A stretch of 64,000 bases of DNA, from positions 1 through 64,000 of the forward strand of contig JACPYP010000011.1 in NCBI GenBank assembly GCA_016195985.1, in the 5' to 3' direction. The position numbers were made by a program, and so were the translations under genes. The notes beneath the pieces were generated by a model. The model saw only the letters and a list, made by a program, of their open reading frames with translations. It did no database searches and was not told where the DNA came from. Shown piece by piece: positions 1 through 64,000 of this stretch (positions within the stretch are counted from its first letter, which is position 1; each line of letters begins with the position of its first letter). The stretch comes from Acidobacteriota bacterium (lineage in GTDB: Bacteria > Acidobacteriota > Holophagae > Holophagales > Holophagaceae).

Positions 1-89
1 GTCGTCTTCCCCTGAATGATCTCCAACACCAGGGCCGCCTTCCGGCGGGCTGTCCACCGTTTGATCTCGTCGTCCATTGGTCCACTCAT
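1..89 (-). CDS. IS3-type transposase OrfA, N-terminal part (runs off the window)
   Basis: The first 29 codons of a transposase begin at the ATG whose complement ends at base 89 and continue out of the window. The peptide starts MSGPMDDEIKRWTARRKAAL and goes on with VLEIIQGKT. This lysine/arginine-rich opening is typical of the small helix-turn-helix protein (OrfA, DUF1153-like) of IS3-type elements, which binds the element's ends. An AAGGAG ribosome binding site lies 8 bases before the ATG. The family call rests on this short N-terminus only; the catalytic part is outside the window. Confidence 0.65.
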   Translation of the reverse strand, partial: MSGPMDDEIKRWTARRKAALVLEIIQGKT

Positions 90-141
90 TTGGGGGTCTC
101 CTTTGAGTATCCCCTGAGCAGCTTTTTAGTGGGTCATTACA
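1..141 (-). mobile_element. Terminus of an insertion sequence
   Basis: The transposase start is preceded, going outward, by about 50 non-coding bases that end at a TGTAATGACCC terminus (complement of bases 131-141). IS3-type elements characteristically begin with TG and carry short terminal inverted repeats, so I place the IS boundary near base 141. The other end and the target duplication are not visible. Confidence 0.5.
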
Positions 142-195
142 CCCCCGCGATGACGGGGGGGCTCACGACTGGGAAAAACGGCACGGTGAAAAGCA

Positions 196-217
196 GAAAG
201 GGGCCGAGGCCCCTTTC
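196..217. terminator. Perfect 10-bp hairpin, terminator of the minus-strand pair
   Basis: GAAAGGGGCC and GGCCCCTTTC are separated by two bases, giving a perfect 10-bp stem. On the minus strand it lies about 100 bases after the stop of the Sel1-like gene and is followed by a pyrimidine-rich run. It fits an intrinsic terminator for the 1-11 kb minus-strand transcript. The rest of 142-319 shows nothing else I can support. Confidence 0.6.
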
Positions 218-319
218 TTGAATTGCCGAAAAACGGGAGATGTCTTCTCTCGAACTCCGGAAGTAAGGTGGGAAAGGGAAAATGGCATTGGGTTCAACAA
301 ACATTGGGTCTTGGCGAAC

Positions 320-1114
320 CTACTTGATTTGATGGGGGTGGATTGGAAAAATGGCCGTTTCATCCTCCCCACAATGTTTGGCCAACAAATCGATCCACTC
401 CTGAGCCTTTATCAAGTCTTGTGTTAATCCAATTGATGGTTTGCCATAAATGTACGCATTACATACCAAATGAAGCGAAGTGCAGTTCCCTTTGAGGGCT
501 TGCGCCTTTACCAATTCAAATCCTTCCAATTTTTCAGAGATGGACTCTCCATTATGAAAAATTGTCAGGGCCAATTCGAGGGGGGCATCGGGGTGACCTG
601 CTTCGGATGCGCGACGAAGCCAATAAATTCCGTCCTGAAATTTGGCGATCTTCATTTTTTTAAATGTCTGCATTTCTGAACCGAGCATGTACATGGATTC
701 CACATCCCCTTCCTGGGCCCACGAAAGTAGGCGCTCGTGAGCCTGTTTGATCCGGTCCTTGTGGCTCAGAACCCCTGGTGCAAGCATGGGTCTAGTTCCA
801 GAAGGGGCGATCGCGGGTGCCTCTTCCTTTGCAAGCCTAAAGAGCGCGGGTCCGTACCCTAGTTCTGCCGATTTAGATAGCCACCTTCGATATTCCTCTT
901 TACTTAGTGTCGGGGATTTTTTCAAAACTTGGAACATGGCCCGAGGATCACCTGATTCAGCTTGGTGGCGAACTTGGGCCAATTCTTGGGAGGATGCATT
1001 AGGAAGTCCCTTGCTCTGTGCCTGGACAGGCCCAACGGCCAAAATCATTAACACCGTGGCCAAACCTAACTTCAGATTGAACAGATATCGCTCAAATGCC
1101 AAATTCGTCGTCAT
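320..1114 (-). CDS. Exported Sel1/TPR-like repeat protein
   Basis: A protein of about 264 residues. The chosen ATG (complement ends at 1114) follows a GGAGG site and begins MTTNLAFERYLFNLKLGLAT, then a hydrophobic stretch ending VGPVQAQ: a plausible signal peptide with cleavage after AQA/AQS. The mature part holds Sel1-type helical repeats: a G-DP/DV-x-A/S-M-x-x-L pattern recurs (AESGDPRAMFQVL, AQEGDVESMYMLG, SEAGHPDAPLELAL). Sel1 repeats usually mediate protein contacts, often in the cell envelope. The start lies one base after the stop of the giant upstream gene, so the two are translationally coupled and perhaps functionally linked. No catalytic motif is seen; the exact role is unknown. 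Confidence 0.7.
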   Translation of the reverse strand: MTTNLAFERYLFNLKLGLATVLMILAVGPVQAQSKGLPNASSQELAQVRHQAESGDPRAMFQVLKKSPTLSKEEYRRWLSKSAELGYGPALFRLAKEEAPAIAPSGTRPMLAPGVLSHKDRIKQAHERLLSWAQEGDVESMYMLGSEMQTFKKMKIAKFQDGIYWLRRASEAGHPDAPLELALTIFHNGESISEKLEGFELVKAQALKGNCTSLHLVCNAYIYGKPSIGLTQDLIKAQEWIDLLAKHCGEDETAIFPIHPHQIK

Positions 1115-1115
1115 T

Positions 1116-4100
1116 TCAGTAGGCCTCCATTTTCCCTTGGGGAAGGATGTGGATGTGGCTGTCATGACCACCACTGTTATCAGGTTTTATTGAATCTTTA
1201 ACCCCTTGTGTTTGATCCCATTCACCCAGAGGAACGGTGTTCCCATCCATCAGATCTACTTGGAATTCAGTGAGGTCCAGATTTGCTCCTGGCCGGTCCG
1301 TGACTCCATCCCAAAGTAAGTCCCGAACGGCGGAATGGAATACGGCATCGGTGCTGAAAATATAAGTGTTTGTGGGCTGGTCATATACTACATTGCTATC
1401 CCTAAGGTAAAATCCTGAGCCAATGTAACTACCATCCGCTTTCCAATTTGTGGTGGTAACTGCCGCTAATCGGTCCAATCCTTGACGCGCAGAATAGATC
1501 CAGGCTGCAAGTTTTGTTTTTGCAGGTCCACTCACTGCTGGGTCTGTATTCAGTGCCTGATTGAAAATTCCTCTCACCGTCGAATCCATGAAAACCGTTC
1601 CCGATTGGCTTGGGTTTCCATTCGCCAATGCAGGTGCGAGTTCCCTGTAGCCCATGTGGTAGATGTCGAATGCCTCTCCTCTTAGGTGTTCGGCATGGTG
1701 AGGAGTGTTCCGCCCATGTTCCAGGGTAATTTCGTTGACAGGCCCAAGCAGGGTTGCATTATTCACCGAGCCAAGGGCGCTCGCATTTCCCATCACCCAA
1801 GAAAGCATCGCCGCGTTGGTCTGCATCTTTACCAGGGGACTTCCCAATCCAAAGGTGTAGGGCATGAAATCTCGTGCGTTATAGGTCGGCACTAAGTTCG
1901 TTGCCCCAGAGGAGTTGAAATCCAGGTACTGATTCACCTTGCCCTCGAATGTGTACCAAAGACGGAAGCTATAGGCCATGCGTCCATCAGGGGCGGGAAC
2001 CAGATTGACCCCGGAAGGTGTACCGTCAGGCCCATACACAACTACCCTCCCATAGGGAATCTGCGATGGTTGCGTCATGGTTACGCGAACCTTGTAATAC
2101 AGATACTTATCCAAATCAATCCAATTGGTCGCCGTCAGCCATGCTAGGCGGGTGCTTTCTCGGCTGGCTTCGTTGGGGATGGAAGACGCCGAAAATCCAT
2201 CCAAAGCGTTCTGCTGTGAATCGTACTCCACATGGGTGGGATTCCTTGGATTGGAGTCCAGGAAAAAGGTGCTCGATGTCGCCAAGGGTTCTGGGGATGT
2301 CAGAGTCCCAAGGACATCCTGCACATACTCGTCTTGATGAAGGTAATCCACATAGAACCGGAGCCTCACAGAGATCCCCGTCACCTGGCCTTTCCCCGGC
2401 ATGCTGTCCTTTGGAACACGGAGCACATAGTAACGATGCCGCCGATTGACATCCCCCTGCATCGGGATAGAGATCCGGGCCTTGGCGGGACGACCATTCC
2501 CGTCGAGACAGGCTTTGAGAGTCCCTCCCGAATATTGAAGCGCGGGCTCCTCAGGATATGTTTCAATCTCGCCACCAACATTGACTACGCCAAATACTGT
2601 GGTCGATGTTGTTGAGGATGTGGTTGCGGCAGCCGCATTCAGTCCCCGATTAGCGGCCAATTTCAATTTCCCACCACCACCCATCAGCGAAGCCTGAGCA
2701 GTGGGTGCATCAGAGGTGATCTGAATTCCGGTGATAAACACATTCCCGTCTGGCTGTAATGCCAACTTTGGATCTTGGAGCCCATAGCCCAAGTCATCCA
2801 TGACGCGCCAGGTATTGGTGTCGGGATCGTAGAGTTCTGTTTCAGTCGGGAATCCCTTCTGATAGGCCGTGCCTGATCCATCCATGGTTTGGAAGGTGAA
2901 CCCACCCACCACAAGCACCTGGCCGGTGGGAAGAAGCAGAGAGGCGTGGCCTGATCGGGGCCATTTCATGCTCGCGGCTGCGGTGAAGGCATTGGTCTTC
3001 GGATCGAAGATTTCCACCGTGTTTGTAGGAGCGTAGTAATCATTCCCATTGATATGCGCCACTGCGGTGGAGGCACCCCCGGCGATGAGTACGCGTCCAT
3101 CCGCGAGGGTTGTGGCGGTGGCAGCCGCCCGTTTATTAATCATTTGGCCGACCGGCGTAAATCCGGACTGCGGATCATAGAGGGTGGCGCTGTTATCAAA
3201 ATTGGCGTCAGGCGTTGGGGGCAGAGGGTATTGCCCGATCCACCCGCCCAAGAGAAGGGCCCTTCCATCCTGCAGGGTCGTTGCGGCGGCATCCTGCCCG
3301 ATTCCCAAATAGGAGCCAGGAACCGCAAGGTTCGGAAGCCCGATGCCAGAGGTTGAGAGGGCGCTGAATAGCCCACCGACTGAATCGAAGAGCGTCACAG
3401 TGCTATGCGCAGCATCCGGCGCATCTCCTCCCGCCAAAATGGCTTGTCCATTCCCTAATGAGGCGCTTGTTCCGGCGACGTGATATGCCCTGGCCCCCAT
3501 CCAGCCCGGAACGGGTAAATCCACTGATGGGCCTGGAAGGTTTTGGAATGTTCCACTCACTGGGTCATATACCTGAGCAAAAGGCAGAGGTGTCCATGTT
3601 GTCGGAGCGGGTAATGCATCATTAGACCAATGGCCCACCCCGTTGGCAATAAGCACACGGCCATCCTTCAGCAGTGTGGCCGTATGGCCGCTGCGACCTG
3701 CCGAAACAGACATAGAAATAGCCTGCCCCTTTTCATCTATGACAGTGTAGTGGGTTTCCACCATCGATCCGGTGGGTGAAAAGGTTTGAGTGCCAGGGTC
3801 ATAGAGGTAGCAATCACTCCGATAATTGGCGCCATCCCAGCCGCCCGCGATGAGGATCTTGCCGTTCGGAAGAGCCGTGACCGAATAGCCTTCCCTTTTC
3901 AGGGCGGCCGGCGCTTTGTCCTCAAGGGTATCGACGCTCGATGTGACGATCACGGCGGCGGAGCCCTGGTATGCGCCGTTCGCGAGGCTGGTTGCCTTCA
4001 CCTCGTAGGTTCCAGGACGGGTAGCGACAAAAACACCTTGAGAATCGATGGCGGCTTTGGAATCTGTGGCGACGCTCCAGGTGACGGACTGATCGGCCAG

Positions 4101-7100
4101 ACCGAACACGGTGGCGTTGAAGGCCTGGTAGGTCCCCGACCGGACCTGGCTGAGGCCCGGAGTCACCCGGACGCCATTCATGATGGGTGTCACCGGTGTC
4201 GCAGGTGTGAGGGGACCTCCGCCGTTCGAGTTGATCACAACGACGGCCGCGCTGGCCGTGACGGCGCTATCGAGGTTGCTCACCCCTTTGACCGTGAAGG
4301 CTCCCGTGGTGTTTGGGGCCTTGTAGATCCCATCCGGAGTGATGGTTCCTCCATTGGGTTCGACGACGCTCCAGGCAATGCCCCCGGCTGTCGCTGCGGA
4401 CTGGAACTGATAGGAGCCCGAGACACCCAGGACAACCCGGTTCGGTGCGATCAAAATGCTGGGCGGTCCAACCACCACGGTGGCCGAGGCCGTCACCGTG
4501 GGGTCGAGGTTGCTGGTCAAGACCACAGTATAGGTTCCGGGTCTGGCGGGCGGAGAGAAGCGGCCATCCGCTTGGATGGTTCCTCCACCTGGAGCTGACC
4601 ATGCCACGCCTCCGAAGGTGGCACTGCCTGTGAATTGAAACGACCCTCCAATGTTCATTTCCAGGTAGTCGGGGACAACGCTCAACGAAAGAGGCGTCAC
4701 GAAAACCTGCGCATGGGCGGTCAGGCCAGGGAACTGAATGCTTTCCACGACGATCTGGTCCGTCCCCACCTGATCTGGCGCGGTGTAAATGCCATCCGGG
4801 GATATGGTGCCACCGGATCCTCCAGGAAGAACGCGCCAATTAAACAGCTGGTCGGTGGTTGTATCCAAGGCAGCCGAGAATTGAATCCGGCCACCCGGTT
4901 TGACTTTGGTGGTTTCGGGAGAAATGCTCAATTGCGGCATCTTCAACACGGTCACAGTGGCGGAGGCGGCATGACCTCGTCCGTCTGTGGCCTTAAGCAG
5001 ATACGTTCCTTCGCGATGGGCGAGAAATACACCGGAGGCGGGGTCGTAGGTGGCATTCGGAGAATCCAAACTCCAGCTGAGCGCGTCCCCGGCCTGGCAT
5101 GACCCTCTGATGATGATTGGCGTATCAATGGTTGTCTGCGACTTAAACGGAGTGATCGTGATGTCGTATGGATAGGTGAATGCGAAAGCGGTACCTGGCT
5201 GCATTGACTGAGTGGAGTAATCAAACGGCCCGATTTCCGGCCAATAGATTTGCCCGTTTTGAAGCAGGGTGGAGGCAACAAAATCCGTAAAACCGACCTG
5301 GGGCTTAAAAACACTGTTTACGACGACGGCGGGGGTTTCCATGGAAAGGAATTCGTGCGTGCTCGGATCGTAATATTGTGTGTCATTGGTATCAGACCAG
5401 CCCATCTCACTTACGAGACTGATGAGCCCGTTGGGGAGAGCATGGGCATTCAAGAGGCCGGCCCCATTGACATGGGCTCTTGAACCCTTCAGCTGTGTCA
5501 AGCGGTTTGCCGCCGGGTCGAATTCAGCGAGGGGAAATACCCAAGGGGTGCCTCCATCGGATGATCGGGCCATATAGAAAAAGAGCACATGGCCGTTCTC
5601 AAGGAGAACAGGATAGCCAGGGGAGGCGTTGGCGCCGGTGAGGTAAGCGAGGTCCAGCCAAAGCGGGTCGAGGCTTGCGCCACAAATCAAATCCTTGAAA
5701 TCGCCAATGACTTGAAAGGAATTATTCGATGGATCAAACACCTCAAGGGCGGTCGGCCGAGAACCTATCGGGTCGCCTTGGGGCAATGATATGCCGCCAG
5801 AAATGAGAACGCGGCCATCCTGGAGCAAGGTGGCAAAGTGCTGCATGCGCGGAACCGATATTTGACCAGGCAGCAACTGCCAAGGTGACGATGCTCTTGA
5901 ATTAGGCATGGATGTCACTGCCTTCGGGTCGAAAATCCAGCCACGCGCGGTGGTGGTTCTGGGGTGAAGCCACCCATTGCCTCCTCCATGACCTGGAACT
6001 TGCCCGCCCATGATCAGTATGCGTCCGTCCCGAAGGGTGGTGATTGAGTTTGAGACCATGCGCTTGTCGGGTTCGGAAACATCGAGGAAGGCCTGGCGCT
6101 GCGGGTCGAACAAGTACCAGGCGAAAGACAGTGGGGGATCTATCTCGCCGGTTATGTACTCGCCACCTCCAACCAGCGCCCTGCCGTCGGGAAGCGCGGC
6201 AGAAGCGGGGTTGGCAAGGTTTCCGGAACATGGGCCTGCCACCACGGTGGAAATGCCCGTCTTCGGTTGGAACACGTTGGCAAGCAAGCGCTGACATTGA
6301 TCATTGGACCCCGATTCTGAGGCCTGAATGATCTCGCCGTTGGAGATGGTAATGGATTGATTGGTGATAAACCCAAACTCGTCAGTGACAGTCAGGACAA
6401 ATGTCCAGGTTTGCCCCGCCGGAACCTTAATCGGCGCACCGCTAAGGACCGGGCCGATGCCATGATCGATCGTTCCGCTCCCATGGCTGAATTCAGGCAG
6501 GAGGGTCACACTTCCATCGCCTGAAACCGTTGATCCGGTGGCCGCGAAACGTTGAATGGAGGGTAAGGCTGGATTGGTGTAGCTGACTCCGAATGAAATG
6601 ACACGTCCATCCGGACTTAAAACTGAACTGGGGATCGCGTGGTTTGGAGCGACTGGACCGATTTTCGACACTAGGCCGGGCAAGTAGACCGGCATATATA
6701 CCGATTTTGAAACGCTGACTCCATAGTCATTGGTCACGGTCAGGACATAGGTCCTGCTGCCTCCTGGCGTGACGGGCAGCGATGTTCCACTCTGAACGCG
6801 GATGGGCGCCCCGTTCATTCCGGATATCACGCCTGTGCCGTTGGAGAAGACAGGCAACAGATTGAACGAGTCGCCGAGGCCAATCCTGGGGAGATCCGCC
6901 GTGAAGGATGTGATGGTGGGGCGAAGGATGTCAACCACAGCGCTGCTGTAAGAGTTGCCATATTCGTTGGTGGCGATTAAAAAATTGACACCATCCTCGT
7001 TCGGAAGCGCTTGCAGGCTTGATTGTCCGGTTACATTCATGCCGTTGACCACTAAGGTGGCGGCTCCGCTCACAATCCAATTAAAGCTGATTTCCCGTCC

Positions 7101-10100
7101 TTCCAATACTTGGGTTGGACTTGCGCTGAATGATTCAATCGTGGGCGCTCCTGGATCATTCACAGAAATGATCGCAATGGCGACTTTGCTGGGATCCGCG
7201 TTGCTCGCGGCTTGAATTCTATAGATGCCGGAAAAAACTGGATGAAAGGTCGCTCGGTTGTCTTGTGAGCTCAGGCTTTCGGATCCCCAATCGTCGATGG
7301 ACCAAGACACGCCTTGGTCTTCGGTACCGCTCACTTGGGCCGTAAAACTTCGGCTTTCGCCCACCAGCATGGTGGCATTGGTTGGAGTGATGGATATGGA
7401 AATGAGCGGATTGGCTGCATTCACCTGAACGGTGGCCGTGCCTGTCCGGCTGGGATCCCTTGGACAGGTGGCGGTTACGAAGTAGATCCCGGGAGCCATT
7501 GGAGCCAGGACATTCCCATAGTCAACGCTGCCCGTTCCATCCGAGATGCTCCAGGCAACCTGCGGGCCTTCTCCTCTTGGGTAGACCGGCTCTCCACCCA
7601 GCGTGGCTTTCAGGAGGCAGGTGCCGCCAGGGCTGAGATACACCTTTTCTGGAATGACGGCTACGGCATCGAGATCGGATGGCGAAACAATGATCGAAAG
7701 CTCTTTCGCGGTCTGCAACCCGGTTGGGCCCGTGACGGTCAGGCGGAATGTCATCGATGATCCCGGCTCGACCACCACGGGAGAACCGCTGGAAACAGAG
7801 CCGACTCCCTGGTCAATGGAACCCGCTCCGCCCGAGAAAAGAGCTGTCAGTGTTGTCTTGCTGCCAGGTTCGATGGAGCTCTTCGAAACGACAAAAGCCT
7901 TGATCTCAGGCGGTGTCGAAATGGCGACGGTCCTGCTGCCGTGAAGCGCGATGCCGTCTGCATCCGTCACGGTGCACTCAATGACGGCCTCATTTTGCGC
8001 CAGGACGGAGAAATGAATGGAGTTGGTGCCATTTCCGCTGACGATGGTCCCTCCGCGAACCATCCAGGCGTAGGTGCAGCCTGCTTGAAGCGGGACACTC
8101 GCGGTGATGTCGGAACTTCCAGGCAAAGTCCAGTCCGGCGCGGAAATCGTCGAATTGGGTCCAACTTTAATCGTCAGCTCCGAGCTGGCGGCGCTGCCGA
8201 GTGCATTGGTTACCGTGAGCTTATAGGTAGTCGTTTGGCTGGGGGACACTGTCACGGGGACGTCGCTGGTGATCGGTTGCGAACCGGGCTCCAGGATCCC
8301 CGTGCCGCCGGTGTAGGTCGCGGTGATCGTGGTACTCGCCCCATGACCGATGGTGCTCTGCGCGGATGAAAAACCGGAAACGGCTGGCAGTGGGATGGAC
8401 TGGATGCTTTTTACACCGGTAACGGTTTTCTGGAGCATGTTCGTCACGACACACTGAGCCTCCATTGTTCCAGCTGCGCCTGCGATGAAGGTCATCTGGT
8501 TGCTGGTCGCCCCGGATGCCATGGTGCCGCCCGTCAGGCTCCAGGAATACGTGCATCCCTCCTGCGCCGGCACGGAAAGTGCCATGCCCGCGCTCCCACT
8601 CTGAACGATGTCGGGGCCAGTGATGACGGCGATAGGTGAAGGGACCACGGTTACGGTCGTGGACGCTGAAGCGGTGCCAGCCACGTTGTTGGCCGTAAGC
8701 GTGTACGCCTTCGTGGCAGCAGGGGTCACGACTCTCGACGACCCTGTGACCGGTCCGATTTCATTGATGTTCAGGTCGGAGGCGTTCGAGACGACCCAGC
8801 TCAAGTTGACGTCTTGGCCAGGAGAGACGGAGGTTGGCGTGGCGGTGAAGCTGACAATGACGGGCAGGGCTGGGGCGGAAGCGGGGGTGACGAGAATGCC
8901 TGTGCTGGTGGATTTGGTTGGATCATCAACGGCCGAGGCGCCGATGATGTGGACTTCGTTTGGGGTCGTGACGGACGCGGGTCCGGTCGGGATATAGGCG
9001 CCGGGATTGGCTCCATTCGATGCCATCACGCCCCATACGGAGATCCAGGATGATCCGTCGCCAGCGTATGAAAGCGTGCCAATCGACTTGGCGGCCATGA
9101 CCATCAGGGTGGTGGCCGCAGGCGAGGGAAGCGCGTTCCCGGTGACCAAAGTGATGAACCAGAACCCGATCTTATGGTCCACGACACTATAGTTTTTCAG
9201 CCCGGAGGGATTGGTCAATGTGCCGGTCGCCGGATTGAAGTATATGGATGGGTTCCCGCCTGAAGCCCATGTCGATGAAGAACCTGTGAATTGGAACAGC
9301 ATGATCCGGTTCTGAAGCTTCGGAACCCATAGGGTTGCTACGAGACTCCCGTCGGGTGGTGGAAGCAGTTCTTCGGAATTCTGAATGCAATGAAGGCCGT
9401 TGGTCGTGGACTCTATGACATGGCAGAGCGTTGATTTGCCATCGGGCGAAGGAAATCCGCCCATGACGTTCGAGACACCCGTCCTTTGCCATTGGGTGGA
9501 TTGAGTCAGGTCTTCCGAGAACGGGATCAAATTCGTGTGGCTTGCCAGTGTAAGGGGAGGAAGGTATTTCCCTTCTGCATTGATCGTTCCCACCGATGAA
9601 TGACCGCCGCTGATTCCATCGACATACCAAGAGGTGGAATTCGTTGCCCCGCCCGTCACCGTGGTCGAAAACTGAACACTGCTGTTTGATGGGATTGTCG
9701 GGTTTGAAGGATTAATGGGTTCAATGGCCAACGGTTGGGATGATATCGACACAGATGTTGCTGCCGTCTGGCTTCCTTGGGCGTTGGTTGCCACGAGCGT
9801 ATAGGTTGTATTGGAGCTTGGAGAGACCACTCGCGATGTCCCCGTGACGGTCCCAATTCCGGAAATCGTCAAACTTGTCGCGTTGGCTGTCGACCAGCTC
9901 AATGTCGTGCTGCCGCCTGGGTCTACGGTTGGAGGATTGGCGACAAAACTGGCGATGGATGGCAGCGGCGAATCAGAGACTGGCTCTACGCTGATGGTTG
10001 TGCTTGCGGATTTTGCTGAATTTTCTGTGGAAACCGCGCTGATGATGTGGATCTCCCGGGCCGTTGTCACTGCCGTCGCGCCGGTCGGGATATAGGCTGC

Positions 10101-10985
10101 TGGAACCGTTCCATTGGATATCATCACTCCCCAAACAGATATCCAGGACGAGCCATCGCCAGCATATGAAAGCGATCCGACCGACTTGGCGGCCATGAGG
10201 ACCAGGGTCGTGGTCGCGGGGGCAGGCAGGGCATTGCCTGTAACCAATGTGATGAACCAAAAGCCGGTTTTATGATCGACGGCAGTATATGTTTTAAGCC
10301 CAGACGGATTGCTGAATGCTCCGGTCGTGGGATTGAAGTAAACGGCGGGGTTGCCACCCGAAGCCCAGGTTGAAGCAGAGCCTGTGAATTGAAACAGCAT
10401 GCTTCGGATTTGGTTTTTTGGCACCCAAAACGTCGCGGCAAGGCTTCCGTTTGATGGTGGTTGAATATCCTCTGAATTCTCAATGTAATGAAGATCATTG
10501 GCCTTGGATTCAATGACGTGGCAAAGACTGGACGTGCCATCGGGGGATGGGAATCCGCTTGTTATATTTAGTATGCCGGTTCTCGGCCACTGGGATGATT
10601 GAGTCAGGTCTTCCGAATAGGGGCACCCGTTCGTGTGGCTGGCGAGTGTTGAGGGCGCGACATAGGTTCCGGAATTGTTGATGGTCCCAACGACAGGATT
10701 CCCGCCAGGGACACCGTCCACCATCCAGTTCACACCGTTCGTCACCCCACCGCTCACCGCAGCGGAAAAGCCTCTTGAAGTCCCCGGATAAATGGAGGTA
10801 TTCGCGGGAGCCACTGAATCGACACTGACCGGGGGCGGCCCACCCTGTAGTGCAGTTACCAGACCAATCAGGCTGAAAGACCAGGGAAGGATGCAGTGCA
10901 GGAATAAGAGTCCCATTTTTATCGACCCCAATCGCGTGATGCGGCATAGATGCTGATTACGGGGCATGGCTGGCCAGCGAAACAT
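1116..10985 (-). CDS. Giant exported Ig-like/Kelch protein with C-terminal LAS (M15-like) peptidase signature
   Basis: A 3289-residue protein. The start is the ATG whose complement ends at 10985, seven bases after AGGAG; a TTG two codons earlier is less likely. A hydrophobic segment near residues 24-48 (MGLLFLHCILPWSFSLIGLV) acts as signal or anchor. Approximate order: two copies of a 366-residue unit (50-780; an Ig-like fold plus a tryptophan-rich jelly-roll-like part), several bacterial Ig-like domains (780-1550), a first Kelch/galactose-oxidase-like propeller (1560-1940; DGRxLIxGG repeats), four Ig-like domains (1940-2345), a second Kelch propeller (2360-2760), then a 500-residue C-terminal region. 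That region carries HLRGEAFD (about 3100) and HDSHIHI (about 3275), matching the HxxGxxxD and HxH zinc ligands of LAS peptidases. Likely surface-bound or secreted; substrate unknown. Confidence 0.75.
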   Translation of the reverse strand: MFRWPAMPRNQHLCRITRLGSIKMGLLFLHCILPWSFSLIGLVTALQGGPPPVSVDSVAPANTSIYPGTSRGFSAAVSGGVTNGVNWMVDGVPGGNPVVGTINNSGTYVAPSTLASHTNGCPYSEDLTQSSQWPRTGILNITSGFPSPDGTSSLCHVIESKANDLHYIENSEDIQPPSNGSLAATFWVPKNQIRSMLFQFTGSASTWASGGNPAVYFNPTTGAFSNPSGLKTYTAVDHKTGFWFITLVTGNALPAPATTTLVLMAAKSVGSLSYAGDGSSWISVWGVMISNGTVPAAYIPTGATAVTTAREIHIISAVSTENSAKSASTTISVEPVSDSPLPSIASFVANPPTVDPGGSTTLSWSTANATSLTISGIGTVTGTSRVVSPSSNTTYTLVATNAQGSQTAATSVSISSQPLAIEPINPSNPTIPSNSSVQFSTTVTGGATNSTSWYVDGISGGHSSVGTINAEGKYLPPLTLASHTNLIPFSEDLTQSTQWQRTGVSNVMGGFPSPDGKSTLCHVIESTTNGLHCIQNSEELLPPPDGSLVATLWVPKLQNRIMLFQFTGSSSTWASGGNPSIYFNPATGTLTNPSGLKNYSVVDHKIGFWFITLVTGNALPSPAATTLMVMAAKSIGTLSYAGDGSSWISVWGVMASNGANPGAYIPTGPASVTTPNEVHIIGASAVDDPTKSTSTGILVTPASAPALPVIVSFTATPTSVSPGQDVNLSWVVSNASDLNINEIGPVTGSSRVVTPAATKAYTLTANNVAGTASASTTVTVVPSPIAVITGPDIVQSGSAGMALSVPAQEGCTYSWSLTGGTMASGATSNQMTFIAGAAGTMEAQCVVTNMLQKTVTGVKSIQSIPLPAVSGFSSAQSTIGHGASTTITATYTGGTGILEPGSQPITSDVPVTVSPSQTTTYKLTVTNALGSAASSELTIKVGPNSTISAPDWTLPGSSDITASVPLQAGCTYAWMVRGGTIVSGNGTNSIHFSVLAQNEAVIECTVTDADGIALHGSRTVAISTPPEIKAFVVSKSSIEPGSKTTLTALFSGGAGSIDQGVGSVSSGSPVVVEPGSSMTFRLTVTGPTGLQTAKELSIIVSPSDLDAVAVIPEKVYLSPGGTCLLKATLGGEPVYPRGEGPQVAWSISDGTGSVDYGNVLAPMAPGIYFVTATCPRDPSRTGTATVQVNAANPLISISITPTNATMLVGESRSFTAQVSGTEDQGVSWSIDDWGSESLSSQDNRATFHPVFSGIYRIQAASNADPSKVAIAIISVNDPGAPTIESFSASPTQVLEGREISFNWIVSGAATLVVNGMNVTGQSSLQALPNEDGVNFLIATNEYGNSYSSAVVDILRPTITSFTADLPRIGLGDSFNLLPVFSNGTGVISGMNGAPIRVQSGTSLPVTPGGSRTYVLTVTNDYGVSVSKSVYMPVYLPGLVSKIGPVAPNHAIPSSVLSPDGRVISFGVSYTNPALPSIQRFAATGSTVSGDGSVTLLPEFSHGSGTIDHGIGPVLSGAPIKVPAGQTWTFVLTVTDEFGFITNQSITISNGEIIQASESGSNDQCQRLLANVFQPKTGISTVVAGPCSGNLANPASAALPDGRALVGGGEYITGEIDPPLSFAWYLFDPQRQAFLDVSEPDKRMVSNSITTLRDGRILIMGGQVPGHGGGNGWLHPRTTTARGWIFDPKAVTSMPNSRASSPWQLLPGQISVPRMQHFATLLQDGRVLISGGISLPQGDPIGSRPTALEVFDPSNNSFQVIGDFKDLICGASLDPLWLDLAYLTGANASPGYPVLLENGHVLFFYMARSSDGGTPWVFPLAEFDPAANRLTQLKGSRAHVNGAGLLNAHALPNGLISLVSEMGWSDTNDTQYYDPSTHEFLSMETPAVVVNSVFKPQVGFTDFVASTLLQNGQIYWPEIGPFDYSTQSMQPGTAFAFTYPYDITITPFKSQTTIDTPIIIRGSCQAGDALSWSLDSPNATYDPASGVFLAHREGTYLLKATDGRGHAASATVTVLKMPQLSISPETTKVKPGGRIQFSAALDTTTDQLFNWRVLPGGSGGTISPDGIYTAPDQVGTDQIVVESIQFPGLTAHAQVFVTPLSLSVVPDYLEMNIGGSFQFTGSATFGGVAWSAPGGGTIQADGRFSPPARPGTYTVVLTSNLDPTVTASATVVVGPPSILIAPNRVVLGVSGSYQFQSAATAGGIAWSVVEPNGGTITPDGIYKAPNTTGAFTVKGVSNLDSAVTASAAVVVINSNGGGPLTPATPVTPIMNGVRVTPGLSQVRSGTYQAFNATVFGLADQSVTWSVATDSKAAIDSQGVFVATRPGTYEVKATSLANGAYQGSAAVIVTSSVDTLEDKAPAALKREGYSVTALPNGKILIAGGWDGANYRSDCYLYDPGTQTFSPTGSMVETHYTVIDEKGQAISMSVSAGRSGHTATLLKDGRVLIANGVGHWSNDALPAPTTWTPLPFAQVYDPVSGTFQNLPGPSVDLPVPGWMGARAYHVAGTSASLGNGQAILAGGDAPDAAHSTVTLFDSVGGLFSALSTSGIGLPNLAVPGSYLGIGQDAAATTLQDGRALLLGGWIGQYPLPPTPDANFDNSATLYDPQSGFTPVGQMINKRAAATATTLADGRVLIAGGASTAVAHINGNDYYAPTNTVEIFDPKTNAFTAAASMKWPRSGHASLLLPTGQVLVVGGFTFQTMDGSGTAYQKGFPTETELYDPDTNTWRVMDDLGYGLQDPKLALQPDGNVFITGIQITSDAPTAQASLMGGGGKLKLAANRGLNAAAATTSSTTSTTVFGVVNVGGEIETYPEEPALQYSGGTLKACLDGNGRPAKARISIPMQGDVNRRHRYYVLRVPKDSMPGKGQVTGISVRLRFYVDYLHQDEYVQDVLGTLTSPEPLATSSTFFLDSNPRNPTHVEYDSQQNALDGFSASSIPNEASRESTRLAWLTATNWIDLDKYLYYKVRVTMTQPSQIPYGRVVVYGPDGTPSGVNLVPAPDGRMAYSFRLWYTFEGKVNQYLDFNSSGATNLVPTYNARDFMPYTFGLGSPLVKMQTNAAMLSWVMGNASALGSVNNATLLGPVNEITLEHGRNTPHHAEHLRGEAFDIYHMGYRELAPALANGNPSQSGTVFMDSTVRGIFNQALNTDPAVSGPAKTKLAAWIYSARQGLDRLAAVTTTNWKADGSYIGSGFYLRDSNVVYDQPTNTYIFSTDAVFHSAVRDLLWDGVTDRPGANLDLTEFQVDLMDGNTVPLGEWDQTQGVKDSIKPDNSGGHDSHIHILPQGKMEAY
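8640..10765 (-). repeat. Tandem duplication of a 1098-bp unit inside the giant gene
   Basis: Two in-frame copies of about 1.1 kb. The landmark TTGAGTCAGG occurs at 9501 and again at 10599, a spacing of 1098 bases or 366 codons. The peptides share long stretches such as SEDLTQS, ASGGNP, GFWFITLVTGNALP and YAGDGSSWISVWGVM. The high identity at both DNA and protein level points to a fairly recent internal duplication. Confidence 0.9.
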
Positions 10986-11241
10986 CGCCAACTCCTAATG
11001 GGATTGAATTTTTTTGGGCTTGTGCAAATCAATCTACACGCATTCCAGGGGCAAAGCCTATATTGCCTTCCGCATCAGTTAGCGAAGTTCCCGTGAATGG
11101 TGCGTAAAGATCGGTCGAACGGTAAGTTGATCTAATCACTCGGGAATGAAGTCTGATTGCTTATGAGGCCACCAAGGGCGGATTTGAGGCAGAGCGGATG
11201 CTAGATTCGACCTGGGTTTTGAGCGCCCCGTTTAGGTCGCC

Positions 11242-13128
11242 TCACTCCAGCGCCAGCACCTCCAGCCGGGAGGGCAGGGCTTTGGATCGGTAGACTCGCT
11301 GTTCGGCTTTCTGGAAGGCTTCGGGCGGGGCCTTGGGGATGTCGCAGAAGGTCTGGGGGTTGCGATCCGCCAGGGGGAACCAGGAGCACTGGATCTGCAC
11401 CATGAGCCGGTGCCCTTTCTGGAAGGTGTGGAAGATGTCCGGCAGGGTGAAGGCCACTTCCGTGGGCTTGCCGGGGACGAAGGGTTCGGGGGATTGGAAG
11501 CTGTTGCGGAATTTCCCCCGGAGGATGTCGCCGCGCACCAGCATCTGGGCGCCTCCGGCGTGCCAGCCTTCGGGGGAATCCTTGGGATCGGGGGCGTCGT
11601 CGGGGTAGACGTCGATGACCTTCACCACCCAGTCGCTGTCCGTGCCCGTGGTGCTCACCTGGAGCACGGGCCTCAGCGGGCCCGCCAGGGTGAGGTCCGC
11701 CTCCAGGGGCGCGGTCTCATAGACCAGCACGTCGGGCCGGCGGGAGGCGAAGCGCTGATCCTCGGCCATGAAGGCGGTGGAGAAGCCGGAGGTGATTTCC
11801 TGCGTGTGGGGCACAGGCCGCGCGGGATCGCTGATGAAGGCATCGAAGGCGGAAGGGGCGCCCGGTCCGACATCCGGCTTGACGCCGCTAAGGCGGCCCT
11901 GGGCTTCCAGGTAGAAGGTGCGGGGCTGGGCGGTGCGGGGTGGCCAGGCGTCGAAGGCGCGCCATTGGTTCTTCCCCGTCTCGAACACCGTGGCCTTGGG
12001 CAGGGGTTGGCCCGATTCTCCCTTCAGGTGCTGGTTGAAGAAACGCAGTTCGACTTCCTGCTGGAACCAGGCGGAGGTCTTCGATCCGAACTCCAGCGGG
12101 CCCAGCCGGTCGCCGTCTCCGCGGGCCCAGAGGCCATGGGACCAGGGGCCCATGACGAGGTGGGAGGTGGTTCCGGGGCTTTGCCGGGTCAGCGTCTGGG
12201 CGCAGGCCAGGGCCCCGAAAAGATCCTCCGCGTCGAACCAGCCTCCCACGGTGAGCACGGCCGGCTCCACCTGCTTCAAGTGGGGCCGCAGGTCGCGGGC
12301 CTGCCAGTAGGCGTCGTAGGTGTGGTGCCGGAGGTATTCCTCCCAGATGGGGTCGGCGGGCTGGCCCATTTTCGGGAAGACGGCCTGCACCGGCCCCGCT
12401 TCCAGGAACCAGCGGTAGTCGTCGGGAGGGCGCTGCGGGGGCGGCAATGGCAATGGCGGTGGCGTGGGCGACGGCGTGGACGGCCGGCTGCGGAAGAAGG
12501 TGAAGAATTCGGCGTTGGCCAGCAGTTGGAAGGCGCCGCGGTGGTAACTGTCATCCCCTTCCCAGAGATCGATCATGGGGGCCTGGGGAGAGACGGCTTT
12601 GAGGGCCGGGTGGCCGCAGAGCAGGGCCTGGGCGGCATAGTGTCCGGGATAGCTGATGCCCCACTGGCCCACGCGCCCGTTGTGGTTGGGCACGTTCGCC
12701 AGCAGCCAGGCGATGGTGTCGTAGGTGTCCGTGGCCTCGTCCGTGTCGCGGGGGCCCTTGGCGGGATGGTGGGGCCGGGCGTCCATGAACTGGCCTTCGC
12801 TGCGCGAACGGCCCCGCACGTCCTGGTAGACCACGATGTAGTCCTCCTTGGCGAAGGCGGGGGAAGGGCCCACCCCGCGCCGGTAGGCGTCGGGTCCGTA
12901 GGGCCCGGAGCCGTAAGGCGTGCGCGACATGAGGATGGGATGAGGGCGGCTGGTGTCCCGGGGTTCGTACATGGAGGTGAACAGCTTCACCCCGTCACGC
13001 ATGGGCACCATGGCCTCGCGCTTCCGGTAGCGGGCCTGCACCAACTCCGGAGCGTCGAGAATCTTGGGCGCCTGGGCGCCGAGCACAAGGCAGGCCAGTG
13101 GAACCGGCAGGAACCATCGCATGGACAT
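11242..13128 (-). CDS. Exported CocE/NonD-family serine hydrolase (S15-like)
   Basis: A protein of 628 residues. The start chosen reads MSMRWFLPVPLACLVLGAQA, a signal peptide, with GAGG five bases before the ATG; an upstream ATG would add 22 unlikely residues. The alpha/beta-hydrolase core contains VPMRDGVKL near the N-terminus, the nucleophile motif GISYPG, VGGWFDAED for the acid and MGPWSHG for the histidine, all in family order. The C-terminal half is the jelly-roll domain of X-Pro dipeptidyl-peptidases and cocaine esterases. A proline-rich stretch at 12440-12480 (PTPPPLPLPPP) interrupts the cap region. It probably hydrolyses amides, esters or peptides in the periplasm; the substrate cannot be told. 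It is a single gene, divergent from queE. Confidence 0.88.
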   Translation of the reverse strand: MSMRWFLPVPLACLVLGAQAPKILDAPELVQARYRKREAMVPMRDGVKLFTSMYEPRDTSRPHPILMSRTPYGSGPYGPDAYRRGVGPSPAFAKEDYIVVYQDVRGRSRSEGQFMDARPHHPAKGPRDTDEATDTYDTIAWLLANVPNHNGRVGQWGISYPGHYAAQALLCGHPALKAVSPQAPMIDLWEGDDSYHRGAFQLLANAEFFTFFRSRPSTPSPTPPPLPLPPPQRPPDDYRWFLEAGPVQAVFPKMGQPADPIWEEYLRHHTYDAYWQARDLRPHLKQVEPAVLTVGGWFDAEDLFGALACAQTLTRQSPGTTSHLVMGPWSHGLWARGDGDRLGPLEFGSKTSAWFQQEVELRFFNQHLKGESGQPLPKATVFETGKNQWRAFDAWPPRTAQPRTFYLEAQGRLSGVKPDVGPGAPSAFDAFISDPARPVPHTQEITSGFSTAFMAEDQRFASRRPDVLVYETAPLEADLTLAGPLRPVLQVSTTGTDSDWVVKVIDVYPDDAPDPKDSPEGWHAGGAQMLVRGDILRGKFRNSFQSPEPFVPGKPTEVAFTLPDIFHTFQKGHRLMVQIQCSWFPLADRNPQTFCDIPKAPPEAFQKAEQRVYRSKALPSRLEVLALE

Positions 13129-13217
13129 GGATGCCTCGGGGGAAAGATCGATGCTGCCACAGGGACCGGATTCTTGGGAAGCGCCGTGGGACAATGCCTG
13201 GGAAGGGGTTCTAGGGC

Positions 13218-13886
13218 ATGAAGTTCAAGGTCAACGAGGTATTCCACAGCATCCAGGGAGAGGGCGCGCGCATCGGCCGGCCCTGCCTCTTCATCCGCCT
13301 TTCGGGATGCCCTTTGCGCTGTTCGTACTGCGACACCGAGTACGCGTTCTACGAGGGGACGATGCGCGGCCTCGACGATCTGCTGGATGAAACGAGGCGG
13401 CGCCTGGGGCCTCCGCGGAAGGGACCCAATGCGCCCTTCGTGGAGGTGACGGGCGGCGAGCCGCTAGCCCATCCCCAGGCGCCGCAACTGCTGCAGGCCC
13501 TGCTGGACGAAGGCTACGAGGTGGCCCTGGAAACCGCGGGCAGTCATGATCTGGCCCCGGTGCCCCGGGCCGTGGTGAAGATCGTGGATCGCAAGACCCC
13601 CGGCAGCGGGGAAGGGGAGCGCTGGCTCGAGGGCAACCTCGATCACATGGTGCCGGGCCAGGACGAACTGAAGTTCGTTCTCTGCGACCAGGCGGACTAC
13701 GCCTGGGCCAAGGCCTGGTGCGCCGAGCGGGCCGTCTGGGACCGGCTGGAGGTGCTCTTCAGCCCCGTGTGGGGCAGCCTCGATCCCGCCTGGCTGGCGG
13801 AACAGGTCGTGGCCGACGCGCTGCCCGTGCGGGTGCAGGTGCAGCTGCACAAGGTGATCTGGGGCGTCGACCGCAAGGGCGTGTAG
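13218..13886 (+). CDS. queE: 7-carboxy-7-deazaguanine synthase
   Basis: A radical-SAM enzyme of 222 residues that converts 6-carboxy-tetrahydropterin to 7-carboxy-7-deazaguanine in queuosine and other 7-deazapurine synthesis. The N-terminus has EVFHSIQGEGARIGRPC, the QueE hallmark, followed by the iron-sulfur cysteines in CPLRCSYC (residues 31, 35, 38; the CxxxCxxC spacing of radical SAM proteins). VTGGEP, the SAM-binding glycine motif, lies near residue 76. The length is normal for the family. No other queuosine gene is in the window. A purine-rich GGAAGGGG about ten bases before the ATG can serve as ribosome binding site. Confidence 0.93.
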   Translation: MKFKVNEVFHSIQGEGARIGRPCLFIRLSGCPLRCSYCDTEYAFYEGTMRGLDDLLDETRRRLGPPRKGPNAPFVEVTGGEPLAHPQAPQLLQALLDEGYEVALETAGSHDLAPVPRAVVKIVDRKTPGSGEGERWLEGNLDHMVPGQDELKFVLCDQADYAWAKAWCAERAVWDRLEVLFSPVWGSLDPAWLAEQVVADALPVRVQVQLHKVIWGVDRKGV

Positions 13887-13971
13887 GCCGGCCGCCTGTC
13901 ATGCCCTGTTACGCCCTGGCACCCGCCTTCACACGCTCCTGTCACAGGGCCTGGATAGCGTGTGAGTTGCG

Positions 13972-14799
13972 ATGGATGCCGAGGCCAACCCCCCGATCTT
14001 CAGGCCCTTGGAAGGGCCGCCCCTGTTCGAGGGCCTGAGGTCCCCCAGCCTCCGTGACTCGGCGTTGGACTCGGCGCGGAACTCGGCGTTAGGCAGGCTG
14101 CTGCGGATTCTGGCGGGCATCCTCAGGCACGACCGCCGCGCCGCCCGCTGCGAGATCAGCCACGGCGGGCGCATTCCGGCGGAAGCCCTTCGAGGCATGC
14201 TCACGGAGTGGGCCCGGGAGGCCCTGTCCCAGCTTGACCTCGGGGTTCGGCGCGTGGGTGCCACGCCGCCGCTCCGCACCCCGGCGCTGTTCGTGGGCAA
14301 CCACCTCAGCTACCTCGACATTCCCGTGCTGATGAGCCAGGTGCCCCTGGTGTTTCTGGGCAAGGAGGAGGTTTCGCGGTGGCCGTTTTTCGGGGCGGCC
14401 GGCCGGCGCGCGGGCATGGTGTTCGTCCGGCGGGATTCCGACGGCTCCCGCCGCCAGGCCCTCAAGGCCGTGGCCGAATGCCTGGGGACGCGGGGCATGA
14501 GTCTGGGGCTCTTTCCTTCCGGCACCACCTCGCTGGACGAAGGGCGGCCCTGGCGCATCGGGGCCTTTCGCATCGCCAAGGAGGGGCGCTTTCCCATCCA
14601 ACCCTTCCGGCTGGCCTACCAGCCGCTGAGGGAGGCGGCCTTTCTGGGGGAGGATGCGCTGCTGCCGCATCTGTACCGGCTGCTGAAGGCGGGGCCGCTC
14701 CGGGTGCGGATCGAATTCGCCGCGCCGCGCCTGGTGGACGATCCTGAAGCCGCCGCCCGGGAGATCCAGGCCTGGTGCCAGGAGGGGCTCCGGAGCTGA
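13972..14799 (+). CDS. 1-acyl-glycerol-3-phosphate acyltransferase family protein (PlsC-like)
   Basis: A protein of 275 residues with the acyltransferase HX4D motif as NHLSYLD near residue 110 and a downstream LFPSGTTS block that replaces the usual FPEGTRS. PlsC-type enzymes acylate lysophosphatidate or related lipids at the inner membrane. The first 70 residues are arginine-rich and lack an obvious membrane helix. No strong Shine-Dalgarno precedes the ATG, so the start is less certain than the family. It converges with the C-N hydrolase gene and lies 85 bases after queE. Substrate (phospholipid, ornithine lipid or other) is open. Confidence 0.8.
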   Translation: MDAEANPPIFRPLEGPPLFEGLRSPSLRDSALDSARNSALGRLLRILAGILRHDRRAARCEISHGGRIPAEALRGMLTEWAREALSQLDLGVRRVGATPPLRTPALFVGNHLSYLDIPVLMSQVPLVFLGKEEVSRWPFFGAAGRRAGMVFVRRDSDGSRRQALKAVAECLGTRGMSLGLFPSGTTSLDEGRPWRIGAFRIAKEGRFPIQPFRLAYQPLREAAFLGEDALLPHLYRLLKAGPLRVRIEFAAPRLVDDPEAAAREIQAWCQEGLRS

Positions 14800-14806
14800 T
14801 CTGGGC

Positions 14807-15745
14807 TCAACCCCCGAAGTGCCGCCGGACGGTGATCACCTCGCCATCGAAGCGGGTGTGCAGGGAATCGCTCTGGCTGTCGCGGAAGGTCTGGACGCTG
14901 CCGTGGTGGCGGACGCGGTCCAGGATGGCCAGGTCGAGATCGGCCACGATGACCTGCTCCACGTTGGCGGCAGCTTCGGTGGCGATGCCGTCCATGGGGA
15001 AGGCGAGATCCGCCGGCGTGAAGATGCCGCTTTGGGCGAACTGGCTGGTGAGGTCCGTCATGAGGGGCAGGCTGCCCACCATGCCCGCGGTGACGGTGTA
15101 GATCTGGTTTTCCACGGCCCGCGCCCTGGCGCAGGTGGTCACCCGGCAGGTGCCGCGGCGGTCGTCGGTCATGTACGGCACCACCACCAGCTCGACGCCG
15201 TGGTGGTTGCAGAGGATCTTCACCAGCTCGGGGAATTGCACGTCATAGCAGATGGCCACGGCGAATTTTCCGAAATCCGTATCCACCACCACCAGGTCCC
15301 GGCCCGGCGAGAATTTCCAGATTTTGCACTCCGCGGGGGTGAGGTGGAGCTTGGCCTGATGCACCGGCTCGGCCTCGGGGAAGTAGACCGAGGCCACGTT
15401 GAGCAGGTGATCCGCCTCCAGGCGGGGCATGGTGCCCGCCACGATGATGCGCTCGTATTCCCGGGAGAGGCGCTTGAACAGGTCGTCAAAGGCCCCGGTG
15501 TGCTCCGCCGCCAGGCGCCGCATGAGGTCCGACGGCTCCCCCTCCCTGCTGATGAGGCCCATGAGCTGCACTCCCAGCAGCTCTGGGAACACGATGAGGT
15601 CCACGTCGTAGTCGTCGGCCACATCCACGAAGGATTCCACGTGGGCCGAGAATTCCTCGAAGCTGGTGATGGTCCGCAGGGCGTACTGTACCGCGCAGAC
15701 CCGCACGGGGCGGGACATGACTGGCTTGGGCGCGGAGAATCGCAT
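14807..15745 (-). CDS. Carbon-nitrogen hydrolase (nitrilase superfamily)
   Basis: A protein of about 312 residues with the nitrilase catalytic triad in order: glutamate in VFPELLG (near 55), lysine in HQAKLHLTPAE (near 132) and cysteine in AICYDVQFPEL (near 166). The family cleaves amide or nitrile C-N bonds in the cytoplasm. The ATG overlaps the stop of the upstream GNAT gene by one base (TGATG), so the two are translationally coupled. In several bacteria a GNAT domain and this kind of hydrolase are fused in one protein, which suggests these two act on the same metabolite or as a pair. Substrate unknown. Confidence 0.88.
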   Translation of the reverse strand: MRFSAPKPVMSRPVRVCAVQYALRTITSFEEFSAHVESFVDVADDYDVDLIVFPELLGVQLMGLISREGEPSDLMRRLAAEHTGAFDDLFKRLSREYERIIVAGTMPRLEADHLLNVASVYFPEAEPVHQAKLHLTPAECKIWKFSPGRDLVVVDTDFGKFAVAICYDVQFPELVKILCNHHGVELVVVPYMTDDRRGTCRVTTCARARAVENQIYTVTAGMVGSLPLMTDLTSQFAQSGIFTPADLAFPMDGIATEAAANVEQVIVADLDLAILDRVRHHGSVQTFRDSQSDSLHTRFDGEVITVRRHFGG

Positions 15746-16407
15746 CACAGCTCCATGGAGATGAGGGCCGCGTTGTCCGCGCTTTCCGGATCGGAGACAT
15801 AGCCGGGCAGCAGGCCCCGAAGACGGAAGCCCAGGCGGAGCTGTTTGGACAGGGTGGGATCGTAGATGAGGCCGCGCTCCACCAGGGCGAGGTAGCTTTG
15901 GGGCGGGAGCAGGTCCGAGGCCAGATGGTAGCCGGGCATGCGGGCGCCGGCCACGAAGAGGCGGCAGCCCAGGCTCATGGCCAGCGCGATGCGCGCCGCG
16001 TAGAGGTGGTGGGCCAGTCCCATGCCCTGGAATTCCGGATCCACCGCCAGATCCACTCCATAGAAGGCGTCGCCCTGGGGATCGTGGCTGGCCAGGGTGC
16101 CCCGTGCCGTGATCTCCGACCAGCGGTGTGGTTCCAAGGCCTTCCCGGAACGCACCACCATGGCCGTGGAATCGGCGATGAGCCGGCCCTGGCCGTCCAG
16201 GACGGAGAGCTGCCCTTCGGGAAATACCTCGAGATGCCGCATCAGGGTCTCCTGGGGCCAGACGGCCTCAGGCCCGTGAGGTTCGGCATAGACCCGCTTC
16301 ATGAGGGCGATGACGCCAGGAATGTCCTCCGGCCGCCGGGGCCGGATGACCCAATCCTCGGGAATGGGGCGCAGGAGCGAGGTGGCTGAGAGCGAAACCG
16401 GGGCCAT
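15745..16407 (-). CDS. GNAT-family N-acetyltransferase
   Basis: A protein of 220 residues starting MAPVSLSATSLL, with GGAGGG well placed before the ATG; the frame is open further upstream but that part is non-coding in character. The GNAT core is recognised from VIRPRRPEDIPGVIALMKRVY at the N-terminus and from VDLAVDPEFQGMGLAHHLY, the acetyl-CoA-binding motif A (Q/RxxGxG/A form). The C-terminal region (GARMPGYHLASDLLPPQSYL) is typical of the GNAT partner of C-N hydrolases. It is the first gene of a two-gene operon with the hydrolase, divergent from the chemoreceptor gene across 166 bases. Confidence 0.85.
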   Translation of the reverse strand: MAPVSLSATSLLRPIPEDWVIRPRRPEDIPGVIALMKRVYAEPHGPEAVWPQETLMRHLEVFPEGQLSVLDGQGRLIADSTAMVVRSGKALEPHRWSEITARGTLASHDPQGDAFYGVDLAVDPEFQGMGLAHHLYAARIALAMSLGCRLFVAGARMPGYHLASDLLPPQSYLALVERGLIYDPTLSKQLRLGFRLRGLLPGYVSDPESADNAALISMEL

Positions 16408-16573
16408 GGCCAATCCCTCCTCGGTTTTATTGCAGCCGCTTCCTGGACCGGCCAGGTGAAGGAGGTGTGAAAGTGCTGGTCCTTGCCCGTTTCCCGCCCG
16501 GCGCACAGGAATTTTCGGGAATTCCCGCGGCTGCCGATACCTGTCATGAAAACCTTCCTTTTGGGGGTGGTTC

Positions 16574-18193
16574 ATGCCCGCGTCATTCCTCGACCGGATT
16601 TCCGTGCGCGCGAAGCTTTGGCTGCTGGCCGGAAGCCTGATGGCTGCCGCGCTGACCCTGGGCGGAGCCGGTTTCTGGGTGGCTCAGCGCCTCACGGCCC
16701 AGTCCGGCGAATGGGCCGAGACGATGCTGAAGCTGAGCCACGCGGGCGATGTGGCCCGGGAGGCCCAGAACGACTTCAAGACCCAGGTGCAGGAATGGAA
16801 GAACATCCTCATCCGCGGCCACGATCCGGAGCAGATGGCGAAGTACAGAGCCGCCTTCGACACCTCCGAAAAGGAGGTTGAAAAGGATCTGGCGAAGCTC
16901 CGGGCGCTGTTGACGGAACTGGGGATCTCCACCGCGCCTGTGGACAGGACTTTGCAAGAACTCCATGCGCTCGGGGCGAAATACCGGGAGGCGCTCGGCA
17001 CCTGGAACGCCAGGGACCCTCTGGCTTACCGGACGGTGGACGCGCAGCTGAAAGGCATCGACCGGCCCATGAACGAGGCGATCAAGGCCCTGGCGGAGAC
17101 CACCTTCACCGAGGCCAAGCGCATCGAGCTGCGCGAGAAAGGCGCGATGGCCGATCTGGTGCGATTCGGCATGATCCTGAACCTGGCCATCCTGGCGGTC
17201 AGCGTGGTTTTCGGCATCTGGATTTCCGGCGCCGTCATGGGGCGCATCCGGCGGTCGCTGAAAGAGGTGTCAGAGGGGATGGAGCGCATGGTGGCGGGGG
17301 ATTTCAGAAGGGGCGTCGAGGTCCACTCCGAGGATGAGCTGGGCCGCATGGCCCGGGATTTCAACGCCATGCTGTCGCGGTTCCAGCAATTCTTCGCGCA
17401 GCTCCGCGGGGCGGGCCTCCGTGTGGCGGAGGGGTCGACGGAATTGAGCTCCACGGCCGGCGAGGTCTCCCGCGCCACCAACGAGATCGCCAGGTTCGCC
17501 GAGGGACAGCGGATGGCTTCGGAGCGCACGTCGGCGGCCATGACCGAATTCTCGGCTTCCATCCAGCAGGTGGCGGGCAATGTCCGCAGCAGCGAGGCAG
17601 GCACCGAAACCATGGTAAAGGCCGCCCAGGAAGGGGCCCGGCAGGGCGAGGCCACGGTGACGGCCATGCAGGATATCCGGCAGGCCACCCAGGAAATGGT
17701 GAAGGCCGTGCAGGTGATCCAGGATCTGGCCCGGCAGACCAACCTGCTGGCCCTCAACGCGGCCATCGAATCCGCCAAGGCCGGTGTTCACGGCAAGGGT
17801 TTCGCCGTGGTGGCGGAGGAGGTGCGCAAGCTCGCGGAGCGCAGCGCCGGAGCGGCCAAGCAGATCGGCGAACTGATCCAGCGCACGGAGGATGCCATGG
17901 TGACCGGCATCCGCACGGTGGAAGCCACGGACGCCACCATTCGCGTCATCCAGGAAAACATCGGCGCCGTGGTGGCGGCCGCGCGGGAGATCGGCGCCGC
18001 CACGGAGGAACAGGGCCGCACCTCCGAGGAGGTGGCCCGCCAGGTGGAGGAATCCGCCCAGTCCACGGAACGCAGCGCGGCGGCCTCGACGGAACTGGCC
18101 CACACGGTGGAGGAAGTGAACCGCACCGCGGACCACCTTTCACGGATCGCCGAGGACCTGTCGGCCTCGCTGGCCCAGTTCAAAACGAACTGA
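16574..18193 (+). CDS. Methyl-accepting chemotaxis protein with four-helix-bundle sensor
   Basis: A chemoreceptor of 539 residues. TM1 spans about 11-36, followed by a helical periplasmic sensor domain (about 37-193, rich in charged heptads), TM2 about 195-218, a HAMP linker to about 270 and a cytoplasmic signalling hairpin. The hairpin tip reads [20 protein letters not shown] and then [19 protein letters not shown], the conserved CheA/CheW contact region. It is a stand-alone gene with GGGGGTGG before the ATG. Ligand unknown. It probably feeds a chemotaxis pathway elsewhere, as no motility genes lie beside it. Confidence 0.93.
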
Positions 18194-18242
18194 CCGAAAC
18201 GCGAATACCAAGTTGCGTTCAATCCAAAGAGAAAAGGACTTT

Positions 18243-18286
18243 CACCACCAAGCACCCCGGCCGCGTGGCCGGGGTGCTTGGTGGTG
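18243..18286. terminator. Perfect 20-bp hairpin after the chemoreceptor gene
   Basis: CACCACCAAGCACCCCGGCC (18243-18262) pairs perfectly with 18267-18286 across a GCGT loop and is followed by a T-rich stretch (TTCCTTATCTTTTG). It lies 50 bases after the chemoreceptor stop and should end that transcript. Its left arm belongs to the dispersed repeat described for this gap. Confidence 0.75.
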
Positions 18287-18405
18287 TTCCTTATCTTTTG
18301 AATTCAAATCCGTGTGAATCCGTGTCATCCGTGGCCAACTTATTTTTGAAAGCTATGGGAACCACAGGCCCAGCCCCTTGGGAGCCGCGCGGCTCTTACC
18401 CTTAT

Positions 18406-18473
18406 CCCTTTCATCACCTCCATCCCGGCAAAAGAAAAGAAGTTGTTTAGCCGGGATGAAGGAGATGAATGGG
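18406..18473. repeat. Dispersed hairpin repeat with AAAAGAAAAGAA loop, copy 1
   Basis: A 24-base arm (18406-18429, ending CATCCCGGC) pairs with 18450-18473 (beginning GCCGGGATG) with only a few mismatches, around a loop starting AAAAGAAAAGAAG. A second copy in the opposite orientation lies at 44026-44086. Confidence 0.75.
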
Positions 18474-18735
18474 ATGGAGCGGATGTTTCCTTTTCATTGG
18501 TGCGAATCCGCGTTCGAAGGGCCTATTGGTACCAAGTTGCGTTCAATCCAAAGAGAAAAGGACTTTCACCACCAAGACACCATGGCACCAAGTTTATTTT
18601 TGGCTCGTATATCGCCGTATCCTTGGCTGATAAACCCACTTTGAACGCAACTTGGTATAAAAAGTCACCTCGACATCACCTTCTGGCACCCGGCGCGTCG
18701 AACGCGGCGCCGATCAGGGGGGCGGAGGTGATGCC

Positions 18736-19167
18736 ATGTCCCGTTCTTTCCTGCCAGGCCGTGGCTGGGGTGCCGCGGCCCTTCTTCTTCTGCAGCCCGT
18801 GCTGGGGGCCGAGGGCGTTCCCGTTCAAGAGGCGGCCAAATACCTGCTCATCCTGGCCGCCAGCGCGGGTTCCGAGGGCCGGGTGGCTTGCAAGGAACTG
18901 GACATGGTCGCCCAACTGAAGAAGCAGGAGATCTCCGTGGATGCCAAGGCCCGGGTGGCCTGGTCCTTCACGCCGGAGCAGACCCGGTTCTACGCGGAGC
19001 AGGGCAAGCTGGTGGTGTGCAACAGCCGGAAGGTGTTCCCGGAGGGCGGCATCATCGCCTTCGAGCGCGTCGGAGGAAGGCTGACCGTCTTCGTCCACCG
19101 GACGAACCTGGGACGCAGCGGGGTCAGCCTTCCGGAATCCTTCCTGAAGATGGCCGTGAAGATGTGA
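18736..19167 (+). CDS. Small exported protein, YfiR/DUF4154-like
   Basis: A protein of 143 residues with a signal-like start (MSRSFLPGRGWGAAALLLLQ, then PVLGAEG). GGAGG sits seven bases before the ATG. The end of the protein (VVCNSRKVFPEGGIIAFERV, then a GGRLTVFVHRTNLGRSG stretch and LPESFLKMA) follows the pattern of the YfiR/HmsC-like DUF4154 family: G-x-I-x-F, charged turn, x-F-x-V-x, then S-x-x-L-x-x-A. YfiR proteins are periplasmic regulators of membrane diguanylate cyclases. The gene stands alone next to repeats and lacks a cyclase neighbour, and its N-terminal half is shorter than usual, so the family call is tentative. Confidence 0.55.
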   Translation: MSRSFLPGRGWGAAALLLLQPVLGAEGVPVQEAAKYLLILAASAGSEGRVACKELDMVAQLKKQEISVDAKARVAWSFTPEQTRFYAEQGKLVVCNSRKVFPEGGIIAFERVGGRLTVFVHRTNLGRSGVSLPESFLKMAVKM

Positions 19168-19174
19168 GCCGGGC

Positions 19175-20035
19175 CTACTTCGAGGCTTTCCAGGCGGCCA
19201 GTTCCTTTTCCAATTGGGCGGTGTATTCCTTGGGCGCGCCGCCGGGCCTGGAAAGGTCGATGGCCTTCTGCAGGTGGGCCAGGGCCTCGGGCAGGCGCTT
19301 GGCGTCGCGGCAGATGCGGGCGGCGGCCTCGTGGTTCCAGAAACTGTCACCGGCCTTGAGGCTCTTCTCGATCCAGAGGGCGGCCTTCTGGGGCTCGATG
19401 CCCTGCTCCTGGCAGTACTTGGCGGCCTGGTACCAGGGCACCCAGTCCGTGTCGGGCGCCTGCTTCAGCTTGTCCTCGACATGGGCCCAATAGATGCCCT
19501 TGGTGTCGAATGCCACGGAGAAACTCACGCGCAGCTTCTCCCAACCCAGCTCCACCACGGCGTGGCTGATGTCCTGGGGGATCACCCGGTAATCCAGGTA
19601 TTCGAGGAAGGGTCCAGCCTGGGGCGCGGCTTCCCAGCGCAGCAGGTCCTCCTCCTGCTTGTACTCGTAGGCGCCCCACTGCTTGGCTTTCCTGTTGAGG
19701 ATGAGGGTCCAGGTCTTTTCGTTGGCGATGACGAAGAAACCGTAGCTGCCCGCGGGCACGTCCTTGCCGGCCACCTTGGCGGCGTGGCTGAAGGTGATGA
19801 CGGTGGCATTGTTGGCGCCGGCCCGCCATACCTCCTTGAAGGGCACGAGGCCGCCCCAGATCGCGCGGCCTTTCACGGCGGGCCGCGCGAAGGAGAGATC
19901 GATCCGGCTGATGCCGATGTCCTGCGAGATCGTGGCCGCGGGGCTCACCCGCAGGGGGGTGAGGCGCACGGGGACGGGCTTGTCCTGGGCGGCCAAAGAA
20001 CAGGCGAGGAGGGCGGGGAGGACGAGGTTACGCAT
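19175..20035 (-). CDS. DUF2911-family exported protein with TPR tail
   Basis: About 286 residues. I chose the second ATG (MRNLVLPALLACSLAAQDKP) because GGAG is six bases from it and touches the first ATG. A signal peptide precedes a DUF2911 domain, recognised from IDLSFARPAVKGRAIWGGLV, the WRAGANNATVITF block and PAGSYGFFVIANEKTW. The last 80 residues contain helical tetratricopeptide-like repeats (EALAHLQKAIDLSRP). The domain's biochemical role is unknown; members are periplasmic and common in Acidobacteriota and Bacteroidota. It overlaps the stop of the Gcr-like gene by eight bases, as the last gene of a five-gene operon. Confidence 0.8.
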   Translation of the reverse strand: MRNLVLPALLACSLAAQDKPVPVRLTPLRVSPAATISQDIGISRIDLSFARPAVKGRAIWGGLVPFKEVWRAGANNATVITFSHAAKVAGKDVPAGSYGFFVIANEKTWTLILNRKAKQWGAYEYKQEEDLLRWEAAPQAGPFLEYLDYRVIPQDISHAVVELGWEKLRVSFSVAFDTKGIYWAHVEDKLKQAPDTDWVPWYQAAKYCQEQGIEPQKAALWIEKSLKAGDSFWNHEAAARICRDAKRLPEALAHLQKAIDLSRPGGAPKEYTAQLEKELAAWKASK

Positions 20036-21956
20036 GGGCATCTCCGGAATGGGGGGAGTCGAGGGCGTCTCCCTTGCTTGGCGGCAGGAGGAAACGCCCC
20101 GGCTGCCGGTTGAAGGCCTTCAGGATGTTCCACCAGAGGTGGCGGCGGGCGGGGCCGTTGAAGGCCCGGGCGCGCAGCGCGGTCCACAGGGCCAGGGCGA
20201 AGGAAACGGTGAAGTTCAGGGCGCCGATGAGGGTGATGCCCAGCAGGCCCCACAGGGCCTCGCTCCAGGGCAAGGCCCCCTGGGCCCAGAGGCTGGCGGC
20301 GGCAAGGGCCAGGGAGGCCGACTGGAGGGTGACGTGCCGCACTTCCAGATGAAGGCCCGCGAAGGCGAAGGCCATGGGGACGAAGACCAGCAGGGCGCCC
20401 AGGGCGGCGTAGCCCACGAAACCGGAGATGTTCCGGTGCATGAAGCGCCCCAGCCATGCCGAACGCTGACGGCCCAGAAGGGCCTGGATCCTCCGGCTGC
20501 GCGCCAGGGCCTCGGGCAGACGGCGGTAGGCGCTCCAGTTGGCGGCCCAGCCGGCGGCCAGACTGGAGATCCACAGCAACACGCCGGTGACAGCGGCGAA
20601 AACCAGGGTCCAGGCGTGGAGGGGATGGGTGCCGTGGAGGCTGTGGAGCGCGGTCTCCTGGCTCAGAGCGCCGTGGCCCGTGCGCCAGATCCAGAGGCCG
20701 GATATCGCCAGGGCCGCGGGCATGGCGGCGCAGACATTCCCGATGGTGGCGATGACCTGGGTGCGCGTGATGGCCGCCACCAGTTCGATCTCCCGCTCCT
20801 GGCCGTTGCCGTTCTCCAGGGCCCGGGCCAGGGCCGAGGCCGTCATGGCCGGCTGCTTGGAGGCCAGACTGAAACCCAGCAACTGCATGAGGCAGAAACT
20901 GACGGCGTAATTGAGGGAAAGGAACAGGCCCATCAGCAGGGGCGCCAGAGGCAGGGCCGAGCCGCCGTACTTGAGAAGGGCGGTGCCCGCCGTCAGCAGC
21001 CCGCCTCCGGCCGCAGCCCAGCCCATGGCCTTCCATTCCTTGAGGTTCCGGGCGATGTAGTGCTCTCCCGTATCGCCGGTGTGCTCCACCATCTTGCGGG
21101 CGAGGCGCTTCACGCTGGTGTTGACCAGGGCGCGCAGGCTGTGTTGGTCGGCGCTGCCCAGGGCCAGCTCCGCGGCGAAGGCGGAGCCGTCCCCCCGGCC
21201 GCCGGCGAAGGCGAGAAGCTGGTCGATGCGCTTCAGCTGGGCTTCGAGCAGCTCCAGCCGGAACACCAGATCCGTGGACACGCCGCGGTCGTCCAGGTGG
21301 CCATGGGCCTGGGACAGGGCGAGCAGGCAGTCCGTCCGGCAGCGCTCCCAGGCTTCCCGGGCCGGGGCGTCCGCGGGCGCTTCGCCGCAGGCCCGCGCCG
21401 CGTGGGCGAGGTCGAAGAAGGGGGAGTCGGCGTCCGTGCTGGTCCCGTCCAGGTTCAGGAGGTCCCGCGAAAGCCCCACGGCGGAGGCCCGGTGCGAAAG
21501 CAGGCGGGCCGCGTGCACCCAGATGTCCCGCGGCGGGGAGATCACTTGGCCCCAGGTGGCCTTGAGATCCGGGGGCAGCCCTTCGATCCATTCCGCGTCC
21601 GAGGCGCGCAGTTCCAGGCGGTCGAGCAGGGCGTAGAGATCTCCCTCGGAGTCCAGGCGCGGGATGAGGCGGTCGACCACCCGGAGGAAGCCCTCGCCCA
21701 ACAGCGAGGTGCGGTCGGGCAGCCCCGTTTCCGCCAGCAGGCGGATGGCCGAGGCATGGTTCCACTCCTCGGCCAGGGGGCCGAGCAGCCCCCGTTCCAC
21801 CAGCGCCTCGTGGAGCCGGCGCAGGCGGCTGGTGCGCCGGGCTTCGCCGTCCACGGATTCGAGCGGGGAGGCTTCCAGCAGCCATCGCAGGAGGCTCTCC
21901 AGCTTCGGTCCTTCGCTGGCGAGCAGCTCATCCAGCCTGGGGTCGGGCAGTGGCAT
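20028..21956 (-). CDS. Gcr-type polytopic membrane protein (named site-specific recombinase)
   Basis: About 642 residues, starting MPLPDPRLDELL six bases after GGAG. The N-terminal half is soluble and helical. The C-terminal half has about six membrane segments, including LPLAPLLMGLFLSLNYAVSF and later VTGVLLWISSLAAGWAANW, then NISGFVGYAALGALLVFVP and HLEVRHVTLQSASLALA. The last two blocks are the signature of the Pfam family SpecificRecomb (gonococcal Gcr). The database name implies DNA recombination, but no tyrosine or serine recombinase catalytic motif is visible, and a membrane role is more likely. It follows a small unknown gene and overlaps the DUF2911 gene. Confidence 0.82.
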   Translation of the reverse strand: MPLPDPRLDELLASEGPKLESLLRWLLEASPLESVDGEARRTSRLRRLHEALVERGLLGPLAEEWNHASAIRLLAETGLPDRTSLLGEGFLRVVDRLIPRLDSEGDLYALLDRLELRASDAEWIEGLPPDLKATWGQVISPPRDIWVHAARLLSHRASAVGLSRDLLNLDGTSTDADSPFFDLAHAARACGEAPADAPAREAWERCRTDCLLALSQAHGHLDDRGVSTDLVFRLELLEAQLKRIDQLLAFAGGRGDGSAFAAELALGSADQHSLRALVNTSVKRLARKMVEHTGDTGEHYIARNLKEWKAMGWAAAGGGLLTAGTALLKYGGSALPLAPLLMGLFLSLNYAVSFCLMQLLGFSLASKQPAMTASALARALENGNGQEREIELVAAITRTQVIATIGNVCAAMPAALAISGLWIWRTGHGALSQETALHSLHGTHPLHAWTLVFAAVTGVLLWISSLAAGWAANWSAYRRLPEALARSRRIQALLGRQRSAWLGRFMHRNISGFVGYAALGALLVFVPMAFAFAGLHLEVRHVTLQSASLALAAASLWAQGALPWSEALWGLLGITLIGALNFTVSFALALWTALRARAFNGPARRHLWWNILKAFNRQPGRFLLPPSKGDALDSPHSGDAHA

Positions 21957-21994
21957 CGGGACTCCGGGAGGGGAGCCTTCAGGGTGCCACAGTC

Positions 21995-22501
21995 TCAGGA
22001 CGTGGCGCCAAACCGCCGGGACTGGTTTTTCCGGGTGCCGTTGAGGAATTGCTCCACCGCCACCGGGTCCACGGTGGCCGGCGTTCCGGACCAACGCTGG
22101 GAGGGCTTCAGCATGATCAGCATGTCCTCGGGGCAGCCCACCTGCTCGTACAGGCGCTCGATGCTGCGGGCCAGCTGATCCGCGGTGGTTTCCGTGGCCA
22201 GGGCTTCGCGCAGCAAGGCTTCACGCCAGCGGTCCTGGGCCTGGGACCAGCGCGAACTGCCGGGGCGGGGCGTCTTGCCCACGGCCTCGGCGCAGGCGGC
22301 CCAGAGGTGCGCCTCGAAATTCTTCAGGGCCGAGCCTTCCAGGGCCCGCAGCCGCTCGACGGCAGGGCTGTCGCCGGTGGCGGTCACCTGGATTTCCAGG
22401 GACGTGAGGAAACCGAAATCGTAGCCCGTGACCAGGTCATCCCAGGTGAGAGGGCCGATGTGGTTCTCGAAGGCTTCGAGGGGAGAGCTGGCGGGCGTCA
22501 T
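21995..22501 (-). CDS. Unknown 168-residue protein of the Gcr operon
   Basis: I do not recognise this protein. The ATG chosen (MTPASSPLEAFENHIGPLTW) has GAGG five bases upstream and begins seven bases after the ureohydrolase stop; the frame is open further upstream inside that gene but is not used. The sequence is mostly helical and soluble, with tryptophans in LTWDDL and RWSQAQDRWREALL and a basic end (RKNQSRRFGATS). No signal peptide or membrane segment is seen. Its tight place between the ureohydrolase and the Gcr-like gene suggests co-expression and perhaps a partner role for the membrane protein. Confidence 0.65.
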   Translation of the reverse strand: MTPASSPLEAFENHIGPLTWDDLVTGYDFGFLTSLEIQVTATGDSPAVERLRALEGSALKNFEAHLWAACAEAVGKTPRPGSSRWSQAQDRWREALLREALATETTADQLARSIERLYEQVGCPEDMLIMLKPSQRWSGTPATVDPVAVEQFLNGTRKNQSRRFGATS

Positions 22502-22508
22502 GGGAGCC

Positions 22509-23447
22509 TCAGGCGAGAAGGTGGAGGGCGAGGTGCACGGCCACGCGGGCGCTGGCTTCGGCGCCATCCAGCGTGGGAGCGAGTTCCATGAGGTCGGCGC
22601 CCACCCATGGTTCGGTCCATTGCCGGGCTCCATGGATGAGACGGACCGTTTCGGCCAGGTTCAGGCCGCCGGGCACGGGCTCGGCCACTGCTGGCACCAG
22701 CACGGGATCCAGGGCGTCGAGGTCGAGGCTCAGGTAGGCGGGTCCCTGGCCCACGGCGGCGAGATCCTCCTTCAAGCGCAGGGACAACAGCGGGTCACGG
22801 AGATCCGCAGGGGTCCACATCCGCACGCCCACGGCGGAGAGGAAGGACAGCTCATCATCATCAAAGCGCGGCGCGCGCAGGCCCGCCTGCATGGTGCGCT
22901 CGGGAGCGACCAGGCCTTCCTCGATGGCCTGGCGGAGCCAGGTGCCGTGATGGATGTCCGTGCCCCAGGCGGCGCCTTCGGCGGCATCGGGGTGGGCGTC
23001 GATGTGCAGCAGGCCCAGGGGGCCATGCTGCCGCGCCAAGGCCCGCAGGGCGCCCAGGGTGAGCGAATGGTCGCCGCCCAGCATCAGGGTGCGGCAGCCG
23101 TTCAGGGCCCAGGCGCCGATGGTGGCCTGAACGGTTTCCAGCGCCTCCTTCAGCGAAAAGGGCAGGGCGGGGATGTTGCCGCCATCCAGCCAGCCCTGGG
23201 CGGCGGGGGATCCGAAGACGGGGCGGCCTTCCCTCAGTCTGTCAGGCATGGGATGCGAACCCACGCCCATGGAGGCGGCGCGCATGGCCCAGGGGCCGAG
23301 GCGCGCCCCGGGGCGGTTGATGACGCCCGCATCGCAGGGCGCGCCCAGCACCACGCCGGCGGCGCGGCAGGGATCGATGCAGAGGGGCAGCCCCAGGAAG
23401 GGCGTCAATCCCGTGCGGAGGCCCTGGAACAGCACATCAGCGGACAT
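22509..23447 (-). CDS. Ureohydrolase (arginase/agmatinase/formiminoglutamase family)
   Basis: About 312 residues from MSADVLFQGLRTG, with AGGAG five bases before the ATG. All metal-binding motifs of the binuclear manganese ureohydrolases are present: GGDHS near 125, DAHPDA near 146 and SLDLDALDP near 243. These enzymes release urea or formamide from guanidino or formimino compounds in the cytoplasm. The motifs do not separate arginase, agmatinase and formiminoglutamase, so the substrate is left open; SpeB-like agmatinase is the common annotation. It overlaps the end of the upstream acyltransferase gene by 11 bases and so belongs to that operon. Confidence 0.88.
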   Translation of the reverse strand: MSADVLFQGLRTGLTPFLGLPLCIDPCRAAGVVLGAPCDAGVINRPGARLGPWAMRAASMGVGSHPMPDRLREGRPVFGSPAAQGWLDGGNIPALPFSLKEALETVQATIGAWALNGCRTLMLGGDHSLTLGALRALARQHGPLGLLHIDAHPDAAEGAAWGTDIHHGTWLRQAIEEGLVAPERTMQAGLRAPRFDDDELSFLSAVGVRMWTPADLRDPLLSLRLKEDLAAVGQGPAYLSLDLDALDPVLVPAVAEPVPGGLNLAETVRLIHGARQWTEPWVGADLMELAPTLDGAEASARVAVHLALHLLA

Positions 23448-24180
23448 GGGAACTCCTGGGGGCGAGGGCGGTCTCGAAGGCGGCGATCCAGGCTTCGGCA
23501 TCCTGGAAATCCGAGGGATGGAGAGGCTCTTCGGCGGCGACGGCGACGGGCGTGCGGTTGGCGAAGAGGGTGCGGATGTGCGGGACCAGGGTTTCGTCGC
23601 CGGTCCAGGGGTAATGGGGAGCGGGGCTGCTCAGGCGCAGGGGCTGGGCGGGAAGTCCCAGGTGGAAGGCCAGGCGCAGGCCGCCCTCGTAGAACGCCGC
23701 CAGCCGTTCGCCGCGGGTGGTGGTGCCCTCAGGAAACAGCAGCATGGGTCGCCCCTTGCGCAGCGAGGCCATGAGAGCAGCCAGGGCGGCCGCGCGGCTG
23801 GTGGGATCCTCCCGCTCCACGAAGTGGATGCCCGACCGCTGGGCCAGGCGGCCGATGAGGGGATAGCCCGCCACTTCGCCCTTGGCGATGGTGCCCATGG
23901 GCCGCAGGCTCATGAGGGCGACGGGATCCACCCAGCTCACGTGGTTGGCCACCCAGAGAGGCAAGTCTGCGCGGAGGCGCCCTTCGACCTGGAGATCGAT
24001 GCCCAGCGCCGGCAGCAGACGCCGCGCCCACCGGTGCAACCCGGGCTGCGGCTCCGCTCCGGCGGCCAGACGGGGCAGAAGGGCGAAGGTGGGCCAGAGG
24101 ACGCCGGCCCAGCTCAAGGCTGCACCGGCTGTGGGGAAGCACGGTGAGGCCGGACAGCCGGTGCGACCCCATGGGGGCAT
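23437..24180 (-). CDS. Lysophospholipid/1-acylglycerol-3-phosphate acyltransferase (PlsC-like)
   Basis: About 247 residues with VANHVSWVDP (HX4D catalytic motif), GIHFVERED and the FPEGTTTRG block that binds the glycerol phosphate, in the normal order and spacing. An N-terminal hydrophobic stretch (GAALSWAGVLWPTFALLP) can dip into the inner membrane. It would acylate a lysophospholipid such as lysophosphatidate. AGAGGGGG precedes the ATG. It is the first gene of the minus-strand operon that continues through the ureohydrolase, and is the second PlsC-like gene in the window. A start a few codons further in cannot be excluded. Confidence 0.85.
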   Translation of the reverse strand: MPPWGRTGCPASPCFPTAGAALSWAGVLWPTFALLPRLAAGAEPQPGLHRWARRLLPALGIDLQVEGRLRADLPLWVANHVSWVDPVALMSLRPMGTIAKGEVAGYPLIGRLAQRSGIHFVEREDPTSRAAALAALMASLRKGRPMLLFPEGTTTRGERLAAFYEGGLRLAFHLGLPAQPLRLSSPAPHYPWTGDETLVPHIRTLFANRTPVAVAAEEPLHPSDFQDAEAWIAAFETALAPRSSHVR

Positions 24181-24316
24181 GGCCCCCTCTGGCGCATGGC
24201 CACGGAAGCCGTGTCCATGCTGTCACCCCCTTGGGGGCACTGCCGCGCCCCCAAACCCCTGCCGCGTGTGCCGATCAAGGCGCGGGAGCAGGTCACGGCC
24301 GTCCGAGGTCGGCACA

Positions 24317-24853
24317 CTAGCTCACCAGCTTGAGGCGGGTGTAGCGGGCCCGCACGCGCTCCAGGTCCTCGCGGGTGATGGCGGACCAGAGGCGGGTGTC
24401 GCCGGGGGCGTAGAAGTCGTGCACCTCCTCCACCACCCGCGCGCCGAGGGCGTTGTGGACGCTGCGGGCATCGGTGTTGCCCGGCTCCACCAGGAAGCGG
24501 CATTCGTCCACGTTCTCGTTGAGCAGCTTGGAGACCATGGCGCGGATGAGCAGGTAGTTCACCCGGCCCTTCTGGTATTCGGGGTGCACGGCGAGGGTGG
24601 CGCAGTAGACCGTGGTGCCCGCCACGAAATTCAGCACGTAGCCCACGGGCCGGTCGCCGTCGAGGGCCAGGAAGCACCAGTCGCGGTAGAGCTCGGTGCA
24701 GAGCCGGAGGTAGTGGGGGCAGAGCTCGCCGGTGCCATCGCCCGACCAGATTTCCGATTCCAGCCGCCGCAGGTGGGCGAAATCGGAGCTGCCCAACGGG
24801 CGGACGGTGTAGCGGGCGCCTTCCGGATGGGGTGTAAGGGTCTCGATCGTCAT
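24317..24853 (-). CDS. GNAT-family N-acetyltransferase
   Basis: A protein of 178 residues; GGGAGG precedes the ATG. GNAT features are YTVRPLGSSDFAHLRRLESE at the start, GYVLNFVAGTTVYCATLAVH for beta strands 4 and 5, and HPEYQKGRVNYLL for the pyrophosphate-binding loop (Q-x-x-G-x-x/A form). The end (NALGARVVEEVHDFY) has the usual late beta-bulge region. The acceptor cannot be predicted. It stands alone, between the operon headed by the acyltransferase and the convergent-looking hairpin after pit. Confidence 0.82.
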   Translation of the reverse strand: MTIETLTPHPEGARYTVRPLGSSDFAHLRRLESEIWSGDGTGELCPHYLRLCTELYRDWCFLALDGDRPVGYVLNFVAGTTVYCATLAVHPEYQKGRVNYLLIRAMVSKLLNENVDECRFLVEPGNTDARSVHNALGARVVEEVHDFYAPGDTRLWSAITREDLERVRARYTRLKLVS

Positions 24854-24990
24854 GGCCGTTCCTCCCTGGTTCTGAAACCAGGGTCGGCCACGGCGATGAC
24901 GGCCTCATGGCGGCGCTGCCAATTCCGCGGGAAAAGGGTGAAACCAAGCGGTGACGGGCATCCGCGAGGCAGGGACGACAAGTATCAGGC

Positions 24991-25029
24991 GCGGATGTGA
25001 CGGAACGTCGCCGTTCCCGTCACATCCGC
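24991..25029. terminator. Long hairpin after the pit gene
   Basis: GCGGATGTGACGG at 24991 pairs with CCGTCACATCCGC ending at 25029, and the pairing continues inward to about 17 bp with a single bulge. It begins 11 bases after the pit stop on the minus strand and should terminate or protect that transcript. No long T-run follows, so termination may need other factors. Confidence 0.65.
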
Positions 25030-25039
25030 GGAACTTCCA

Positions 25040-26035
25040 TCAGAACAGCGGAGCCACCAGCTTGAGGAAGGCCGCCGCCAGAAGGGCGCTGATGGGAATG
25101 GTCAGCACCCAGGCCACCAGGATGTTCCCTGCCACGCCCCAGCGCACGGCGGAGACGTTCATGCTCGCGCCTACGCCCATGATGGCGCCGGAGATCACGT
25201 GGGTCGTGCTGACCGGAATGCCCAGGTGGGCGGTCGTGAAGAGCACGATGGCCGCGGACGTTTCTGCCGCGAAACCGTGGATGGGGCGCAGCTTCACGAT
25301 CTTGCTGCCCATGGTGCGGATGATCTTCCAGCCGCCGGACATGGTGCCCATGCCCATGGCGGTGGCGCAGGCCAGCTTCACCCAGATGGGGACGTCCACC
25401 TTCGCCCCGTGAGGGGTCAGGTGCCCGTAGGTGATGAGGGCCAAGGCGATGATGCCCATGGCCTTCTGGGCGTCGTTGGTGCCGTGGGTGAAAGCCATGG
25501 CGCCGGCTGAAACGAGCTGCAGTTTGCGGAAGGCCACGTTGACGCGGTGTCCCGCCATGCGCCGGCAGATCCAGAGCAGCAGGATGATGATGGCCATGGC
25601 GATGAAAAATCCCACCACGGGCGAGACCACCAGGTAGGTGGCCACTTCCTTGAGCTTGGTGGTGTGGAGGGCCCCGAGTCCCGCCTGGGCCACCACGGCG
25701 CCGGAGAGGCCGCCCACGAGCGCGTGGCTGGAACTGGAGGGGATGCCGAACCACCAGGTGATGAGGTTCCAGACGATGGCCGCCAGCAGGGCCGCCACGA
25801 TGACGGCGGGCACCACGAACTGGCTGTCGGCGATGCCCTTGGCGATGGTGGTGGCCACTTGGGTGCCCAGCAGGGCCCCGCCGAAATTCAGCACTCCGGC
25901 CATCATGATGGCGTTCCGGGCGGACAGCACTCCCGTGGACACCACGGTAGCGATGGCGTTGGCCGTGTCGTGGAATCCGTTGATGTAGTCGAAAAGCAAG
26001 GCCAGCAGGACGATCAGGGCGAGCGCGAGAAGCAT
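25040..26035 (-). CDS. pit: PiT-family inorganic phosphate transporter
   Basis: A protein of 331 residues with about ten membrane helices. The two inverted PiT signature motifs are visible: FDYINGFHDTANAIATVVST near the N-terminus and AMAFTHGTNDAQKAMGIIAL in the second half, plus the serine-rich FGIPSSSSHALVGG and the matching PVSTTHVISGAIMG. PiT proteins carry metal-phosphate or phosphate with protons or sodium across the inner membrane. The gene lies nine bases after a DUF47 gene, the usual Pit partner. The length is at the short, archaeal/bacterial end of the family. Together with the pst operon it gives this locus a low- and a high-affinity phosphate importer. Confidence 0.93.
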   Translation of the reverse strand: MLLALALIVLLALLFDYINGFHDTANAIATVVSTGVLSARNAIMMAGVLNFGGALLGTQVATTIAKGIADSQFVVPAVIVAALLAAIVWNLITWWFGIPSSSSHALVGGLSGAVVAQAGLGALHTTKLKEVATYLVVSPVVGFFIAMAIIILLLWICRRMAGHRVNVAFRKLQLVSAGAMAFTHGTNDAQKAMGIIALALITYGHLTPHGAKVDVPIWVKLACATAMGMGTMSGGWKIIRTMGSKIVKLRPIHGFAAETSAAIVLFTTAHLGIPVSTTHVISGAIMGVGASMNVSAVRWGVAGNILVAWVLTIPISALLAAAFLKLVAPLF

Positions 26036-26044
26036 GGATTGTCC

Positions 26045-26692
26045 TCAGGCGTTGCGCATGACGGTGGAACCCACGACCTTGGCCACCAGCTCGATCTTGT
26101 CCGTCGCGTCTTCGATCTGTTCGAGGAGCTCCTTCCACTTGATGAGCTCGATGGGATCCTTCGGATCTTCAAACACCTGCGCCAGGGCCGCGTGATAGAT
26201 GGAATCGGCCTTGTTCTCCAGGGTGTGCACGCGCCGGATGCGGTCGCGGATGTCCTTCTGGTTGGACATGTTCCGGAGGGAGCGGATGAGGTGCAGGATT
26301 TCGCCGGCGCCTTCCACGATGATGGAGCTGATTTCGGTGACGGCCGGCATCACAGGCCCGATCCGGTAGAGGATGAGACGCTCGCAGACGGCGTGGATCT
26401 TGTCGACGACGTCATCGATGGCATGGGCCAGGGCCAGGATGTCTTCGCGCTCGATGGGGGTGACGAAGGTCTGGTTCAGGCGGTCCAGGATTTCGCGGGT
26501 GATGTCGTCGCCGATGTGCTCGAGATCCTTCATCTGGCGGCGGAGTTCGGCAAAACGGGCAGCGTCGCCGGTGCGGATCTCGCGGTCGAAGAGCTGGGAG
26601 GCCTGGTAGGCGTTGCCGGCGGCGCTCTCCAGGAGGTCGAAAAACACCATTTCCCGGGGTTTCAGCCAGCGCATCAGGGCATTCATGGACAT
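26045..26692 (-). CDS. DUF47 (PhoU-like) Pit accessory protein
   Basis: A protein of 215 residues, all helical, starting MSMNALMRWLKPREMVFFDL, seven bases after GGGAG. The DUF47 pattern is clear: the FF-L-E/AxNA-like start, then DLEHIGDDITREIL and the LAHAIDDVVDKIHAVCERL block. The two E/DxxxD motifs are the ones that bind metal clusters in PhoU-fold proteins. DUF47 proteins are encoded with PiT transporters and are thought to regulate them at the membrane. The gene is the first of a two-gene operon with pit and is divergent from the PhoR-like kinase. Confidence 0.9.
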   Translation of the reverse strand: MSMNALMRWLKPREMVFFDLLESAAGNAYQASQLFDREIRTGDAARFAELRRQMKDLEHIGDDITREILDRLNQTFVTPIEREDILALAHAIDDVVDKIHAVCERLILYRIGPVMPAVTEISSIIVEGAGEILHLIRSLRNMSNQKDIRDRIRRVHTLENKADSIYHAALAQVFEDPKDPIELIKWKELLEQIEDATDKIELVAKVVGSTVMRNA

Positions 26693-26737
26693 TGGGTTCT
26701 CCCGCGATCAACCTTCAACTGTACTGGGTCCAGCGCG

Positions 26738-26752
26738 GTAACTGGAGCGTAA
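26738..26752 (-). promoter_or_regulatory. Possible Pho-box half pair upstream of the DUF47-pit operon
   Basis: On the minus strand TTACG and TTACC occur 11 bases apart, in the divergent gap between the DUF47 gene and phoR. The spacing and core resemble the repeats before pstS. Only two half sites are seen, so this is tentative. Confidence 0.25.
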
Positions 26753-26806
26753 ATTCAACAGATGGCGGCTGGGCGGAGAGCTTGTGACCGTGTATGGTCG
26801 GAGCAC

Positions 26807-28183
26807 ATGGACCAGCCCGACTCCCCGCGCCAGGATGGAAATGGAATGCCTGTATTCCTCGGCCGCGCCATCATCTGCCTGATATCCATGCTGTTCCTTG
26901 GTTTCGGCCTGGGCATGAGCTTCCATAAGGGCGTGTCCGTTCTGTGGGCGGCGAGCCTGCTAGGCACTTTGGCCCTGGTGCTGGTGCTCATGGCCCGCTG
27001 GCAGGTGCGGGCTGTGGCAGAGCCTCTAGAATCCCTGGAACGGGATGCGCCGCCCAAGACCCTGCCGGAGTTGCCCCGGGCCTGGCTTGCCCTCCAGCGT
27101 GAAAACGCCGAATTGAAAGAGAAGGTTGGGCGGGAGGATCGCCTGTTGCCGGGAATCATGGCCCGCCTGGAAGAAGGCGTGCTGCTGCTCGGCCCGCGGG
27201 GGGACCTGGAGCAGTTCAATCCGGCGGCCCAGCGGCACCTGGGCCTGGGCGCGCCTCTGGCCAAGGGCATGGCCGTGGGCGAGGTCCTTCGGGGGCAGGA
27301 GGGCCTGGACCTGGTGCAGAAAGCCTACGGGGGGGTCCCCGGCGAATGGCGCCTCGCACGGGCCGGGCGCACCCTGAGGGTGCGCGCCATTCCCTTTGCG
27401 CCGCTTGGATCCGTGAGCGGCGTGCTGTTGACCCTGGATGATGTGACCAGCCAGGAGGCGCTGGAGACCACCCGGCAAAAGTTCATTTCCAACGTGAGCC
27501 ACGAGCTGAAGACTCCGGTGACGGCCATCCGCATCGCCGCGGAGAACCTCCAGGAGGAGAATCTGGACGAGGCCTCTCGTTCCAGCGCCCAATCCATCAT
27601 GCGCTCCGTGGACCGGCTCACCCTGCTGCTGGGAGATCTCTCTGAACTGAGCCGCATCGAGAGCGGGGCCCTTCATCTGGCTCCGGTCCAGCTCGATCTC
27701 GCCGCCTTCCTGGAGGGGCTCATGAGGGACCTGCGTCCCCGGGGCGAGGCCCTGGGCGTGGCCCTGGCGCTGGAGGCGGAGGCGCCGGCGGGCGCGACGA
27801 TCCTCGCGGATCCCTTGCGGCTGCACCAGGTCATCGAAAACCTGGTCTCCAATGCCTTGAAATTCAGCCCGCAGGAAGGGCTCGTGACGCTCAGGGTGAA
27901 GGTCACCAGCCACGGCCAGATCTGGGAAGTGCAGGACCAGGGCCCGGGCATCCCCGAGGCGGAGCAGGGCCGCATCTTCGAACGCTTCTACCGGGCGAAG
28001 GCCTCCATGGCTAAGCCGGGCACTGGGCTGGGCCTGGCCATCGTGAAACACCTTTGCCGCCTCATGGGCGGCGAAGTGTCCGTGTCCAGCGTCCCAGGCG
28101 AGGGCGCCACCTTCCGGGTGATCCTGCCGCCGCAGGTGGAAACTCAGGAATCGCCGCAGACAGAATCACGTCCAGGGCGCTAG
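26807..28183 (+). CDS. phoR: PhoR-like sensor histidine kinase
   Basis: About 458 residues from MDQPDSPRQDGNG; the exact start is uncertain because GGAG is only three bases from this ATG. Two membrane helices (about 16-35 and 42-60) have almost no periplasmic loop, as in PhoR, then a PAS domain (about 115-215), DHp with the phospho-acceptor histidine in NVSHELKTPVTAI near 231, and an HATPase domain with NLVSNALKFS, DQGPGIP and GTGLGLAIV. It autophosphorylates in response to phosphate status, by analogy with PhoR of Pst systems. It lies divergent to DUF47-pit and converges on phoB, 3 kb away beyond the tetR cassette, which fits a PhoR-PhoB pair. Confidence 0.82.
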   Translation: MDQPDSPRQDGNGMPVFLGRAIICLISMLFLGFGLGMSFHKGVSVLWAASLLGTLALVLVLMARWQVRAVAEPLESLERDAPPKTLPELPRAWLALQRENAELKEKVGREDRLLPGIMARLEEGVLLLGPRGDLEQFNPAAQRHLGLGAPLAKGMAVGEVLRGQEGLDLVQKAYGGVPGEWRLARAGRTLRVRAIPFAPLGSVSGVLLTLDDVTSQEALETTRQKFISNVSHELKTPVTAIRIAAENLQEENLDEASRSSAQSIMRSVDRLTLLLGDLSELSRIESGALHLAPVQLDLAAFLEGLMRDLRPRGEALGVALALEAEAPAGATILADPLRLHQVIENLVSNALKFSPQEGLVTLRVKVTSHGQIWEVQDQGPGIPEAEQGRIFERFYRAKASMAKPGTGLGLAIVKHLCRLMGGEVSVSSVPGEGATFRVILPPQVETQESPQTESRPGR

Positions 28184-28386
28184 GGGGACTCCCTCCCCGC
28201 TGGGGGATTTGGTTGTACTGCCGGTATGCGCAGTCCGTACCCTGGAGAGAAGGGGAAGGGACTCCCCGCCAGGGGTCGTTTTCAAAATCGGTGCGGGGTG
28301 GCGATGCCTGCTGATCGTGCTGGGTCGTGTCCCTCAAGGCCTGACCGTCAAACAGATTGGTATGCAGGTGCGTATGCTCTATTGAA

Positions 28387-28412
28387 AATCGCATATGATG
28401 ATGATCATGCGA
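28387..28412. promoter_or_regulatory. Probable TetR operator at its own gene
   Basis: A near-palindrome, CGCATATGATGATGATCATG followed by CG, overlaps the possible start codons of tetR and is preceded by ATTGAAAAT, exactly as at the second site near 29050. The shared half sequence ATATGATGAT/ATCAT suggests the same repressor binds both, giving autoregulation. Confidence 0.5.
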
Positions 28413-29015
28413 AGCAACTCCGCCCATCCAAGCGCCAAGCGCGCTACCCAGAGCCGCAAGGAAGTTACCCATGACCGCATCGTCGAGGTGGCCGCGCGCG
28501 CGATTCGGCGCAGCGGTTATGCCGGCACCGGGGTGGCAGATATCATGAGGGAAGCCGGGCTCACGCATGGCGGCTTTTACGCGCACTTCGCTTCGCGCGA
28601 CAGGTTGCTTGCCGAAGCGGCCGACCGCGCAGGCGCCGAAGCGGTCAGGTTGTCGGCCGATATCGCCGCCGCCGCGGCGCCGGGGCGATCCTTGCAAGAG
28701 CTGTTGCGCGCTTATCTCTCGAAGGCGCACCTGGAGGGTGTTGAGAATGGCTGCCCGGTAGCTGCGCTTGGCTCCGAGATGCACCGCCAGGCGCCGGAGG
28801 TCCGGCATGCGGCCACGCGCCACATCAAGGAGATGATCGATGTCGTGGCCCGCCAGTTGCCTGGCTGGGGAATGCCTGGTGCGCACGAACAGGCTATGTT
28901 CATAGTTAGTTCGATGATTGGAACGATGGTGATGGCGCGGGCCGTCGATGATCCCAAGCTATCGAAGGCGTTGCGCGAAGCGACGCTCAAACATTTTTCA
29001 GAGGTCGGCAAATAG
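28395..29015 (+). CDS. TetR/AcrR-family transcriptional repressor
   Basis: About 206 residues. Several in-frame ATGs (28395, 28398, 28401, 28407) are possible and none has a clear ribosome binding site; the one at 28407 (MRSNSAHPSAKRATQSRKEV) gives a natural N-terminus. The TetR helix-turn-helix is clear: HDRIVEVAARAIRRSGYAG, then TGVADIMREAGLTHGGFYAHF and SRDRLLAEA. The C-terminal ligand domain (GCPVAALGSEM) is of the YcdC/AefR kind that often controls SDR or enoate/quinone reductase genes. Base and codon use look unlike the flanking pho genes. It probably represses itself and the two downstream oxidoreductases through the two palindromes. Confidence 0.88.
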   Translation: MMMIMRSNSAHPSAKRATQSRKEVTHDRIVEVAARAIRRSGYAGTGVADIMREAGLTHGGFYAHFASRDRLLAEAADRAGAEAVRLSADIAAAAAPGRSLQELLRAYLSKAHLEGVENGCPVAALGSEMHRQAPEVRHAATRHIKEMIDVVARQLPGWGMPGAHEQAMFIVSSMIGTMVMARAVDDPKLSKALREATLKHFSEVGK

Positions 29016-29044
29016 GGCCGGCCCGGTGGTTCGTGTTTTTTTGA

Positions 29045-29072
29045 TTGAAAATATGATGATCATCATATTAAA
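29045..29072 (+). promoter_or_regulatory. Promoter with perfect 20-bp palindromic operator before the SDR gene
   Basis: AATATGATGATCATCATATT (29050-29069) is a perfect palindrome. A TTGAAA hexamer at 29045-29050 and an AT-rich TATTAA at 29066 place the palindrome between and over the -35 and -10 elements, the classic position for a TetR-type repressor site. Confidence 0.65.
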
Positions 29073-29095
29073 TGATCCCTGCAAGGAGGATCGCC

Positions 29096-29950
29096 ATGAA
29101 CAGCAAGGTTGCAATTGTGACTGGAGCATCATCGGGCATCGGCGAAGCCACCGCCGAGCAGCTCGCCAGGGCGGGTTACAAGGTGTACGGCACCAGCCGC
29201 CGCGGCGCGCAGGGGCAACGTGGCAAGCGCACGTTCGAGATGCTGGCGCTGGACGTCACCAGCGACGAATCTGTGGCGGCCGCTGTCAACGAAGTTCTAC
29301 GGCTTGAAGGGCGCATCGATCTGTTGGTCAATAACGCCGGCTTTGGTGTCGCGCCCGCCGCAGCCGAAGAGAGCTCGATCCGGCAGGCGCAGGCGATCTT
29401 CGATACCAACTTCTTCGGCATCGTCCGGATGGTCCGTGCCGTCGTGCCGCACATGCGGCAGCGCGGGAGCGGACGCATCATCAACATCAGTTCGGTATTG
29501 GGCTTTGTGCCGATGCCGTATATGGCGCTGTATTCAGCCACCAAGCATGCGGTGGAAGGCTATTCGGAATCGCTGGACCATGAGCTGCGCACCCAGGGCA
29601 TTCGCGTTTCGCTGGTCGAACCGGCCTACATCAAGTCGGCATTCGACGCCAATCAGTTGCAGCCGGATGAGGCGCTCGACGAATACCGCGACCTGCGTGC
29701 GAGGCTGGATTTGCGCGTGAAGGAAGCGCTGGAAGGCGCGGATGGTCCAGGCGTGGTGGCCAAGACTGTGGTGCAGGTGGCATTGGCGGCGACACCGAAG
29801 GTGCGCCACACCTCGGGTGCACTGGCACGCCGCCTGCGCCTCCTGCGCCGCTTCGCGCCAGCCGCGCTGGTTGAAGCTGGCGTGCGCAGGGATCTGAGGC
29901 TTGATTCCCAGCCAGCGGTGCGCAAACACGCCACGGCCTCGTTCCGTTAA
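29096..29950 (+). CDS. Short-chain dehydrogenase/reductase (SDR)
   Basis: About 284 residues from MNSKVAIVTGASSGIGEATA, with a strong AAGGAGG site seven bases before the ATG. SDR features: TGASSGIG (9-16) binds the dinucleotide, LLVNNAGFG stabilises the fold, ISSVLG supplies the catalytic serine near 131 and YSATKHA the tyrosine and lysine near 145-149. An arginine pair after the first beta strand (GTSRRG) favours NADP. Substrate unknown. It is preceded by the palindromic operator and followed after 22 bases by a quinone-oxidoreductase-like gene, so both are likely induced when TetR releases. The cassette reads like proteobacterial DNA. Confidence 0.9.
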   Translation: MNSKVAIVTGASSGIGEATAEQLARAGYKVYGTSRRGAQGQRGKRTFEMLALDVTSDESVAAAVNEVLRLEGRIDLLVNNAGFGVAPAAAEESSIRQAQAIFDTNFFGIVRMVRAVVPHMRQRGSGRIINISSVLGFVPMPYMALYSATKHAVEGYSESLDHELRTQGIRVSLVEPAYIKSAFDANQLQPDEALDEYRDLRARLDLRVKEALEGADGPGVVAKTVVQVALAATPKVRHTSGALARRLRLLRRFAPAALVEAGVRRDLRLDSQPAVRKHATASFR

Positions 29951-29972
29951 TGTTCGAAAACAGGGGCCATAC

Positions 29973-30974
29973 ATGAAGGCATTCTTCATTAACCGTTACG
30001 GCAAATCGGACGTGCTCACCTCCGGCGAGCTGCCCGAGCCGGCGCTGCGCGACGATGACGTCCTCGTGCAGATTCATGCTGCGGGCGTCAATCCCGTGGA
30101 CCATAAAATCCGGGATGGCGAATTCAAGTTGCTGTTGCCATATAAGATGCCTCTAATTTTGGGCGCCGATCTGGCCGGCGTGGTGGTGCGCGTCGGCCCG
30201 CGCGTGCGCCGCTTCAAGGTCGGCGATGAGGTCTACGCGCGGCCGGACGACGAACGTATCGGCACCTTTGCCGAACTCATCGCGGTCAAAGAAGATTCGC
30301 TGGCCCTCATGCCGGCCAATCTGTCGATGGAGGAGGCCGCGTCCATCCCGCTGGTGGCGCTGACCGCATGGCAGACCCTGGTCGAAAAAGGCGGGCTAAA
30401 GAAGGGCCAGAAAGTGCTGATCCATGCCGGTTCGGGTGGCGTGGGTACGATCGCGATCCAGTTGGCGAAGCATTTAGGCGCCACGGTCGCCACCACCGCC
30501 AGCACAGCCAACGCCGACATGCTGAAGGGGCTGGGCGCTGACATCGTTATCGATTATAAAAAGGACGATTTTTCGACCAAGCTGAAAGGCTACGACCTCG
30601 TGATCGATACGCAGGGCGGGGATACGCTGAAGCGGTCGCTCCGTGTAATCAAGCCAGGCGGCAAGCTGATTGGCATCGCCGGTCCGCCGGACCCCGATTT
30701 CGCTAAGCTGCGTGGTGTGAACGGCTTTGTCCGTTTGGTGATGTGGGTGCTCAGTTTCGGCATCCGAAAAGCGGCCAGGCGCAGCGGCGCCAGCTACTCC
30801 TTCCACTTCATGACCGCCAGTGGCCAGCAACTGGGCGAGATTACCAAATTGATCGAAGCCGGTCACATCCGGCCTGTGGTCGATCGGGTCTTCCCGTTCG
30901 CGGAAACCAGACAAGCGCTGGACTATGTTGAAACCGGACGCACGAAAGGGAAGGTCGTGATCAAAGTGCGATAG
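29973..30974 (+). CDS. NADP-dependent MDR oxidoreductase (quinone oxidoreductase-like)
   Basis: A protein of 333 residues starting MKAFFINRYGKSDVL; AGGGGC lies six bases upstream. It is a zinc-free medium-chain reductase: the GroES-like N-terminal half has GADLAGVVVRVGPRVRRFKV, and the Rossmann half has HAGSGGVGTIAIQLAKHLGA near 150. Zinc-ligand cysteines are missing. Such enzymes reduce quinones or enones with NADPH in the cytoplasm. It shares the operon and operator with the SDR gene. Its end (KGKVVIKVR) is typical and complete. Likely part of a transferred detoxification cassette; the actual substrate cannot be told. Confidence 0.9.
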   Translation: MKAFFINRYGKSDVLTSGELPEPALRDDDVLVQIHAAGVNPVDHKIRDGEFKLLLPYKMPLILGADLAGVVVRVGPRVRRFKVGDEVYARPDDERIGTFAELIAVKEDSLALMPANLSMEEAASIPLVALTAWQTLVEKGGLKKGQKVLIHAGSGGVGTIAIQLAKHLGATVATTASTANADMLKGLGADIVIDYKKDDFSTKLKGYDLVIDTQGGDTLKRSLRVIKPGGKLIGIAGPPDPDFAKLRGVNGFVRLVMWVLSFGIRKAARRSGASYSFHFMTASGQQLGEITKLIEAGHIRPVVDRVFPFAETRQALDYVETGRTKGKVVIKVR

Positions 30975-30995
30975 CCTGCGTGCTAAAGCCTTCTA

Positions 30996-31076
30996 ACCAC
31001 CGATGAACTCCGATGAAAGAATGATAAAGAGCAGCCTTAGGTCCAAACTTGTCTTTATCGGCTTTCCATCGGTGGT
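30996..31076. terminator. Hairpin between the oxidoreductase gene and phoB
   Basis: ACCACCGATG (30996-31005) pairs perfectly with CATCGGTGGT (31067-31076), and inner parts (CCGATGAAAG against CTTTATCGG) can extend the stem. It lies between two convergent genes, so it can end both transcripts. Its sequence style resembles the other dispersed repeats of this genome. Confidence 0.55.
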
Positions 31077-31093
31077 AAATCTGTTCTTTCCTC

Positions 31094-31798
31094 TCAGGAC
31101 CCGGCCGGGCCCCCCATGCGGTAGCCGACGCCCACCACGGTTTCGATGAACTCGGCGGCGGTTTCGCCGATTTTGGCGCGGACCCGGCGCACGTGGGCGT
31201 CGATGGTCCGGCTTTCGCCCAGGTATTCCAGCCCCCAGACCTGCTGGAGGATCTTCTCGCGGGTGAGCACGCGGCGGGGGTTGGCCAGGAAATAGGCCAG
31301 CAGCTCGAACTCCCGGCGGGTCAGCTCCACGAGGTTTCCGTCCACCCGCGCTGTGTGCATGTCGAGGTCCACGGCGATGGGGCCGAAGGAAAGCTGGCTG
31401 GTCCGCTCCGTGCCTTCAAAGGGGGTGGAGCGGCGCAGGATGGCGCGCAGCCGGGCGGCCAGCTCCCGCGCGGAGAAGGGCTTGGAGATGTAGTCGTCGG
31501 CGCCCAGCTCCAGTCCCAGCACGCGGTCGATCTCCTCGCTGCGGGCCGTGACCAGGAGCACAGGCAGGCTGCGCAGCGTGGAATGGGTGCGGATGGCCCG
31601 CAGCACGTCCAGTCCATCCATGTCGGGCAGGCTGAGGTCCAGCAGGGCTGCGTCCAGCTTGGGGCCCGAGGCGTTGAGGGCCAGTAGGGCGTCCTTGCCC
31701 GTGCCCACGGGAATGAGGCTGAAGCCCTCCCGGCGGAGGTGCTGCTCCAGGCCCAGGCGGATTTCAGTGTCGTCTTCGAGGAGCAGGATGCGCGTCAT
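31094..31798 (-). CDS. phoB: PhoB-like response regulator
   Basis: A protein of 234 residues starting MTRILLLEDDTEIRLGLEQ, with AAGGG before the ATG. The receiver domain has the acidic pair LEDD (8-10), phospho-acceptor aspartate 54 in ALLDLSLPDMDG, and the KPF switch lysine near 107. The C-terminal OmpR/PhoB winged helix carries LTRREFELLAYFLANPRRVL, then TREKILQQVWG and RTIDAHVRRVRAKIG. Its position as last gene after phoU and pst identifies it as the phosphate-starvation regulator; it should bind the Pho boxes before pstS. It converges with the PhoR-like kinase, the two being separated by the tetR cassette. Confidence 0.88.
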   Translation of the reverse strand: MTRILLLEDDTEIRLGLEQHLRREGFSLIPVGTGKDALLALNASGPKLDAALLDLSLPDMDGLDVLRAIRTHSTLRSLPVLLVTARSEEIDRVLGLELGADDYISKPFSARELAARLRAILRRSTPFEGTERTSQLSFGPIAVDLDMHTARVDGNLVELTRREFELLAYFLANPRRVLTREKILQQVWGLEYLGESRTIDAHVRRVRAKIGETAAEFIETVVGVGYRMGGPAGS

Positions 31799-31809
31799 GG
31801 AACCCTTTT

Positions 31810-32478
31810 TCACGATTCTACTGGACCATTCTGGAGATAGGGGTGTTTCGCGCTCCGGCCTTCCAGGATGAAGAGCACTTCCTCGGCGATGTTGGTGGCC
31901 TGGTCGGCGATGCGCTCCCAGTTTTTGATGACCAGGATGAGGTGGCTGGCCCGCTCGATGGAAAGCGGATCGGACATCATGAGCCGCAGCAGCTCGCGAT
32001 AGATGGAGCCATAGAGCGCGTCCACGGAATCGTCGGACTGGATGACCGTCCGGGCCAGGCCCGCGTCGCTGCCGATGAAAGCGTCCACGGCCATGCGTAC
32101 CATGCCGCGGGTCTCCTGGCCCAGCCGCTCCAGCGAACCCGTAGAGAGGATGGGAGGATGCACGTAGGTGGCCCGGCGGGCGATGTTGCAGCAATGGTCG
32201 CCGATGCGTTCCAGCTCAGGCACGATCTTGAGGCTGGACGCGATGAGGCGGAGGTCGCCGGCGGCGGGGGCCCGCAGGGCGAGAAGGTCCACGCAGAGGC
32301 GGTCGAGTTTCAGCTCCCATTCGTCCAGCCCGCGGTCCAGGGTCAGAACCTGGTCCGCCTTCGCTTTGGAACGCTCGGTGAGGGCCTGGATGGTGAGATC
32401 GATCATCTCTTCGGCCAGACCGGCCATGGACAGGATGCCGTCCCTGAGATCCCTCAGTTCCTGGTCGAATTGACGCAT
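31810..32478 (-). CDS. phoU: Phosphate signalling protein PhoU
   Basis: A protein of 222 residues forming two three-helix bundles. Each half has the PhoU metal motif: LDRGLDEWELKLDRLCVDLL with IVPELERIGDHCCNIARR in the first, and HLILVIKNWERIADQATNIA in the second. PhoU links the PstSCAB transporter to PhoR and holds the Pho regulon off when phosphate is plentiful. The ATG overlaps the pstB stop by one base (TGATG), so translation is coupled; phoB follows after 11 bases. The length is normal. Confidence 0.93.
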   Translation of the reverse strand: MRQFDQELRDLRDGILSMAGLAEEMIDLTIQALTERSKAKADQVLTLDRGLDEWELKLDRLCVDLLALRAPAAGDLRLIASSLKIVPELERIGDHCCNIARRATYVHPPILSTGSLERLGQETRGMVRMAVDAFIGSDAGLARTVIQSDDSVDALYGSIYRELLRLMMSDPLSIERASHLILVIKNWERIADQATNIAEEVLFILEGRSAKHPYLQNGPVES

Positions 32479-33368
32479 CAGCCGAACCTCCCCGTGATGT
32501 AGTCCTCGGTCATGCGCTGTCCGGGATTGGTGAACATTTTCTCCGTGAGCCCCGACTCGATGAGCTTGCCCATCCAGAAGAAGGCGGTGTGGTCGCTCAC
32601 GCGGGCGGCCTGCTGCATGTTATGCGTGACGATGACGATGGTGAACTCGCGTTTCAGCTCGAGGATCAATTCTTCCACGCGGGCAGTGGCGATGGGATCC
32701 AGCGCCGAACAGGGCTCGTCCATGAGGATGACTTCGGGCCGCACGGCCAGGGCGCGCGCGATGCAGAGACGCTGCTGCTGGCCCCCGGAAAGGCCCTGGG
32801 CCGAATCCTTGAGGCGGTCCTTCACCTCTTCCCATAATCCGGCCCCCTGGAGACTGCGCTCCACGGCTTCGTCCAGCACCGCGCGATCGCTCTGGCCCTG
32901 AATGCGCAGGCCGTAGGCTACGTTCTCGTAGATGGATTTGGGGAAGGGATTGGATTTTTGGAACACCATGCCCGCCCGCTTGCGCAGGGCGATGACATCC
33001 GTCTCGGGAGCATAGATGTCCGTGTCGCCGAGCAGGACGCGGCCTTCGATGCGCACGTTGTCGATGAGATCGTTCATGCGGTTGAGACAGCGCAGCAGGG
33101 TGCTCTTGCCGCAGCCCGAAGGCCCGATGAAAGCCATCACCGAGTTGCGCGCCACCTGCAGATCGATGTCGGTCAGGGCCTGCTTCTGCCCGTAGAAGAG
33201 ATTGAGACGCTCCACCCTCAGCATGGTGGGCGCCGACAGCACCGAGGGGTCGGTGAGGGGCAGGTCCTGCTGCGCGAATGCCGCCGGGCGAAGGCCAGGG
33301 GCGGAGGAGGGGGGAGGCGCGTGGAAGGGTGCTGGCTCCGCCACGGGACGGGGGTCGTCGATTTCCAT
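32478..33368 (-). CDS. pstB: Phosphate ABC transporter ATP-binding protein
   Basis: About 296 residues. I chose the ATG at 33368 ([20 protein letters not shown]) because GGAG is eight bases upstream; an ATG at 33389, two bases after the pstA stop, is also possible. A proline/alanine-rich tail of about 45 residues precedes the usual PstB start [20 protein letters not shown] motifs: Walker [11 protein letters not shown]-loop [20 protein letters not shown], signature LSGGQQQRL, Walker [13 protein letters not shown], switch [13 protein letters not shown]. It drives phosphate import through PstCA. The N-terminal extension is unusual for the family and of unknown use. Confidence 0.92.
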
Positions 33369-33391
33369 GTCGATGGCTCCGGGTTTCATGT

Positions 33392-34990
33392 TCAGAATGT
33401 GCTCCCCCCCAGACGCTCCCGCAGTTTGCGCCGGAGGTTCAGGGCAAACAGGTTCAGGACCACCACCACCAGCAGCAGCAGGAAGGAGGCCATGAAGACC
33501 ATGGGCTTGGCGGCCTCGGAGTTCGGGCTCTGGAAGCCCACGTCGTAGATGTGGAAGCCCAGGTGCATGAACTTGCGGTCCAGGTGAAAGAAGGGGAAGG
33601 TGCCGTCCAGGGGCATGGCCGGGGCCAGCTTCACCACGCCCGTGAGCATCAGGGGGGCCACTTCGCCCGCGCCCCGGGCGATGGCCAGGATGAGGCCCGT
33701 GAGGATGCCGGGCGTGGCGCTGGGAAGCACCACATTCCAGAGGGTCTGCCACTTGGTGGCGCCCATGGCCAGGCTGGCCTCGCGCTGGGAGCGCGGCACG
33801 GCGCCCAGCGCCTCTTCCGTGGCCACCACCACCACGGGCACCGTGAGCAGGGCCAGGGTGAGCGAGGCCCAGAGGATACCGCCGGTGCCGAAAGTGGGCG
33901 TGGGCAGGCTGTCCGCGAAGAAGAGCCTGTCGATGCTGCCACCCAGGCCGTAGACGAAAAAGCCCAGCCCGAAGACGCCGAAGACGATGGAGGGCACGCC
34001 CGCCAGGTTGTTCACGGCCACGCGCACGGCCCGCACCAGCCAGCCCTGCTTGGCGTACTCCCGCAGGTAGAGGGCGGTCACCACGCCCAAGGGCACCACC
34101 AGCACGGACATCACCAGCACCATCATCACGGTGCCGAAAATGGCGGGGAAGATGCCGCCCTCGGTGTTGGATTCGCGCGGATCGTCGGCGGCGAACTCCC
34201 AGAGGCGAGAGAGGTAGACGCCCAGCTTGTCGAGGGGGCCCATGGCGTTGGCGGGCACCATGCGCACCACCGCGCCCAGGGGGCATTCCTTGGCCTGGCC
34301 GTCGGCGGTCTGCAGGTTCAGGGTCCAGGCCTTCGCCTCGGTCCGGATCTGCTCCAGGCTGCCCTGAAGCTGGTCGTAGGCGGCCTGCAGGTCCGCGGCC
34401 TTGGCGTCGAGGGCCGCCAGGCCGGCGGCATCGGCTTTGGCCTCCAGCCTTTTCCGGGAAAGGCGGAGCTGTTCGATGCGCCGGTTGAGGTCGCCCACCT
34501 GGCCCTTCTCGATGGACTGGATGTGGCGCCTCAGGCGGCTGGCTTCGGGAAGGCGCTTCAGGGCTTCTTCCAGGGCGGCGGGCCCGGTGGCGACTTCCTG
34601 GCCCTCGTGGCTCAGCGAGGCGATGCGGCCGATGAAGGGGCCGTATTCCAGGCGCTCGACGAGGACGGCGTCCTTCGGGCGCTCCTGGGGGCCTAGACCC
34701 GCGGCAGGCACCCAGCGGAAATCCTGGCCGTAGATGTCGCGGTTGCCCACGCGGAATTGGATCTTTTCCGTCTCCTCGCCGCGGGCGGGCTCGTGAGCGG
34801 TGACTTCGCCCAGCAGCGGGCCATCCGCAGTCTGCACTTGCACCAGGGGGCTGGGCCAGAAGTAGCCCATGCCCTTGGCCACGATGAAACCCACAAGGCT
34901 GACGATCATGGCGAGGCAGAAGGCCAGCAGGGCTCCGGAAAACCACACGAAGATCCCGCCTTGTCGGATGCGGTCGGCCAGACGGCTCAT
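33392..34990 (-). CDS. pstA: Phosphate ABC transporter permease with large insert
   Basis: A protein of 532 residues, much longer than classical PstA (about 300). A first membrane helix (about 15-40) is followed by a soluble region to about 245 that includes a coiled coil ([20 protein letters not shown] and following), then five helices. The permease core has [17 protein letters not shown], the EAA loop [20 protein letters not shown], and [13 protein letters not shown] with the arginine and glutamate typical of PstA/PstC channels. The start overlaps the pstC stop by one base. PstA with this DUF3333-like N-terminal part occurs in other diderms and is probably periplasmic; its role is not known. 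Confidence 0.9.
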
Positions 34991-37167
34991 CAGATGGACT
35001 CGTAGCGGCGGCGCAGGCGCTGGCGGACCAGCTCGGCGACGGTGTTGAGGATGAAGGTGAGGACGAAGAGCAGGAAGGCCGCCAGGAACAGCACCCGGTA
35101 GAGGGTTCCGTGCAGCGGAGCTTCCGGCACCTCGACGGCGATGTTGGCGCTGAGGGTGCGCATGCCGTTGAAGGGGCTCCAGTCCAGGATGGGCGTGTTG
35201 CCCGTGGCCATGAGCACGATCATGGTTTCCCCGATGGCGCGCCCCAGGCCCACCATGGTGGCGGAGAAGATGCCAGGGCTGGCGGTGGGGAGCACGATGC
35301 GCCAGGCCGTCTGCCAGGGGCTGGCGCCGCAGGCCAGGCTGGCGGAGGTGAGGGACTTGGGCACGCTGGAAAGCGCGTCTTCGCTGATGGTGAAGATGAT
35401 GGGGATGACGGCGAAGCCCATGGCGAAGCCCACCACCAGGCTGTTGCGCTGGTCGTAGGTGACGCCCATGGCCGTCTGGAGCCAGGTGCGGTAGCTGCCG
35501 CCCATGGCCACCCGCTCCACCCAGGGGCCCGCCAGGCTGGTGAGCCAGACGCCCAGCAGCAGCAGCGGCACCATCCACAGCACCTCCCGTCCGGTGCCGA
35601 AGGCGTTGCGGAAAGGCAGCGGCAGCCTGCCCCAGAGGGGCGCGGCCAGGAGGGCGAGCAGGAGCGCCACGAAGGGGAAGATGAAGACCTCCACAGCCAT
35701 CTTTTCCAGGAGGGGCGCCATTACCAGCCCGGCGAGGAAGCCCAGCACCACGGAGGGCAGGGCCGCCATGATCTCCACGGCGGGCTTGATGGTGTTCTTC
35801 AGGCGTGGCGTGGCGAACTGGGAGGTGTAGAGGGCGCCCAGCACCGCCAGAGGGAAGGCGAAGAGCATGGCGTAGAGGGTGCCTTTGAGGGTGCCGAAGA
35901 CCAGCGGCACCAGGCTGAATTTGGGCTCGAAGTCATCGGTGCCGCCGGTGCTCTGCCAGACGTATTCGGGCTTTTCGTAGCCCTCGTAGTGCGTCTTGCC
36001 CCAGAGGAGTCCGAAGCTCACTTCGGGGTGGGGCGCGTCGAGGCTCCAGACCTTCAGCGCGCCGGTGCTTTCGTTGGCGTGCACGATGAGATCGCCCCGC
36101 GGGGCCAGGGCGGCGGAACCGCGGCCGTCCAGGCGGACCGACATCATGCGGCGCTCTGTGGTCAGGTGATCCACCACGGCTTCGGCGGGGGTCCAGGCGA
36201 GGAAGCGCTTGTCGCGCTGGCTGGGCTGGAAGCCGAGTACGGGCCCGCCCAGGCGGGGGAAGGCGTGGAAGGCCTGCAGCGCGAAAACCTCGTTCACCCG
36301 CACCCGCTGGTAGGCGGCCAGCTTGCCGTTGGCGCCGCCCACCAGGAGGCTGGACTGGCCCAGGGCGAAGCCGAGGGATTCGACGGGTTCGCCGAATTCG
36401 GCCTGGGACGAGACCTGGCCGGCTTCGGGATCAAAGAGGAGAAGGCGCCCTTCGCGGGTGCCGAGGAAGAGGTTCCTGCCATCCGCGCTCCAAGCCGCCG
36501 TCGTGGCATGCAGGGCGGGGTCCAGCGCAAGGGGTTTCCAGGCCATGGGCGCGGGCGCGTCCAGCGGAGCCTCGGACCAGACCAGACCTGCTCCGGCGCG
36601 GGCCACGATGCGGAGGGTGGCGCCGCCGCCCAGGCCGCCCGCCTCCATGACCCGGAAGTGGAGGAGCTCGCTTGGGATCTGGTCCATGGCGAGGCCCCCC
36701 TGCCAGCGGGGCTCCAGAGTCCACTGGGCGGGATCGTTTTCACCGGCGGGTTTGGACCAGTTCAGGCGGGTGAGGAAGAGGCGGCCATCGGCCCCCGTGA
36801 CCAGGGATTCCCCCCGTCCATTCAAAGGGGTGAACGCGCGCCAGGGCAGGGCGGGGCCTTCCGCGGCGGAGGGCACCGGCAGGGCCGTTCCTTCGGGGAA
36901 ACGCAGGGCCTTCAATCCCTCGGCGTGGGACATCAGCACCACCGCCTTCCCGGATTCATCCACCCAGGCTCCGCCCGCCCTGGGCGCCTGGACCGTGGCC
37001 AGGAACTTGGAGTGGGGAGGGATGAAGAGGGGAACGGATTCCTTCATGATGAACAGGAGCATGGCCAGCACGGCGCCGATGATCGTGAGCCCGCCGCCGG
37101 AGATGGCGAAGGCCATGAACCGGTCCATGCGCCGGGCTCGTGCCTGCTTGGAAGGGATGCTGGGCAT
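34990..37167 (-). CDS. pstC: Phosphate ABC transporter permease with beta-propeller-like insert
   Basis: A protein of 725 residues from [20 protein letters not shown]; an in-frame TTG seven codons earlier lacks a ribosome site. TM1 (about 27-50) is followed by about 350 soluble residues with repeated WD/PQQ-like strands ([59 protein letters not shown]), suggesting a periplasmic propeller. The last 300 residues are the channel: [20 protein letters not shown], the EAA loop [20 protein letters not shown] and [16 protein letters not shown]. It forms the transmembrane pore with PstA. The large insert is known from some long diderm PstC proteins but not explained. It lies 89 bases after pstS. Confidence 0.9.
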
Positions 37168-37209
37168 GTCGTCTCTTCGAGGGCTCAAGGGGAAGGGCCT
37201 GCTTCAATG

Positions 37210-37246
37210 CGCGGCCGCGCCGGAGGTCCTCTCCGGCACGGCCGCG
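37210..37246 (-). other. Intercistronic hairpin between pstS and pstC
   Basis: Bases 37210-37225 pair with 37231-37246 in 15 of 16 positions around a five-base loop, starting 11 bases after the pstS stop. No T-run follows. Such hairpins commonly protect the upstream message or attenuate read-through, which would let the binding protein be made in excess over the permeases. Confidence 0.55.
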
Positions 37247-37256
37247 GCATGCGCTT

Positions 37257-38231
37257 CTAGTTCAGCTTGGCGATTTCGTCGGCTTCCATCTTGGCGGTGA
37301 GGGGCAGGAAGCCGTCTTTGACGACGATTTCCTGGCCTTCCTTGCTCAGCACGAACTTGAGGAATTCGCGGGTGAGAGGATCGATGGCCTTCTTGGGATC
37401 CTTGTTGATATAGATGTAGAGGTAGCGGGACAAGGGGTACTTGCCGCTCAGGGCATTGGCGTAGGTGGCCTCGAACACGGCGCCGCCGTTCTTGGCCTCG
37501 TCCGACATGGGCACGGCGCGCACGCCGGAGGTGGCGTAGCCGATGCCGCTGTAGCCGATGGCGTAGCGGTCGGAGCCGACGCTCTGGACCACGGAGGAAG
37601 AGCCGGGCTGCTCCTTCACGGAATCCTTGTAGTCGCCCTTGAAGAGCGCGTGCTCCTTGAAGTAGCCGTAGGTGCCGCTGGCGCTGTTGCGGCCGTAGAG
37701 GCTGATGGGCTTGTTGGCGGCCTCGCCGGTCAGGCCCAGCTCGCCCCAGGTCTTGATGTCCTTGGCGTGGCCGCCCTTCCGGCCCTTGGAGAAGATGGCG
37801 TCCACCTGCTGCATGCTGAGGGACTTGATGGGGTTGTTCTTGTTCACGAACACGGCCAGGGTGTCGATGGCCACGGCCACCTTGGTGGGCTTGTAGCCGA
37901 ACTTCTTCTCAAACTTGTCCGCTTCTTCGCTCTTCATCTCCCGGCTCATGGGGCCCAGCTGGCTGGTGCCTTCGATGAGGGCCGGAGGGGCCGTGGTGGA
38001 GCCCTTGCCCTCCACCTGGATCTTGACATTGGGGTATTTCTTGTTGAAACCCTCGACCCAGTAGGCCATGAGGTTGTTCAGGGTGTCGGAACCGATGGAA
38101 TTCAGGTTGCCGTTGATGCCGGAGACCTTTTTGTAGGTGGAGACCTTGGGGTCCACCTTGACGTTCTGGGCGGTGGCGGTCACTCCCACCAGGGCGGCCA
38201 GCAGAGTCTGGGCCAGGATGCGGATCCTCAT
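37257..38231 (-). CDS. pstS: Phosphate-binding periplasmic protein
   Basis: A protein of 324 residues starting MRIRILAQTLLAALVGVTATA, a signal peptide without a lipobox cysteine, so a soluble periplasmic protein. GGAGG is five bases before the ATG. The phosphate-binding motifs are NSIGSDTLNNLMAYWVEGF (the GSxT loop near residue 50), GTSQLGPMSREMK, VFVNKNNPIKSLSMQQVDAI and the GRNSASGTYGYFKEHAL block, matching the RxxxSGT motif. It delivers phosphate to PstCA. It is the first gene of the pst operon, with Pho-box-like repeats 50-75 bases upstream. Confidence 0.93.
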   Translation of the reverse strand: MRIRILAQTLLAALVGVTATAQNVKVDPKVSTYKKVSGINGNLNSIGSDTLNNLMAYWVEGFNKKYPNVKIQVEGKGSTTAPPALIEGTSQLGPMSREMKSEEADKFEKKFGYKPTKVAVAIDTLAVFVNKNNPIKSLSMQQVDAIFSKGRKGGHAKDIKTWGELGLTGEAANKPISLYGRNSASGTYGYFKEHALFKGDYKDSVKEQPGSSSVVQSVGSDRYAIGYSGIGYATSGVRAVPMSDEAKNGGAVFEATYANALSGKYPLSRYLYIYINKDPKKAIDPLTREFLKFVLSKEGQEIVVKDGFLPLTAKMEADEIAKLN

Positions 38232-38280
38232 GGATACCTCCTTCATGCCTCTGATGCTGAGACCCGGAGGTGAATGCCCT

Positions 38281-38306
38281 TGTGATGGACTGTGACATCG
38301 TTGTAA
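38281..38306 (-). promoter_or_regulatory. Pho-box-like direct repeats upstream of pstS
   Basis: On the minus strand TTACA, TCACA and TCACA follow one another at 11 and 10 bases, on one face of the helix (plus-strand TGTGA at 38281, TGTGA at 38291, TGTAA at 38302). PhoB/PhoP sites are direct repeats with this period, and the 50-75 base distance to the pstS ATG fits a -35 position. I see no obvious -10 box. The rest of the 323-base gap to the RNase gene (38307-38554) holds nothing else I can support apart from the RNase ribosome binding site AGGAG at 38545-38549. Confidence 0.5.
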
Positions 38307-38554
38307 CTTCCCCGCCGATCGAGCTTGCTCTTCCGCCAATAAGTGGGTTTAATGCTTGGAGATCCTGCGGGTCGATCGAGGCAACGCCCGTTCCCGGGGA
38401 TCACGACCATTCCGATTTTCACTGCGGGTGGCCGAAGCCAGGGCAGGGCCCCCTTCGGTTTCCCACCTCCCATCCCCAAGCCATCCAACCCCAGGGCCGA
38501 AGAGCCTGCCGGGCGTAAGCCGCAGCCAGGACCTGGGCCCCGAGAGGAGCCTCC

Positions 38555-40819
38555 TTGAATTCCAAGAAGACCATGCTGATCAACGCCACCGATCCTGAAG
38601 AGATCCGGGTGGCCACCTTGATTGACGGGGTGCTGTTCGACTACGACGTCGAATTCCTGCACAACGAGAAGATCAAGGGCAATTTGTACAAGGCCAGGGT
38701 GGTCCGGGTGGACACCAGCCTTCAGGCCGCCTTCGTCCATTTCGGAGGCCAGAAGAACGGTTTCCTCCCCCTGGGCGAGCTGCCCCGGGACCTGAGCGGT
38801 GACGGCCGCCGGGCCCGCATCCAGGACGTGCTCCAGCGGGACCAGGAGATCCTGGTGCAGGCCGTGCGCGAGGAGCTGGGCAGCAAGGGGGCCATGATGA
38901 CCGGCCAGGTGAGCCTGGCGGGCCGCTACCTGGTGATCACCCCCGGCAATCCCGTCAACGGCATCAGCCGGAAGATCGAAGCCACCGAGGAACGGCGCCA
39001 CTTCAAGCAGCTCATCGACACCCTAGACATTCCCGAGGACATCGGCGTCATCGTGAGGACCGCCAGCTTGGGGGTGACCAAGGAGGATTTCGAGCGCGAC
39101 CTCGAGTACCTGCTGGACACCTACAAGGAAGTGCTCAACCGGTACAAGCACCGGCACGGCGTGGGCCTGGTGTGGCAGGAGGATGACGTCGTCACCCGCA
39201 CCCTGCGCGACACTTTCAGCGCCGATGTCGAGGAAGTGCAGATCGACGACCTGGACACCTTCCACGCTGCCCAGTCCTTCTTCAGGCGCACCATGCCCCA
39301 GCACCTGGACGTGCTGAAGCACTACACGGGCAAGAAGCCCCTCTTCTCCCGCCACCAGCTGGAGGAGCAGATCGATCGCGTCTACGGCCGCAAGGTCGGC
39401 CTGCCCAGCGGCGGCGCCCTGGTGCTGGACCAGACCGAGGCCCTGGTGGCCATCGACGTGAACAGCGGCAAGACATCCGGCGACGGTGTGGAGGACATGG
39501 CCTTCAAGACCAACATGGAAGCCGCGGAAGAGGTGGCCCGCCAGCTGCGCCTGCGCGACCTCGCGGGCCTCATCGCCATCGACTTCATCGACATGAAGCG
39601 CGACACCCACATCCGCGCCGTCCAGGACCGCCTGGTGGACTGCCTCAAGGCCGACAAGGCCCGCATGGAGGTGGGGAAGATCAACCGCTTCGGCGTGCTG
39701 GTGATGACCCGCCAGCGCATCCGTCCCAGCCTGCAGCACGTGAACCACGAGACCTGTCCGGCATGCGCGGGCACTGGCAAGGTGAAGACCATCGAGGCCA
39801 TGGCCCTTTCCGTGGTGCGCAAGCTGCACGGCATCCTGGCCAAGGGCGGCATCGGCGAGATCCGCGTGAAGCTGGCCCCGGCCATCGCCACCGCGGTCCT
39901 CAACCAGAAGCGCCGCGAACTGGCCCAGATGGAAGAGGAGAGCGAGGCGAAGATCTCGATCCAGGCCGACTGGTCCATGAGCTACGGAGAGATGTCCGCC
40001 GAGATCGAGCGCAGCGAAGAGGCTCCCGCCGAGAAACCGGCTCCGAAGCCCCACCGCGAGAAGGGCGCCCCGGAGGATGAGACCGTGGTGCTGGGCGGCG
40101 ACAGCCCCATCTCCTTCGACAAGGCCTTGGGTGTGCACGGCGAAGGCCCGAAGGAGGTCAAGAAGGAAGCCTTCAAGTACGACCGCCGCGACCTCCAGCG
40201 GGCGGCCCTCGACGAGCGGGAGCGCCTCCGCGCCCTCTTCGAGAGCGCGAAACCCGAAGATGAAGAAGTCGAAGACGGCGCCGAGGAGGGCGGCGAGGAT
40301 GCCAAGGGCGATGGTGCCAAGCGCAAGCGCCGCCGCCGCCGCCGCAAGGGCGGAGCGGACCGCGGCGCCGAAACCCAGATCCAGGCCGGGAGCCCGGAAA
40401 CGCGCCCCGAGCCGGCTCCCCGCGCCTTCGAGCCCCAGCCTGAGCCTCCCAAGGCCACCCCGGACCTGGTCGCCAGCCTGCTCACGCCCAATCCCCGGCC
40501 CAGGTTCGGCCAGGCCCCGGCCGCCCCTGCGCCCGCTTCAGTTGCCGTTCCGGCCGCGGAAGAGGCCCCCAAGCCCAAGCGGACCCCCCGGGCCAAGGTA
40601 GCCTCCACGGTGGCTTCCACGGCCGAGGCCGCTCCGGCGCCGCAGGCGGAGCCCGTAGCCGAGGCGCCCATGGTGGAGGCTCCCGGGAAGAAGAAGGCCG
40701 CGCCCAAGGCCAAGGCCCCCAAGGCTCCCGCCGCGAAGAAGGCCAAGACGGAGAAGCCCGCCTCCGAGGAGGCCCCGAAACCAAAGGCCACCCGGGCGAA
40801 GAAGGCGAAGGCCGAGTAG
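38555..40819 (+). CDS. Ribonuclease E/G family endoribonuclease
   Basis: A protein of 754 residues. The start is a TTG (MNSKKTMLINATDPEE) because AGGAG lies five bases before it; the next ATG is too far away. Order: S1 RNA-binding domain (about 35-125), RNase H-like and 5'-sensor parts, then the catalytic aspartates in ALVAIDVNSGKTSG (near 305) and LIAIDFIDMK (near 345), and the zinc link CPACAGTGKV (near 405). The last 250 residues are a low-complexity tail rich in K, A, P and E with a basic RRRRRRKG patch, likely a scaffold or RNA/membrane contact. It cuts single-stranded RNA in mRNA decay and rRNA/tRNA maturation. The short core resembles RNase G, the tail RNase E. Confidence 0.92.
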   Translation: MNSKKTMLINATDPEEIRVATLIDGVLFDYDVEFLHNEKIKGNLYKARVVRVDTSLQAAFVHFGGQKNGFLPLGELPRDLSGDGRRARIQDVLQRDQEILVQAVREELGSKGAMMTGQVSLAGRYLVITPGNPVNGISRKIEATEERRHFKQLIDTLDIPEDIGVIVRTASLGVTKEDFERDLEYLLDTYKEVLNRYKHRHGVGLVWQEDDVVTRTLRDTFSADVEEVQIDDLDTFHAAQSFFRRTMPQHLDVLKHYTGKKPLFSRHQLEEQIDRVYGRKVGLPSGGALVLDQTEALVAIDVNSGKTSGDGVEDMAFKTNMEAAEEVARQLRLRDLAGLIAIDFIDMKRDTHIRAVQDRLVDCLKADKARMEVGKINRFGVLVMTRQRIRPSLQHVNHETCPACAGTGKVKTIEAMALSVVRKLHGILAKGGIGEIRVKLAPAIATAVLNQKRRELAQMEEESEAKISIQADWSMSYGEMSAEIERSEEAPAEKPAPKPHREKGAPEDETVVLGGDSPISFDKALGVHGEGPKEVKKEAFKYDRRDLQRAALDERERLRALFESAKPEDEEVEDGAEEGGEDAKGDGAKRKRRRRRRKGGADRGAETQIQAGSPETRPEPAPRAFEPQPEPPKATPDLVASLLTPNPRPRFGQAPAAPAPASVAVPAAEEAPKPKRTPRAKVASTVASTAEAAPAPQAEPVAEAPMVEAPGKKKAAPKAKAPKAPAAKKAKTEKPASEEAPKPKATRAKKAKAE

Positions 40820-40825
40820 CCTCCC

Positions 40826-41548
40826 ATGTCCCTCTACTGGCTGGCTCCGCTCGCGTCCCTGGCCACCCTCCTGGGTGGTTGGGGCGTGGTGCGTTTTCTT
40901 CAGGGGCGGGCGCAGTTCATGCGCCTGCTCTCGGGCGTGGCGGCAGGCTACCTGCTGTCGGTCACCCTGGTCCGCGTCATTCCCGAATGCCTGGAAGCCA
41001 AGGGCGGGGAGGCCAATGCCCTCTGGGTGCTGGGCGGCTACCTGCTGGTGCATGTCATGGAACACGGCATCACCCTGCATTTCCATTACGGTGAGGAAAC
41101 CCACACCGACGGTTCTCCGCTCAGCGGCGTGCTGGCCCTCGTGGGCCTGTCGCTGCATAGCCTCATGGACGGCGTGGCCATTGCCGCGGCGCTGGCCACC
41201 CACAGCAATCTGGGGCCCCTGGTGCTGCTGGGCATCCTCTTCCACCGCATTCCTGAGGGCGGCACCATCGCCTCCATCTTCCTGGTGAGGGGATTCGGCA
41301 ACCGCGGCGCCCTCATGGCCGCTGGCACCTTGGCCCTGGCGGCTCTGCTGGGCTCGGCGGGACAATCCCTGCTCAACCTTCCCACAGGCCCCATCCTGGG
41401 TCTCACGGCCGGGCTGGCCCTCTACGTGGCCAGCTCCGATCTGCTGCCCGAGGTGCAGAAGGTCTCCGGTTTCCGCAGCACCGCCGCCCTGCTTTCCGGG
41501 GTGGGGATCTTCCTGATCAGCGCGCGGCTGCTGCCGCATCATCACTGA
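40826..41548 (+). CDS. ZIP-family divalent metal transporter
   Basis: A protein of 240 residues with about seven membrane helices. The metal-site motifs lie in helices 4 and 5: HSLMDGVAIAAAL and LFHRIPEGGTIASIF, the HxxxDG and HxxPEG signatures of ZIP transporters. A histidine-rich loop (HGITLHFHYGEETH) between helices 3 and 4 can bind metal. It imports zinc or another divalent ion across the inner membrane. The ATG comes six bases after the RNase stop and three bases separate its stop from lptD, so the three form one transcript. The metal cannot be predicted from the sequence. Confidence 0.87.
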   Translation: MSLYWLAPLASLATLLGGWGVVRFLQGRAQFMRLLSGVAAGYLLSVTLVRVIPECLEAKGGEANALWVLGGYLLVHVMEHGITLHFHYGEETHTDGSPLSGVLALVGLSLHSLMDGVAIAAALATHSNLGPLVLLGILFHRIPEGGTIASIFLVRGFGNRGALMAAGTLALAALLGSAGQSLLNLPTGPILGLTAGLALYVASSDLLPEVQKVSGFRSTAALLSGVGIFLISARLLPHHH

Positions 41549-41551
41549 GCC

Positions 41552-43882
41552 ATGGGGCGGAACCGTTCCTTGGGGCGTCATGTGCTGCTGGCCTCCCTGC
41601 CGGCCTGGCTGCCGACCTGGGTGTCGGCCCAGGAACTGCCCCGCACGCCAGCCCTGGAGCCGCTGGAGGCCCCGACGCCCGCGGAGCTTCTGCCGCTGCG
41701 CCCCTTCCAGATCGAGGCCGGTCCGGGGCATTCCCGCGTGCCTTTCAGCTGGCGGGGCGAGCGGGTGCGGGAGGAAGGCGAGACCTGGATCCTGGAACAG
41801 GGCGCCATCCAGGCCGAGGGCCTGCTGCTGCTGGCGGACCGCATCGAGTACCGGATCGCTGAAGGCGAGCTGTCAGCCGAAGGGCACATCCGCCTGGAGG
41901 GACCGGATCTGCGGCTTCGCTGCGAACGCCTGCGCATGGCCTGGCGGCAGCGTTCCGGAGAGGCCTGGGCCCTTCAGATGGAGCTTCCGCCCAATTGGGT
42001 CCTGCGTTCGGGCCACGTGGCCTTCGCTACTCTGCGCACCTGGTCCTTCGACGCCGTGGAACTCAGCCCCTGCCCCGAAGAGCGGCCCGGCTGGAAGGCG
42101 AAACTGTCGAGCCTCAAGGTGGATCTGGATGGGTTCGCCACTTTGCGCAACGCGCACATTTTCCTGGGATCCATCCCCACGCCCTACTTCGTCCCCTGGG
42201 CGGTCTACCCGGCCCAGGCAGAGCGTTCATCAGGGTTGTTGCCCCCCAAGCTGGGCTACTCGAACACCCTTGGGGCCACCGTGGGGATCTCGCTCTACAA
42301 GGTGTTCGGCGACGCCCTGGACGCCACGTTCTCGCCGGAGTACTTCAGCAAGGAAGGCGTGTTCTGGGGCGGAGAGGCGCGCTGGAACCCGGATCTCACC
42401 CACCAGGGCAGCTTCTCGGGGGAGACCATCCACCAGCGCAGCCTGGACACCCGGCGCTACCGCTTCAGCCTGAAGGAGGTCTGGCAGCGGGAAGACGGCT
42501 GGCAGCTCACCGCCGACGTGAATCAGGCCTCGGACAATCTGGTGGATGCGGATTTCGGCAAGGGCCTCGGCAACCTGGGGACCACCAGCTTCGATTCGGC
42601 CCTCTACCTGGGCCGCAGCTTCACCTTCGGCAGCCTCAGCCTTTCTGCGGCGGAACAGCGCAGCTTCTTCTTCACCAAGGACCAGGGCGACCCCTTCTAC
42701 AGCCCTGAATTTCCGGCCTCTTTGCGGCGGCAGACCCTGCCTCAGGCGGAATTCCGCTTCTTTCCCGTGGCTGCGTTGGGCCCGCTCTACCTGGACGGCG
42801 GCCTGCGGATGGGGCGCTTCGCCTACCGCATCGAAGGCAGCGCCGAGGCGCCGGGCCGCACCTTCAGCTGGGACCGCCAGGATGCCAATACGCGGCTGCA
42901 CGGCCGCCTTGGCCAATGGGGGCCCTTCCGGGCCGATCTGGAAATGATGGGCAGGGCCACGCACTACAGCGCCACCCTGGAGGCGCCGGTCTTCGATCCC
43001 TCTGCTGGGGTCGACGGGGCGGTGGTGAACCCCGCCATCAGCCCCTTCCTGGTCGACGGGAACGCCGCCACGAGGTTCCTCTTCTCCGGCCACCTGCGGT
43101 TCTCCGGGCCCCAGGTGGGACGCAGCTTCAAGAACGTGTCCCTGCTGGGCTACACCGGCGAGTTGAAGCACGTGGTGGAACCCTATTTCGGTTTCACGGA
43201 GACCAGCGGCTATGGTGAGGCGGGCTCTCTGCCGCGCTTCGACATCCTGGACTCCTTCCCGGGCGTGAACGAGAGCGCGTCCGGCGAGCGCAGCTTCGAA
43301 GTGGGGTTCAAGCAGCACATCCTGGGACGGGGAAACGCAGGGGGCAGTTTCGCCGATCTCGCCCGGTTGCGCGTCGCCACCCGGTACCACGCCACGCCCA
43401 TCATCCTCAGCGATGGCCGCTACAAGAAGGGCTGGTCCTCCGTGGACACGGATCTGGACGTGGAGCCGGACGAGACATGGCGCGTGAGCCTGCGGCGCTC
43501 GTCGGAGGTGGGGAACGGCGGTTCGGACAACGCCCTCAGCCTGGACGTGAAGGCCCAGGAGGGCGGCCGCTTCAACCTGGCCTACTTCTCCACGGGCATC
43601 AACCGCTTCCTGGTCCGCCAGCAGGGCCTGCAGGTCGGCGGGCTCCAGCGGCTGTGGGACGACCGGGTCCGCCTGGAATTCAGCGCCAACTACGATTTCA
43701 AATACAAGGGCTTCGCCTCCAGCCAGGTGGCCCTGGCCTATGTCCGGCCCTGCGTGGCCTACATCGTGAAATACACCCACGTGGCCCTGAACACGACCCT
43801 GGTCTCCGGCGGGAGGGAGGACCGCCTGGACTTCACCCTGACGCTGCGGGGCCTGGGGGATCTCTTCAGCTACCGCTATTGA
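41552..43882 (+). CDS. lptD: LPS-assembly outer-membrane protein LptD
   Basis: A protein of 776 residues with a signal peptide (MGRNRSLGRHVLLASLPAWL). After a proline-rich linker comes the OstA/LptD jelly-roll (about 50-150; EQGAIQAEGLLLLADRIEYR, then ELSAEGHIRLEGPDLRL), which continues the lipid A slide of LptA. From about 180 on it is the beta barrel, with GSIPTPYFVPWAVYP and the SGLLPPKLGYSNTLGATVGI block, both family hallmarks, and many alternating aromatic strands to the C-terminal Y. It inserts LPS into the outer leaflet together with LptE. The disulfide cysteines of E. coli LptD are not all present. Confidence 0.92.
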   Translation: MGRNRSLGRHVLLASLPAWLPTWVSAQELPRTPALEPLEAPTPAELLPLRPFQIEAGPGHSRVPFSWRGERVREEGETWILEQGAIQAEGLLLLADRIEYRIAEGELSAEGHIRLEGPDLRLRCERLRMAWRQRSGEAWALQMELPPNWVLRSGHVAFATLRTWSFDAVELSPCPEERPGWKAKLSSLKVDLDGFATLRNAHIFLGSIPTPYFVPWAVYPAQAERSSGLLPPKLGYSNTLGATVGISLYKVFGDALDATFSPEYFSKEGVFWGGEARWNPDLTHQGSFSGETIHQRSLDTRRYRFSLKEVWQREDGWQLTADVNQASDNLVDADFGKGLGNLGTTSFDSALYLGRSFTFGSLSLSAAEQRSFFFTKDQGDPFYSPEFPASLRRQTLPQAEFRFFPVAALGPLYLDGGLRMGRFAYRIEGSAEAPGRTFSWDRQDANTRLHGRLGQWGPFRADLEMMGRATHYSATLEAPVFDPSAGVDGAVVNPAISPFLVDGNAATRFLFSGHLRFSGPQVGRSFKNVSLLGYTGELKHVVEPYFGFTETSGYGEAGSLPRFDILDSFPGVNESASGERSFEVGFKQHILGRGNAGGSFADLARLRVATRYHATPIILSDGRYKKGWSSVDTDLDVEPDETWRVSLRRSSEVGNGGSDNALSLDVKAQEGGRFNLAYFSTGINRFLVRQQGLQVGGLQRLWDDRVRLEFSANYDFKYKGFASSQVALAYVRPCVAYIVKYTHVALNTTLVSGGREDRLDFTLTLRGLGDLFSYRY

Positions 43883-43896
43883 TCAAAACAGGTTGG

Positions 43897-43978
43897 CCAC
43901 GGATGGCGTGGATGGACACGGATTTGAATGGGGTGGTCACGTGTCTTTCGAATCCGTGTCAATCCGTTCAATCCGTGG
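43897..43978. repeat. Imperfect inverted repeat built of ATCCGTG units
   Basis: A 28-base arm beginning CCACGGAT pairs with the arm ending ATCCGTGG in roughly 23 positions. The same AATCCGTGT/ATCCGTGG units occur at 18305-18335. It follows lptD by 15 bases, so it may also act as its terminator. The 300-base gap 43883-44182 holds this and the next repeat but no gene. Confidence 0.7.
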
Positions 43979-44025
43979 TTTCAACAGGTTCTGCAATTCA
44001 CGCGGAGGAATGAAGGTGCCTGCTT

Positions 44026-44086
44026 CATTCCCTTCATCCTGGCGAAATAGCTCTTGTTCTTTTCTTTTGCCTGGATGAAGGGGATG
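44026..44086. repeat. Dispersed hairpin repeat, copy 2 (inverted relative to copy 1)
   Basis: CATTCCCTTCATCCTGGC (44026-44043) pairs with 44069-44086 with two mismatches. The loop holds TTCTTTTCTTTT, the complement of the AAAAGAAAAGAA loop of the copy at 18406-18473. Confidence 0.7.
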
Positions 44087-44182
44087 TTGGTAGGGGCAGG
44101 CCTGCCACTCGGCGCTCCGGAATCCGTGTCTGCGTGAATCCCCGATGGCGCCCTATCCTTGATGCCGGCTTGGCATAAGGGC

Positions 44183-45550
44183 CTACTGGGCCCGGGGCGG
44201 GTACTCGCCTTCGTTGGCCACCACCACCCGGTTCCGCCCCAGGTTCTTGGCCTGGTACAGGGCCTTGTCCACCAGGGCCATGAGGTCTTCGATGTTGGAG
44301 GCTCCGGGCCCGCAGACGCCGAAGCTCATGGTGGGGAAGATTGTCTGCCCCGACGGCAGGTGAAGGGGCTCTTCGTCGATGCACTTCCTCAGCTTGTGGG
44401 CCACTTCGGAACCCCCCTTGAGGGTGGTTTCAGCCAGCAGCACGGCGAATTCCTCGCCGCCGATGCGGAAGGCCAGGTCGGATTTGCGCAGGGCCTCGCG
44501 GAAACGGGCCGCCATTTGGCGGAGCACCTCGTCGCCCACGGGGTGGCCGAAGCGGTCGTTGATGAGCTTGAAATGGTCCACGTCGCCCAGCACCAGGACG
44601 AAGGCCCGCCGGTGGCGCTCCCACTGCCGCACGGCGTGCTCCAGGTTCTGGTCGAAGGCCCGCCGGTTGAGCAGCTCGGTGAGGGGGTCCGTGAGCACCT
44701 CATTGCGCAGGGCCGCCGCTTCGATCTCCAGCATGGCGCGGCGTTCCCGCAGGTCGTGGATGGCGGATTCGTACTCGGTCTGGATGCGCTTGGCATGCGC
44801 CCACTCGATGGCCCGCTTGCAGGCGTGGATCAGGCGAGGGCCGGAAAGGGGCAGGGGCACCCAATCGGAAACCCCCGCGAGGATCAGGCGCCGCTGCAGG
44901 GCCTCGTCCTTCACCTGCCCCAGGAGGATCGTATAGGGAAGGCGGTTCTGTTCGCGGAATTGGGCCAGCAGGGCCAGCGCGCCGTCCACGCCGCCCGAGG
45001 AAAGCCCCAGGATCAGCACGGGGGCCTTCAGGACGCGCTGGGCCTCGCCGGCATTGCGGGCAGGCGGGGAATGCACCTCCATGACGTAGTGCTGGAGCAG
45101 ATCGCGGGTCCGCTGGGCCAGGCTCGCGTGGAGGCCCACCGCCAGGACGGGCAGGTGCTGGCCCTCCTCCCGGGAGCGGCCTCCGGCCATGACGGGGCCC
45201 AGGTGGTTGAGCAGCTGCTGGATGCTGTAGCCCGCCAGGATGTATCCGTCCGCCTCGGCGGCGTGCAGGGACCGGGCGTCCTCGTCCGTCACCGAGTGGT
45301 CGTGGATGAGGAAAATGGGAAGGTTGCGGAACAGCACCCGCGCTTCGCCCCGCAGGAGGCGGCAGAGGCGGTATCCGTCCATGGGGTCGCCGCTGGCGTC
45401 CACCAGCAGCACCTGGGTCTCGCCCCAGGAATCCATGGCCAGGGCCTCCAGGGGATCGCCGGCATGAAGGATGCGATGCCCGGCCCCCTCGAACGCCATT
45501 CGCAGACGTTCAACAAGGTCGACGTGTTGGGAGATGACCAGCAGGTTCAT
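44183..45550 (-). CDS. Diguanylate cyclase with two receiver-like domains
   Basis: A protein of 455 residues starting MNLLVISQHVDLVERLRMAF; the ATG has only a C-rich stretch upstream, so the start is tentative. The first domain (1-120) is receiver-like with the aspartate in VLLVDASGDPMDGYRL; the second (about 135-240) is receiver-like but lacks a clear aspartate at the phosphorylation site. A helix (LRERRAMLEIEAAALRNEVL) leads to the GGDEF domain from about 290, with the active site RIGGEEFAVLL near 365 and an inhibitory RxxD site (RKSD) five residues before it. It makes cyclic-di-GMP from two GTP. It follows alr by 47 bases on the same strand. Confidence 0.88.
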   Translation of the reverse strand: MNLLVISQHVDLVERLRMAFEGAGHRILHAGDPLEALAMDSWGETQVLLVDASGDPMDGYRLCRLLRGEARVLFRNLPIFLIHDHSVTDEDARSLHAAEADGYILAGYSIQQLLNHLGPVMAGGRSREEGQHLPVLAVGLHASLAQRTRDLLQHYVMEVHSPPARNAGEAQRVLKAPVLILGLSSGGVDGALALLAQFREQNRLPYTILLGQVKDEALQRRLILAGVSDWVPLPLSGPRLIHACKRAIEWAHAKRIQTEYESAIHDLRERRAMLEIEAAALRNEVLTDPLTELLNRRAFDQNLEHAVRQWERHRRAFVLVLGDVDHFKLINDRFGHPVGDEVLRQMAARFREALRKSDLAFRIGGEEFAVLLAETTLKGGSEVAHKLRKCIDEEPLHLPSGQTIFPTMSFGVCGPGASNIEDLMALVDKALYQAKNLGRNRVVVANEGEYPPRAQ

Positions 45551-45597
45551 GGGGGGGGCCAAGAGGGTCCCCAATGGTAGTGCAGAACTCGCCAGGT

Positions 45598-46737
45598 TTA
45601 GGAAAAATAACGCCGGGTGATTCTCCGGTGGAGGGCGCAGGTGAGTTCGTAGGGAATGGTGTTCAGGGCCTGGGCCAGCCGTTCGACGCTGTGGGGTTCC
45701 GAGGGATCCGCGCTGAAGAGGGTCATGGGATCCCCGGGGGCGACTGGGACGTCCGTGGGCAGGGCCACGGTCAGATAGTCCATGGACACGCGGCCCACCA
45801 CGGGAAAGCTCCGTCCGGCAAAGCCCACCACGGCCCGGTTGCCCAGGTCGCGGCGGTAGCCGTCCGCGTACCCGCAGGCGAGCGTGGCGATCTGCATGGG
45901 TTGCGGCGCGACGAAGGTGCGGCCATAGCCGACGGTGGTGCCAGCGGGCACGGTCTTGACGCGGGCCACCTCGGCCACCAGGGCCAGGGCGGGTTCCAAT
46001 CCCAGGGCGCGGCCTTCGGGCACCGTGGTCAGGCCGAAGAGGGCCAGGCCAGGCCGGACGTGCGTATCCCGGTCCAGCAGGTCGCGCAGGCAGGCGTCGC
46101 TGTTGCCGTGATGGCGCTGGGCGGGATGGATGCCAGCGTCCGCCAGCTGGGCCAGGCAGGCCTCGAAGACCCGGCGCTGCCTCGACGCGAAGCCCTGGTC
46201 CGGATCGTCGGCCGTGGCGAAGTGGCCCATGGCGCCTTCGATCCAGGGCGACAGGCGGCGCAGGTCCTCCAGGCAGCCGCCCAGTTCCGAAGGGAGCAGT
46301 CCGAAGCGGCCCATGCCCGTGTCCAGCTTCAGGTGCAGCCGCGCGGGGTGGGCGGGCAGGGCACGGGCGTACTCTCCCAGATGCTCGGGGCCCACCACGG
46401 CGATGCTGAGGCCCTCGGCGCTGGCGGCGGGCAGGGCCTCGGGGCGCAGTCCGCCCAGCACCAGGATGGGGCTTGGAATTCCGCCCCGTCGCAGTTCCAG
46501 GCCCTCCTCCAGGTTGGACACCGCCAGGCCATGGGCCCCTGCTGCGGCCAGGGCGCGCCCCACGGGAACGGCGCCGTGGCCGTAGGCGTTGGCCTTGACC
46601 ACGGCCCAGACATCCCGCCCCCCGGAGGCCGCGCGAATGCGGCCGAGGTTCCGGCCGATGCGGCCCAGATCCACTTCCGCCCGGAGGGCCCGGCCCTCGG
46701 GATGCCGCTTCAGGGGTTCGAGGTGTTCTTCGTTCAC
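45598..46737 (-). CDS. alr: Alanine racemase
   Basis: A protein of 379 residues with a GTG start that overlaps the trxB stop by one base (TAGTG). The PLP-binding lysine is K48 in AVVKANAYGHG; LKLDTGMGRFG and HHGNSDA follow in the TIM barrel. The catalytic tyrosine of the C-terminal domain lies in LACGYADGYRRDLG. FPVVGRVSMDYLTVAL and PGDPMTLF are also standard. It makes D-alanine for peptidoglycan in the cytoplasm. The length is normal. Co-transcription with trxB is unusual but clear from the overlap. Confidence 0.93.
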   Translation of the reverse strand: MNEEHLEPLKRHPEGRALRAEVDLGRIGRNLGRIRAASGGRDVWAVVKANAYGHGAVPVGRALAAAGAHGLAVSNLEEGLELRRGGIPSPILVLGGLRPEALPAASAEGLSIAVVGPEHLGEYARALPAHPARLHLKLDTGMGRFGLLPSELGGCLEDLRRLSPWIEGAMGHFATADDPDQGFASRQRRVFEACLAQLADAGIHPAQRHHGNSDACLRDLLDRDTHVRPGLALFGLTTVPEGRALGLEPALALVAEVARVKTVPAGTTVGYGRTFVAPQPMQIATLACGYADGYRRDLGNRAVVGFAGRSFPVVGRVSMDYLTVALPTDVPVAPGDPMTLFSADPSEPHSVERLAQALNTIPYELTCALHRRITRRYFS

Positions 46738-47705
46738 TACTCGGCCAGGCCCTTCTCCGCGAGCCAGCGCTCGGCGTCGATGGCGGCCATGCAGCCGCTG
46801 CCGGCGGCGGTGATGGCCTGCCGGTAGGTGTGGTCCTGCACATCGCCGCAGGCGAACACGCCCTCGATGGCGGTGCGGCTGGAACCCTTCTCCACCAGCA
46901 GGTAGCCGGTCTCGTCCATGGGCAGCTGCCCCTTGAAGAGGCTGGTGTTCGGCTCGTGGCCGATGGCCACGAAGAGCCCTTCCACGGGCAGCTCGGATTC
47001 GGTGCCGTCCACGGTGTCCTTCAGCTTCAGGGAGCGGATCTTCTCCACCTTTTCACCCATGGGCGTCTCATGGGTGGCGGTGACGACGTCGAGTACGGCT
47101 TTGTTCCACACGGGCTGGATCTTCTCGTTCTTGAAGGCGCGCTCCTGCATGGCCTTGGAGGCCCGCAGTTTGTCCCGGCGATGGATGAGGTGGACCTTGG
47201 TGGCGAACTTGGTGAGGAAAGTGGCCTCCTCGATGGCCGTGTCGCCGCCGCCCACCACGGCGATCTCCTTGCCGCGGAAGAAAAAGCCGTCGCAGGTGGC
47301 GCAGGCGCTGACGCCGCCGCCGGTGCGGGAGAGCTGCTCGTCCTTGCCGATGCCCAGCCACTTGGCGGAAGCCCCGGTGGCGATGATCACTGCGTCGGCG
47401 GTGTATTCGCCCTTGTCGGTGCTGAGCTTGAAGGGGCGGGCCGACAGGTCCGCCTTCAGGACGGTCTCGGACTTGATGGTGGTGCCGAAGCGCAGCACCT
47501 GCTCGCGCATTTCGTCCATGAGGGCGGGACCGTCGATGCCCTTGCGGAAGCCGGGGAAGTTCTCCACCTCGGTGGTGATGGTGAGCTGGCCGCCGGGCTG
47601 AACGCCTTCAAACACCAGCGGGGCGAGGTTGGCGCGCGACGTGTAGAGGGCGGCGGTGTAGCCCGCGGGGCCGGTACCGATCACGACGACTTTGTGGTGG
47701 CTCAC
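46737..47705 (-). CDS. trxB: Thioredoxin-disulfide reductase
   Basis: A protein of 322 residues. The GTG start (VSHHKVVVIGTGPAGYTAAL) has AGGAG six bases upstream. FAD-binding GTGPAGYTAAL near the start, redox centre CATC in SACATCDGFFF near 138, NADPH-binding VVGGGDTAIEEATFL, and the C-terminal GVFACGDVQDHTYRQAITAA are all in place. It reduces thioredoxin with NADPH in the cytoplasm. It is the first gene of an operon with alr and probably the diguanylate cyclase. Confidence 0.94.
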   Translation of the reverse strand: MSHHKVVVIGTGPAGYTAALYTSRANLAPLVFEGVQPGGQLTITTEVENFPGFRKGIDGPALMDEMREQVLRFGTTIKSETVLKADLSARPFKLSTDKGEYTADAVIIATGASAKWLGIGKDEQLSRTGGGVSACATCDGFFFRGKEIAVVGGGDTAIEEATFLTKFATKVHLIHRRDKLRASKAMQERAFKNEKIQPVWNKAVLDVVTATHETPMGEKVEKIRSLKLKDTVDGTESELPVEGLFVAIGHEPNTSLFKGQLPMDETGYLLVEKGSSRTAIEGVFACGDVQDHTYRQAITAAGSGCMAAIDAERWLAEKGLAE

Positions 47706-47782
47706 AACATCTCCTGGCAGGGAACGGGAACGGGGCCCGGCCCGATAGTCTAGCGCGTCCCCGGCCCCCAAAACGTTGGCTC

Positions 47783-48568
47783 CTAGACCGTGAGCCCCCG
47801 TTCCCGCAGGAGCGCCTCCGCGGCGGCCACGTCGGCGGGGACGTCCACGCCCAGGCTGAGAAAGGGCGTGTGCGCCACGCCGATGGGCATGCCCGAAGCC
47901 AGGGCCCGCAGCTGCTCCAGCATCTCGAACTGCTCCAGGGGGTGGGGCGGCAGCCGGGTGAAGGCCCGCAGGGCGTCAGGCCGGTAGGCGTAGATGCCCA
48001 GGTGCCGCTGGAAGAAGTCCAGTTGATCCGGCTTCAGCCAGGGCCGGAAATCCGCCTCGAAAACGGTGGAGTTCCTGAGGTAGGGAATGGGGCTCCGGCT
48101 GAAGTAGAGGGCCCGGTGCAGGTCGCTGACCACCACCTTGACGGCGTTGGGATTGAAGAGCTCGTCCATGTGGGCGAAGGGGCAGGCGGCGGTGCCCATG
48201 GGCAGGTCCGGCTGGTCGCGCATGAGGGCCACCACGGCGGCCACGGTTTCCGGGTGCATGGCGGGCTCGTCGCCCTGGATGTTCAGCACGCAGTCGAAGG
48301 ATTCCCCCAGCGCCTCCAAGGCCGCGGCGGCGCGGTCCGTGCCCGAGGGCAGGGCGGGGTCCGTCATCACGGCCTCGCCCCCGAAGCCTTCCACGCAGGC
48401 GGCGATGCGGCCATCGTCGGTGGCCACCACCACCCGGTGCACCCCATCGGCCCGGCGGGCGGCCTCATAGACCCACTGGATCATGGGTTTCCCGGCGATG
48501 GGAGCCAGGGGTTTTCCCGGAAAGCGGGAGGCCTGGAAGCGGGAGGGGAGCACGGCGAGGGTTCGCAT
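47783..48568 (-). CDS. kdsB: 3-deoxy-manno-octulosonate cytidylyltransferase
   Basis: A protein of 261 residues starting MRTLAVLPSRFQASRFPGKP, the nucleotide-binding start of the family. LNIQGDEPAM supplies the metal-binding aspartate, and YFSRSPIPYLR and HLGIYAYRPDALRAF bind Kdo. It activates Kdo as CMP-Kdo for lipid A-core synthesis in the cytoplasm, which agrees with an LPS outer membrane and with lptD nearby. The ATG has no good ribosome site and is divergent from the CheA gene with only 25 bases between the starts, so both promoters may lie inside the neighbouring genes. Confidence 0.93.
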   Translation of the reverse strand: MRTLAVLPSRFQASRFPGKPLAPIAGKPMIQWVYEAARRADGVHRVVVATDDGRIAACVEGFGGEAVMTDPALPSGTDRAAAALEALGESFDCVLNIQGDEPAMHPETVAAVVALMRDQPDLPMGTAACPFAHMDELFNPNAVKVVVSDLHRALYFSRSPIPYLRNSTVFEADFRPWLKPDQLDFFQRHLGIYAYRPDALRAFTRLPPHPLEQFEMLEQLRALASGMPIGVAHTPFLSLGVDVPADVAAAEALLRERGLTV

Positions 48569-48593
48569 GGGGCCAGTGTAGGACAGGGGCCGA

Positions 48594-50693
48594 ATGGGGG
48601 GACGCTTCCGGATTCCAGACTCGTTGGACCGGTGCCGATGCCACCATGAGCGGGGGCAGCTTTTGGACCAATCCTTCGATGATGTCTGGGCAGAGTGCGA
48701 GGACCTGTTCGCGCAGGCCCGGAAAACCCTTGCCAGCCTGAAGGAAATCCAGCCCGCCCACGTGGTGCAGGCTTCGGTGAACGCGCTGTTCCGCACCACC
48801 CATACCCTCAAGGGCATGGCCGGCATGCTGGGTTTCCCCAGCTTCAGCCGCGCGGCCCATCGCATGGAGGACATCTTCGACCTCATGCGGCAGGGGCGGC
48901 TGCGCTCGACGGATTCCCTGGTGGAGACCCTCGAGGCCGGCATGATGGCCCTGGAGGCGGGCCTGAACGGACTCCGCCGGGGACGCCCTGAGCCCGAGGA
49001 CTACTTGTTCCCCTTGAGGAAGCAGCTCGGCGAACTGGAGGCCCTGGCGCGCCCCACGGAGGGGGGCTCCCAGGATCTGACCTCCTTGCTGGACCTGCCG
49101 CCGGACCTGTTGAAGGCTCTGTCGGAATACGAGCGGACCCGGGTGACGGCCCTGCTCATGAGCGGCATGCCCATCCACGGGGCCACCATCTGCCTGGAGT
49201 TCGCCACCTTCGACGAGCGCCTTCGGGTGCTGAACGAGGCGCTGGCGGCCCTGGGGGAACTCGTCTCCACGCTGCCCTGCGACGTGCCGGAAGACCGGGA
49301 GGGCCTGGGCTTCCTGCTGCTGGCCGGATGCCCGTCGCTGGATGCGGCCATGCTCCCGCTCCTGGAAGGAGAGCTGGTCGGAACCGCCCTGCTGGCTGAT
49401 CCCAGCCGGGTTCCGGAGAGCCTGAGGAATCCGCCTGCGGCTCCTGAGGAAGAGGCGCTGCCCCCGGCGCCGGAGCCCGAGCCTGCCGCCCCGCCGCCGG
49501 GGCCCCCCGTCCAGGAAGTGGAGATTCTCCGCCTGCCCGCCCACCGCGTCGAAGCCCTGGAAGCCCGGCTCATGGCCGTGGGCCAATTGAGGGATGCGGC
49601 GAGCCTGCTTCTGCACAAGGGCATGGATATCCGGGACGACCGTCCGGCGGCCCTGATGAACCAGATCCAGGATGGCCTGCTCGAAGTCCAGAAATCCTTG
49701 CTGCAGATGCGCATGGTCCGCGTGGAAAGCCTCTTCTCCCGCATCGAGCCCATGGTGAAGAGCCTGAGCCGGGACACTGGGAAGCCCGTGAAGCTGGCTT
49801 TCCAGGGCGGCGATCTGGAATTGGAGCGGGGCCTGCTGGGGAGGCTGACAGATCCCTTCCTGCACCTGGTCCGCAACGCAGTGGACCACGGACTGGAACC
49901 CCCTTCCGAGCGCCTGGCCCTGGGAAAGAGCGAGGCGGGCTCCATCCGCCTTTCCGCCTCCCAGCGGGGGCGGAACATCCGCTTCGATATCCGCGATGAC
50001 GGCCGCGGCTTCGACCTGGCGCGAATCGAAACCAGGGGCGTGACCCTGGGGCTCCTGAAGGCCGGACAGGCGCACACGCCGGAGCGTCTGCACCGGTTGA
50101 CGCTGGAGCCGGGCTTTTCCACCCAGGAGCGGGCCTCCCAGATTTCGGGGCGGGGCGTGGGCATGGACGTGGTCCGGTCCGAAATCGAAGCGCTGGGGGG
50201 AGAGATCCACCTCTCCAGCGAGGCCCGCAGGGGCAGCCTCATCCGGTTGAGCATTCCCCTCAGCCGCGCGGTGGTCAGCTGCCTCAAGGTGCGTTGCGAC
50301 CGCCAGTCCTTCGGCATTCCCTTGGGTAACGTGGTCCGCGTTCAGGCCGGCGACCAGGTCCACCGGGGCGGAGACCAGGTGACGGTCTTCGGCAACTCCA
50401 TCCCCATGGAGTCCCTGCAGGCCTGTCTGGGGTTGGCGGAACCGGACGGCCAGCGGTCCTTCGTGGTGCTGAGCACCCAGGGAGCCTCGGCTCGCAGCGT
50501 GGAGGTGGCCATCGGCGTCGATGCCATCCTGGGCCGGGGAGAAGTGTTGCTGAGAAGCCTCCCGGAACTGGCTCACGCGGCGGGCATCATGGGGGGCAGC
50601 CCCCAGGAGGACGGCATCCTCTGGGTGCTGGATCCCGAGGCCACGCTCAGCCTGGCCATGAACTCCCTCATGAGGCGGGTGGCCCATGTCTGA
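48594..50693 (+). CDS. CheA-type chemotaxis histidine kinase
   Basis: Up to 699 residues. The ATG at 48594 (AGGGG upstream) gives about 23 unlikely residues; a TTG at 48663 is an alternative. Order: Hpt domain with the phosphorylated histidine in RTTHTLKGMAGMLGF near 70; a second domain (DLPPDLLKALSEYERTRVTA) like the P2 part of CheA/FrzE; a proline-rich linker (about 275-305); short dimerisation helices; HATPase with HLVRNAVDHGLEPP, DDGRGFD and SGRGVGMDVV; and a C-terminal CheW-like domain (SRAVVSCLKVRCDRQSFGIP). It phosphorylates response regulators according to receptor state. The following gene is a CheW homologue, overlapping by eight bases. Confidence 0.88.
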   Translation: MGGRFRIPDSLDRCRCHHERGQLLDQSFDDVWAECEDLFAQARKTLASLKEIQPAHVVQASVNALFRTTHTLKGMAGMLGFPSFSRAAHRMEDIFDLMRQGRLRSTDSLVETLEAGMMALEAGLNGLRRGRPEPEDYLFPLRKQLGELEALARPTEGGSQDLTSLLDLPPDLLKALSEYERTRVTALLMSGMPIHGATICLEFATFDERLRVLNEALAALGELVSTLPCDVPEDREGLGFLLLAGCPSLDAAMLPLLEGELVGTALLADPSRVPESLRNPPAAPEEEALPPAPEPEPAAPPPGPPVQEVEILRLPAHRVEALEARLMAVGQLRDAASLLLHKGMDIRDDRPAALMNQIQDGLLEVQKSLLQMRMVRVESLFSRIEPMVKSLSRDTGKPVKLAFQGGDLELERGLLGRLTDPFLHLVRNAVDHGLEPPSERLALGKSEAGSIRLSASQRGRNIRFDIRDDGRGFDLARIETRGVTLGLLKAGQAHTPERLHRLTLEPGFSTQERASQISGRGVGMDVVRSEIEALGGEIHLSSEARRGSLIRLSIPLSRAVVSCLKVRCDRQSFGIPLGNVVRVQAGDQVHRGGDQVTVFGNSIPMESLQACLGLAEPDGQRSFVVLSTQGASARSVEVAIGVDAILGRGEVLLRSLPELAHAAGIMGGSPQEDGILWVLDPEATLSLAMNSLMRRVAHV

Positions 50694-51117
50694 GCATCGC
50701 ACCTGGCTTCACGCCAAGGCCGCAGGCATGGACCTGCTCATCGCCACGTCGGATCTACGGGAAGTGGTGGCCTCGGCGCCAGTCTCGCCCCTGCCGGGCC
50801 GGCCCGCCGGCATCGCGGGAGTGGTGGTCTACGAAGGCGAATTCCTTCCCGTGCTGGCCTGGGACGAGCTCCCCGGCTGCGTGGCGCCTCCTGGCCGGCC
50901 CCAGGCCTTGGCGGTGCTTCGGCCCCGCCTGGGCATTCCGCTGGAGCGTCTCGTCGGCACCACCGATCTGCCTCATGGCATCCTGCGCGAGCCGGAAGAA
51001 AGCGATCCTGCCCTTCCCTGGCTGGGAGGAGTTGCCCATGAGGAAGGCCAGGTTTTCCGCCTGCTGGACGCGGACCGCCTCGTGGCGCTGCTGCGCCGCT
51101 TCAGGGGCGAGCACTGA
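50686..51117 (+). CDS. CheW-like adaptor protein
   Basis: A protein of 143 residues, one CheW domain. Recognisable parts are LIATSDLREVVASAPVSPLP (the first barrel with the I/V-x-x-V-pattern), then PAGIAGVVVYEGEFLPVLAW, which matches the G-x-x-x-x-R/Y-G-x-x-L-P-V-x-D turn of CheW, and the closing FRLLDADRLVALLRRF. It should couple receptors to the CheA encoded just before it; the two genes overlap by eight bases. The domain is slightly shorter and more diverged than standard CheW, so a dedicated, non-flagellar array is possible. Confidence 0.8.
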   Translation: MSEHRTWLHAKAAGMDLLIATSDLREVVASAPVSPLPGRPAGIAGVVVYEGEFLPVLAWDELPGCVAPPGRPQALAVLRPRLGIPLERLVGTTDLPHGILREPEESDPALPWLGGVAHEEGQVFRLLDADRLVALLRRFRGEH

Positions 51118-51165
51118 CGCCCGGGCTGGTCTATGAGATGATTGGGGTTTCGTACCGGAGGCCCC

Positions 51166-52167
51166 TTGAACCGTCGTCTTTCCGCCCCCGTTGGCATCAC
51201 CGCTACCGGCCAGTGCTTTCCTCCCCGAGTGGTCACCAATGATGATCTGTCCAAGATCATGGAAACCAATGACGAGTGGATCCGCAGCCGCACGGGCATC
51301 GGCCAGCGCCGCTGGGTGGAGCCGGGCGTGGGCGCTTCCCACCTGGGCGCTCCCGCCCTGCAGATGGCTTTGGATAACCGCGGCATCAAGGCCTCTGAGC
51401 TGGACATCATCCTGGTCACCACGGTGACGCCCGACACGCTCTTCCCCTCCACGGCCTGCCGCATCCAGCAGATGGTGGGCGCCGATAAAGCCTTCGGCTT
51501 CGATCTGAACGCCGCCTGCTCGGGCTTCCTCTTCGCGTTCACCACCGCTTGCAGCCTGGTGGCCGCCGGCGGCGTGAAGCGGATCGGCATCGTCGGCGTG
51601 GACATCATGTCCACCATCATCAACAAGGAGGACCGCGCCACGGCCGTGCTGTTCGGCGACGGCGCCGGGGCGGTCATCGTGGAGCGCGTGGAGGAGGGCC
51701 TGGGCCTCCTGGATTTCGAGCACCGGATCGACGGGTCCGGCGGCGCCTTCCTCTACATGCCCGCGGGCGGCTCGCTGAAGCCCGCCACCGCCGAGACTGT
51801 GGCGGCCAAGGAGCACTACGTGCACCAGGCCGGCAGCGAGGTCTTCAAGAATGCCGTGCGGGAAATGGCCGACAACAGCCGCATGCTCATGGACCGGAAC
51901 GGCTTCACGGGCGACCAGCTCAAGCTCTTCGTACCCCACCAGGCCAACATCCGCATCATGGACGCGGCCGCCAAGCGGCTGGAGCTGGATCCCTCCCGCA
52001 TGATGGTCAACATCGACAAGTACGCCAACACCACCACGGCCACCATTCCCACGGCGCTGCACCAGGCCTTCGAGCAGAAGCGCATGGCCAAGGGCGACCT
52101 GGTGGCGCTGGCGGCCTTCGGCGCAGGATTCACCTGGGGAGCCACCCTCCTCCGCTGGGCCTATTGA
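51166..52167 (+). CDS. fabH: Beta-ketoacyl-ACP synthase III
   Basis: A protein of 333 residues. The TTG at 51166 is preferred because GGAGG lies just upstream; the frame is open a few codons earlier. The Cys-His-Asn triad is visible: NAACSGFLFA near 116, VPHQANIRIMDAAAKRLE near 257 and KYANTTTATIP near 287. GTGIGQRR-type residues (RSRTGIGQRRWV) and GDGAGAVIVE are standard. It condenses acetyl-CoA with malonyl-ACP to start fatty acid synthesis. It stands between signalling genes, ten bases before rsmD, without other fab genes. Confidence 0.92.
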   Translation: MNRRLSAPVGITATGQCFPPRVVTNDDLSKIMETNDEWIRSRTGIGQRRWVEPGVGASHLGAPALQMALDNRGIKASELDIILVTTVTPDTLFPSTACRIQQMVGADKAFGFDLNAACSGFLFAFTTACSLVAAGGVKRIGIVGVDIMSTIINKEDRATAVLFGDGAGAVIVERVEEGLGLLDFEHRIDGSGGAFLYMPAGGSLKPATAETVAAKEHYVHQAGSEVFKNAVREMADNSRMLMDRNGFTGDQLKLFVPHQANIRIMDAAAKRLELDPSRMMVNIDKYANTTTATIPTALHQAFEQKRMAKGDLVALAAFGAGFTWGATLLRWAY

Positions 52168-52177
52168 AACCCGGCCC

Positions 52178-52708
52178 ATGCGGGTGGTGGCTGGAACTCT
52201 GAGGGGACGCCGTCTGGCGGCGCCCCCTCCCGGGGATTTGCGGGTGCGTCCCACCGCGGACCGCGCCAGGGAAGCCCTCTTTTCGATCCTCCTGCGATGG
52301 CCGGGCGGCGCTTTCCTGGATCTCTGCTCGGGTACCGGCGCCGTGGGGATCGAGGCGCATTCCCGGGGATATGCCCCCGTGGTGTGCGTGGAGGCGGCCG
52401 AACCGGGCTGGTCCTGCCTGCGGGAGAACCTGTCGGGCCTGCCTGTGAAGGCCGTGCGGGCCGATCTCCGGAAACTGGGCGCCGGAGCGTTCGCGGACCA
52501 GGCCGTGATCTTCCTGGATCCGCCCTACGACCTGGCTCCGGCTCTCTGGGCCCGGCTGGCACCGGTGCTGAGGGCCTGGATCGCCCCCGGCGGGATCCTG
52601 GTTTTCGAAACGGACAGGAATACTGCGCTGGAATTACAGCCCGGGTGGACCCTGGCCGAAACACGCGAATATGGCGCTGCCCGATTCCACTTCTGGACCC
52701 CTGCCTGA
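52178..52708 (+). CDS. rsmD: 16S rRNA (guanine966-N2)-methyltransferase
   Basis: A protein of 176 residues starting MRVVAGTLRGRRLAAPPPGD, with the RsmD-specific RPTADRAREALFSIL, SAM-binding LDLCSGTGAVGIEA near 50 and catalytic FLDPPYD near 115. It methylates G966 of 16S rRNA in the small subunit. It comes ten bases after fabH. The following chemoreceptor starts inside its last 38 bases in another frame, an unusually long overlap that implies tight coupling or a later receptor start. Confidence 0.92.
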   Translation: MRVVAGTLRGRRLAAPPPGDLRVRPTADRAREALFSILLRWPGGAFLDLCSGTGAVGIEAHSRGYAPVVCVEAAEPGWSCLRENLSGLPVKAVRADLRKLGAGAFADQAVIFLDPPYDLAPALWARLAPVLRAWIAPGGILVFETDRNTALELQPGWTLAETREYGAARFHFWTPA

Positions 52709-55223
52709 ACTTAGGGCGAACGCCCCTGTGCGATTGGACAGGGAAGGGCGGGAGTCGATCCTCGGCCGCCTCAGGATGGGGGCGGGCCTCATCTGGGCCG
52801 TGGGATTCGCCGTGGCGGGGGTCCTCTTCCTCCTGGCGGCCCCGCCGGGCATCCGCGTCACGGCCAAGGGGATGGCGGTCCTGCTGGCGCTGCTGGGATG
52901 CGTGCTCTGGGCCTCGTTCCACAACATCAGCCAGCTGGGGAAAGTCCTGGCGGAGAAGGCGCTGGGGCCCGATCTGTACCGTCCCATCACCCGCTTCCCC
53001 CAGTCCTCCTCCATCCTGTTCTCCTTGCTGGCCATGGGCCTCAGCGCTGCGTCCTACCTGTGGGTGAAGCTGTACCTCGCCCAGAGCCTGTGGGTGAGTT
53101 TCATCACCATGGCCATGTTCATGCTGCTGGCGGGCCTTGGGGGCATCTGCCACTACTTCGTGGCCAAGCAGAGCCTGATGAAGGTCTTCCGGATCCTGGC
53201 CGGCCAGCCGGGCTTCGCGGATTCCACCGCCCGGTTCACCACCAGCCTGAGGGCCAAGTTCGGTTTCGGCATCCTGGGCATCACCGGGGGCGTGCTGCTG
53301 CTTTCCATCCTCGTCTCCGGCCTCACGCTGCAGTCTTCGATTCGCACCAAGGTCACCAGCTACGCCAAAAACGAGCTGACCAACCTGGCGGATTCCGTCA
53401 CCTTCGTGACGGAAATGAACACCACGCCCGAGGATCTGGACGCCTTCCTGGGCACCCTGAAGCTGGGCGCGGGCGGGGGCGTGTCGCTCAAGCTGCCCGC
53501 CTCCAAAGGGGGCGCCATCCTGGGTTCCAAGATCCAGCCCAGGGGCGGGGGCGACATCCTGGTGGTCCAGACGCTGTCCGACGGATCGGAATTGAGGGCC
53601 GTCATCCTGGAGGGGGAGTACGCCGACGCCATCTGGAAGGCTTTGCGGCCCAACCTCGCCATTCTGGTGCTTGCGGCGATCTTCCTCGCCTACTTCATCC
53701 CCCTCATCCTCCGCGACGTCCAGCATCCTCTGGTGCTCTTGAGCCAAAACACCCAGGAAGTGGGGGAAGGGCGCATCGACCGGCTGGAGCCGGTCTACAG
53801 CGACGACGAGGTGGCCTCCCTGGTCGTGGGCTTCGGCCACATGGTGGGCAGCCTCCGGGGCATGGTGGTGCAGATCCGCTCCGCCAGCCGTGACCTCGCC
53901 AAGGCCTCGGCCCTCATCCGCGAGTCCGGCGATGGCGTGCGCCAATCGAACCATGGACAGCGGGAGCTCATCGAAGCCTTCCACCAGGAGATCAACGAAC
54001 TGACGGACACCTCCATCGGCATCAGCGCAAGCTCCATGGAGCTCAGCCTGGCTTCGGAAAGCACCAACACCACCATCGTGGAGATGGCCGCCAGCGTCCA
54101 GCAGATCAACCTGAGCATGGATGAACTGTTGATGGTGGTGGAAGGCATCACCTCCGCCATCCGGGATTTCGACATCGCCATCAAGAACGTGGGCAAGAAC
54201 GTGGACCACTTGGCGGGTCACGCGGAGCACACCAAGGAGTTCGCCGAAAACCTGGAGCAGAGCACCTCGGCCATCGACGACAGCGTGAAGATCGCCCAGC
54301 GGTACACCAAGAAGGTGATCCACAACGCGAGCCGCGGCATGGAACTGGTGGCCCGGAACCGCGAGAAGATCCAGGTCATCGAGCGGGTGGTGCAGGATTT
54401 CCACGGAACGACCCGGACCCTGCTCCAGCTGGGCGCAGACATCGCGAAGATTCTCGACTACATCGGCGACCACGCCCAGCAGACCAACCTGCTCGCCCTG
54501 AACGCCGCCATCATCGCCTCACAGGGCGGCGGCGGAGCCGGGGAAGGCCAGGCCCGGGGCTTCTCGGTGGTGGCTGACGAGATCAAGCAGCTGTCGGAGC
54601 AGACATCGAGATCCACGCAGGAAATCCAGCAGATCATCGGAACCCTGCAATCCGAGATCCGGAAGGCCTACCAGCAGGTGGAGCTGGGCCTGGACGCCGT
54701 CAGGGATGGCGCCGAGTCCGTGAGCCAGAGCCAGGAAGCCCTCCAGGCCATCCTGGAATCCGTGAGCGAAACGGACAGCGTGGTGGAGAGCATCCTCAGC
54801 GAAACGATCCAGCAGGCCGGCCAGGCCTCGCTCATCCACGAGGCCAACCGGAACATCCACAACCAGGTCGAGACGATCCGGTCCGTCATCGCCGAACAGC
54901 AGCAGACGAGCAACTACATCCTGTCCCTGGCCATGAACGTGCAGCAGGCCACGGCGGTGGTGCGCGATTCCACCAAAGAGCAGAGCATCGGCAGCGACGA
55001 GATCGCCAAGGCCACGGAGCAGGTGCGCGCCCTGGCGAGCAACCTGCACGAGATCCTGGCCCGGCAGGAGGACCACGTCATCTCGCTGAAGGAGACCATG
55101 AACCGCGTGCTGGGCAAGGCCATGGAGAGCGAGCGGGCCATCGAGGCCTCCAGCGGCGCGGTGGAACAGCTGGGAGCCCAGGTCCACATGCTCAACCGCG
55201 AGGTCAACCTCTTCAAGCTCTAG
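52671..55223 (+). CDS. Large methyl-accepting chemotaxis protein with multi-helix membrane part
   Basis: A protein of 850 residues. About six membrane helices are seen: 35-57, 66-84, 108-128, 135-157, 200-222 and 330-350, with a periplasmic domain of about 105 residues between the last two and a HAMP-like linker after them (RDVQHPLVLLSQNTQEVGEG). The long cytoplasmic part has the receptor tip [16 protein letters not shown] and GFSVVADEIKQLSEQTSRST, but with a glycine-rich insert (QGGGGAGEGQAR) about five residues longer than usual and an isoleucine where the conserved glutamate normally follows NAAI. It probably signals to the CheA/CheW pair upstream. The start is uncertain because it overlaps rsmD. 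Confidence 0.87.
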   Translation: MALPDSTSGPLPELRANAPVRLDREGRESILGRLRMGAGLIWAVGFAVAGVLFLLAAPPGIRVTAKGMAVLLALLGCVLWASFHNISQLGKVLAEKALGPDLYRPITRFPQSSSILFSLLAMGLSAASYLWVKLYLAQSLWVSFITMAMFMLLAGLGGICHYFVAKQSLMKVFRILAGQPGFADSTARFTTSLRAKFGFGILGITGGVLLLSILVSGLTLQSSIRTKVTSYAKNELTNLADSVTFVTEMNTTPEDLDAFLGTLKLGAGGGVSLKLPASKGGAILGSKIQPRGGGDILVVQTLSDGSELRAVILEGEYADAIWKALRPNLAILVLAAIFLAYFIPLILRDVQHPLVLLSQNTQEVGEGRIDRLEPVYSDDEVASLVVGFGHMVGSLRGMVVQIRSASRDLAKASALIRESGDGVRQSNHGQRELIEAFHQEINELTDTSIGISASSMELSLASESTNTTIVEMAASVQQINLSMDELLMVVEGITSAIRDFDIAIKNVGKNVDHLAGHAEHTKEFAENLEQSTSAIDDSVKIAQRYTKKVIHNASRGMELVARNREKIQVIERVVQDFHGTTRTLLQLGADIAKILDYIGDHAQQTNLLALNAAIIASQGGGGAGEGQARGFSVVADEIKQLSEQTSRSTQEIQQIIGTLQSEIRKAYQQVELGLDAVRDGAESVSQSQEALQAILESVSETDSVVESILSETIQQAGQASLIHEANRNIHNQVETIRSVIAEQQQTSNYILSLAMNVQQATAVVRDSTKEQSIGSDEIAKATEQVRALASNLHEILARQEDHVISLKETMNRVLGKAMESERAIEASSGAVEQLGAQVHMLNREVNLFKL

Positions 55224-55266
55224 GGGCCGTAGCTGCTAGGCTGGAGCCTGGTTTCCAGGCCCGCCC

Positions 55267-56940
55267 ATGTACCGCATTTCCATCAAGACCAAGCTGAGCG
55301 CCGTCATCAGCATCCTGGTCCTCTCGTTCATCGCCTTCAATCTGCTGTACTACCCCCGCTGGGTGGAGCAGCAGATCCAGAAACAGGCCGAACTGAGCGC
55401 CCGCCAGGTGGCTGAGACGGCGAGCTATGCCCTGGGCCCGGCGGTGAGCACCGGCAACAACCGCGACATAGCGAAGGTGCTCCAGGGGGTCCAGAACATT
55501 CCGGCATTCCGGTTCAGCGCAGTCTACGGCGCCAAAGGCGAAGCCCTGGACAGCACGCCCACCACGCCCGAGTGGGCCATGGGCGGGCAGGCCCTCATGG
55601 ATGGGATCTCCACCACCTACACCCGGCGGAACGAGAACATGCTGGTGGCGGTGGCTCCGGTCTTCTACGAAGAGCCCCATGCGGACCAGGTGGGCACCCT
55701 GATCATCGGTTTCACCACCGAAGGCACCCAGAAGGCCGTGCGGGACAACATCAAGGCCAGCCTTGCCGTGGGCCTCGTCACTTTGATCCTGGGCATCGCC
55801 GTGGCCATCCTCTTGTCGAACCGCTACCTGCGTCCCGTGATCCAGCTGACGGAGGCCGCCCAGAAGGTGGCCCAGGGCAATCTGGAAACGGTGTCCGTGA
55901 AGGTCTATACCCGGGATGAAATTCAGGACCTCAGCCAGTCCTTTGAGGTGATGACGGAAAAGCTCCGGGTGTCCCGCGACGAGATCGAGCGGCAGAACCG
56001 GCTGCTCGAATACCGGGTGCAGGAGCGCACCCGGCAGCTCATGGAGACCATCTGGGAACTGGAGGAAATCCGGGCCAACCTGGAGCAGCTGGTCCAGGAC
56101 CGGACCCGCGGTCTGGAGCAGAGCCGCGCCGAATTGAAAGCCTGGGCCAGCACCCTGGAGGAGAAGGTCCAGGAGAAGACCCAGGAGCTGCGTGAGCTCA
56201 ACGAAAACCTGCTCATCAGCTACCAGAAGCTCAAGGAAGTCGACCGGCTGAAGGACGAGTTCCTCGCCAACATGAGCCACGAGCTGCGGACCCCCCTGAA
56301 TTCCATCATCGGATTCTCGGGAATGCTGCTGCAGGATCCGATGAATGCCTTGAGCCCGGATGCCAGGGAGGATCTGCACATCATCTACCAGAATGGACGG
56401 TCGCTCCTGGGGCTCATCGATTCCATCCTGGACCTTTCCAAGATCGAAGCGGGCAAGATGGAGATGGAGCTGGAGGAGGTCGACCCGGTGGAGCTGCTGG
56501 ACGAGGTGAGGGCGATGTCCGCCGGGCTCATCAAGGGCCGCGCCATCGATCTGCAGTACGTCCGCCCGGATGAGGCTGTCCGCGTCATGGGCGACCGGGA
56601 CCGCCTGCGGCAGGTCTTCACCAATCTGGCAGGCAATGCCATCAAGTTCACCGAGGCCGGGATCGTCCGCATCTCCGCGCGCCAGGAGGCCGGCCGCTTC
56701 CAGGTGCGCATCGAAGACACCGGCATCGGCATGTCCGAGGAGGAGCTGAACCGCCTGTTCATGCCCTTCCAGCAGGTGGACGGCAGCATCACCCGGCGCT
56801 TCGGCGGCACCGGCCTCGGCCTGGCCATCAGCCAGCGGTTCATGGGGCTCATGAACGGCCGCATCTGGGCGAGCAGCCGCAAAGGGGAGGGCAGCACGTT
56901 CGTGGTGGAGATGCCGTTGATCCAGGGAGGCGCCGCTTGA
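55267..56940 (+). CDS. HAMP-domain sensor histidine kinase
   Basis: A protein of 557 residues. TM1 about 10-28, periplasmic sensor about 29-160, TM2 about 165-187 (LAVGLVTLILGIAVAILL), HAMP to about 240, then about 90 residues of coiled coil (LEYRVQERTRQLMETIWELE onward). The DHp helix carries the histidine in NMSHELRTPLNSIIGF near 338; the ATPase domain has NLAGNAIKFT, DTGIGMSEEE, FGGTGLGLAIS. All catalytic boxes are intact. The stop overlaps the start of the next gene, which has a receiver domain and is its likely phosphorylation target. Confidence 0.92.
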   Translation: MYRISIKTKLSAVISILVLSFIAFNLLYYPRWVEQQIQKQAELSARQVAETASYALGPAVSTGNNRDIAKVLQGVQNIPAFRFSAVYGAKGEALDSTPTTPEWAMGGQALMDGISTTYTRRNENMLVAVAPVFYEEPHADQVGTLIIGFTTEGTQKAVRDNIKASLAVGLVTLILGIAVAILLSNRYLRPVIQLTEAAQKVAQGNLETVSVKVYTRDEIQDLSQSFEVMTEKLRVSRDEIERQNRLLEYRVQERTRQLMETIWELEEIRANLEQLVQDRTRGLEQSRAELKAWASTLEEKVQEKTQELRELNENLLISYQKLKEVDRLKDEFLANMSHELRTPLNSIIGFSGMLLQDPMNALSPDAREDLHIIYQNGRSLLGLIDSILDLSKIEAGKMEMELEEVDPVELLDEVRAMSAGLIKGRAIDLQYVRPDEAVRVMGDRDRLRQVFTNLAGNAIKFTEAGIVRISARQEAGRFQVRIEDTGIGMSEEELNRLFMPFQQVDGSITRRFGGTGLGLAISQRFMGLMNGRIWASSRKGEGSTFVVEMPLIQGGAA

Positions 56941-58754
56941 GCCTGGCACCCGTGCGCATTCTCTGCATCGAAGACAACCCCATGAACTGGCGTCTCGTGC
57001 AGCGCCTGCTTTCCCAGGCCGGCTACGAGATGTACTGGGCCGAGGATGGCCTCAAGGGCTGCGAGCTGGCCCTGGACATCAAGCCCACCCTCATCCTCCT
57101 GGACATCAACCTGCCGGGCCTGTCCGGTTTCGAGGTGGCCACCAAGCTGCGCCAGAACGCCAGCATGGACGGCACGCTCATCGTGGCCCTGACGGCCAAG
57201 ACCATGAAGAGCGACCGGGAGACCGCTCTGGTGACGGGCTGCGACGGCTTCATCTCCAAGCCCATCGACCCCTTCCTGTTTGTGGGCCAGGTGGAAGGCT
57301 ACCTGGGCGGGCAGCGGGACCGCCTGGAACAGGGCAGGGAAGGCGCCGCACTGCGCCAGTTCAGCCAGCAGGTCGTGGTGCATCTGGAGGCCCAGCTCCG
57401 GGAGGCCCAGGAGGGCAACCGGAAACTGACCGAAGTGCAATTCGAACTGGAACAGCGGAGCCAGCATCTGTCGCGGCTGCTGTCGCTCAGCAAGGACATC
57501 ATCCCCATCCGCAGCGATCTGGAAATCCAATCCAGGGTGCTGGGCCAGCTTGCGGGGGAGCTTCAGCTGGACCGCATCCGGGCCTACCGGGTTCACGGGA
57601 GCGGCGTCTACTTTCAAGGCCTGGAGGCCAGCCCCGGGGGATTCGAGGAGACGCCTGTCCTGCCCGTGACCCATCCCCTGGTGGCCTGGGCGGAATCGCT
57701 GCCCCCGGGCGCGGTGATGTGCGGGGGGGACCTCCATCAGTCGGCGCCCTGGGAACAGGGCATCGACCTCGGGCTGTGGGCGCCCAGGAATCAGGCCCTG
57801 ATGCTGCCCCTGCGCAGCCGGTCCGAAGAGGGCCGGTTGTGGGGTTTCCTGGCGGCCGACCGGGCCGAACGCCCCTTCCTGCCTTTCGAAGCGGAGTTGG
57901 CGGCGCTCCATGGAGGCATCCTGCAGGTCAGCCTGGAGAACGCCGGCCTGATCGCCCATCTCGCGGAGACCAGCCAGGCCCTGGCCACCAGCTACGAGGG
58001 GCTGGAGACGGCCTACGAGGCCCTGAAGGAAGCCCAGCGAGCCCTGGGCACCCAGAACCAGAAAACCGCCCTGGGCGGCCTTTTCATGAACACCGCCAAA
58101 CGGTTGCAGGGCCCTGTGCGGGTCCTGAAGGAGGAGAGCGTCGCGCTGTCCCAGTTCCTGGACCAGCCCGAGCCGCCGCGGACCGAAGAGCGCGCGGCGG
58201 GCCGGCATGCCATGGATCAGATCCGCCACGCCACGGCCCAGGTGGATGGCCTGGTGCGGTCCCTGCTTCGCCGGGCGGGAAGGGGCGAAGCCAGCGCCCC
58301 GGAGTGGATCCATCTGCACGAGCTCATGGCCGAAGAATTGAACCTCCTGAGGGCGGAGGAGGCGCTGCCTGAGGATCTGCCCGTGGAACTGAACTTCCAT
58401 GCGCCCCGGGACCTCCTGTTCGGGGTGCATTCGGATTTCGCGGAAGTCCTGGGCCACCTGGTTGCCCATGCCGTCGAAGGGATGCCCCAACACCTGGTGT
58501 TGCGGACCTGGGGCGGGAACAGCCATTTCCGCATCGAGCTCGAAGACGACGGAGCCGCCATCGACGCGGAGTTGCTCGTCAATGCCCTCGAACCCTTCAA
58601 GGACCTTCGCCCCGCCAAGGGAGAGGGCGGGGGGCGGACGCCGGGGCAGGGGCTTTCCGCCTGCGCCCAGCTCATGAACGCCTACGGCGGCGCCGTCCAG
58701 ATCGTGCCCCTGGAGCGGGGCTCCCTGGTGCGCCTCAGCCTGCCCATGGACTGA
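56937..58754 (+). CDS. Receiver-GAF protein with degenerate histidine-kinase core
   Basis: A protein of 605 residues with a TTG start that overlaps the kinase stop by four bases (TTGA); GGGAGG is six bases upstream. The receiver (1-125) is complete: IEDN, aspartate 56 in LILLDINLPGLSGFEV, and SKP lysine near 110. A coiled coil (about 135-180) and a GAF-like domain (about 185-340) follow, then a second coiled coil. The end (about 375-605) has the layout of a kinase core, but the H-box position reads LFMNTAKRLQGPV, without histidine, and the N-box reads HLVAHAVEGM, without asparagine. It is probably a phosphorylation-controlled output or scaffold protein rather than an active kinase. Confidence 0.8.
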   Translation: MSLAPVRILCIEDNPMNWRLVQRLLSQAGYEMYWAEDGLKGCELALDIKPTLILLDINLPGLSGFEVATKLRQNASMDGTLIVALTAKTMKSDRETALVTGCDGFISKPIDPFLFVGQVEGYLGGQRDRLEQGREGAALRQFSQQVVVHLEAQLREAQEGNRKLTEVQFELEQRSQHLSRLLSLSKDIIPIRSDLEIQSRVLGQLAGELQLDRIRAYRVHGSGVYFQGLEASPGGFEETPVLPVTHPLVAWAESLPPGAVMCGGDLHQSAPWEQGIDLGLWAPRNQALMLPLRSRSEEGRLWGFLAADRAERPFLPFEAELAALHGGILQVSLENAGLIAHLAETSQALATSYEGLETAYEALKEAQRALGTQNQKTALGGLFMNTAKRLQGPVRVLKEESVALSQFLDQPEPPRTEERAAGRHAMDQIRHATAQVDGLVRSLLRRAGRGEASAPEWIHLHELMAEELNLLRAEEALPEDLPVELNFHAPRDLLFGVHSDFAEVLGHLVAHAVEGMPQHLVLRTWGGNSHFRIELEDDGAAIDAELLVNALEPFKDLRPAKGEGGGRTPGQGLSACAQLMNAYGGAVQIVPLERGSLVRLSLPMD

Positions 58755-58774
58755 GGGTGTCGGGAACATCACAC

Positions 58775-58930
58775 AGGAACCTCGCCAAACCTCTGAACCA
58801 GTCGCCGGATGAGAGCAACCCCCATCCAAGCCAGGCTGCCGGCAACGGTTGCTTCGAAATCCCGACTTTTCGGTCCTCTGACCGATTGACGGTCCAGCTC
58901 GCCAGCACTGGCCTGAGGGGTTCGATGGGC
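58775..58930 (-). pseudogene. Possible transposase relic (IS5-like C-terminus)
   Basis: The minus strand reads LDRQSVRGPKSRDFEATVAG and SLAWMGVALIRRLVQRF before a stop. The R-D-F/Y-E ... A-x-L-x-R-R pattern resembles the C-terminal helix of IS5-type transposases. No start, no catalytic motif and no ends are seen, so this is only a likely relic. The 465-base gap 58755-59219 otherwise contains the attC-like sequence described separately and no gene I can support. Confidence 0.25.
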
Positions 58931-58990
58931 TCGTTCCCTTCCGGTCACCATTGTGTATGTCCGCCGCAGGCCCGAAGCCGCTTAAGAACC

Positions 58991-59128
58991 GCCCTAACCC
59001 TCTTCAAGGCATCGCTATGATGAATCTCGAAACGATCCGCCGATTTCCGGTCTACCTATTCCGGCATTCTGTTTCATAGGCCTACAGCTTGTTCAGCAGT
59101 TACATGTTTCTCAACGGTAGGATTAGGC
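58991..59128 (+). other. Possible degenerate attC site at the left edge of the cassette array
   Basis: GCCCTAACCCTCTTCAAGGC at 58991 looks like the R''-L'' end of an attC (RYYYAAC, short spacer, TTCAAG). 138 bases on, GGTAGGATTAGGC ends at 59128 and pairs with it over nine or ten bases (CCTAACCCT with AGGATTAGG). The R' box is off consensus (ATTAGGC instead of GTTRRRY) and inner pairing is weak. Confidence 0.3.
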
Positions 59129-59219
59129 GAATTCGAAGCATTTTCGGTCGTCGTCCAAATTCTTAGGCCGCTTTACCTGCAAGGGGCATCAAGTTGTAGA
59201 AATCGAATAGGGGGCCGAA

Positions 59220-59876
59220 TTGCAAAAGTTCACTTATAGAATCTTGCTCAATGAGGATTGGGGCCTTGAGGACCTATATGAATTTCCCCATGCGCTGTCA
59301 CAATGTTATTCATTTATTTATTGCCTTGATGGCGAATTAGAGCCAAGAAACCGTGAACGTATAAATTTAGCACTGCAGGAATATCCATGGGGTGGTGGCT
59401 ACAGCTACGTCAACATCTACACCGTTCTCAATCACCAAGTCCCACACCTTGATCGCCCGAAAATTGTATCAATTCAGAAAGCCTCCCCTGGCTGGCTTGA
59501 CCTACTCCTTAATCAAAATGTCGCAATTCAGCTTGCCGCCTCTGTTACAACTTTGATCGGTGCTGGCACTGCCGCACTTGCTGCATATAAGAAAGGACAA
59601 AAGCTTCTATCAGATATCCAAGAACAGCGAATTAAAGCAAAAGTCAGACAACTCGAACTTGATGCATTTCAGCTAAAAGCCATGAACACTATCGCAACCG
59701 AGACCGCCAAAAACCTTGGCTATAGAAATCTCAAGGCGCTTCACCAACACACAGGTGATCCAGAGGTTTCATTGAAACTCCTGCAAGCGCATTATCGGAG
59801 AATGTCAGTACTTGCTGATTACAGCAACAAGGGTAAAGCTACCTTCACTACACCCGATATTGCCACCCATGATTAG
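59220..59876 (+). CDS. Cassette-borne membrane/coiled-coil protein of unknown function
   Basis: A protein of 218 residues, not recognised as a known family. The start is a TTG after GGGGG. Residues 1-98 look like a compact alpha/beta domain ending VSIQKASPGWLDLLL. Residues 101-123 (VAIQLAASVTTLIGAGTAAL and AAY) form one membrane-type helix, and 124-175 are a charged coiled coil (KKGQKLLSDIQEQRIKAKVR). The gene is AT-rich compared with everything to its left. It ends 12 bases before an attC R'' box, so it is the cargo of one integron cassette. A membrane-anchored sensor or effector is a reasonable guess, given the ATPase-nuclease in the next cassette, but nothing in the sequence proves it. Confidence 0.7.
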   Translation: MQKFTYRILLNEDWGLEDLYEFPHALSQCYSFIYCLDGELEPRNRERINLALQEYPWGGGYSYVNIYTVLNHQVPHLDRPKIVSIQKASPGWLDLLLNQNVAIQLAASVTTLIGAGTAALAAYKKGQKLLSDIQEQRIKAKVRQLELDAFQLKAMNTIATETAKNLGYRNLKALHQHTGDPEVSLKLLQAHYRRMSVLADYSNKGKATFTTPDIATHD

Positions 59877-59887
59877 GTGTCCACGCG

Positions 59888-59937
59888 GCCTAACCCTCCG
59901 CTGAAGTCGGACCCCACCTGCATTGCCTTCCGCTCTT
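59888..59937 (+). other. attC site A, left half
   Basis: R'' box GCCTAAC at 59888-59894, spacer CCTCCGCTG, then AAGTCGGACCCCACCTGCA. This arm pairs with the right half at 61289-61328 (TGCAGGCGTGGTCGCTT, spacer AACTTC, GTTGGGC), with extrahelical bases on one arm as in genuine attC sites. The IS110 element sits in the loop. Confidence 0.75.
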
Positions 59938-60197
59938 GTATGTTTCCCACGTCCGGAGCCTTTCGATCATCAGATGCTTCTGACGGCCGGAAGGAGGTCC
60001 GTGTTTCAAACGGGGGGATGGTGCCGATTCCGTTCAGGGCGCTGAGATAATCGCCGAGAGAGAGATTCAGCCCATCCCCCTTCCCGTGGCACGCCAGAGG
60101 ACCGGTGACAACCTTGGTTGACTTGCCGCATTCGCAAGAGTGGTCATGGCGCCCACGTTTGAAAACATAGGCTTTCCCGGACGGAATGGGAGGCCCC
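59938..60197 (+). ncRNA. Candidate bridge-RNA region of the IS110 element
   Basis: IS110-group elements encode a structured bridge RNA in the non-coding DNA upstream of the transposase, which pairs with target and donor DNA. This element has about 260 bases in that position and very little after the gene. I have not folded it and assign no exact ends. Confidence 0.3.
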
Positions 60198-61288
60198 ATG
60201 CAGAAGCAACCCCCACCCCACTCCCTGTTCTGGGCCGGTATCGACCTGGCCAAGGCGACCTTTGAGGCCGCTCTATGGGGGCACGAGGAATTCCGGACGA
60301 TGCGCGGACGTTCCTTCCCCCGAGGCAAGGAGGGCGCGAGCGCCCTCCTTGCCTGGTTGCGCGAACAGGCCGGTCCGGGCGGTCGCATCGGCCTCGTCAT
60401 GGAGGCCACCGCCACCTTTGCCGAGGAACTGGGCACCTGGCTTCTCGACCTGGACCCCGGCCTGCATGTCGCCATCGTGAACCCCCTCCAGACCAGCGCC
60501 TTCCTGCGCTCCCTGGGCCTGCGCAACAAGACCGACAACCTGGATGCGAAGGCCCTTGCCCACTACGGAGCCGAGCGCAGGCCCGTCCCCTGGGAGAAAC
60601 CCAGGTCCGAACTGGCCACCCTGAAGGACCTCGCGCGCGTCCGCATGGACCTGGTGCATGCCCGGACGGCAATGGCCCTGCGCCTGAAGGACCATGCACG
60701 GGCCTCGAAACCGGCGGCGAAGGCCATGGCCAGCGTTATCCGGACGCTGGATGCGCAGATCAAGGTCCTGGAAGGCGAGATCCGGAAGCAGCTCCAGGCC
60801 CATGCAGCGTTGGCTCAACAGGCGGATCGCATGGATTCCGTCATCGGCGTGGGGCTCCTCACTGCCGTGACGGTCATGACGGAGCTGGGTGATCTGCGCC
60901 GCTTCGCCCGCAGCCGTCAGCTCACCGCCTTCGCCGGGATGAGCCCCCGGCGGAAGGAAAGCGGCACCTCCGTCCACGGCAAGCCCCGGCTGTGCAAGCA
61001 GGGGAGCACCAGGGTGCGTGCCGCCCTGTACCTGGCTGCCAGCGCCGCGGTCCGGTTCAACCCGGACATGAAAGCCCTCTACGACCGCCTGCTCACCCAA
61101 GGCAAGGCAAGGCGAGGCGACTGGCTCTCGGTGCGGTCATGCGCAAACTTCTCATCCTCATGCGGGCCGTCATCAAGGCCGACCATGACTGGGTTCCCAG
61201 CGCCCGAACCCCCTGAAGGAAATGCATCGTGCTACCTTGACGGCGAACTGACAACCTCTCTCAACATTTCGCTACCTCCGCTCCGCTC
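59938..61288 (+). mobile_element. IS110-family element inserted in attC site A
   Basis: The element lies between the two attC halves. Its left end probably starts at GTATGTTTCCC, because the same string starts the second IS110 remnant at 63281. The right end is placed only roughly, before CATCACCTCGGTGCAGG. About 260 non-coding bases precede the transposase and about 70 follow it. A TCCGCTC string occurs on both flanks. IS110/IS1111-type elements that target attC sites are known. Confidence 0.6.
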
Positions 61289-61343
61289 ATCACCTCGGTG
61301 CAGGCGTGGTCGCTTAACTTCGTTGGGCCCTCAGCCATCTTAG
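60198..61343 (+). CDS. IS110-family transposase, frameshifted near its C-terminus
   Basis: Starts MQKQPPPHSLFWAGIDLAKA, with GGGAGG just before the ATG. The RuvC-like DEDD residues are present: D16 in AGIDLAKATF, E in LVMEATATFAEEL near 69, and two aspartates in TDNLDAKALAHYG near 112-115. The C-terminal transposase_20 domain has GVGLLTAVTVMTELGDLRRF and the catalytic serine in ESGTSVHGK near 256. At 61099-61113 the motif AAGGC occurs three times; removing one copy restores the usual end GKARRLALGAVMRKLL to a stop at 61216. As read, the frame instead runs on to 61343 through attC sequence. So a 5-bp slippage insertion has probably altered the last 40 residues. Confidence 0.82.
   Translation: MQKQPPPHSLFWAGIDLAKATFEAALWGHEEFRTMRGRSFPRGKEGASALLAWLREQAGPGGRIGLVMEATATFAEELGTWLLDLDPGLHVAIVNPLQTSAFLRSLGLRNKTDNLDAKALAHYGAERRPVPWEKPRSELATLKDLARVRMDLVHARTAMALRLKDHARASKPAAKAMASVIRTLDAQIKVLEGEIRKQLQAHAALAQQADRMDSVIGVGLLTAVTVMTELGDLRRFARSRQLTAFAGMSPRRKESGTSVHGKPRLCKQGSTRVRAALYLAASAAVRFNPDMKALYDRLLTQGKARRGDWLSVRSCANFSSSCGPSSRPTMTGFPAPEPPEGNASCYLDGELTTSLNISLPPLRSSPRCRRGRLTSLGPQPS
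61289..61328 (+). other. attC site A, right half
   Basis: TGCAGGCGTGGTCGCTTAAC, then TTC and the R' box GTTGGGC at 61322-61328. R' pairs with the R'' box at 59888 at all seven positions (one G-T). The next cassette begins at the TT of this box and its ATG follows 55 bases later. Confidence 0.75.
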
Positions 61344-61383
61344 CAAGTGAACTATCGCCAAATTCTGATCCGAGAGGTAATCA

Positions 61384-63222
61384 ATGAAAGTAACAGTGAA
61401 CGCCACTCATAAATCAATTCCAAGAGGTATCAGTTTCGACCTTCCCAGTTTCTGTGTCCTTACGGGCAAGAATGGAAGCGGGAAAAGTCATCTTCTTGAA
61501 GCTATTGCTAATTCGATGTCAGTTAAGACCTACAATGATGGAGTTGAATTCACTCGGATCCATCACGTTGGTTTCAACGGTCTCAACCCGCAAGTAGATG
61601 AACAATGTGAATCAAGTCAAGTATTAGCGAATGTAAAATCCTGGTGGAATCAAATTGAAGGAATTACGAGGCACTACAAGCAAGTAATTAGCAATGGTCA
61701 GGTATTCCCGGATGTAATTACTCAGTACCTGCCACAGCACGGCCACAATCCATTGCTCCACTCCATCGTCGCTCAGGTTCTGAAGCAATCAGGTAAAAAG
61801 CTCGACGAGATCACTGAAGATGACGTGTTGAATAACATGAGTTTTATTGACATAGCTCAAAATCAGCTCTTTTTTTCTCAGTGCGCGATGATTTTTAAGG
61901 CTTATCACACGAGACAGATCAAGAATGAATTCGCCGAATTTCGCGCATCAAAGCATGGTGCTCCGGCAATTCCTTTTTTAAGTGCGGCGGACTTCCTTCG
62001 AAAATTTGGTCCGCCACCTTGGGAACTGATCAACGAAATTTTAAAACGGGCGAACCTTCCATATGAAGTTACAAGCCCTGAACTCGGAGATTATGATCTT
62101 CCATACCGACTCCGACTGGTCGACAAACAGAAGCACGTAGAAATCTCAGTGAATGATCTGTCCTCTGGTGAAAAAGTTCTCATGTCACTTGCTCTTGCTA
62201 TTTATAACACCCAAGAGGGCGGGTCGAAGCCAGAACTACTATTGCTTGATGAGCCAGATGCGCCACTTCACCCCCAATTTGCAAAACTCTTAATTGATAC
62301 ACTTCACGAAACAATTGTTAAGAAGGCTGGTGTAAGTGTCATTGTTACTACTCACTCCCCTTCAACAGTTGCCATGGCACCCGACAACTCCGTATTCGAA
62401 ATTGACCGTGATACCAAGATTCCGCGGATGGTAAGCAACGCCCACGCTGTTGAAGTTCTGACGGAAGGTATTGACTTTCTGCGTATTTCTTTTGAAAAAA
62501 GAAAACAAATATTTGTCGAGAGTAAACTCGATGTCCAGTACTTCCAAAGACTTCATAATCTGCTTCGTAGAAAGTATAACTTCACATATCAACCAATTTT
62601 TCTTGAGCCGCACAGCGGTTCATCCAACTGTAATGACGTTATCTCAATCATCGAAAAGCTTAGATCCTCTGGGAGTGACCTGGTTTGGGGAATTATTGAT
62701 TTCGACTGTAAAAATTCCACGACTGAGAACATCTTTGTTCTCGGTGACGGCGTTAGGTATGCTATTGAAAATTATCTTCTTGATCCGCTGTATGTGAGCC
62801 TTGCCCTGATTCGGCATGGAAAGAAGACATTTGGAGACTTTGGCGTAGGCAGCAAAAATGTATACACGGATGCAGTTGGCCTTGTACAGCAAGAGTGCCA
62901 AACAATAGTAGAAAATTTTCTCGCAGTTGTAGGAATCACTTTTGATGATCTATGTCCTATCGTTCTTGAAAATGGAATGACTATCAACTATCCCAAGGCC
63001 TTCTTGTTACATCATGGTCATAATTATGAAACAAAAATTCAGTCTAAATTTATGGAATTGAACTCCATTTCAAAGGGGCAAGGTGACTCCGCCCTCAAGC
63101 TTGGTGTTATGCAAGTAATCGAGGAGTTCCCCCAATTTCTACCAACAGAATTGACAGCAACTTTCACAAAGGTAATTGGGCCTAACCTTCCGCTCATCTC
63201 GTACCCTATCGCTGCGCGCTAG
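61384..63222 (+). CDS. ABC-ATPase/TOPRIM protein (OLD/PARIS-like), candidate antiphage effector
   Basis: A protein of 612 residues; GAGAGG stands before the ATG. ATPase part: Walker A TGKNGSGKSHLLEAI (28-35), signature VNDLSSGEKVLMSLAL near 259, Walker B LLLLDEPDAPLHP near 287, switch VIVTTHSPSTVAM near 322. From about 365 a TOPRIM/DUF4435-like domain follows: IFVESKLDVQYFQRL (acidic motif near 377), WGIIDFDCKN (D-x-D near 438) and RYAIENYLLDP near 463. ATPase plus TOPRIM in this order is the OLD architecture; ATPase with DUF4435 is that of PARIS (AriA plus AriB, sometimes fused). Such proteins are nucleases or RNases that act in phage defence. The gene is AT-rich and its last 14 codons lie in an attC. 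No partner gene is certain. Confidence 0.82.
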   Translation: MKVTVNATHKSIPRGISFDLPSFCVLTGKNGSGKSHLLEAIANSMSVKTYNDGVEFTRIHHVGFNGLNPQVDEQCESSQVLANVKSWWNQIEGITRHYKQVISNGQVFPDVITQYLPQHGHNPLLHSIVAQVLKQSGKKLDEITEDDVLNNMSFIDIAQNQLFFSQCAMIFKAYHTRQIKNEFAEFRASKHGAPAIPFLSAADFLRKFGPPPWELINEILKRANLPYEVTSPELGDYDLPYRLRLVDKQKHVEISVNDLSSGEKVLMSLALAIYNTQEGGSKPELLLLDEPDAPLHPQFAKLLIDTLHETIVKKAGVSVIVTTHSPSTVAMAPDNSVFEIDRDTKIPRMVSNAHAVEVLTEGIDFLRISFEKRKQIFVESKLDVQYFQRLHNLLRRKYNFTYQPIFLEPHSGSSNCNDVISIIEKLRSSGSDLVWGIIDFDCKNSTTENIFVLGDGVRYAIENYLLDPLYVSLALIRHGKKTFGDFGVGSKNVYTDAVGLVQQECQTIVENFLAVVGITFDDLCPIVLENGMTINYPKAFLLHHGHNYETKIQSKFMELNSISKGQGDSALKLGVMQVIEEFPQFLPTELTATFTKVIGPNLPLISYPIAAR

Positions 63223-63275
63223 TGTCCTCAAACAATTCTGCTATCAGGTTCCCGCAGCAATAGGGCCGGTTAGCT
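63180..63275 (+). other. attC-like site B at the end of the ATPase-TOPRIM cassette
   Basis: GCCTAAC at 63180 is an R'' box within the last codons of the gene. CCCTATCGCTGCG (63204-63216) pairs with CGCAGCAATAGGG (63253-63265) in 12 of 13 positions, and GGTTAGC at 63268 pairs with the R'' region with one bulge. Length (96 bases) and position fit an attC, but the spacers are very unequal (17 against 2-3 bases). Confidence 0.5.
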
Positions 63276-63280
63276 TCACT

Positions 63281-63850
63281 AGTATGTTTCCCTGTACCTG
63301 AGCAGGATCCCCATGACGCCCGAACGCGCGGAACCCAGGGACCTGATTCGTACCCGGACAAAACGGATGCGCCTCCAGGTCACCCTCCGGCTGCGGCTGG
63401 AGGATGCCCAGGGGCGGACGGGCCATTCCGCCTGCAAGGCCCAGCAGAAGGTCCTGAAGGCCCTCCAATCCCAGGTGGCGGCCCTCGACAAGGCCATCGA
63501 GCGGCAGCTCCACCAGGTCGCGGACCTGGGGCATGCCGTTGACCTGCTCACCACGATTCCCGGGGTGGGCAAGGTGACGGCCGCCACGTTGCTGGGCGGG
63601 GCCGGAGATCTCCGGGCGTTCAGACGGGGGCGGCAGCTGACCGCCTTCGTCGGCGTCTCCCCACGACGCTATGACTCGGGCAGCAGTGTTCGAGGGCGCA
63701 CCCGCATGTGCCGGATCGGCGGAGCCCATGCCTGGACAGTGCTGTTCATGGCCGCCGTGGCTACCAGCCGCACCGCCACGCCGCTCGGAGACTTCTAGCT
63801 TGCGGCGCACCCCTTGCGGCCTTGGCCCGCGCTGGGGCCATGCGATCATT
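63281..63850 (+). mobile_element. Remnant of a second IS110-family element
   Basis: It begins with the same GTATGTTTCCC string as the element in attC A, but only about 20 bases later enters the second half of a transposase, so most of the left end and the DEDD domain are deleted. The right boundary is not clear. GTTAGGC at 63902-63908, just before the next cassette gene, may be the R' box of an attC whose left part was lost. Confidence 0.45.
63313..63798 (+). pseudogene. IS110-family transposase, C-terminal fragment
   Basis: About 161 residues. It holds the helical linker (KAQQKVLKALQSQVAALDKA) and the C-terminal transposase_20 domain: TIPGVGKVTAATLLGGAGDL, RQLTAFVGVSPRRYDSGSSV with the catalytic serine, and AVATSRT. 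The N-terminal DEDD domain is absent and the end stops short of the usual last 40 residues. It is related to, but clearly different from, the transposase at 60198. It cannot be an active enzyme by itself. Confidence 0.75.
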
Positions 63851-63913
63851 GGCTCGCGCAGGGAAAGCTGCTGGTACCCTTGCTTTCAAACAGACCACAT
63901 CGTTAGGCCTCTC

Positions 63914-64000
63914 ATGTATTCAGTCGCCGCACCAAAATACTGGTCCCTCTACTGCCACGTCGGAGGCACCTCTGATTCCAGCACAGGGAAGACATATGGT
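63914..64000 (+). CDS. Start of another cassette gene (runs off the window)
   Basis: An open frame of 29 codons begins MYSVAAPKYWSLYCHVGGTS and continues past the end. Its ATG is five bases after a GTTAGGC box, the place where cassette genes typically begin. No ribosome binding site is seen, also common in cassettes. Too short to name. Confidence 0.5.
   Translation, partial: MYSVAAPKYWSLYCHVGGTSDSSTGKTYG

Follow-up and report, generated by a model that had tools for sequence, protein, structure and literature searches.

A MepA-like metallopeptidase tip and its Sel1-like partner gene at the end of a giant Kelch/Ig protein from Holophagaceae: a candidate polymorphic-toxin-like system

Main finding

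The giant Kelch/Ig protein encoded at one end of the window (the whole stretch of 64,000 nucleotides of Holophagaceae DNA here analysed) ends in a domain that carries the paired His/Asp motifs of LAS-type zinc-peptidases. The motif is real, and its observation is confirmed. When the neighbouring genes and the relatives of the protein are also considered, we lean, with little more than even confidence, towards this tip being the exchangeable effector of a polymorphic-toxin-like system, in which it would act as a MepA-like zinc enzyme and a Sel1-like gene would block its own tip type. Toxicity, immunity and delivery are inferred parts of this proposal. It rests on the combination of a swappable tip, a tip-specific partner gene and an array of displaced modules, which points to a polymorphic toxin with immunity. 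The preliminary description of the protein as a giant surface-anchored cleaving machine omits this neighbourhood, that is, the exchangeable character of the tip and the partner gene specific for it.

Results

The giant protein and its C-terminal motif pair

The features referred to throughout are the following.

1116..10991, minus strand: giant Kelch/Ig protein, a single unbroken ORF with a TTG start, 3,291 aa
2607..3350, minus strand: end of the Kelch body, with Kelch stretches, common to relatives of either tip
1119..1859, minus strand: MepA-like metallopeptidase tip (LAS-type by motif), residues ~3045-3291, from the 8-sequence alignment A5 and hhalign
about 1665..1700, minus strand: motif 1, H3098 x3 H3102 xx G3105 xxx D3109, invariant in 8/8 sequences and alike in E. 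coli MepA
1149..1166, minus strand: motif 2, H3276 xx H3279 x H3281, invariant in 8/8 sequences; HRAHMH in MepA
320..1174, minus strand: Sel1-like repeat gene with a signal-like N terminus, which shares bases with the last part of the tip ORF; its Pfam match to Sel1 (E 6.6e-5) stays under the cut-off

The protein is two residues longer than the 3,289 first given for it, while the motif pair does lie within its last 200 residues: HLRGEAFD and HDSHIHI start at residues 3102 and 3276, their separation of 174 agreeing with the earlier figure of ~170. Its N terminus looks, by eye, like a Sec-type signal. Pfam strongly supports the Kelch motifs (Kelch_6, E 2.3e-25), in line with the Kelch propellers described before, whereas support for the many Ig domains is thinner, with one I-set match (E 2.3e-9) and two Big_2 matches (E 1.8e-5). 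NCBIfam additionally places a GTA/phage head spike fiber domain twice in the protein, the better match (residues 118-311, E 4.1e-31) sitting close to the N terminus.

Neither Pfam nor NCBIfam detected TPS, PAAR, VgrG, Hcp, LXG or WXG domains in the giant protein, nor any other known domain of T5, T6 or T7 delivery. Its last 510 residues gave no Pfam or NCBIfam match at E <= 5 and none among PDB sequences at E <= 10. The gene upstream of the giant ORF has by eye the look of a CocE-type hydrolase and not of a transporter. On the other side, position 1 of the window is the start of contig C18, 319 bases past the end of the Sel1-like gene, so anything further downstream of this gene is out of view.

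Conservation of the motifs

The residues of HxxGxxxD and HxH are the zinc ligands of LAS enzymes. Passages of PMC3927764 and PMC6403190 agree with these roles. Alignment A5, made of eight divergent sequences, has 15 invariant columns, including both histidines, the glycine and the aspartate of motif 1, a tryptophan, an arginine and the three histidines of motif 2. The full pattern Hx(2-3)HxxGxxxD ... HxxHxH is thus kept in all eight relatives, from Geothrix to Luteimonas and Pseudoalteromonas, the His-His spacing of motif 1 being one residue longer in three of them.

Such short motifs might in principle arise by chance, and 20,000 composition shuffles were therefore made of the whole protein and of its last 330 residues. 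HxxGxxxD occurred in 21% and 5.6% of them, respectively, and HxxGxxxD followed by HxH in 0.8% and 0.3%, while the full pattern was found in none of either set. The bare motif is only mildly unlikely by chance, and it is its conservation in 8/8 sequences that carries the case. A chance occurrence would be compatible with that 0.8% and with the lack of a fold match, but the full pattern is absent from 20,000 shuffles and the eightfold conservation refutes the explanation in its simple form, which leaves it scarcely credible.

Conservation also bears on whether the domain could have lost catalysis and now be a module for binding or adhesion that zinc stabilises. Hedgehog proteins contain a LAS-type domain of this non-catalytic kind. 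The four members of the Geothrix branch show only 20-26% identity to the first row of A5 and contain large insertions, and in one copy EN replaces EH upstream of motif 1, as might be expected of such a module. On the contrary, the putative zinc ligands and the extra histidines are kept in 8/8 sequences, and even a displaced tip end (described below) retains HxxHxH, making a Hedgehog-like role very improbable.

Relation to MepA and the M74 family

Escherichia coli MepA reads NGGHASHQTGLDVDIF at the first motif and, further on, HRAHMH, and one relative (L037, the same as L071) has NIGHQTHDRGVDIDMF and HNSHIH. Both the M74-type forms, HxxHxxGxxxD and HxxHxH, and the LAS forms, HxxGxxxD and HxH, are present in all eight members of the alignment. 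The tip family was compared by hhalign with 297 E. coli ORFs, spurious ones included, from four 49-kb stretches picked for mepA, mepK, ddpX and mepM. MepA ranked first with a score of 33.9, the runner-up having 23.7, although its match spans 17 columns only; DdpX (M15D-type), with the same motif, was 6th, MepM (M23-type) 89th and MepK 240th.

Other comparisons set bounds to this likeness. An M74 set of 13 sequences was assembled from E. coli MepA and 12 others, after 8 of 20 loci had been dropped by a filter of ORF length and M74 motif; the 12 were thus selected by HxxHxxGxxxD, and motif counts among them are not independent. HxxHxH is present in 12/12 of these further proteins. Against this set the tip family gave a local alignment only, of 44 columns at 38% probability, no global one being obtained. 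The Pfam M74 model (PF03411) matched 3/8 members at E <= 10, the best with 18.9 bits and E 0.0012, and its gathering cut-off of 25 bits was reached by 0/8; the window tip itself did not match it, and in L073 it was outscored by the model of a Tn3 transposase (E 2.8e-4), an unrelated protein. Considering the sub-cut-off scores, the 17-column match, the local-only alignment and the better transposase model, we describe the domain as MepA-like and LAS-type by motif, and not as M74. The zinc-peptidase assignment proposed earlier is thereby upheld at the sequence level, by the motifs in 8/8 members and the first rank among 297, but its M15/lysostaphin part is not, M74/MepA being the closest.

M74/MepA is treated as a family of peptidoglycan endopeptidases in the excerpted text of PMC6403190, and the motif pair being nearest to it speaks against a toxin tip that cuts proteins and not peptidoglycan. 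Such a protein-cutting tip would fit with the alternative tips of related bodies, which are zincin-like (HExxH by eye) and presumably cut proteins; moreover, passages of PMC3482391 report zincin-like peptidases as the tips of polymorphic toxins. Overall, we judge it improbable.

Predicted fold

The preliminary description had proposed a structural model as a check on the LAS fold. The models did not confirm this fold: that of the window tip is unusable (pLDDT 41), while that of a relative (with Luteimonas as the first sequence) reached pLDDT 71 and pTM 0.72, with residues 47-60, at motif 1, under 50. With this second model, whose least certain part is motif 1, Foldseek returned no PDB or BFVD match at E <= 0.001. 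The best rows in VIA were acetate kinase (Z 4.0, an unrelated fold) and acetyltransferases; LAS chains were absent among the rows shown, which is no evidence of a differing fold. A search of PDB sequences with the A5 profile gave an antibody chain (E 1.4) as its lone match, which was discarded.

Distribution of the tip

With the window tip as query, matches were found in 3/77 genomes of the family, its own genome counted, and the same three were recovered among 396 genomes of the phylum. They contain the four copies of the Geothrix branch, namely that of the window, one on contig C8 of the same genome (L010), one in an uncultured Holophagaceae genome (L011, the same as L069) and one in Geothrix fermentans DSM 14018 (L012, the same as L070). 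A profile search added two further distant copies within the phylum. Scanning genome contigs with the single window sequence gave zero matches; the alignment-based scan found five, adding Luteimonas terricola and Pseudoalteromonas neustonica. The family is rare also around these two, the centre genome being the sole match among 200 and among 295 genomes of the respective orders.

Among phages and plasmids, tblastn detected no close relative of the tip, viral contigs held no confirmed one, and all matches in PHROGs had E >= 0.11. A faint match (E 0.04) was seen on contig C7 of G000, and another, in G030 (E 0.001), was set aside, the genes around it being ordinary by eye.

In the assemblies, two of the four MepA-like copies, those of contig C8 (L010) and of contig C34 of G007, are split by frame. 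In L010 the reading frame shifts within the Kelch region (13132-13267), leaving the body and the MepA-like tip in different frames. The Geothrix fermentans copy, one of the two split, consists of ORFs of 630 aa and 1,807 aa (L012 3166-3212). The Pseudoalteromonas relative (L073 3410-6257) is likewise covered by two overlapping ORFs. Near the Holophagaceae copy, a DRT2-type defence reverse transcriptase is encoded (L011 966-2321, minus strand; PADLOC Drt2, E 2.5e-144), a neighbour that may point to an island of defence or conflict genes.

As far as can be judged by eye, no partner gene stands beside the relatives L038, L071, L072 and L073, which do not have the Kelch body. Thus, the tip domain also exists outside the system and need not be a toxin. 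These partnerless relatives, in other Acidobacteriota, Luteimonas and Pseudoalteromonas, would be expected if the protein were a hydrolase, secreted or on the surface, with which the cell feeds, preys or remodels its own envelope, the partners then being helpers such as chaperones, inhibitors or regulators. The same explanation is favoured by the giant protein having no known delivery domain and by Sel1-like repeats being presented, in passages of PMC7108748, as general binding modules. It is the arrangement of tips and partners described next that makes us regard it as rather unlikely.

A shared body with two types of tip

The end of the Kelch body (2607-3350) has counterparts at seven places in 5/77 family genomes, all with E <= 3.3e-36, the next match having E 2.6e-19. 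Four of the seven bodies carry MepA-like tips, and three (L025, L026 and L027) carry zincin-like ones, recognised by eye from an HExxH-type pattern; Pfam gives reprolysin for one of these three, L025, below threshold. Compared in steps of 50 residues, the window protein and L011 are 47-69% identical over residues 2292-2791, which belong to the body end, and 14-44% past them, the drop being less sharp against L012. In G059 a fragment of the body end stands alone, with a transposase nearby by eye. Shortly behind the zincin-tipped copy of L025, an IS21-like transposase and helper genes are seen by eye (11944-13652, minus strand).

Base composition changes along the locus as well. The GC content is 0.521 in the window tip, 0.488 in its partner and 0.571 in the body, compared with 0.654 over positions 12001-64000 of the window. 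The tip has lower GC than the body at 4/4 MepA-like loci; among the zincin-like copies a clear drop is found in two of three, L026 being the exception. Reduced GC is thus seen in most of the tips and partners.

Partner genes switch together with the tips

Each of the four MepA-like tips is followed by a Sel1-like gene whose N terminus looks, by eye, like a signal, the two ORFs overlapping in all cases; in the window, the Sel1-like gene has a likely internal ATG one base past the stop codon of the tip. The Pfam scan for Sel1 covered four of the six Sel1-like genes, leaving out L010 10627-11724 and 9343-10320, and the cut-off was exceeded by one of the four. Behind the three zincin-like tips lies a separate, unrelated family, whose members match one another with E 2e-17 (L026-L027), 5e-13 (L025-L027) and 3e-4 (L025-L026); the L027 partner, ORF 11460-12161, was left out of the Pfam scan.

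At E < 1e-100, the Sel1-like partner family comprises six genes confined to 3/77 genomes, those with MepA-like tips, and generic Sel1 proteins begin at ~1e-19 in the same search. The model was built from these same six genes, and the 3/77 association ignores kinship; the weight therefore rests on the absence of the family elsewhere, including the zincin-only genomes G012 and G065.

L010 contains three Sel1-like genes in succession. The second is 52% identical to the C8 partner and lies behind a tip end that shares 60% identity with the C8 tip. The third, with 71% identity to the partner in the window, lies behind a tip end that shares 57% identity with the tip of the window and retains HDNHMH. 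Hence the orphan modules are two extra partner genes, each behind a type-matched remnant of a tip end, no full-length orphan tip being seen in L010; past the array lie more tip fragments, of two types.

The partner type switching together with the tip type, in 4/4 and 3/3 loci, and an array of extra partners with displaced tip ends are poorly explained by housekeeping helpers of a hydrolase. For the polymorphic-toxin-like system, the Sel1-like gene of the window is the probable cognate immunity gene of its tip.

Discussion

In the polymorphic-toxin-like system here proposed, the Kelch/Ig stalk, exported through its putative Sec signal, would display the tip outside the producer. A histidine, an aspartate and a further histidine would hold zinc in the tip, assisted by additional histidines as in LAS enzymes such as MepA. 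With a working MepA-like zinc site, the tip would most likely cleave the peptides that cross-link a rival's cell wall. The signal-like start of the partner suggests a periplasmic placement, where a peptidoglycan-cutting tip would act, and the Sel1-like protein in the periplasm of the producer might thus block its own tip type. Related stalks would bear zincin-like tips with the other partner family, and displaced tip ends with their partner genes would accumulate as an array. Zinc, the peptidoglycan substrate, the periplasmic location, the passage of the outer membrane and the entry into a target cell are all parts of this scheme that we infer.

More tentatively, and with slightly less than even confidence, Holophagaceae may harbour a previously undescribed class of polymorphic toxins, with Sec-exported Kelch/Ig stalks on which murein-cutting MepA-like tips and zincin-like ones are swapped by recombination, a periplasmic immunity family for each tip (Sel1-like or the other one) and no known injection machine. 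The literature searches made here listed no report of such a toxin system, including for Geothrix together with toxin and immunity protein. If the proposal holds, the toxin repertoire would gain a stalk type without known delivery machinery, a MepA-like enzyme and a Sel1-like family of periplasmic immunity proteins, in Geothrix and relatives, and the question is raised of how a Sec protein of several thousand residues would cross the outer membrane and reach the periplasm of a neighbour. A word of caution also follows, since by its motif alone the protein would have been judged a surface protease, and it is the neighbouring genes that alter the reading.

Comparison with known systems

The tip shares with M74/MepA (PF03411) the order GHxxHxxGxDxD and then HxxHxH. 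Unlike that family, it forms, in Geothrix and its relatives, the C-terminal end of giant proteins with many domains, has longer insertions there and stays below the Pfam cut-off.

Sec-dependent polymorphic toxins, some with beta-propeller repeats, as well as zincin-like tips are described in the excerpts of PMC3482391, which mention neither MepA nor D-Ala-D-Ala. The HExxH-type tips on three related bodies, assigned by eye, resemble the Tox-MPTase zincin-like toxin domains of the same excerpts. For the partner there is a precedent in Sel1E, which passages of PMC7108748 present as the immunity protein against VgrG4 of the Klebsiella T6SS, a Sel1-repeat protein encoded downstream of its toxin. 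VgrG4, however, is described there as a T6SS spike toxin acting via reactive oxygen, whereas the tip here is metallopeptidase-like and its partner is weakly Sel1 by Pfam.

CDI, Rhs and MafB systems (PMC3482391, PMC3150448) also combine a common body, exchangeable C-terminal tips, tip-specific downstream partners and a partner array with remnants. The L010 array in particular resembles the orphan cdiA-CT/cdiI modules described for CDI in PMC3150448. In contrast to CdiA/CdiB, a TPS domain was not found in the giant protein, and its upstream gene is by eye no CdiB-like transporter. In contrast to CDI, Rhs and MafB alike, this putative toxin is carried on a Kelch/Ig stalk with, by eye, a Sec-like signal only.

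What the first reader, a model, noticed from the sequence alone, without database searches (positions are those of the whole stretch)
59888..61328. IS110 element sitting in the loop of an attC site
The two halves of attC A pair with one another only if the roughly 1.35-kb element is removed, so insertion was into the loop of an existing attC. Elements of this family that target attC are known, and the bridge-RNA mechanism offers an explanation: a guide matching a conserved attC part. A second, gutted IS110 copy beside attC B supports repeated targeting.
Basis: partly seen in the sequence, partly recalled or inferred. Interest (0 to 1): 0.65.

Follow-up and report, generated by a model that had tools for sequence, protein, structure and literature searches.

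The report
RNA-guided IS110 in an attC loop
A small jumping gene sits inside the loop of an integron recombination site, and the guide RNA it is predicted to make matches that site almost perfectly; related jumping genes in the same bacterial genus carry different guides that match other parts of the same kind of site.

Summary
Confirmed and extended. A 1,323-bp IS110-type element (59937-61259) lies in the unpaired loop of attC A (59888-61328) in a Geothrix-like genome. The core is CT, with 4-bp CTCT ambiguity. The predicted bridge RNA has both loops. The target loop carries UUCCGUU and GAGAGAG for target TTCCGCT[CT]CTCTC: 13.5/14, matched by none of 7,192 other CT sites in the window. The donor loop carries TGACAACCT, identical to the element's own right end. 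All eight copies with a preserved left end, in five genomes and eight different cassettes, sit at the same attC nucleotide. The target is the commonest sequence there among 141 Geothrix attCs. Relatives carry changed guides with matching targets: a 62%-identical element hits a non-attC repeat, another subfamily (including the 'gutted' copy in attC B) hits the L'/R' spacer, a third hits the L'' side. So attC targeting occurs in three lineages, at three positions. Known attC-targeting elements are IS1111 type (downstream RNA, one attC end); these are IS110 type (upstream RNA, reversed guide order). No transposition or RNA was measured. The window copy is damaged: 5-bp frameshift and lost 3' segment.

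The parts
59888..59936 (+). left half of attC A (R'' GCCTAAC, L'' side, left stem, loop up to ...TTCCGCT[CT])
   Evidence: sequence; blastn to array attCs; attC covariance model hit at 59885
59937..61259 (+). IS110-type element, 1,323 bp; core CT, ends ambiguous within CTCT (59933-59936 / 61256-61259)
   Evidence: comparison with uninterrupted attCs and with other left-end and right-end copies
59950..60180 (+). predicted bridge RNA (upstream noncoding region), extent approximate
   Evidence: fold z -3.38; consensus of six relatives has TBL and DBL stems, 21 pairs changed on both sides in at least one sequence
60013..60080 (+). target-binding loop arm (stem GGGGGATGG/CCATCCCCC with internal loop)
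60028..60034 (+). left target guide UUCCGUU (target TTCCGCT: 6 Watson-Crick + 1 G-U)
60056..60062 (+). right target guide GAGAGAG (pairs with [CT]CTCTC, 7 of 7)
60106..60114 (+). left donor guide TGACAACCT, identical to the right end TGACAAC[CT]
   Evidence: 9/9
60162..60172 (+). likely right donor guide AAAACATAGGC (reverse complement resembles left end TATGTTT)
   Evidence: sequence inspection
60198..61343 (+). IS110 transposase/recombinase ORF; C-terminus frameshifted after about residue 306 by a 5-bp tandem duplication (GGCGAGGCGA, 61111-61120)
   Evidence: C-terminal comparison with T1_G001
61260..61328 (+). right half of attC A (loop from CTCAAC, right stem, L' and R' GTTGGGC); starts at 61256 if the shared CTCT is counted with it
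63178..63280 (+). attC B up to L' (GGCCGGTTAGCTTCA[CT])
63281..63900 (+). IS-B: gutted IS110 copy (no RNA region, no N-terminal half), 78% identical to the attC L'/R'-targeting element of relative G002
63901..63909 (+). R' end of attC B (CGTTAGGCC)

Best explanation
This is an IS110-type bridge-RNA element whose target-binding loop is programmed with the commonest sequence of the Geothrix attC loop. The recombinase, with its RNA, joins its circular donor (RE-CT-LE) to the double-stranded attC at TTCCGCT[CT]CTCTC. The element therefore lands at one nucleotide and in one orientation in many different cassettes, with both integrase-binding ends of the attC left in place. Related elements in the genus have had their target loops changed onto two other positions of attC, or onto non-attC repeats. 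Shown here: insertion point, multiplicity, RNA architecture by comparison, guide-target and donor-guide matches, and changes of guide with target. Inferred: RNA expression, recombination, and the order of the target switches. The window copy itself is probably no longer autonomous.
For: Guide-target matrix over seven elements: the target loop scores its own target best in every row but one. The exception is the type-1 element of G008 (14.0 for the window's target, 13.5 for its own), two variants of the same site. Window 13.5/14, with 0 of 7,192 control CT sites as good; G017 14/14; G075 13.5/14; type 2 12/14. Left-guide register is the same in six of seven. Eight left ends in eight cassettes (upstream identity 44-56%, near chance for a gapped alignment of unrelated DNA) against attC halves 76-98% identical. 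Three intact right flanks of type 1 begin CTCTCTC. Among 141 distinct attCs the commonest LT is TTCCGCT (58) and the commonest core+RT is CTCTCTC (79). 13 of 30 near-matches to the guide-specified 12-mer in the 4.26-Mb genome lie in attC sites. Bridge RNA consensus with paired changes. Left donor guide equals the right end 9/9 in types 1 and 2 and in G048. Recombinase homologous to IS621 and ISCro4 over 300 residues, E 4e-38. Natural change of guide: T1/T2 sisters (99/98) and G017/G075 sisters (100/99) with different targets.
Against: No RNA, circle or transposition data exist here. The registers were found on the same data, so the control counts are not strict probabilities. The left guide does not pair with the core's second base (CA against CT). 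G002 (11/14, 12 of 4,952 controls as good) and G048 (11.5/14, 13 of 5,436) match less strongly. The right flank of the G017 element is not assembled, so its right target is taken from attC consensus. The window copy has a frameshift and has lost a 3' segment kept in relatives, so it may be dead.
Confidence: 0.9

Rival explanations
1. The recombinase recognises the folded (single-stranded) attC hairpin rather than its sequence, as the integron integrase does.
For: The site is in the loop of a hairpin-forming sequence, and attC bottom strands are known to fold.
Against: The match is to linear sequence on both strands. Sister element type 2 with 62% identical recombinase inserts in a non-attC repeat with the corresponding guide change. 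Other lineages hit stem and spacer positions of attC, not the loop.
Confidence: 0.05
2. One ancestral insertion was copied as part of a cassette moved by the integron, so the many copies are not independent targeting events.
For: Cassettes move together with their attC, so an element in the loop could travel with one (general knowledge of integrons; not shown by a tool result here).
Against: The eight copies lie in eight cassettes with unrelated upstream sequence and with differing attC halves. Guides and targets change together between lineages.
Confidence: 0.04
3. Chance: an ordinary IS110 with an unrelated target happens to have landed in an attC.
For: IS110 elements are common, and attCs are numerous in Geothrix (39 hits in this genome).
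Against: Eight of eight left ends at the same nucleotide; 0 of 7,192 control sites match the guides as well.
Confidence: 0.01

Closest known systems
IS1111-attC group (ISKpn4, ISPst6, ISPa21, ISPa25; [quoted passage not shown]
   Same: DEDD transposases of the wider IS110 family that insert at a fixed place in attC sites, guided by an RNA with pieces matching both target strands (PMC11187229).
   Different: There the RNA region is downstream of the transposase, subterminal inverted repeats are present, the top-strand complement comes first and the target is one end of attC. Here the region is upstream, no shared inverted repeat of 6 bp or more was found near the ends, the bottom-strand match comes first, and the target is the loop.
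IS621 (IS110 bridge-RNA element) and ISEc21
   Same: Upstream guide RNA; [quoted passage not shown] PMC11208160; PMC11187229).
   Different: IS621 targets REP elements (PMC11208160) and ISEc21 targets IS3-family genes (PMC11187229); neither targets attC.
Type 2 element of Geothrix fermentans (G008)
   Same: 62% identical recombinase, same donor guide and same ends TGTATG...GACAAC.
   Different: Target loop reads UUUGUGUU / CACAAAG and it sits in the repeat TTCGTGTC[CT]TCGTGG, not in attC.

Membership tests
IS110 family, IS110 type | DEDD domain plus Transposase_20 (serine) domain | tested here: met
   Pfam PF01548 E 1e-20 and PF02371 E 3e-24; NF033542 177.5 bits against cut-off 140; IS621 homology
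IS110 family, IS110 type | long noncoding region upstream of the transposase gene | tested here: met
   261 nt from left end to the ATG at 60198, structured
IS110 family, IS110 type | guide order: bottom-strand match 5' of top-strand match | tested here: met
   left guide 60028-60034 precedes right guide 60056-60062
IS110 family, IS110 type | bridge RNA with donor loop matching the element's own ends | tested here: met
   TGACAACCT at 60106-60114 equals the right end; right donor guide only by inspection
IS110 family, IS110 type | circular intermediate and RNA-dependent recombination | not testable with these tools
   needs experiment
IS1111-attC group | subterminal inverted repeats | tested here: not met
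   no shared word of 6 bp or more between the left 40 bp and the reverse complement of the right 42 bp
IS1111-attC group | noncoding RNA region downstream of the transposase | tested here: not met
   guides lie upstream
IS1111-attC group | inserted at a fixed position of attC | tested here: met
   eight of eight left ends, but in the loop rather than at an end

The most novel reading that the evidence does not exclude
In Geothrix, IS110 elements have been re-guided by changes in the bridge RNA onto three separate positions of attC, turning the cassette arrays into a standing home for several RNA-guided lineages. The loop-inserting lineage may leave the attC recombinable, so that the element rides along on moving cassettes.
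Probability: 0.35. Interest if true: 0.75.

Novelty: new variant of a known kind. Interest (0 to 1): 0.58.

Why it matters
It ties together two programmable systems, integron cassettes and bridge-RNA recombinases. A natural series of guides, each matched to a different part of one conserved multi-copy site, shows how target choice of IS110 elements evolves. It is a ready-made set for testing re-guiding and for asking whether an insertion in the loop blocks or spares cassette mobility.

Tried and rejected
A first scoring of guide against target (10+9 positions, free offset, G-U counted as full match) was too permissive: up to 21% of control sites scored as well in the weakest case. It was replaced by 7+7 positions with a limited register and half weight for G-U. 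Fold energy of a single attC was not informative (z 0.26). A plain count of near-matches to the 12-mer in the genome is not above its reversed control (30 against 27); only the share lying in attC is telling. A first protein tree with long rows, one of them a wrong reading frame (G139), was discarded and rebuilt. An integron integrase next to this array was sought: none lies near the window; the strongest matches are partial and stop-bearing, at C18:629 kb and on C25. Tetu and Holmes 2008 is not held.

Full report
What was claimed and what is there. The finding says that an IS110 element interrupts attC A and that its guide RNA may match attC. Both halves hold. The window lies in a 4.26-Mb genome whose closest hits are Geothrix: G. 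fermentans DSM 14018 and G. rubra. attC A runs 59888-61328. Joining the flanks at the element gives a site that aligns without gaps to neighbouring attCs of the same array: 90% over 117 bases and 88% over 114. The left flank keeps TTCCG-CTCT (to 59936) and the right begins CTCT-CTCAAC (from 61256), so the element is 59937-61259, 1,323 bp, with four bases of ambiguity and a CT core.

Place in attC. Ten Geothrix attCs share a consensus hairpin of 21 pairs with a loop of about 49 nt. The insertion point is in the loop, so the R''/L'' and L'/R' ends stay intact. The energy of this one joined attC is not unusual; homology to other attCs is the evidence. A covariance model of attC finds sites in 46 of 47 genus genomes, 39 in this one and 94 in G002.

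The element. The ORF from 60198 has both IS110 domains, passes the NCBIfam IS110 cut-off and aligns with IS621 and ISCro4 over 300 residues. The upstream noncoding region folds better than its shuffles (z -3.38). In six relatives it has a shared two-arm structure, with 21 pairs that change on both sides somewhere. The first arm is the target loop, the second the donor loop, as in IS621 (PMC11208160).

Guides. In the target loop the 5' side reads UUCCGUU (60028-60034) and the 3' side GAGAGAG (60056-60062). They match TTCCGCT and [CT]CTCTC with 13 Watson-Crick pairs and one G-U. None of 7,192 other CT sites in the window scores as well. The donor loop contains TGACAACCT (60106-60114), identical to the element's right end. 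The left guide does not pair with the second core base. Among 141 distinct attCs from the loci of six or so Geothrix genomes the commonest left target is TTCCGCT (58) and the commonest core plus right target is CTCTCTC (79). In this genome 13 of 30 near-matches to the 12-mer lie in attC.

Copies. A DNA search of 47 genus genomes found more copies of the left part. All eight with a preserved left end (G000 twice, G008 twice, G001 twice, G009, G041) begin at the same attC nucleotide in the same orientation. Their upstream 200 bp are unrelated (44-56% in gapped global alignment), while their attC halves are 76-98% identical. These are eight insertions into eight cassettes, not one insertion copied. 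Three intact right ends continue with CTCTCTC.

Natural re-guiding. Relatives give the strongest test. Type 2 in G. fermentans (62% identical) keeps the ends and donor guide, but its target loop reads UUUGUGUU / CACAAAG and it sits in the repeat TTCGTGTC[CT]TCGTGG. The G002 element (47%) sits between L' and R' of an attC, with UAACUUC / UAACGAU. The G017 element (38%) sits on the L'' side, CGCTCAA[CT], with CGCUCAA and GUCCGAG; its right flank is not assembled, so the right target is read from attC consensus, where CGCTCAACTCGGAC occurs in 66 of 141 sites. The G075 element sits in a non-attC repeat with a 13.5/14 match. In the guide-by-target matrix the own target scores best in every row, except that the G008 type-1 guide scores the window's variant of the same site half a point higher. 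In the protein tree the supported pairs are type 1 with type 2, G002 with the window's IS-B, and G017 with G075. Thus attC is targeted by three lineages at three positions, and in two of them the sister targets something else. The direction of the switches is unknown.

attC B. The 'second gutted copy' (63281-63900) is inside attC B, between L' (TTAGCTTCACT) and R' (CGTTAGGCC). It is 78% identical to the G002 element, which uses the same position.

State of the window copy. A 5-bp tandem duplication (GGCGAGGCGA, 61111-61120) shifts the C-terminus relative to T1_G001. A 3' stretch with a long inverted repeat, present in G001, G008 and the more distant relatives, is missing near 61213. It may no longer move by itself. 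Shortened copies in G041 and G009 keep the left part only, with the deletion ending exactly at the attC CTCT.

Compared with what is known. attC-targeting elements of the IS1111 type are established; their RNA region is downstream and they target one end of attC (PMC11187229; PMC11616780). This element fails two IS1111 features (subterminal repeats, downstream RNA) and meets the IS110 ones, including guide order. Searches of the open-access library found no IS110-type element described in attC; most subscription papers are outside that library. No plasmid relative exceeds 60% identity; the best-ranked are 35%.

Limits. Nothing here shows RNA expression or transposition. Registers were found on the same sequences that were scored, so control counts are guides, not probabilities. 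G002 and G048 match less strongly than the others.

Noticed in passing
L045 (G041) 2180-2300 and L044 (G009) 2640-2780: Shortened type-1 copies keep the left part and RNA region, and their deletion ends exactly at the CTCT of the attC; in G041 the junction GGCGAC[CT] resembles the donor end GACAAC[CT], as if an internal sequence had been used as the right end.
   Followed up: partly
window near 61213; L046 about 580-740, L042 about 430-600, L047 about 3580-3760: Relatives carry a long GC-rich inverted repeat between the transposase stop and the right end; the window copy has lost it. Its function (terminator, insulator, other) is unknown.
   Followed up: no
L005 8977-9101 (C18:67476-67600) and L070 520-780 (C25): Further remnants of the L'/R'-targeting IS-B subfamily in this genome, one with its right end (ACCACAT-CGTT) joined to an attC left half at the loop.
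   Followed up: partly
L070 1256-1415 (C25:1308-1344): A second attC in this genome holds only the first 37 bp of the type-1 element.
   Followed up: yes
C18:629153-631478 and C25:140-542: Partial integron-integrase matches with stops; the one on C18 lies beside a short attC array, so the window's array has no integrase nearby.
   Followed up: partly
window 61384-63222: The cassette after attC A encodes a 612-aa AAA ATPase (AAA_21/AAA_15, OLD/AbiEii-like), a possible phage-defence cassette.
   Followed up: no
47 Geothrix-group genomes: attC sites are abundant across the genus (94 counted in G002) with a conserved, long loop; the only paper in the library with both Geothrix and integron is a sewage survey of class 1 integrase.
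   Followed up: partly
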